16,905 nucleotides of DNA from Psychrobacter alimentarius (GTDB taxonomy: Bacteria; Pseudomonadota; Gammaproteobacteria; Pseudomonadales; Moraxellaceae): NCBI RefSeq assembly GCF_001606025.1, contig NZ_CP014946.1:1-16905 (forward strand). The letters run 5' to 3'. Position 1 is the stretch's first letter, and the number at the start of each line of letters is the position of its first letter. Position numbers and translations under genes: made by a program. Shown piece after piece: positions 1 to 16,905 of the stretch. The notes beneath the pieces are model-generated. The model did not search any database, was not told where the DNA came from, and was given only the letters and a program-made list of their open reading frames with translations.

Positions 1-53
1 TACTCCTGTTTAAGAGACTTTTTTAACCTTTTAAATCAATAGCTTACAAAGAG

Positions 54-223
54 AAAAAACAGTAAATGAGCAGAAAAAACAGTAAATGAGCAGAAAAAAC
101 AGTAAATGAGCAGAAAAAACAGTAAATGAGCAGAAAAAACAGTCATATATTAAATACTGTTTATTTAACTGTTTTTGATGTTACCATAGCTTGAATGTTT
201 TTAAAAAAACAGTAAATGAGCAG
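54..223 (+). repeat. Iterons of the replication origin
   Basis: Four perfect head-to-tail copies of the 20-bp unit AAAAAACAGTAAATGAGCAG lie at 54-73, 74-93, 94-113 and 114-133. A half copy (AAAAAACAGT) follows at 134-143 and a fifth full copy is at 204-223. Two inverted half copies, ACTGTTTA near 156-163 and AACTGTTTTT at 167-176, lie in between. In Rep_3 plasmids direct iterons bind initiator monomers to open the origin, and inverted half-iterons bind initiator dimers to repress rep. The arrangement here fits that model. The last copy ends 8 bases before the repB start codon. Confidence 0.93.
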
Positions 224-231
224 GATTAAAA

Positions 232-1167
232 ATGGAAAATAATTTAGTTGTTCAATCAAACGAGCTGATTTTAGCAACATACACAATGCAAAAAACAGAC
301 AAAGAGCTAATGCTAGCGTGTATTAGTCAGATAGACAGCAGACCTGACGCACCAGAAGTAACAAAACAGACTGAATTTAAAGTGTCTGTAGATGATATAA
401 AGTCACTGTTCTTTGGTAAGAAGTCTAAAAACGAGCAGAACGTCTATCGTGATATGGAAAACGCAAGTAAGCGTTTGTATGACGTTGATATTGTAATGAG
501 CTTGCCCGAAAACAAAATACTTCAAACAAGACTTATCAGTAGTATTGTCTATGACCCGGATAACGGAGAAGTTTCTTTATCTTTTGCAGAAAAGATTTTG
601 CCTTATTTGACACAGCTAAGAGCTAATTTTACTAAGTATAAGTTGCTTGAAATCGGCGAGTTATCAAGTATCCACTCAATACGTTTATATGAATTAGTCG
701 TTATGTGGGTTAATCAGTTTCAGTACAGCAAAGATTTTACACTTGAAGAGTTTAAGCATGCAATGAATGTCAAAGGTAAATACAAGCAGTTCGGTCATTT
801 GCGACAATTTGTTATTGAAACAGCTATTAACGACATTAACGAGAATACAAACTATAGTGTTAGCGTGGAGTATCAGAAGAAATCGAGAGGTAAGGGATTT
901 AGAGGCTTAAAGCTGAGTTTCCATAAAAAAACATTAGACAAGCTAACGGGTGCAGACGGTGCATTATCGCAAGCAGCCATCCAGTCCATTGTCGATAGCG
1001 TGCAGTTTATGAATGACTATAACGATCATCCAAGCCTAAGTTATGACGGCAAAATGCAGACTGACGCATTTAAGCGCGAAATGATTAATATCATACAACG
1101 AGAGCCTGAAAGTTTTAACAAGCCCAATAAAGGTTTAGAGAGCTATTTACCAAAGATTAAACACTAA
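232..1167 (+). CDS. repB: Rep_3 family replication initiator protein
   Basis: This 311-residue protein is the plasmid initiator. It should bind the iterons just upstream, melt the origin and recruit host DnaA and helicase. The N-terminus (VVQSNELI, then KELMLACISQID at about residues 23-36) is typical of the Rep_3 superfamily, as is SSIHSIRLYELVVMW near 145-158, which joins the two winged-helix domains. The length is normal for the family. The AGGA serving as Shine-Dalgarno touches the end of the last iteron, so RepB bound there could block its own translation start region. The gene converges with the HTH/coiled-coil gene on the other strand, only 24 bases away. I see no frameshift or missing part. 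Confidence 0.95.
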   Translation: MENNLVVQSNELILATYTMQKTDKELMLACISQIDSRPDAPEVTKQTEFKVSVDDIKSLFFGKKSKNEQNVYRDMENASKRLYDVDIVMSLPENKILQTRLISSIVYDPDNGEVSLSFAEKILPYLTQLRANFTKYKLLEIGELSSIHSIRLYELVVMWVNQFQYSKDFTLEEFKHAMNVKGKYKQFGHLRQFVIETAINDINENTNYSVSVEYQKKSRGKGFRGLKLSFHKKTLDKLTGADGALSQAAIQSIVDSVQFMNDYNDHPSLSYDGKMQTDAFKREMINIIQREPESFNKPNKGLESYLPKIKH

Positions 1168-1191
1168 TGTTTTTTCAAATATCCGTTAAAG

Positions 1192-1710
1192 TCAAAAGAA
1201 CCACCGTTTTTTCTTCTTAGCCGTCGCGACGATTGAATCGTCTTTTTTTTCTTGCTCTTGCTCTTGCTCTGGTTTAAGTGGCGGCTCATCGCTCATTTCA
1301 GCTTGCTTAAACTCTAGCAGTCTTACTTGTGCGAAATCTTGGATACTGGCGTTGGCTTTATCCAGCGTTTTGTTTAACTGTCCTATCTGCTGCTGATAAT
1401 TTTCAATTAACTTTTTTTGATCGCTTACCTGTTGGCTGAGGTGTTCATTCTTGAGCTTTTCAAGCGCTAATAGGTGTTCAATGTCCGTATTGTACTGAAC
1501 ACTTTGACTGTTCAGAGGTGTACTTTGGACAGTGTTCACTGAACGTTCAGTACGTTTTTTAGAAATGGGCTCGCCAAACACGCGCAACATTTCTGAAACG
1601 TCTATTTTCTTATCTGCTGTTCTAGAAAGCTCACCATCATTGACCTTCTGATAGATCGTGGTTCTTGATACCCCCCATTCTTTTGCCGCTTTTGTCACCG
1701 ATATGTTCAT
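1192..1710 (-). CDS. Plasmid replication DNA-binding protein (HTH plus coiled coil, KfrA-like layout)
   Basis: This 172-residue protein starts with a helix-turn-helix of MerR/excisionase type (VTKAAKEWGVSRTTIYQKV, residues 5-23) followed by the IDVSEMLRVFGEP stretch usual in the 'plasmid replication DNA-binding proteins' found next to rep in Acinetobacter and Psychrobacter plasmids. Residues about 75-125 form a Gln- and Lys-rich coiled coil. Then come an EQEQEQE run encoded by a CTTGCT hexanucleotide repeat and a basic KKKKRWFF tail. Its role is not firmly known; partition, copy control or autorepression is likely. The start is preceded by AGGTGA at good spacing. Palindromes of GTTCA type lie upstream and inside the gene and may be its operators. 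It faces repB tail to tail. Confidence 0.8.
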   Translation of the reverse strand: MNISVTKAAKEWGVSRTTIYQKVNDGELSRTADKKIDVSEMLRVFGEPISKKRTERSVNTVQSTPLNSQSVQYNTDIEHLLALEKLKNEHLSQQVSDQKKLIENYQQQIGQLNKTLDKANASIQDFAQVRLLEFKQAEMSDEPPLKPEQEQEQEKKDDSIVATAKKKKRWFF

Positions 1711-1744
1711 TGTTCACCTAGTGTTCAAGTACGTTTTTAGTGTC

Positions 1745-1778
1745 TGTACAGTACAACTGTTCAGAACGTTCAGTGAAC
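1745..1778. promoter_or_regulatory. Cluster of three adjacent palindromes, likely operator
   Basis: Three odd-length perfect palindromes sit side by side upstream of the HTH gene: TGTACAGTACA (1745-1755), GTTCAGAAC (1759-1767) and GTTCANTGAAC (1768-1778). An internal copy of the last type occurs in the coding region at 1534-1544. The position 35-70 bases before the start suggests binding by the HTH protein to control its own gene. Confidence 0.5.
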
Positions 1779-1930
1779 AACTATGGCACTAACCCGTCTA
1801 TGAGGCAAATTATAAATAATCTGCTGTGTAAATCAGACGATTAGTTATATAGCACTCACTTTATTGAACAAATATAGGGTATTATTAATGCTTGAAAACA
1901 GTGTTTTGGGTATTAAAGAAAGTAGGTTCT

Positions 1931-2206
1931 ATGAAAAAAGTTATTCTAAGTATGGCGTTATCTCTCTTTGCTTTATCTTCTCAGGCAGCAGTTACAGTCA
2001 CTGATAATCCATTTTATAGTGATGTTGAGGTAGAGCATCCGTTGTTTGCTAAAGGTGCTGGCGGCTCTCAATGCAAAGGCTTACCGCGCACTTGTGGGCA
2101 GATGGTTAGCTGTGAACAAGCCAAACAAGCACTCAAATGTGGAAATACCAAGCTAGATCGTGATAAGGACGGCGTACCATGCGAATCAATATGTCCAGGT
2201 GGTTAA
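1931..2206 (+). CDS. Secreted Excalibur calcium-binding domain protein
   Basis: A signal peptide (MKKVILSMALSLFALSSQA) is followed by a short linker and an Excalibur-type domain at residues about 50-90. The domain has cysteines in CKGLPRTC, SCEQA, LKCG and the acidic loop DRDKDGVPCESIC, which resembles an EF-hand calcium loop. The protein should act outside the cytoplasmic membrane. Its biochemical role is unknown; Excalibur domains often accompany nucleases or surface proteins. I chose the ATG at 1931, not the one at 1892, because it starts exactly at the signal peptide and has AAGTAGG upstream. The 3' end overlaps the following lipoprotein gene by 28 bases, so the two are probably translated together. 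Confidence 0.8.
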   Translation: MKKVILSMALSLFALSSQAAVTVTDNPFYSDVEVEHPLFAKGAGGSQCKGLPRTCGQMVSCEQAKQALKCGNTKLDRDKDGVPCESICPGG

Positions 2207-2589
2207 TTGCAGTAGCGTCTATCGTTATGATTGGGTGCAGCTCAGGCAATACAGAAGATGATCTGTATGGTTCAGGATTTATTGAAGTGAATGAGCAGAC
2301 ATGGAATAAAGATTACACAACACCTTATCCGTTTACGGTGGCTGAGGGTGAGATTGCGTGTGCCTCAAATCCTTCCTTTGGTCGTGAGGTGTTTTTTCAT
2401 CCTAAGGGTTACACCGATGAATCTTACGTTGGTATACCGCTCAATAAAGCAGCGGTAGATGGCTTAAAGCTAAGTCGTTTAACGCCAAATGTGCCTTATA
2501 GTGTCAAGGAAGGTGCTGATCTTAATGAGGCCGTACAAATTGGGTTGAGAGTGTGTGATGAGCAAGAGAATGAGCTTGCGAATTATTAA
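2179..2589 (+). CDS. Small lipoprotein of unknown function
   Basis: This 136-residue protein begins with a lipoprotein signal (RWLIAVASIVMIGC, lipid-modified Cys at residue 20), so the mature protein should be anchored in the envelope. I do not recognise the rest; it has two further cysteines (in ACASN and RVCDEQ) that could pair. The start lies inside the Excalibur gene in another frame, with AAGGA nine bases upstream (2165-2169). An alternative ATG at 2191 has no ribosome site. The overlap implies translational coupling. The pair may work together at the cell surface, but this is only inferred from the layout. Confidence 0.7.
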   Translation: MRINMSRWLIAVASIVMIGCSSGNTEDDLYGSGFIEVNEQTWNKDYTTPYPFTVAEGEIACASNPSFGREVFFHPKGYTDESYVGIPLNKAAVDGLKLSRLTPNVPYSVKEGADLNEAVQIGLRVCDEQENELANY

Positions 2590-2590
2590 G

Positions 2591-2612
2591 TTCGGTACCC
2601 TAGTGAGGACTT
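2591..2612 (+). repeat. 22-bp repeat, inverted partner at 10169-10190
   Basis: This stretch (core CCTAGTGAGGACTT) matches the reverse complement of 10169-10190 at 21 of 22 positions. Neither copy lies in a gene. Together they bracket the alcohol dehydrogenase, resolvase and lactate genes. Confidence 0.7.
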
Positions 2613-2695
2613 GAACCTTTGGTTAGAGGTTAATAGTATCAATATTTCAAATCGCTAAAATAGTCCCAGTGTACTTACCATACAAATTTTATTTG

Positions 2696-2714
2696 TGATC
2701 GGTGCGCTATACAG
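2696..2714 (+). repeat. 19-bp direct repeat, second copy at 11062-11080
   Basis: TGATCGGTGCGCTATACAG occurs here and at 11062-11080 with no mismatch. GGTGCGC is also how the XerC half of E. coli dif begins, but no XerD half follows in either copy. The function is unknown. Confidence 0.75.
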
Positions 2715-2750
2715 ACAGCAATACTCAGCATGAGTATTGCTGTCTGTATA
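2708..2750. repeat. Perfect 20-bp inverted repeat with 3-nt loop
   Basis: Arms 2708-2727 and 2731-2750 are perfectly complementary around GCA (core ATACTCA-GCA-TGAGTAT). There is no T-run on either side, so it is not a standard terminator. It overlaps the end of the 19-bp repeat. It could be a protein-binding site or a cruciform-forming element. Confidence 0.75.
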
Positions 2751-2792
2751 TGTGATAGCGTAGGTCAGCATTATAATATTAAGCTTATATAA

Positions 2793-3050
2793 CTATAAAA
2801 TAGATACTTCTAGCCAATACACAGGTGTTTTCCCTCTAGAAGCTTGAGAACGTGGCTGAAGAATACGCAATTCATATTTACCTGAATATGGGAGCGTGTA
2901 ATAACCTTGATCGTCCACTTCAGGTGCATACTCTCCTGCGTTAACAGAGTCTGCTAGATTCTTATGGAATAAATAAGAATCTACATTCCCTCCCGCTATT
3001 TTGACATAAAGCCTTTGATTTTTTTTAGAGTAAAATGTATAGGAATCATA
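2793..3050 (-). pseudogene. 3' fragment of a PliG-like lysozyme-inhibitor gene
   Basis: The minus strand reads about 85 codons without a stop, from YDSYTFYSKKNQ to PVYWLEVSIL. It closely matches the C-terminal 85 residues of the intact gene at 13050-13469. DNA identity is high in places, including the whole GKYELRILQPRSQAS segment, and the homology continues about 15 bases past the stop codon. The first 54 codons and the signal peptide are missing. The break falls exactly at 3050/3051, where an IS256-type inverted repeat begins. No start codon or ribosome site remains, so it is unlikely to be expressed. The differences (for example NAGEYAPEVDD versus NVGEYSSELDN) show that the copies have diverged by some time or come from related alleles. 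Confidence 0.85.
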
Positions 3051-3051
3051 G

Positions 3052-3121
3052 AGCCTTTCCTAAATTTCGTGTAAGTACTTCTACAATCTAAATGATAGTT
3101 ACACACTTTTTAGGAAAGGCT
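3052..3121. mobile_element. 70-bp paired IS256-type ends (MITE-like remnant)
   Basis: Two 23-bp arms (3052-3074 and 3099-3121) form an inverted repeat with three mismatches around a 24-nt centre. Each arm read inward has the form AGCCTTTCCTAAA...GTGTAA. This resembles the IS256 family end as I recall it (TCCGTATAATTGTGTAA in IS256). The element abuts the point where the adjacent gene fragment is cut. A second element of the same design is at 13489-13560. No transposase is inside. Confidence 0.65.
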
Positions 3122-3126
3122 AGATA

Positions 3127-3166
3127 CCCCCCCCTTATTACGTCAAGTAGTAGGGGGGCATTTTTT
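3127..3166 (+). terminator. Strong Rho-independent terminator, orphan
   Basis: A C-rich arm (3129-3141) pairs with GTAGTAGGGGGG (3147-3158) around a 5-nt loop, with one bulge and one G-T pair, and is followed by CATTTTTT. It reads on the plus strand. No plus-strand gene ends nearby; the closest upstream is the lipoprotein gene more than 500 bp away. It was probably left behind when its gene was lost. Confidence 0.7.
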
Positions 3167-3282
3167 ATATGTTCTAAATTCCCTAGAGAAACAATAGTTT
3201 TTTAATGAGATTATGAAGCTTTCATTGTAGACGAGCAGAGTGACGGATTCATTTACTGATTTAATATAACTAAGCTGTTGAT

Positions 3283-3518
3283 TCAAAAATGATCTGTATT
3301 TAAAGCCTTCTCGATATCTTCTTTAGACTCAGCACCGACCTCTCTAAAAATATCAACCATATCATTGAGTGAAAACTGACCACCTGACACAAGCTGCCAT
3401 AATTCGTCACCTACTAACAGATCTTGGCGGTCATAAAAGTTGTCCCAACGCTTATAATTATTATCCGTTCTCGACTCAGGTTTATAAGGGATGGCGATGT
3501 AGGTTTGAATTTTATTAG
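3283..3518 (-). pseudogene. C-terminal fragment of a restriction-endonuclease-like protein
   Basis: The minus strand has 77 sense codons open up to a TGA at 3283-3285, reading YIAIPYKPES, then RWDNFYDRQDLLVGDELWQLVSGG, then DMVDIFREVGAESKEDIEKAL. The combination of 'AIPYKP', a 'LLVGDELW' helix and a 'DMVDIFREVG' tail reminds me of the C-termini of some type II restriction endonucleases (TdeIII-like). That is memory of a pattern and not a search result. There is no start codon. The open frame is cut at 3518, directly where an IS3-type end begins. No methyltransferase gene is present, so no active restriction system is expected. Confidence 0.45.
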
Positions 3519-3544
3519 TGTCCTAAATTAGTTGACCACTACAA
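3519..3544. mobile_element. Probable IS3-family terminal repeat, solo end
   Basis: The stretch TGTCCTAAATTAGTTGACCA begins with TG and has the look of an IS3-family (IS150-like) terminus. It marks the exact 5' break of the restriction-endonuclease-like fragment. No transposase of the same element is adjacent; the IS3 remnant at 11702-12070 ends with a different sequence, so it is probably not the same insertion. Confidence 0.4.
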
Positions 3545-3612
3545 TTTTTTACTTACAACACGCAACCTTTTTAACACACGTTGATTATAAATCTTGTTTT
3601 TCGAGGTGCTAA

Positions 3613-3618
3613 TATAAT
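3613..3618 (+). promoter_or_regulatory. Putative -10 box for the alcohol dehydrogenase gene
   Basis: A perfect TATAAT lies 114 bases before the dehydrogenase start. No good -35 hexamer sits at 16-18 bases (the nearest T-rich candidates are weak), so it may need an activator. The gene's own Shine-Dalgarno is GGAGAA just before 3733. Confidence 0.35.
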
Positions 3619-3732
3619 TGAGTAATACTTAACTTAGATATCATAAACCACTGATTCTAATAACTTTCATCTTGTATTATCACAGATTATTGTTTATCGA
3701 GATTTTGCAATCTTTACTTAATTGGAGAAATT

Positions 3733-4896
3733 ATGCGTGCTTTAACCTACCACGGTGCTAAAGATGTGCGAGTGGACAATGTCCCAGAGCCTAAACTGCA
3801 AGAAAAAGATGATGTTATTTTACGTGTGACTGCGACTGCAATTTGTGGCTCAGATTTACACCTGTATCGTGGCAAAATGCCTGCAACCGAGGAAGGCGAT
3901 ATCTTCGGTCATGAGTTTATGGGTGTGGTTGAAGAAGTAGGCTCTGAAGTCACTGCGGTTAAAAAAGGCGATAGAGTTGTTATTCCTTTTGTTATTGCAT
4001 GTGGTAACTGCTTTTTCTGTCAGCATGACCTAATGTCCGCTTGTGAGACTACAAATACAGGCCCAGGCGCTGCTATTAATAAAAAAATAATTCCGCCACC
4101 GGCTGCTTTATTTGGTTTTAGCCATTTATATGGTGGGATTCCTGGTGGACAAGCAGAATTTGTACGGGTTCCTAAAGGTAATTTTAATCCGTTCAAAGTA
4201 AATGGCTCACTGTCAGATGAGAAGGTTTTATTTTTATCAGATATTTTACCAACTGCTTGGCAGGCCGTGACTAATGCCAATATTACTAAAGGTTCAACCG
4301 TAGCTATTTATGGTGCGGGTCCTGTGGGGTTGTTATCAGCAGCTTGTGCCAAAATGTTAGGCGCTGAGCAGATCTTCGTGGTAGATCATAATGACTACCG
4401 TTTGCAGTATGCCAAAGATACGTACGGGGCTATTCCGGTTAATTTCGATAAGGTAGATGCTGCTGAATTCATCATTGAACAGACCAAAGGACATCGCGGC
4501 GTTGACGGCGTTATTGATGCGATTGGCTTTGAAGCCAAAGGCAGTATGCTAGAAACAATAATGACCAATTTGAAAATTGAAGGGTCAAGTGGTGCAGCTT
4601 TACGTCAATGTATTGCAGCTGTGCGTCGTGGCGGGGTCGTTAGTGTTCCGGGTGTGTATGCAGGACCCATTCATGGTTTCTTATTTGGTGACGCTTTTGA
4701 TAAAGGGCTTACTTTCAAAATGGGCCAAACCCATGTACACAAGTATTTACCACAATTATTAGAGTATATTGAAAATGGTGATTTATCACCTGAAGCTATT
4801 ATTACTCACCGTATGAATTTGTCTGACGCTGCTAAAGGTTATGAAATTTTCGAAAAGCGTGAAGAAGAATGTCGTAAAGTCATTTTAACTCCTTGA
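3733..4896 (+). CDS. Zinc-dependent alcohol dehydrogenase (threonine/formaldehyde dehydrogenase-like MDR family)
   Basis: This 387-residue cytoplasmic enzyme belongs to the zinc-containing medium-chain dehydrogenases and should oxidise an alcohol or aldehyde adduct with NAD(P). The catalytic zinc site has C38 (ICGSD) and H60-E61 (GHEFMG). The structural zinc lobe has C90, C93, C96 and C104. The Rossmann glycine motif GAGPVG is at 194-199. Length and the proline-rich insert after the zinc lobe fit the group that includes glutathione-independent formaldehyde dehydrogenase, but the substrate cannot be fixed. GGAGAA precedes the ATG at good spacing. The gene stands alone, bounded upstream by transposon debris and downstream by an inverted repeat, so it looks like transferred cargo. 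All key residues are present and it is probably functional. Confidence 0.9.
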
Positions 4897-4941
4897 TTTT
4901 TCAAATTTACCCTTAACTTTTAACATTTAAGAGTTAAGTCA

Positions 4942-4992
4942 TAGCTGCTTTAACGAGATTATCTTAAATAATGATTATCGTTAAAGCAGCTA
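4942..4992. repeat. 15-bp perfect inverted repeat after the dehydrogenase gene
   Basis: Arms TAGCTGCTTTAACGA (4942-4956) and its reverse complement (4978-4992) are separated by 21 AT-rich bases. The plus strand is followed by GTAAAAAAA and not by a T-run, so it is not a typical terminator, though it could stabilise the 3' end of the mRNA. An 8-C run at 5041-5048 lies in the gene-free gap that follows. Confidence 0.6.
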
Positions 4993-5111
4993 GTAAAAAA
5001 ATCTTTAACTTGTTTTTCTCTGCACACGACAAAAAAATCACCCCCCCCCAACCGATTTTCATGGGTTTAGGGATTAAAAAACCAACTAACTGTCTTAGAT
5101 GGTCTTAAAGC

Positions 5112-5312
5112 TTAGAAGTGTAAAGCACAATAAACTTTCTCATATTTATCAGGATCATCTTTATTAGCTACAAACCCTTTGCTAACCAACGTTACCGAGT
5201 TAAATGTTTCACCTTCATCATTAGTTATCATAACAATCAAGTTTTGATCCTCAAAACTTTGGAGTTCTTTAATCAGCTCTTTAATTGTCTTAGTTCTATC
5301 TTCCCATTGCAC
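5112..5312 (-). CDS. Small hypothetical protein
   Basis: This is a 66-residue, mixed-charge cytoplasmic protein (MQWEDRTKTIKELIKELQSF at the start, then LIVMITNDEGETFNSVTLV). It has no signal peptide or membrane segment, and I do not recognise a family. The 'TIKELIKELQSFEDQNLIVMITNDEGE' pattern looks like a compact alpha/beta fold of the kind seen in small plasmid or phage proteins. The ribosome site is weak (AAGTATAG region). It diverges from the resolvase gene, and the 132-bp space between them carries several inverted repeats, so both may share control. Confidence 0.5.
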   Translation of the reverse strand: MQWEDRTKTIKELIKELQSFEDQNLIVMITNDEGETFNSVTLVSKGFVANKDDPDKYEKVYCALHF

Positions 5313-5349
5313 TATACTTAAAAAATAAAACCTCTAAACGATAACCTAT

Positions 5350-5414
5350 CTATCATTAGACTGGTCTCTGCTATTAAATGATAGTAATATCCTACTATTA
5401 TCAATGAACATTCA
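5350..5414. promoter_or_regulatory. Inverted repeats upstream of the resolvase, possible res site or operator
   Basis: CTATCATT (5350-5357) and AATGATAG (5377-5384) form an inverted pair. TGATAGTAATA and TACTATTATCA (5379-5403) form an imperfect one around TCC, and TGAACATTCA (5405-5414) is a short palindrome. Resolvase genes of the Tn3/ParA type often have recombination and control sites directly upstream. The three sub-sites of a true res site cannot be assigned here with certainty. Confidence 0.35.
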
Positions 5415-5444
5415 TTATTAAGTCTAAGTAATAGAGATGGCGTT

Positions 5445-6035
5445 ATGACGGTTCGTATTTATGTGAGAGCCAGCACTAAGGATCAAGACGCTAAGAGAGC
5501 ATTGTCTGACTTGATTAGCTTTAGCCAAAGCTATGATGATATCTATGCTGAATACATTGAGCATTTCAGTGGTACGAAGCTCGATCGACCGGTATTAGCC
5601 AAACTGCTAAAGGACGCTGAGCAAGGCGATATTCTGCTGGTTGAAAGCGTGGATAGATTAAGCAGGCTATCTCAAGATGATTTTGCAATTCTAAAGCAGC
5701 GTATCAAAGATAAGGGCTTACGATTGGTGGTGGCGGATCTACCAACCACGCATACGGTAAGTAAAGGTATGACAGGTGATATCCTAACAGTGATTAACCA
5801 TATGCTGATCGATTTGTTGGCAACGATGGCAAAGCTTGATAACGACAAGCGTAGAGAGCGCATCAAGCAGGGATTGGCTAACAGTGGCTATAAACCTACT
5901 GGTAAGAAGCCTAATACGACGAAACACAATCGTATTAAAGAATTGGCTAGTAAAAACAACATGACAAAAGAAGAGATCGCTAAGGCCGTTGGTGTTGGGG
6001 TGGCTACCGTTTATCGAGTATTAAAGCAGGGATGA
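5445..6035 (+). CDS. Serine recombinase, resolvase type
   Basis: This 196-residue site-specific recombinase probably resolves plasmid multimers or transposon cointegrates. The catalytic domain starts with IYVRASTKDQD (nucleophile S10, with R8) and has the conserved DRLSR at 70-74. A helix rich in charged residues (DNDKRRERIKQGLA) follows near 140. The C-terminal helix-turn-helix, MTKEEIAKAVGVGVATVYRVL (about 173-193), binds DNA. Length matches small resolvases of the gamma-delta type. GAGATGG upstream can serve as ribosome site for the ATG at 5445. Its own res-like repeats lie just before it. No partner transposase is present, so maintenance of the plasmid as monomers is the likeliest role. 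Confidence 0.9.
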   Translation: MTVRIYVRASTKDQDAKRALSDLISFSQSYDDIYAEYIEHFSGTKLDRPVLAKLLKDAEQGDILLVESVDRLSRLSQDDFAILKQRIKDKGLRLVVADLPTTHTVSKGMTGDILTVINHMLIDLLATMAKLDNDKRRERIKQGLANSGYKPTGKKPNTTKHNRIKELASKNNMTKEEIAKAVGVGVATVYRVLKQG

Positions 6036-6149
6036 TAGCTGAGGTATTTAACTATTTACTTGCCTTCATTATAGATATGATGCTATCAGATACATAATGG
6101 TTAAAGGGCGGTTCTAGATAAGTAAATTACAACGATTTAATTAGCTCGA

Positions 6150-6416
6150 TTAACCTAGCTGCTCAAGATATGAGAGTTTGAGATGATTATGAGCATTTTG
6201 GTAGCTCTCTGCCTCTAGGCTAGCTAATGTTTGCTCTACGTACTTATTGATGCCATCAATCATCTCATTGGCATCTTCTTGCCATTCAAAACTGTAATCT
6301 GTATCAAGAGAATCTAGATCATCAATTTTTTTTAGATTAATTAAGGCATCCATGAGTTTGCGTAGATTATTAAAGTCTAGGCTCGATATTGCGGTCTGCT
6401 TCTTAATGTTTTGCAT
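6150..6416 (-). CDS. Small acidic hypothetical protein
   Basis: The protein has 88 residues if it starts at the ATG at 6416 (MQNIKKQTAISSLDFNNL) or 93 if it starts at 6431. The later start is preferred because GGGGG lies ten bases before it, while the upstream ATG has no ribosome site. It is acidic and mainly helical (LRKLMDALINLKKIDDLDSL, then WQEDANEMIDGINKYVEQTL), without signal or membrane segments. I do not recognise the family. It is separated from the resolvase by about 110 bp and converges with it. The gene is plausible from its length and ribosome site, but only weakly supported otherwise. Confidence 0.5.
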   Translation of the reverse strand: MQNIKKQTAISSLDFNNLRKLMDALINLKKIDDLDSLDTDYSFEWQEDANEMIDGINKYVEQTLASLEAESYQNAHNHLKLSYLEQLG

Positions 6417-6444
6417 CGAGAAAACCCCCATGGCTATTAGGATC

Positions 6445-6483
6445 TTTTAAGTGGTTCCATTATAGCGGTCTATTTTAAGTGGT
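6445..6483. repeat. 11-bp direct repeat spaced 28 bp
   Basis: TTTTAAGTGGT occurs at 6445-6455 and again at 6473-6483. The pair lies just upstream of the small hypothetical gene on the minus strand, so it may belong to its promoter region or to an insertion-element edge. Confidence 0.4.
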
Positions 6484-6613
6484 CTGTTAATAGGTTTAGA
6501 GGGTGAGATAGCTGGTTCCCTTGGGGTATACCTTAATAGAACCAGTGAAAACTGATTTCTTCTATCCAAAGTCATTTCTCATAACATTTCTTATGAGAAC
6601 AATGATTCGAGAG

Positions 6614-7822
6614 TCACCAGCGCATAGGTGCTATATAAGGCAGAGCAGATTTGAGTTGCTCATAAGTACCATTTACCAGAATATCATCTGTTACTTCCTG
6701 AATATTAGTATGACCACAGAATGCCATGCTGATATCACATTCTTTATAAATGATCTCAAGCGCACGACGTACACCATCTTCGCCATAAGCACCAAGTCCG
6801 TAAAGAAACGCGCGGCCAATAAGTGTGCCTTTGGCACCCAATGAGATTGCTTTTAAGACATCTTGACCAGAGCGGATACCGCTGTCTAACCATACTTCGA
6901 TATCACTATTCTCAGCATGAACCGCTTGTATAATATCACTTAGCGCAGCAATAGAAGATGGTGCACCATCTAATTGACGCCCACCATGATTCGAAACCAC
7001 CAGTGCATCAGCCCCACTACGTGCGGCCATGATCGCATCTTCAGGCTCCATAATGCCTTTTATAATGAGCTTACCGCCCCACATATCTTTGATGCGCGCG
7101 ACATCATCCCAGCTAAGTGCAGGATCAAATTGCTCTGCCGTCCACGCTGATAAAGAAGAGATGTCTTCGACATTTTTAGCATGACCGACAATATTACCAA
7201 AAGTACGCCGTTTAGTACCCAGCATATTCATGCACCATTGCGGTTTGGTCATTAAGTTTAAAATATTGGCAAGCGTTGGTTTAGGGGGTGCAGAAAGACC
7301 ATTTTTAATGTCTTTATGACGTTGCCCTAATACTTGTAAATCGGCGGTCAAGATAAGCGCTGAACAATTGGCTTCTTTGGCACGGCGAATTAGGTTGGCT
7401 ATAAATTCCTGATCGCGCATCATATACAGCTGAAACCAAAACGGTGCACTAGTATGCGTCGCCACATCTTCAATAGAACAAATACTCATAGTCGATAGCG
7501 AAAACGGTACACCAAATTTCTCAGCCGCGCGCGCCGCATGAATCTCACCATCTGCCCACATCATACCCGTGAAGCCTGTTGGCGCGATCGCTACGGGCAT
7601 ATTGACAGGCATCCCCAGCATTTCAGTAGCAAGCGATCGTCCTTCCATATTGATCATCACACGCTGGCGCAGCTTTATACGGTCAAAGTCAGTCTCATTA
7701 TTATGATAGGTGGTCTCAGTCCATGAACCGGAGTCGACATAATCATAAAACATACGGGGTACTTTACGTTCAGCGACTTGGCGCAAGTCTTCAATATTTG
7801 TAATTTTGCTTAAATCTTTCAC
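6614..7822 (-). CDS. lldD: FMN-dependent L-lactate dehydrogenase
   Basis: This 402-residue membrane-associated flavoenzyme oxidises L-lactate to pyruvate and passes electrons to the respiratory chain. It has the full alpha-hydroxy-acid oxidase fold: MFYDYVDSGSWTE at the N-terminus, AIAPTGFTGM, FWFQLYMMRDQ, LILTADLQVLGQR, the catalytic VSNHGGRQLDG (H279, R282) and the phosphate-binding WLDSGIRSGQDVLKA followed by GAKGTLIGRAFLYGL. Length agrees with E. coli LldD (396). The start codon is GTG, with AAGGAAA nine bases upstream. It follows lldP on the same strand with 131 bp between them, so the two form an L-lactate uptake and oxidation operon. A 9-bp inverted repeat at 6576-6599 lies after the gene but lacks a T-run. 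No key residue is missing. Confidence 0.96.
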   Translation of the reverse strand: MKDLSKITNIEDLRQVAERKVPRMFYDYVDSGSWTETTYHNNETDFDRIKLRQRVMINMEGRSLATEMLGMPVNMPVAIAPTGFTGMMWADGEIHAARAAEKFGVPFSLSTMSICSIEDVATHTSAPFWFQLYMMRDQEFIANLIRRAKEANCSALILTADLQVLGQRHKDIKNGLSAPPKPTLANILNLMTKPQWCMNMLGTKRRTFGNIVGHAKNVEDISSLSAWTAEQFDPALSWDDVARIKDMWGGKLIIKGIMEPEDAIMAARSGADALVVSNHGGRQLDGAPSSIAALSDIIQAVHAENSDIEVWLDSGIRSGQDVLKAISLGAKGTLIGRAFLYGLGAYGEDGVRRALEIIYKECDISMAFCGHTNIQEVTDDILVNGTYEQLKSALPYIAPMRW

Positions 7823-7953
7823 GGGGTTTTCCTTGATAACTATTTAGTAATTGTAATGTAGTCACTGTAACTAACCATTCTGAATCTAATATAGATAATA
7901 CAATGGCGTCAGAATGATGAGTTCATAGGATTTTTTAGTGTAGCTATTAAATA

Positions 7954-9714
7954 TTAATTAATTGCCTTTTTTCTACTGGTCAGCGACATTAGTACAAAAA
8001 ATACTACTGGCCAAATGATAGCCAAAATCCACCACCAAAAATCACCAAAAATGATACCCATACCAATCAATCCAGCTTGAATGACGTAGTAAATCATGGC
8101 GAGCAAGGTTTTTCGAATGACGTAGCCTTCTTTATCTATTAACCCGACCACTGCACACGCGGCAACCACGTTATGTACTGAAATCATATTACCCGCTGCA
8201 CCGCCCACTGCTTGAAGTGCTACTACTTGTGCAGCATGGCTGCTATCAAGGCCAATTTGGCTGGCAGTTGACCACTGAAAATAAGAAAACATCATATTAC
8301 TGATGGTATTGGAACCTGCAATGAACGCACCCATTGCGCCAATCCATGGCGAGACTAGCGGCCATGCATTTTGAAACGCCCCAGCCGCACTTTCAGCCAA
8401 TAATATCGGCATGGCTGGTAGCGAAGTGGCGACATCGGCGGCTGAACCTGAATTAATAAATACTTGTACCATCGGCACCGAAAACAATAAAGCTGGCGCT
8501 GCCGCAATCATAGTTTTTGCTGAATTAATCCAACTACGTTTTACCGCTTGTCTGTTCATTTTAAACAGCAATATACACAGTAATGAAGTAATAATTAAAA
8601 TAGTACCCGGAGAATAAGCGAGTTGTATTTTACTAGAAATAGTCGTACCAAAAAGATTGGCAAGGTTAATCGTTGTGAAGTCCCCTACCAAAAAGTTTTT
8701 CAGCGGTGTCACAACCCGAGATACAATTAATAGCCCAATAACAATAATATAAGGAGAAAATGCCCTTATTAAAGTAAACTTTGGTGCTATTGAATCATCA
8801 TATTGTTCTTCGTCCAAAGTACCTAGCCAATCTTTGTCCCAGTCGTCTCGGGGTGCAAAATCGAAGATATCTTTCGGCATTAAAAATCCGCGCTTTGCCG
8901 CAGGAAGTACAATCAGTAAACCGATAAAACCGCCTACTAATGATGGAAACTCAGGACCTAGGTATTTAGCCACCAAAAAGTAGGGAATGGTAAAGCTGAG
9001 ACCGGCAAAGAGTGCAAAAGGCCACACTTTGAGCCCTTCGATAAAAGAGCGTTTTTCGCCAAAAAATCGCGTCAAAAATGCACTTAAAATTAGCGGAATT
9101 AAAAAGCCTACTAATGCATGTAACAGCCCGATATTAGCGGTAATTTGTAAGAGATAATTTTCAGCAGAGGTCGGCGCAATAGACTGAGCTAGATCTTGTT
9201 TATCACTGATACCAGACCAAACGCCAAGTAATATCGGTGTGCCAACGGCACCAAATGACACCGGCGTAGACTGGATAATCAACATGACCATAACAGAAGC
9301 CATTGCTGGGAAACCTAGCGCCAATAATAGTGGAGTACCGATAGCAGATGGCGTACCAAATCCTGATGAGCCCTCCACCAATGAGCAGAATAACCACGCC
9401 ACAATGATTGCTTGAACGCGTCTGTCAGGCGAGATATCCATAAAACCTTTACGAATGGCGATGATGGCACCACTTTCTTTTAAGGTATTGAGTAACAAGA
9501 TAGCCGCAAATACGATGAATAAAATCGTGAGCGCTACAATAATACCGTTAACAGTGGCAGCAGCGACTTGAGCGCCACTAGCATGCCAAACGAAAAAAGC
9601 TAGCAATGCCGTTGCAAGATAAGCTGCGCTCATAGATATTTTTGCCGGTAGCCGCAGGACTACAAGTAACAAGAAAACGACGAGAATAGGCGCTAAAGCC
9701 AAAAAGGTATACAT
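7954..9714 (-). CDS. lldP: L-lactate permease
   Basis: This 586-residue inner-membrane protein belongs to the LctP family and imports L-lactate, probably with protons. It has 12 or more hydrophobic segments along its length and the family signature CSLVEGSSGFGTPSAIGTPL near residues 110-129. Others typical of the family are STPVSFGAVGTPI and, near the C-terminus, GAMGAFIAGSNTISNMMFS and ALQAVGGAAGNMISVHNVVAA. The length is close to that of E. coli LldP (551) with a slightly longer loop. The ATG is preceded by AAGGATTG. It is the first gene of the lldP-lldD operon; a promoter is proposed at 9956-9983. No lldR-type regulator gene is found next to it, unlike many chromosomal operons. Confidence 0.96.
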   Translation of the reverse strand: MYTFLALAPILVVFLLLVVLRLPAKISMSAAYLATALLAFFVWHASGAQVAAATVNGIIVALTILFIVFAAILLLNTLKESGAIIAIRKGFMDISPDRRVQAIIVAWLFCSLVEGSSGFGTPSAIGTPLLLALGFPAMASVMVMLIIQSTPVSFGAVGTPILLGVWSGISDKQDLAQSIAPTSAENYLLQITANIGLLHALVGFLIPLILSAFLTRFFGEKRSFIEGLKVWPFALFAGLSFTIPYFLVAKYLGPEFPSLVGGFIGLLIVLPAAKRGFLMPKDIFDFAPRDDWDKDWLGTLDEEQYDDSIAPKFTLIRAFSPYIIVIGLLIVSRVVTPLKNFLVGDFTTINLANLFGTTISSKIQLAYSPGTILIITSLLCILLFKMNRQAVKRSWINSAKTMIAAAPALLFSVPMVQVFINSGSAADVATSLPAMPILLAESAAGAFQNAWPLVSPWIGAMGAFIAGSNTISNMMFSYFQWSTASQIGLDSSHAAQVVALQAVGGAAGNMISVHNVVAACAVVGLIDKEGYVIRKTLLAMIYYVIQAGLIGMGIIFGDFWWWILAIIWPVVFFVLMSLTSRKKAIN

Positions 9715-9955
9715 TATAACAATCCTTGTTGATAAGTGTACCAGCCAATTATTTTATTAAGCTGGAATCACTAAACCTGAAGTTATGCCAAAGTCTTTTT
9801 AGCTTTTAAATAACATATTATTATTTGACTTCAACAGTCCTCTGTTTTTATATTTTTACGAACATAAGAATATCTTTAAGTTATCGAGATTCGATAGTTC
9901 TTCTGTATTTAATATGGTAAATTGCTTGGACAGCCAAAATAGCAAAAGTTGACAA

Positions 9956-9983
9956 ATTATACTAGTAAATAAATATAGATCAA
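9956..9983 (-). promoter_or_regulatory. Putative promoter of lldP-lldD
   Basis: On the minus strand TTGATC (9983-9978) and TATAAT (9961-9956) are 16 bases apart. Transcription would start near 9949 and give a leader of about 235 bases before lldP. A plus-strand TTGACA at 9949-9954 with AATATA 17 bases on overlaps it head to head, so one of the two may be chance. Confidence 0.5.
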
Positions 9984-10168
9984 AAAATTAAAAGTTATGA
10001 CGATCTTGATCAGCGAGTCTTTGATTATAATCTCGATGATTACAGTAATGAGCCCTATCGTCGATTGCTCTCGTTAATCCTGCATAAAATAAAAGCCACC
10101 AATCTCTATATATAAAGTAAGGGGCTTGATAGCGAGGCTAAAAAAAGATGAGCTACAACTGAAAATTT

Positions 10169-10190
10169 AAGTCCTCACTAGGGAACCGAA
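10169..10190 (-). repeat. 22-bp repeat, inverted partner of 2591-2612
   Basis: One mismatch in 22 against the reverse complement of 2591-2612. It overlaps GAACCAGTGAAA (10188-10199), which is repeated directly at 6539-6550. Confidence 0.7.
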
Positions 10191-10299
10191 CCAGTGAAAT
10201 TGGTTTGTCATAGGCATACTTACAATAGATTATAGGTCAATGATAGGCTGTCAGATGGTTTTAGCTGTTCTGTACTTGCAGTGAGTAATTCGATTTTTT

Positions 10300-10328
10300 T
10301 TGGCACTACACAACACTTAGTGTATATT
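10300..10328 (+). promoter_or_regulatory. Good sigma-70-type promoter of the small-peptide gene
   Basis: TTGGCA (10300-10305) and TATATT (10323-10328) are exactly 17 bases apart. The proposed start of the 29-residue peptide is about 30 bases after the expected transcription start, with a ribosome site in between. Confidence 0.55.
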
Positions 10329-10363
10329 GATTGAATAACCACAAAGATAAAAGGGGATTAGCA

Positions 10364-10453
10364 TTGAGTAATAAGCGTTTTATCTTTAGGTCACTTGGTG
10401 TCTGCGGTTTAATTTTCGTTTTGTCTGCGATGGTTGCTGCTAGGTTTTTTTAG
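10364..10453 (+). CDS. Possible 29-residue single-span membrane peptide (TTG start)
   Basis: From TTG the frame reads a basic N-terminus (MSNKRFIFRSLG) followed by a hydrophobic segment (VCGLIFVLSAMVAARFF) and a TAG stop. AGGGGA lies about eight bases before the TTG, and a well-formed promoter is directly upstream. The predicted product is a small inner-membrane peptide. Such peptides can be type I toxins, regulators of transporters or signal-peptide-like relics of lipoproteins; nothing here decides between these. No antisense RNA promoter was worked out. The support is the promoter, ribosome site and composition together, each modest on its own. Confidence 0.45.
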   Translation: MSNKRFIFRSLGVCGLIFVLSAMVAARFF

Positions 10454-10593
10454 TATGGTGACTGAATATTGAGTATGACTCCTACACAAGGAACCAAACT
10501 GGCGGTCGTAACCCTTACTGCTTATGACTTGTAGTTTTTATAATCTGCTCAATACCAACAACAATACCAACAATCGGTTTTTATTCTGTTAAA

Positions 10594-11028
10594 TCAGTAA
10601 CCCTGCTCATTCAACCGCCTATATGATTGACAGCCATATACATAACCGCCATCGCAAGCTTTCCCATACCATTCTTTTGCCGTAGATTTGTTTTGTCGAA
10701 CAAAATCACCAGCTTCATAAATTTGTCCCATTTCAAGTTGAGCAAATATATAATCCTGATCAATGGCTTTATTTAACCAGTAAAGATGCTTTTCACGATC
10801 TTTAGGAACGCCCGAGCCAAGTCTATATCTAACTGAAAGTACATATTGCCATTTAGCTACCCCTTGTTCAGCTAGGTATTTAGTTGCCTCAACTTTCTCT
10901 GCCTCTGCTTTTGATATTTTTTGTGCTGTAGGCTTTACATGCTCCATTGCTGTACTTGAAACCATCAGCCCGAACGATAAACCTAGAACCATAAGCCCAT
11001 TAGTAACTATATTTTTCAGTAATTGCAT
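10594..11028 (-). CDS. Secreted Sel1-repeat (TPR-like) protein
   Basis: This is a 144-residue protein with an N-terminal signal peptide (MQLLKNIVTNGLMVLGLSFG to about STA, residue 27) and then Sel1-like repeats. One repeat covers WQYVLSVRYRLGSGVPKDREKHLYWLNKAID and the next FAQLEMGQIYEAGDFVRQNKSTAKEWYGKACD, ending with GYVYGCQSYRRLNEQGY. The two C-terminal cysteines probably pair in the periplasm. Sel1 proteins mediate protein contacts; the partner is unknown. AGGAAAA stands before the ATG. The 19-bp repeat shared with 2696-2714 lies 34 bases upstream of the start and may contain promoter elements. It is a single-gene unit. Confidence 0.75.
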   Translation of the reverse strand: MQLLKNIVTNGLMVLGLSFGLMVSSTAMEHVKPTAQKISKAEAEKVEATKYLAEQGVAKWQYVLSVRYRLGSGVPKDREKHLYWLNKAIDQDYIFAQLEMGQIYEAGDFVRQNKSTAKEWYGKACDGGYVYGCQSYRRLNEQGY

Positions 11029-11061
11029 GGTCTTTATTTTCCTCGAAAGTGGTTTAAATCC

Positions 11062-11080
11062 TGATCGGTGCGCTATACAG
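11062..11080 (+). repeat. 19-bp direct repeat, copy of 2696-2714
   Basis: Identical to 2696-2714. It lies in the upstream region of the Sel1-repeat gene. The reverse strand contains TGTATAGC, which could act as an extended -10 element there. Confidence 0.75.
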
Positions 11081-11159
11081 GCATCGAACTATATGATGAA
11101 AATTTTTCAAGTTACTTCCTACTAGATTAACGGTAGGGTCAGATGTAAGGATAGTTATA

Positions 11160-11609
11160 ATGAAATACATCAAACACTTTGTAAATTCTTATGGAGAGCA
11201 TACTTGGGATTTTACGTACTACTATCATGAAGTAGTTCCTAAGATACTTAAACATAGGGATGAGTTAAGCCCGATTTTATCAAGTGATTTAAACGGAATA
11301 GATAATAGAGAGAAGACGCTTAATAAAGGCATAATCCAGACGATTTATTATGATTTAGAAAATGATAGGATTTCGTTGAAGATCGAGCAAAGACAAGGCA
11401 AAGATTTAATAGAAATCATCTATTCCGGTATTGTGAATGTTAATATCAATTGTTGTATATTACCAATCACCATAATGGTACATGAAGTAGACGTAACGCC
11501 TGATAGTAATATCATACATTCACTATTTTTATTAGGTGATACAGAAATAGTTTTTGAATGCAAAAAAATAGAATTAAAGACTATACCTCTTGAAAAAGTC
11601 ACAAGTTAA
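11160..11609 (+). CDS. Hypothetical cytoplasmic protein
   Basis: This 149-residue protein starts MKYIKHFVNSYGEHTWDFTYYYHE and has no signal peptide or membrane span. The second half alternates short beta-like stretches (IIQTIYYDLENDRISLKIEQ, IEIIYSGIVNVNINCC, ITIMVHEVDVTPDSN, DTEIVFECKKIELKTI), which suggests a beta-rich fold. I do not recognise the family; small plasmid-borne proteins of this kind are sometimes immunity proteins, but no toxin gene is adjacent. AAGGATAG precedes the ATG at good spacing. A decayed IS3 element follows. Confidence 0.6.
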   Translation: MKYIKHFVNSYGEHTWDFTYYYHEVVPKILKHRDELSPILSSDLNGIDNREKTLNKGIIQTIYYDLENDRISLKIEQRQGKDLIEIIYSGIVNVNINCCILPITIMVHEVDVTPDSNIIHSLFLLGDTEIVFECKKIELKTIPLEKVTS

Positions 11610-11701
11610 GCTCAAAATCAACCGCACTGTCTAATTGATTATGTCAATATCAAAGCATATATTTTAGGTTCAACTCATCAAAATATATAGCAAGAAACTT
11701 T

Positions 11702-12070
11702 GACTATACTGCGTTTATTATAGATGTGTTTGTCCGTAGTATTGTTGGCTGGAAGGTGTCTAATCGTATGAACATCGATATGGTGATGGCAGCGTTAAAT
11801 CAAGCCATTGCAGACAGAAACAACCCAAAAGACGTTATTCATCGTAGTGATAGAGGCGTTCAGTATTTATCTATTCGTTATACTGATCAGATGGCTGATT
11901 CTGGCGTTATTACCTTTGTTGGAACGCGGGTAATTCATGTGATAATGCATAGTACGATTGGTTATGTATCACCTTTTGAGTTTGAAAAGCAATATTATGA
12001 TCGTCTTAATGAGTCAGGCAAAGTTGCCTGACTCAAATAAAACGCTCTCCGATATAGTCGGGGCGGTTCA
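11702..12070 (+). pseudogene. Decayed IS3-family transposase (OrfB) with right end
   Basis: The reading frame FIIDVFVRSIVGWKVSNRMN, then HRSDRGVQYLS, is the rve integrase core of an IS3 OrfB and holds the second catalytic Asp. After FVGTR the frame is wrong: GNSCDNA is readable in the next frame and then the element jumps to HSTIGYVSPFEFEKQYYDRL, the usual C-terminus. So the segment with the catalytic Glu is deleted. The N-terminal half and OrfA are also missing. After the stop, TCCGATATAGTCGGGGCGGTTCA ends near 12070 and looks like the right terminal repeat of the IS51/IS3 type (TGAACCGCCCCG on the reverse strand). The element is inactive. Confidence 0.8.
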
Positions 12071-12090
12071 GATAGCCAACTGGTTTAATA

Positions 12091-12333
12091 TTATTCCGGT
12101 ATATATGGGGTTAAAAAACGCACTAAGGCAGTGATTATTAAGAGTATTAGAAGAAGGTGTTGATATTTTATAAATCGTTCTGGGATAAATAAACACAGCA
12201 CGGATACTATAAAAATTCCTATAATTTCAATCAAATTAGATAGACTTTGAGAGCCAAATCCTAGCCCAGTTAATACGACCCACAAAAATGATGGTAAGAA
12301 TACTAGGCTAAATTTTTTCAATGGTTTATTCAT
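12091..12333 (-). CDS. Small membrane protein
   Basis: This 80-residue protein has two or three hydrophobic segments (FSLVFLPSFLWVVLTGLGFG, LIEIIGIFIVSVLCLFIP, LLLILLIITALVRFL) and a basic N-terminus, so it should sit in the inner membrane. I do not recognise the family. It begins 16 bases after the end of the lipoprotein gene on the same strand, so the two very likely form an operon. The ribosome site is weak, which again fits co-translation with the upstream gene. Confidence 0.55.
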   Translation of the reverse strand: MNKPLKKFSLVFLPSFLWVVLTGLGFGSQSLSNLIEIIGIFIVSVLCLFIPERFIKYQHLLLILLIITALVRFLTPYIPE

Positions 12334-12349
12334 AGGTTAGGCTTATCTT

Positions 12350-12796
12350 CTATGTGGGCGCAATTTCTATTGCACCGGCAACGGCACAACCCTGATATAC
12401 TTCGCCTGCGTAAGTTAATATTGCAGTAAGTTCATTTTGATAGCCATTGTCATCGATACAAAGGTTATTTTTTATATTCACAACAATAGGCTGTCCATTG
12501 ATAGTACTCGCGTATTCGACACCTTCAGTATTGACAGAACCAGAACCCTCCACGATAACTGTTGCTGTCGTTGGCTTTAAGAAATTCGCCTCTATACTTA
12601 GCTCATTTCCTTCAATCACTATTCGCCAAATTTTTTCTTTAGCGGTGTTTCCAAAAGCAGTAAATGCCGCTGACGCTACCGGCACTTCTATTGTAGGCTG
12701 CTTACTCAGATCCGTGGTGTCGGCACGATGGTTATTACAAGCCACTAGAGCTAAGCTGCCCGTTAAGCACATTGTCGTTAGAAGCAAAGAACGCAT
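12350..12796 (-). CDS. Lipoprotein, COG3650-like
   Basis: This 148-residue protein has a lipoprotein signal with lipobox LVAC (Cys at residue 20). The mature part contains FTAFGNTAKEKIWRIVIEGNELSIEA and ends with NELTAILTYAGEVYQGCAVAGA. The 'G..W.I.I.G..L' opening and 'ATLTY.G..YQGCA' ending match what I recall of COG3650-type envelope lipoproteins, in which the first motif is usually GNEPFW. A pair of cysteines (NNLCIDD and QGCA) probably forms a disulfide. AAAGGAAA stands before the ATG. Function in the family is not established. It is the first gene of a two-gene unit with the membrane protein, and a 9-bp hairpin (12819-12848) lies upstream. Confidence 0.65.
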   Translation of the reverse strand: MRSLLLTTMCLTGSLALVACNNHRADTTDLSKQPTIEVPVASAAFTAFGNTAKEKIWRIVIEGNELSIEANFLKPTTATVIVEGSGSVNTEGVEYASTINGQPIVVNIKNNLCIDDNGYQNELTAILTYAGEVYQGCAVAGAIEIAPT

Positions 12797-12818
12797 AATT
12801 TTTCCTTTAAATATAATA

Positions 12819-12848
12819 AGAGAACACCACTATTTAGCAGTGTTCTCT
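12819..12848. repeat. Hairpin upstream of the lipoprotein gene
   Basis: AGAGAACAC (12819-12827) and GTGTTCTCT (12840-12848) pair perfectly around 12 bases. Only a short T-rich stretch follows on the plus strand. It may be an operator, or a relic of a terminator. Confidence 0.5.
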
Positions 12849-12959
12849 TTGTTTACGTGATGAAATTCAGGTTTTTACTACCATAGGTAGGTTTACGGTA
12901 GGACTAGAAGTTAGGGTCGTTACAGGTGGCCTTATTCAGTAACTTACCAACGTACTCTC

Positions 12960-12980
12960 TATATTAGTAATACTAATATA
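12960..12980. promoter_or_regulatory. 21-bp palindrome upstream of the PliG-like gene
   Basis: TATATTAGTA and TACTAATATA are perfect mirror arms around one A. It lies 70 bases before the start codon at 13050, with TTGACA at 12996-13001 between them, so it is well placed to bind a regulator. Confidence 0.5.
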
Positions 12981-13049
12981 ACATATCTATAAAGGTTGAC
13001 AGTGTGGAGTAAGATAAAATCGTTTTTTTACTGTTTGAGTGTTTAAAAT

Positions 13050-13469
13050 ATGAAAAACTTAACGGCTGCTATTCTAATTGCGCTTCCTGTTCTAATGGTA
13101 AGTCCTACAGTAATGGCCGCATCTTCAGATGCAGTGGCTAAAACTGTTGATGTTCAATTTAAAAAAGGCGCTAGTTCAGCTAACTATTATGGGAAATTAA
13201 AGGGTAGTAAGTACGATTCCTATACATTTTATGCCAAAAAGAACCAAAAGCTTTCTGTTAAAACAACGGGAGGGAATGTAGATTCTTATTTATTTAATAA
13301 GAATCTATCAGATTCTGTCAATGTAGGAGAATATTCCTCTGAACTAGATAACCAAGGTTATTACAAGCTTCCATATTCAGGTAAATATGAATTGCGTATT
13401 CTTCAGCCACGTTCTCAAGCTTCTAAAGGAAAAACACCTCCATATTGGCTAGAACTATCTATTCTATAG
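13050..13469 (+). CDS. Secreted PliG-like protein (putative g-type lysozyme inhibitor)
   Basis: This 139-residue protein has a signal peptide (cleavage near VMA-ASS, residue 24) and then a single beta-rich domain: VDVQFKKGASSANYYGKLKG, YDSYTFYAKKNQKLSVKTTG, VDSYLF, then GYYKLPYSGKYELRILQPRS and PYWLELSIL. The order 'gain of K-G, Y..Y.F.AKK.Q.L.V, GxYxLRI' is the pattern of E. coli PliG (YcgK) and of related PPC-like domains, so periplasmic inhibition of goose-type lysozyme is the best guess. The ribosome site before the ATG is weak. A truncated, diverged inverted copy is at 2793-3050. Homology between the two copies stops about where an IS256-type element starts after this gene (13489). Confidence 0.65.
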   Translation: MKNLTAAILIALPVLMVSPTVMAASSDAVAKTVDVQFKKGASSANYYGKLKGSKYDSYTFYAKKNQKLSVKTTGGNVDSYLFNKNLSDSVNVGEYSSELDNQGYYKLPYSGKYELRILQPRSQASKGKTPPYWLELSIL

Positions 13470-13488
13470 GTATATAAGCTTAATAATG

Positions 13489-13560
13489 GAGAGCATCCTA
13501 TATTCTGTGTAACAGCTATGTGGCTTTCATCAATAATTACACAAAATGTAGGATGCTCTC
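13489..13560. mobile_element. 72-bp paired IS256-type ends (MITE-like element)
   Basis: Arms 13489-13512 and 13537-13560 (GAGAGCATCCTA...TGTGTAA) are inverted with two mismatches in 24. The centre is 24 nt, as in the element at 3052-3121. The outer bases differ from that element (GAGAGCATCC versus AGCCTTTCC) while the inner TGTGTAA is kept. It directly follows the PliG-like gene and abuts the truncated transposase start at 13559-13621. Confidence 0.65.
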
Positions 13561-13675
13561 AGCTTTTCATGCTACCAGCCATCTGCTGGGCCAGTTTTTT
13601 AATGTCGTTTTGTTTAGTCATTGCTTATTCTCCTGTTAATGGATTATAAGCAGTTACACAGTTTTTAGGAAACTC
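13559..13675 (-). pseudogene. 5' remnant of an IS256-family element
   Basis: On the minus strand an IS256-type end (13675-13654, GAGTTTCCTAAAAACTGTGTAA without the flanks) is followed by AACAGGAGAATAAGCA and an ATG at 13621. The frame reads MTKQNDIKKLAQQMAGSMKS and stops inside the end of the neighbouring 72-bp element. This looks like the first 20 codons of an IS256-type transposase whose body has been deleted. The identification rests on the terminal repeat and the start geometry. Confidence 0.55.
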
Positions 13676-13790
13676 CCCTAGGTTTTTTTAGTTTCCTATA
13701 CTAGAACCAAACTGTAGGCTGTACGTCCAGTGTTTATGGTCTTTCTTGTTTGCTAGATGATTCCTTTAACAGCACTTTTAACATCATTAC

Positions 13791-14309
13791 CTATTGCCCA
13801 CGCAAATCTGGATTATTTACACCAGTAGCATAACTATTATCATCTAGCAGCGAATCCTGTTCCCCATAATTAGCCATAGAGTCAGATTGCGTTTGGTGAC
13901 TACTGCTAGGTTGATTGCTTTCAAAACCTGTATTTTGATCAAAATCCTCTTGATTATTTTCTTTTGCGTTGGCTACAAATGGACCCTCTTCCTCACCCAA
14001 GCCCATATCGCCACCCAAACTTTCAATCATACTTTTAAACAATTCTTTATCCGATTTTCTCGTTAAAAAATCTGGAAAATGAATCGCAAAGTACTCTCGA
14101 ATCATCTGCTCACTCTCACCATCAGTTGCCAACACCTGACCTAAAAACGCACCCATTAAAATCTTCTGCTTGTTCAGGCGTTTCTCTAACTTTACTTGCT
14201 GAACCTTAGCTTGGCGTTTTAACTCTTCCAACCGTTGACGCTCTTTTAACTCATTAGAATCTTGATTATCAAAAATAGACACAGGCGCTTTATTATTAGA
14301 TACTGACAT
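13791..14309 (-). CDS. MobC/TraD-like accessory mobilisation protein
   Basis: This 172-residue protein has a charged helical N-terminal half (ELKERQRLEELKRQAKVQQV, then KLEKRLNKQKILMGAFLGQVLA at about 41-62). The second half is acidic and Gln/Ser-rich and probably disordered. The 'R..KQKILMGAFLGQ' helix followed by an 'IREYFAIHFPDFL' segment is like the small TraD/MobC accessory proteins of MOBQ plasmids, which help the relaxase at oriT. The gene diverges from mobA, with an oriT-like region in between, as in such plasmids. AAGGATAAC is well placed before the ATG. Family assignment depends mostly on context. Confidence 0.6.
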   Translation of the reverse strand: MSVSNNKAPVSIFDNQDSNELKERQRLEELKRQAKVQQVKLEKRLNKQKILMGAFLGQVLATDGESEQMIREYFAIHFPDFLTRKSDKELFKSMIESLGGDMGLGEEEGPFVANAKENNQEDFDQNTGFESNQPSSSHQTQSDSMANYGEQDSLLDDNSYATGVNNPDLRGQ

Positions 14310-14439
14310 CAGAGTTATCCTTATCGATTAAATTTCACTCAGCATAGCAAGCACCCCACTATCATTCAATCACTTGTGGTAAGCTTTAACACAACCACAT
14401 CCGAAACCTTAGATAGCTTAGTTTATTATTTAATAGTGG

Positions 14440-14570
14440 CGTCTCCCTGACTAAGGGCGAAGTAACGACTCAAAATTTAATCTATCCACTTCGTTACTAT
14501 TCTTAATTTTGAATCCTTCTTCGTTGGGGAAACCCCAAACCCCGCACACCACAAAAAGCGGTGGTGTGCA
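14440..14570. other. Candidate origin of transfer (oriT)
   Basis: Between the accessory gene and mobA lie TAAGGGCGAAGTAACGAC (14452-14469), which resembles the nic region of pTi/RSF1010-like MOBQ origins (AGGGCGCAATTATACGTC in pTi as I recall), and two perfect hairpins: TTGGGG-AAA-CCCCAA (14524-14538) and GCACACCAC / GTGGTGTGC (14544-14569, 8-nt loop). The position next to the relaxase start and the hairpins support oriT. The exact nick position is not determined. Confidence 0.55.
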
Positions 14571-14597
14571 AAAAGCAAAAATAGCAGGTGACTCTTT

Positions 14598-16763
14598 ATG
14601 ACAATGGTACACATTGCAACAAAGGCGATTTCTCGAAAAGCAGGACAGTCGGCTGTGGCGTGTGCCGCCTATCGTGCTGGCGATGTGCTTGATGATGCCA
14701 AATATGGCAAGACCCATGACTATAGTAAAAAGTCTGGGGTGATGAGCAGCGATATCGTTTTACCATTTTCATTAAAGGCGCTGGGTGTGAGTGTGGATCG
14801 GGAGACGCTTTGGAATACTGCCGAAGCGGCAGAGACACGTTCGGACAGTCGGGTGGCTCGTGAGTGGCTGATTAATTTGCCTCATGAATTGTCTGAGGAA
14901 GAGCGCCATTCACTGGCTATCAACTTTGCCCAAAAGCTTTGTGACGATATGGATGTGATTGCGGATGTGTGTATCCATCGTCCGGTGATGAAGTTGCCTT
15001 TTGATCCCAATGTACCGCCAAGCTCGAAGTATTTGCGTGAGGATGAGGAAAACCCTGATCCCCGTAATTTTCACGCGCATATTTTAGTCACTACTCGAGC
15101 GCCTACCATTGGACCAAATAAAACCTTGGCATTTGATCCAAAGCTTAAGACCCCGTTTGAGTGGTCCAATAAAAAACGTAAGGCGCATGATCTGCCGTCA
15201 TCGATGCAGGAGATTAAGCGTATTCGTGAGATGTGGGTAGATACCGCCAATAAGGTATTGGCCGAATATCATCTACCGCTGATGGATGCGCGCAGTTACA
15301 AGGATCAGGGGCTTGATCAGCAGCCCACCATTAAAATGGGGGTAGAGGCGACAGCAATGGAGCGCCGAGGCATCACGACCGAAAAAGGTAATACCAACCG
15401 CGCCATCAAAGCACGTAATAACTTGGTGGCTGACAACCATATCAAACAGGAGGCAGACAATGAGCGACGAATTAGCGCACTTAGAAAAGGACTTGCTTGG
15501 GCAACTGAGAAAAATGCAAGACTACCTGGCAGCATTGGAGGCACAAAACAACGAGCTGACTTTGCAAAACACCTCTCTGGAAGCTCAGAATACTACATTA
15601 CATACTGCACAAAACAATCTCATAGAACGGCAATTCGAGTTGACGACACAAAACGATGCGTTGAAGAGGCAAAATCAGGCATTGCTTGGGCAGCTAAACA
15701 GTGCGAAGACCTACCAAAGCGATGTGATGACACAAAACAAAGAATTAATGACACAAAACAAGAAAACAATAAGCTCACACAACGAATTGACGACACAAAA
15801 CAAGCAATTGAGGGAATCACTGAAGCTATCGGAAAGTCAAATATTGAAATTAACAAAGCAACTGAGCGAAGTGCAAGACCAGCCCCTAGTCCCTTCGATG
15901 ACGACGCACGACGAGCAAGAGCTGCTCGACTTGATCGACAAGAAGGACGCATTGATCGAGACACTCGAGCAAACCGTTTTGAAGATGAGAGAATCTTTGA
16001 GTATGCTGAACGTATGAAGCTGCACCTAGCGATGCGCTTGATACAACGTCATCGTGAGGCGATGGCCATCAACTGGGCGCAAGGAGAAACCGCGGCTGAC
16101 GCCCCTGATAAATTTGATCAGCGTCAAGTGGCACTACTTAGCGAGTTTGCACAGCGCCATGGTATTGAGGACCACGATAAAGCCGTGGAATTTACCGCGC
16201 ACTTACGCCAAGTGGCCAAACGTTTTGATTACACGCTGGTTGAAAACAACAAAGCCATCATCAAGCTGTTGCGTGATCCTAACGCTGAACGTGAGCAGTA
16301 TCTAGCGCTTACCAAGCATTTTACAGATTTCAGAGACAATATCGATCAAAAACGAGCGGCATTTAATACCAGCATCATCGACAAGCTAGGCGGTAGCGCA
16401 GGAGAGGTTGGCAGAATGACTCGGGACATCATCTCATCGTCTAGCTACATAGAAGGGTTAAACCATTACATCAATAATGATAGTCATTCAGTTGAGGCAA
16501 GAGACGTTGCCAAAGAATATTTAGCAGATACCTTGGATAAAACCTGTCAGCAATTCAAACTTGCGTTGCGTGATGTTAACTCTTTACCACCAACCCAGCG
16601 TAAAACCTACTCAGAGGCGCTTAAAGCCACTTTAGAGACGTTTACTGAGCAATATGGCAAAGAGCTGTCTGAAAGCCAACACAAAGCCCTACAGGGCGGT
16701 TTAGAGTCGTACAAACATCAGGTTAATAAAACTCATTCACCTAGCCGAGGATTTAGTCTTTAA
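14598..16763 (+). CDS. mobA: MobA/MobL family relaxase (MOBQ)
   Basis: This 721-residue enzyme should nick oriT and stay bound to the 5' end during transfer. The N-terminal relaxase domain (about 1-215) has catalytic Tyr25 in ACAAYRAGD and the metal-binding NFHAHILVTTR with H159 and H161. DSRVAREWLINLPHEL and WVDTANKVLAEYHLPLMDARSY also fit MobA/MobL. Residues about 290-470 are low-complexity coiled coil with repeated [D/C/G]TKQ, and there a second gene is encoded in another frame. The C-terminal part (from about M473, MKLHLAMRLIQRHREAMAIN) is helical and has no recognisable primase. Length is like RSF1010 MobA (709). AGGTGA precedes the ATG. An ATG at 16014 in this frame overlaps the nested gene's stop, so a shorter C-terminal product is possible. 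Confidence 0.93.
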   Translation: MTMVHIATKAISRKAGQSAVACAAYRAGDVLDDAKYGKTHDYSKKSGVMSSDIVLPFSLKALGVSVDRETLWNTAEAAETRSDSRVAREWLINLPHELSEEERHSLAINFAQKLCDDMDVIADVCIHRPVMKLPFDPNVPPSSKYLREDEENPDPRNFHAHILVTTRAPTIGPNKTLAFDPKLKTPFEWSNKKRKAHDLPSSMQEIKRIREMWVDTANKVLAEYHLPLMDARSYKDQGLDQQPTIKMGVEATAMERRGITTEKGNTNRAIKARNNLVADNHIKQEADNERRISALRKGLAWATEKNARLPGSIGGTKQRADFAKHLSGSSEYYITYCTKQSHRTAIRVDDTKRCVEEAKSGIAWAAKQCEDLPKRCDDTKQRINDTKQENNKLTQRIDDTKQAIEGITEAIGKSNIEINKATERSARPAPSPFDDDARRARAARLDRQEGRIDRDTRANRFEDERIFEYAERMKLHLAMRLIQRHREAMAINWAQGETAADAPDKFDQRQVALLSEFAQRHGIEDHDKAVEFTAHLRQVAKRFDYTLVENNKAIIKLLRDPNAEREQYLALTKHFTDFRDNIDQKRAAFNTSIIDKLGGSAGEVGRMTRDIISSSSYIEGLNHYINNDSHSVEARDVAKEYLADTLDKTCQQFKLALRDVNSLPPTQRKTYSEALKATLETFTEQYGKELSESQHKALQGGLESYKHQVNKTHSPSRGFSL
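15460..16017 (+). CDS. Coiled-coil protein nested in mobA (MobB-like)
   Basis: A 185-residue reading frame lies entirely inside mobA, in a different frame of the same strand. A perfect AGGAGG (15448-15453) stands six bases before its ATG, the best ribosome site in the window. The product starts MSDELAHLEKDLLGQLRKMQ and is almost all coiled coil, with many Gln/Asn-rich repeats (TQNDALKRQN, MTQNKELMTQNKK, LTTQNKQLRESL), then an acidic end (LLDLIDKKDALIETLEQTVL). RSF1010 also has mobB wholly inside mobA, and its MobB helps the relaxase complex. A similar job is likely here, but I see no sequence similarity to judge it. The stop TGA overlaps an ATG of mobA (ATGA, 16014-16017). Confidence 0.75.
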   Translation: MSDELAHLEKDLLGQLRKMQDYLAALEAQNNELTLQNTSLEAQNTTLHTAQNNLIERQFELTTQNDALKRQNQALLGQLNSAKTYQSDVMTQNKELMTQNKKTISSHNELTTQNKQLRESLKLSESQILKLTKQLSEVQDQPLVPSMTTHDEQELLDLIDKKDALIETLEQTVLKMRESLSMLNV

Positions 16764-16839
16764 TCTACTCCTCAAAAGAACCGTTACTAAGGAATAAATT
16801 GCTTAGACAAGCTACGTGGTTTAAATGATGATTTTTCAC

Positions 16840-16848
16840 TTATCCACA
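16840..16848 (+). other. Consensus DnaA box of oriV
   Basis: TTATCCACA matches the E. coli DnaA consensus exactly. It is followed by an A/T-rich run and then by 10-bp direct repeats that continue into the start of the window. With the iterons about 120 bp further on around the circle, this makes a full iteron-type origin. Confidence 0.75.
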
Positions 16849-16882
16849 AAAAAATTTATCACCCGTTTCTTTAAGGGTTTTT

Positions 16883-16905
16883 ATTTGATCCTGTTTACTC
16901 CTGTT
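16883..16905 (+). repeat. Short direct repeats continuing across the window ends
   Basis: The end of the window reads CCTGTTTACTCCTGTT and its first bases read TACTCCTGTTTA. Joined as a circle they give three tandem copies of CCTGTTTA at 10-bp spacing (ACTCCTGTTT unit). They lie between the DnaA box and the iterons, where iteron plasmids often have an opening region. The continuity supports the window being a whole circular plasmid. Confidence 0.6.

Follow-up and report, generated by a model that had tools for sequence, protein, structure and literature searches.

The window analysed here, a 16,905-nt stretch of Psychrobacter alimentarius DNA (contig NZ_CP014946.1), carries a relaxase gene that encloses an entire second open reading frame (ORF) on the same strand, in the +1 frame relative to the relaxase (Table 1). 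The nested ORF ends at a TGA at 16015-16017 and overlaps relaxase codons 288-472. The initial annotation had placed a 185-codon ORF inside the relaxase gene with an AGGAGG at 6-nt spacing from its ATG, and these coordinates are borne out by the sequence. The nested gene is carried by small Psychrobacter plasmids, within the relaxase gene, and is matched in 30 of 100 sampled Psychrobacter genomes (its own genome counted; one match, G065, is weak and has five stops). In the PLSDB tables, which are incomplete, the plasmid records compared show no gene within an intact relaxase gene. No internal promoter was found ahead of 15460 on the + strand, and a separate promoter for the nested gene was rejected since promoter-like sites are no commoner than expected from shuffling (3 in 14300-16905, compared with 4.4).

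Table 1. Features of the relaxase locus and of the nested gene (positions in the window).
Feature	Position	Strand	Evidence
Divergent 172-aa gene, in the position of mobC in pP60P2	13791..14309	-	position; PMC3632715 (available text)
Putative oriT region: inverted repeats in a strongly conserved intergenic sequence	14450..14555	+	alignment of 7 intergenic regions
MOBQ relaxase gene (MobA/MobL), 721 aa: catalytic domain, linker (overlap), C-terminal module	14598..16763	+	PF03389
Relaxase catalytic domain, codons 1-287	14598..15458	+	PF03389; profile match to nicking enzyme 4ht4 and R1162 MobA 2ns6
Shine-Dalgarno (SD) AGGAGG of nested gene	15448..15453	+	sequence; 6 nt to ATG 15460
Nested gene, 185-aa coiled-coil protein, proposed mobilization helper	15460..16017	+	open frame, silent-site suppression, dSN/dNS
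Predicted long heptad-repeat helix, Leu at d, Asn at a; nested residues 2-139	15463..15876	+	periodicity, AlphaFold2
Predicted break between helices, nested residues 140-148	15877..15903	+	alignments; pLDDT dip 144-147; silent relaxase changes obs/exp 0.13 (relaxase codons 421-450)
Predicted C-terminal helix, nested residues 149-184	15904..16011	+	AlphaFold2
ATG in the relaxase frame (M473), sharing ATGA with the nested stop	16014..16016	+	21/21 of nearest clade
Relaxase C-terminal module	16014..16763	+	family search

The host gene is a MobA/MobL relaxase by its domain and its residues. PF03389 matches residues 17-257 (E=3.6e-51; 174.5 bits against a cut-off of 26.7), and Y25, H127, H159 and H161, the tyrosine and three histidines of MobA/MobL, are invariant in all 22 aligned relaxases; the motif residues were compared with those given in the available text of PMC6856555. 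The score for the NCBIfam MobQ equivalog NF041496 was 167.8 bits, below its cut-off of 200. The nearest plasmid relatives are MOBQ in PLSDB, and several more distant ones are entered there as non-mobilizable, with no MOB type. The C-terminal module has no family above cut-off, although relaxase residues 440-721 gave 287 database protein matches, of which 120 are listed. A structure model of the whole relaxase was too poor for use (mean pLDDT 47.7, pTM 0.30). Upstream, the divergent 172-aa gene has no Pfam or NCBIfam match, and the available text on pP60P2 places the oriT of that plasmid in the interval corresponding to the putative oriT here (PMC3632715).

The initial annotation had named stop codons or frame loss in homologous plasmids as evidence that would count against a nested gene. 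These were sought, and the nested frame is open at the matching place in every one of the 41 full-length relaxase genes (the P. alimentarius copy included), with relaxase identity down to 30%; part of this set (L002-L031) was recruited with the nested protein itself and is biased. Recruitment by the relaxase only gave the nested stretch in 14/14, 15/15 and 19/19 distinct relaxase genes with both N- and C-terminal parts, in three sets that share members. In 37 of the 41 (the P. alimentarius copy again included), the matching position carries an ATG preceded by an SD match of 4 nt or more. No convincing SD/ATG was seen there in the other four (L026, L020, L068 and L030), among which L068 is pA3H9, whose module is mobilisable. 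Loss of the nested frame is confined to broken or recombinant copies (L060 and the fusions P0029, P0037 and P0041); in L019 the relaxase frame is broken and the nested frame is still open. The alignments also show conserved protein motifs in the nested frame.

The nested gene was found with one relaxase layout, a long linker plus a C-terminal module. None of the 14 untruncated MOBQ relaxases with a different layout that were examined has it; these come from plasmids of Acinetobacter, Moraxella, Pseudomonas and E. coli and from other Psychrobacter plasmids, and the count leaves out L106, whose reading frame runs off its contig. A nested helper is therefore not a general need. Strict tracking of the C-terminal module by the nested gene was dropped as a proposal, since five relaxases without the nested frame (L099-L103) match the module, if only partially and weakly (E 3e-12 to 2e-3); the part they are missing is the long linker. 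Outside the genus, 4 of 299 genomes match the nested protein (E 7e-9 to 3e-7) in open frames of 712-1244 aa, and further matches within the genus (E about 1e-7) sit in 99-149-aa frames. We read both as generic coiled coils, not as relatives.

A comparison of synonymous sites across homologues, proposed as a check in the initial annotation, gave the result expected for a second coding frame: silent relaxase changes occur at 0.41 of expectation in the overlap, against 1.20 and 1.15 in the flanks, and among 167 windows of 185 codons outside the overlap the lowest ratio was 1.03. Host-frame synonymous change is thus suppressed over the nested ORF only, as is characteristic of overlapping genes. 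In six of six clades, dSN/dNS is 0.37-0.82 in the overlap versus 1.67-12.7 in the flanks, with confidence intervals that include 1 in three clades (C, E and F) and with clades C, D and F consisting of single pairs; nested-only changes are rarer than relaxase-only changes in the overlap of all six, and the flanks are reversed. The +2 control frame in the overlap gave 0.82-1.42, and by this standard the nested frame itself accounts for a drop of about 1.1- to 2.2-fold; part of the contrast in dSN/dNS between overlap and flanks is relaxase tolerance. We preferred dSN/dNS with the +2 control over dNN/dNS alone, which in the nearest clade is 0.44 in the overlap and is minor support only, because the flanks of that clade also give 0.58 and 0.57. 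In 197 of 231 pairs, identity of the nested protein equals or exceeds that of the relaxase segment encoded by the same DNA. These substitution patterns indicate that the nested protein sequence is under purifying selection, and that within the overlap it is the nested frame that is more constrained than the relaxase frame.

The second frame might be open merely since the heptad-rich relaxase linker is written in codons that seldom yield +1 stops. The initial annotation had stressed the long stretch over which both frames are open; the second frame is truly open, but its length alone is weak evidence. Calculated over the whole relaxase gene, the probability of so long a +1 stretch is 0.001 by codon permutation and 0.014 by synonymous shuffle, whereas with the overlap codons alone an open +1 frame has P = 0.097 and 0.18, respectively. 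Of 16 sequences tested (the P. alimentarius copy among them), four gave P = 1, with no +1 stop in any shuffle. Open-frame length was rejected as stand-alone evidence for this reason, and the stop counts in the overlap (0 in 5740 codons) were set aside because the region was defined as the open stretch. The case for the nested gene is carried by comparative evidence, not by ORF length. The strong suppression of relaxase silent sites exactly across the nested ORF, the rarity of nested-only changes in every clade and the conserved motifs, start and SD of the nested frame all argue against a chance opening, which we regard as extremely improbable. Programmed frameshifting from the relaxase frame would also give access to the second frame, yielding a relaxase-coiled-coil fusion with no internal start. 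Such a route would suit the nearest clade, which keeps the +1 frame open for 38-59 codons upstream of the ATG, and databases hold genetic fusions of the relaxase frame to the nested frame (P0029 and P0037); these fusions, however, resemble deletions between repeats in single sequences, and the SD and ATG are conserved. In other clades (L016, L018, L021, L025, L027 and L057-L059), the upstream stop lies just 1-5 codons ahead of the conserved ATG, which leaves almost no room for a shift, and the single codon between the +1-frame stop and the ATG in L025 and L027 favours an internal start over frameshifting. Frameshifting thus appears very improbable, and we infer that the nested gene is translated from an internal start. 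At the other end of the ORF, the ATG of M473 is a possible reinitiation start for the relaxase C-terminal module; its ATGA overlap is absent in the other 22 relatives, among those listed.

The initial description of the product as a Gln/Asn-rich coiled coil agrees with its composition (L 18.4%, Q 11.9%, N 7.6%) and its significant 3.5- and 7-residue periodicity. AlphaFold2, which is prone to drawing such sequences as single helices, predicted two helices with a break between them (mean pLDDT 90; Table 1). A conserved PAPSPFDD stretch of the relaxase frame lies at or near this break, so that both frames are conserved there. No membrane segment was detected, the maximum KD19 being 0.32 in the nested protein and at most 0.73 in 22 of 22 members; no DNA-binding family rose above cut-off, and family and profile searches detected no homology to any known mobilization protein. 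Pfam PF27954 is listed for some database protein matches. The nested protein differs in length among relatives mostly in sevens. A family-wide heptad count was left unused because the cutting pattern shortened several members (L026 to 5 residues, the P. alimentarius copy to 60). Tandem repeats in the DNA were rejected as a source of the heptad steps, as Tandem Repeats Finder, run at score 30, detected none. DNA self-similarity is raised at lags 21 and 63 (0.41), and the heptad steps may have come from recombination between diverged repeats.

The arrangement is RSF1010-like, as the initial annotation had proposed: IncQ mobB likewise lies in the +1 frame behind the MOBQ relaxase domain (at codon 250 in p60136 and 288 here), the RSF1010/R1162 relaxase also continues into a C-terminal module, and the N-terminal part is hydrophilic in both nested proteins. 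RSF1010 MobB is a membrane protein, with its hydrophobic segment in the C-terminal half. The maximum KD19 of IncQ MobB is 2.38, against 0.32 here, and its length is 137 aa as compared with 185; hhalign detected no homology between the two (probability 0.4%, 14 columns). The relaxases themselves differ in that their profile alignment stops at profile column 277, with the C-terminal module unmatched to the primase part. ColE-type relaxases belong to the MOBP-HEN family, and the host gene here is MobA/MobL. Their internal MobB/MobD (MbeB/MbeD of ColE1) resemble the nested gene in lying inside the relaxase gene, behind its conserved N-terminal third, and differ in that two genes are nested there. 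The MbeB and MbeD families are not among the 7 Pfam matches of the nested protein at E<=1, nor among the best 25 of 133 families for 22 members. As far as the available texts go, both RSF1010 mobB (PMC2200642) and the ColE-type MobB/MobD (PMC9282650) are mobilization genes.

Plasmids pAL_065-10 of Acinetobacter lwoffii and pNP7-7 of Moraxella osloensis have a related relaxase domain and then a gene whose product contains a long hydrophilic stretch, but this gene is downstream of the relaxase gene, not inside it, and its product has a membrane segment. Homology to such downstream genes of short MOBQ modules was rejected, there being no profile match to the nested protein. Relaxases of the same type, with the nested frame, are present in pP60P2 (L056), pA3H9 (L068) and pA3H11 (L053). 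The available text on pP60P2 describes mobA and mobC and does not mention the nested ORF (PMC3632715), and that on pA3H9 and pA3H11 describes the relaxases and neither mentions nor tests it (PMC10457243).

We propose, with modest confidence, that this is a genuine +1 nested gene in a MOBQ relaxase gene and that its product is a mobilization accessory protein. Judged by analogy, the product most likely serves as a MobB-like mobilization helper that arose independently. Through the internal SD and ATG on the mobA message, the nested protein would be made alongside the relaxase. It is predicted to be soluble and rod-shaped, dimerising as a parallel Asn(a)/Leu(d) coiled coil over about 139 residues, which are followed by the conserved break and a second short helix. 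Like RSF1010 MobB or ColE-type MobB/MobD, it may bind the relaxase via the linker or the C-terminal module, and may assist in assembling the relaxosome on oriT or in docking it to the type IV secretion system of a helper plasmid. The relaxase stretch in the overlap would mainly be a tolerant helical spacer joining the catalytic domain to the C-terminal module, and for this reason the DNA could serve both frames. In favour of a helper role, the nested gene lies on mobA, which is next to the conserved oriT-like region. According to the available text of PMC10457243, the MOB modules of the nested-frame carriers pA3H11 and pA3H9 were mobilised by pRK2013 functions.

A translated nested gene might instead serve plasmid exclusion or regulation. 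Its product could, for instance, be a coiled-coil partner that acts in the donor by titrating the relaxase or setting its timing, or it could mediate entry exclusion. Occurrence with one relaxase layout suggests a partner of the relaxase, and such a partner could be inhibitory; the nested protein also has no homology to helper proteins. On the other hand, no feature indicating exclusion or regulation was found, nor a DNA-binding family above cut-off or a membrane segment, and we view this role as possible, though rather unlikely. Compatible with the helper role, but different as to origin, is descent from a common MOBQ ancestor, with the nested protein a highly diverged RSF1010 MobB homologue. 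The shared +1 frame, the shared place behind the relaxase domain and the hydrophilic N-terminal parts would be explained in this way; against it are the profile result, the lack of a membrane segment and the 14 other MOBQ relaxases that have no nested frame, and we judge such descent improbable. The independent invention suggested in the initial annotation agrees with the missing homology and membrane segment, but fast-evolving coiled coils can shed detectable homology, and to that extent the suggestion is weakened.

Extending the helper proposal, we offer a more speculative and fairly doubtful picture. The same DNA would encode, in two frames, two heptad-repeat helices whose products pair, the nested rod on the relaxase linker, and length steps of seven codons would keep both registers. 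The linker would be a cassette placed where two swapping relaxase modules join; some Psychrobacter relaxases have it, whereas others lack it as a block. An RSF1010-like nested helper would have been re-created there independently with a new protein.

Gene calling seldom picks up a gene that is nested in another. The present one appears to be a case in which the nested frame, not the host frame, bears more of the constraint, and in which a coiled coil tolerates dual coding by lengthening and shortening mainly in heptad steps. If the product is a mobilization helper, nested helpers would have evolved repeatedly in relaxase genes, both in MOBP and, on more than one occasion, in MOBQ, and the relaxase linker would be a nursery for nested helper genes.

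A +1 open frame inside the relaxase gene is conserved among relatives of that gene. We gathered 50 distinct relaxase coding sequences, and in all 41 that are full-length, the window included, a +1 stretch of 148-268 codons is open at the same place, in relaxases ranging down to 30% identity. The stops or frame loss in homologues that the initial annotation had named as evidence against a nested gene thus appear in none of the 41. The other nine comprise contig ends, C-terminal remnants, broken copies (L019, L060) and a short Moraxella relaxase (L069). Because loci L002-L031 had been recruited via the nested protein, and so were biased, we recounted by recruitment: among distinct relaxase-recruited genes whose alignment runs from the start of the window relaxase past residue 600, the stretch is present in 14/14 from genome contigs, 15/15 from plasmid records and 19/19 from whole genomes, sets that share members. 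In L019 the nested frame is still open though the relaxase frame is broken near codon 277. L060 and L059 are two versions of plasmid record pPSYFG1; the older (L060) has its relaxase broken up among several frames, with a hypothetical protein annotated from the nested start, and the newer (L059) has an intact relaxase.

The window is the entire contig C2 (16,905 bp), one of two in the Psychrobacter assembly. Its cargo (3733-9714) comprises what we take, from the translations, to be alcohol dehydrogenase-, FMN lactate dehydrogenase- and lactate permease-like genes. A Rep3-type initiator is also encoded. The module of plasmid pP60P2 is given as mobA plus mobC in the accessible part of its description (PMC3632715).

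Features of the relaxase region in the window
Feature	Position	Remarks
Divergent gene		In the position called mobC in pP60P2
oriT-like stretch		Intergenic, conserved
MOBQ relaxase, 721 aa	14598-16763	PF03389, E = 3.6e-51
Shine-Dalgarno AGGAGG of nested ORF	15448-15453	6 nt from ATG
Nested ORF, 185 aa	15460-16017	+1 frame within relaxase gene

The nested ORF corresponds to codons 288-472 of the relaxase, downstream of its catalytic domain and ahead of a C-terminal module. The initial annotation had argued from both frames being open for over 550 bases. The open frame is there, and whole-gene tests on the window relaxase gave P = 0.001 and 0.014 for its length, but the argument does not carry the case, since the overlap codons alone gave P = 0.097 and 0.18, and P = 1 in 4 of 16 sequences. 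Judged from a single sequence, the nested ORF of the window exceeds chance only modestly. The well-spaced AGGAGG it had described was found, and an ATG with a Shine-Dalgarno match of at least 4 nt lies at the corresponding position in 37 of the 41 full-length relatives, window included (variants AGGAGG, AAGGAG, TAAGGAG, AAGG and AGGA); L026, L020, L068 (pA3H9) and L030 are without one there. In L025 and L027, a single codon separates a +1-frame stop from the conserved nested ATG, which favours internal initiation and disfavours frameshifting. At 16014-16017 a relaxase-frame ATG overlaps the nested stop (ATGA), as in 21/21 nearest-clade members; the overlap is absent from the other clades compared. 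The C-terminal relaxase module might also arise separately via reinitiation, like RepB' of RSF1010.

Across the 21 nearest-clade relaxase genes, the observed/expected ratio of synonymous changes was 0.41 in the overlap, 1.20 upstream and 1.15 downstream, and the lowest ratio among 167 185-codon windows outside the overlap was 1.03. We also classified each substitution by what it does to the two proteins. In the nearest clade, nested-only relative to relaxase-only substitution (dSN/dNS) was 0.69 (0.47-0.99) in the overlap, and the flanks gave 7.3 and 2.4. Five additional clades, of which three are single pairs, gave 0.37, 0.82, 0.71, 0.55 and 0.56 versus 1.67-12.7 in the flanks, and the intervals of 3 of the 6 clades include 1. 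Much of this flank contrast comes from tolerance of the relaxase linker, since the +2 control frame gave 0.82-1.42 in the overlap. Relaxase dNN/dSN was 0.64 in the overlap versus 0.08 and 0.24 in the flanks. Read from these substitutions, the additional constraint attributable to the nested frame lies in its drop below the +2 control (0.69/1.00, 0.37/0.82, 0.82/0.94, 0.71/1.42, 0.55/0.90 and 0.56/0.94 in the six clades). Among 231 pairs of 22 divergent representatives, nested protein identity was at least that of the relaxase residues encoded by the same DNA in 197 and strictly higher in 182. We conclude from sequence comparison that the nested gene is real, under selection and usually unannotated.

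Members of the nested family mostly begin with MSD...LLGQL or similar, followed by heptads such as ELTTQND or ALKRQNQ, a break at a conserved motif around P-x-M-T-T-H-D-E and a second helix to the end. Within residues 34-140 of the window protein, 10 of 17 Leu fall on one heptad position and 7 of 11 Asn on the position four residues past it, which places Leu at d and Asn at a. In the a position, Asn promotes parallel coiled-coil dimers. AlphaFold2 predicts helices at 2-139 and 149-184 (mean pLDDT 90.3, pTM 0.44), and no membrane segment was found in 22 members. For lengths, we took the best 120 of 287 protein matches and aligned the 117 of at least 660 aa with the window (118 rows). Between chosen anchors, the N part is constant at 281 residues and the C part at 235, while the overlap measures 190, 183, 176, 169, 148 or 127 residues in 89 rows, each being 190 minus a multiple of seven, and 186 in the remaining 29 rows, which form a second subtype differing by -7 and +3. 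This rule applies to the closest relatives and is not strict between more distant subtypes. The heptad steps could come from selection on coiled-coil register, from recombination between diverged 21-bp units, or from both.

The +1 stretch was not found in any of 14 stop-terminated MOBQ relaxases (L069, L070, L072-L076, L099-L105), whose BLAST alignment with the window relaxase is limited to the N-terminal part; L106, L094 and L028, which reach a contig end, and L071, an IncQ reference with its own mobB, lie outside this count. We dropped the idea that the nested gene strictly tracks the C-terminal module: five of the 14 (L099-L103; all Psychrobacter, 521-576 aa) weakly match the second half of that module (E 3e-12 to 2e-3) yet have no nested frame, so the nested gene goes with the long linker, not simply with the C module. 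Extrapolated from these weak matches, the gap between catalytic domain and C module is ~7-46 residues in the five versus ~200 in the window, and a diverged C module seemingly follows their catalytic domain with hardly any spacer, the nested-gene linker being absent. On the same matches, the long linker resembles a segment that one type of relaxase has as a unit and the other lacks. The window's C-terminal module has no family match above cut-off, and matches of the relaxase profile to solved structures are confined to the catalytic domain, except coiled coils and one weak C-part match (E 0.83). In Acinetobacter and Moraxella, a gene overlapping the short MOBQ relaxase stop by 4 bases (L072:1504-1974, L069:2491-3183) encodes a hydrophilic stretch plus a membrane segment; its layout is MobB-like, but it lies downstream instead of nested, and it gave no profile match to the nested protein.

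Identities of the relaxase N domain and C module (90%/31% for L061 versus the window, 87/41 for L030 versus L020, 49/87 for L030 versus L027, 36/84 for L029 versus L066) indicate that the two are exchanged between lineages, and the nested gene is located at their joint. Matches occur in 30 of 100 Psychrobacter genomes, counting that of the window; the one in G065 is weak and has five stops, and a contig end truncates the one in G023. Of 72,556 plasmid records, 11 match at E<=1e-5, every one Psychrobacter, a threshold that misses distant members such as L063-L067. Beyond the genus, an 85% relative of the Psychrobacter relaxase, nested frame included, is found on a single contig (L045) whose assigned species is Shewanella electrodiphila, reflecting either cross-order transfer or contamination. 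When 299 genomes of the family were searched with a profile, no match outside Psychrobacter was credible. A protein-database search (8000 candidates scored) returned 42 proteins, most from short contigs, among which, with 11 inspected, no free-standing relative was recognised: P0029, P0037 and P0041 are frame fusions, seven others look like the nested family, and P0042, with a caspase-type domain, was rejected as unrelated. Copies L047/L024, L025 and L027 lie on large contigs (3.2 Mb, 0.25 Mb and 0.93 Mb), and some of these modules may be integrated in chromosomes.

Beyond the observed coding conservation, start signals and position, the product would be made with the relaxase as a coiled-coil dimer. 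According to the portions of the literature available to us, mob genes nested in relaxase genes serve mobilization in RSF1010 (PMC2200642) and ColE-type plasmids (PMC9282650), and the pA3H11 and pA3H9 modules, both with the nested gene, are mobilised by pRK2013 functions (PMC10457243). These precedents favour a helper role, and we consider the nested protein most likely to be a mobilization helper, though with slightly reduced confidence now that its supposed strict tie to the C-terminal module has failed. The suggestion in the initial annotation of an invention independent of RSF1010 mobB holds as likely, and its nested gene stands as real. A literature search at the level of titles and abstract openings recognised no account of this gene. 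Nested mobilization genes in relaxase genes are an arrangement already known, and this gene is a new variation on it.
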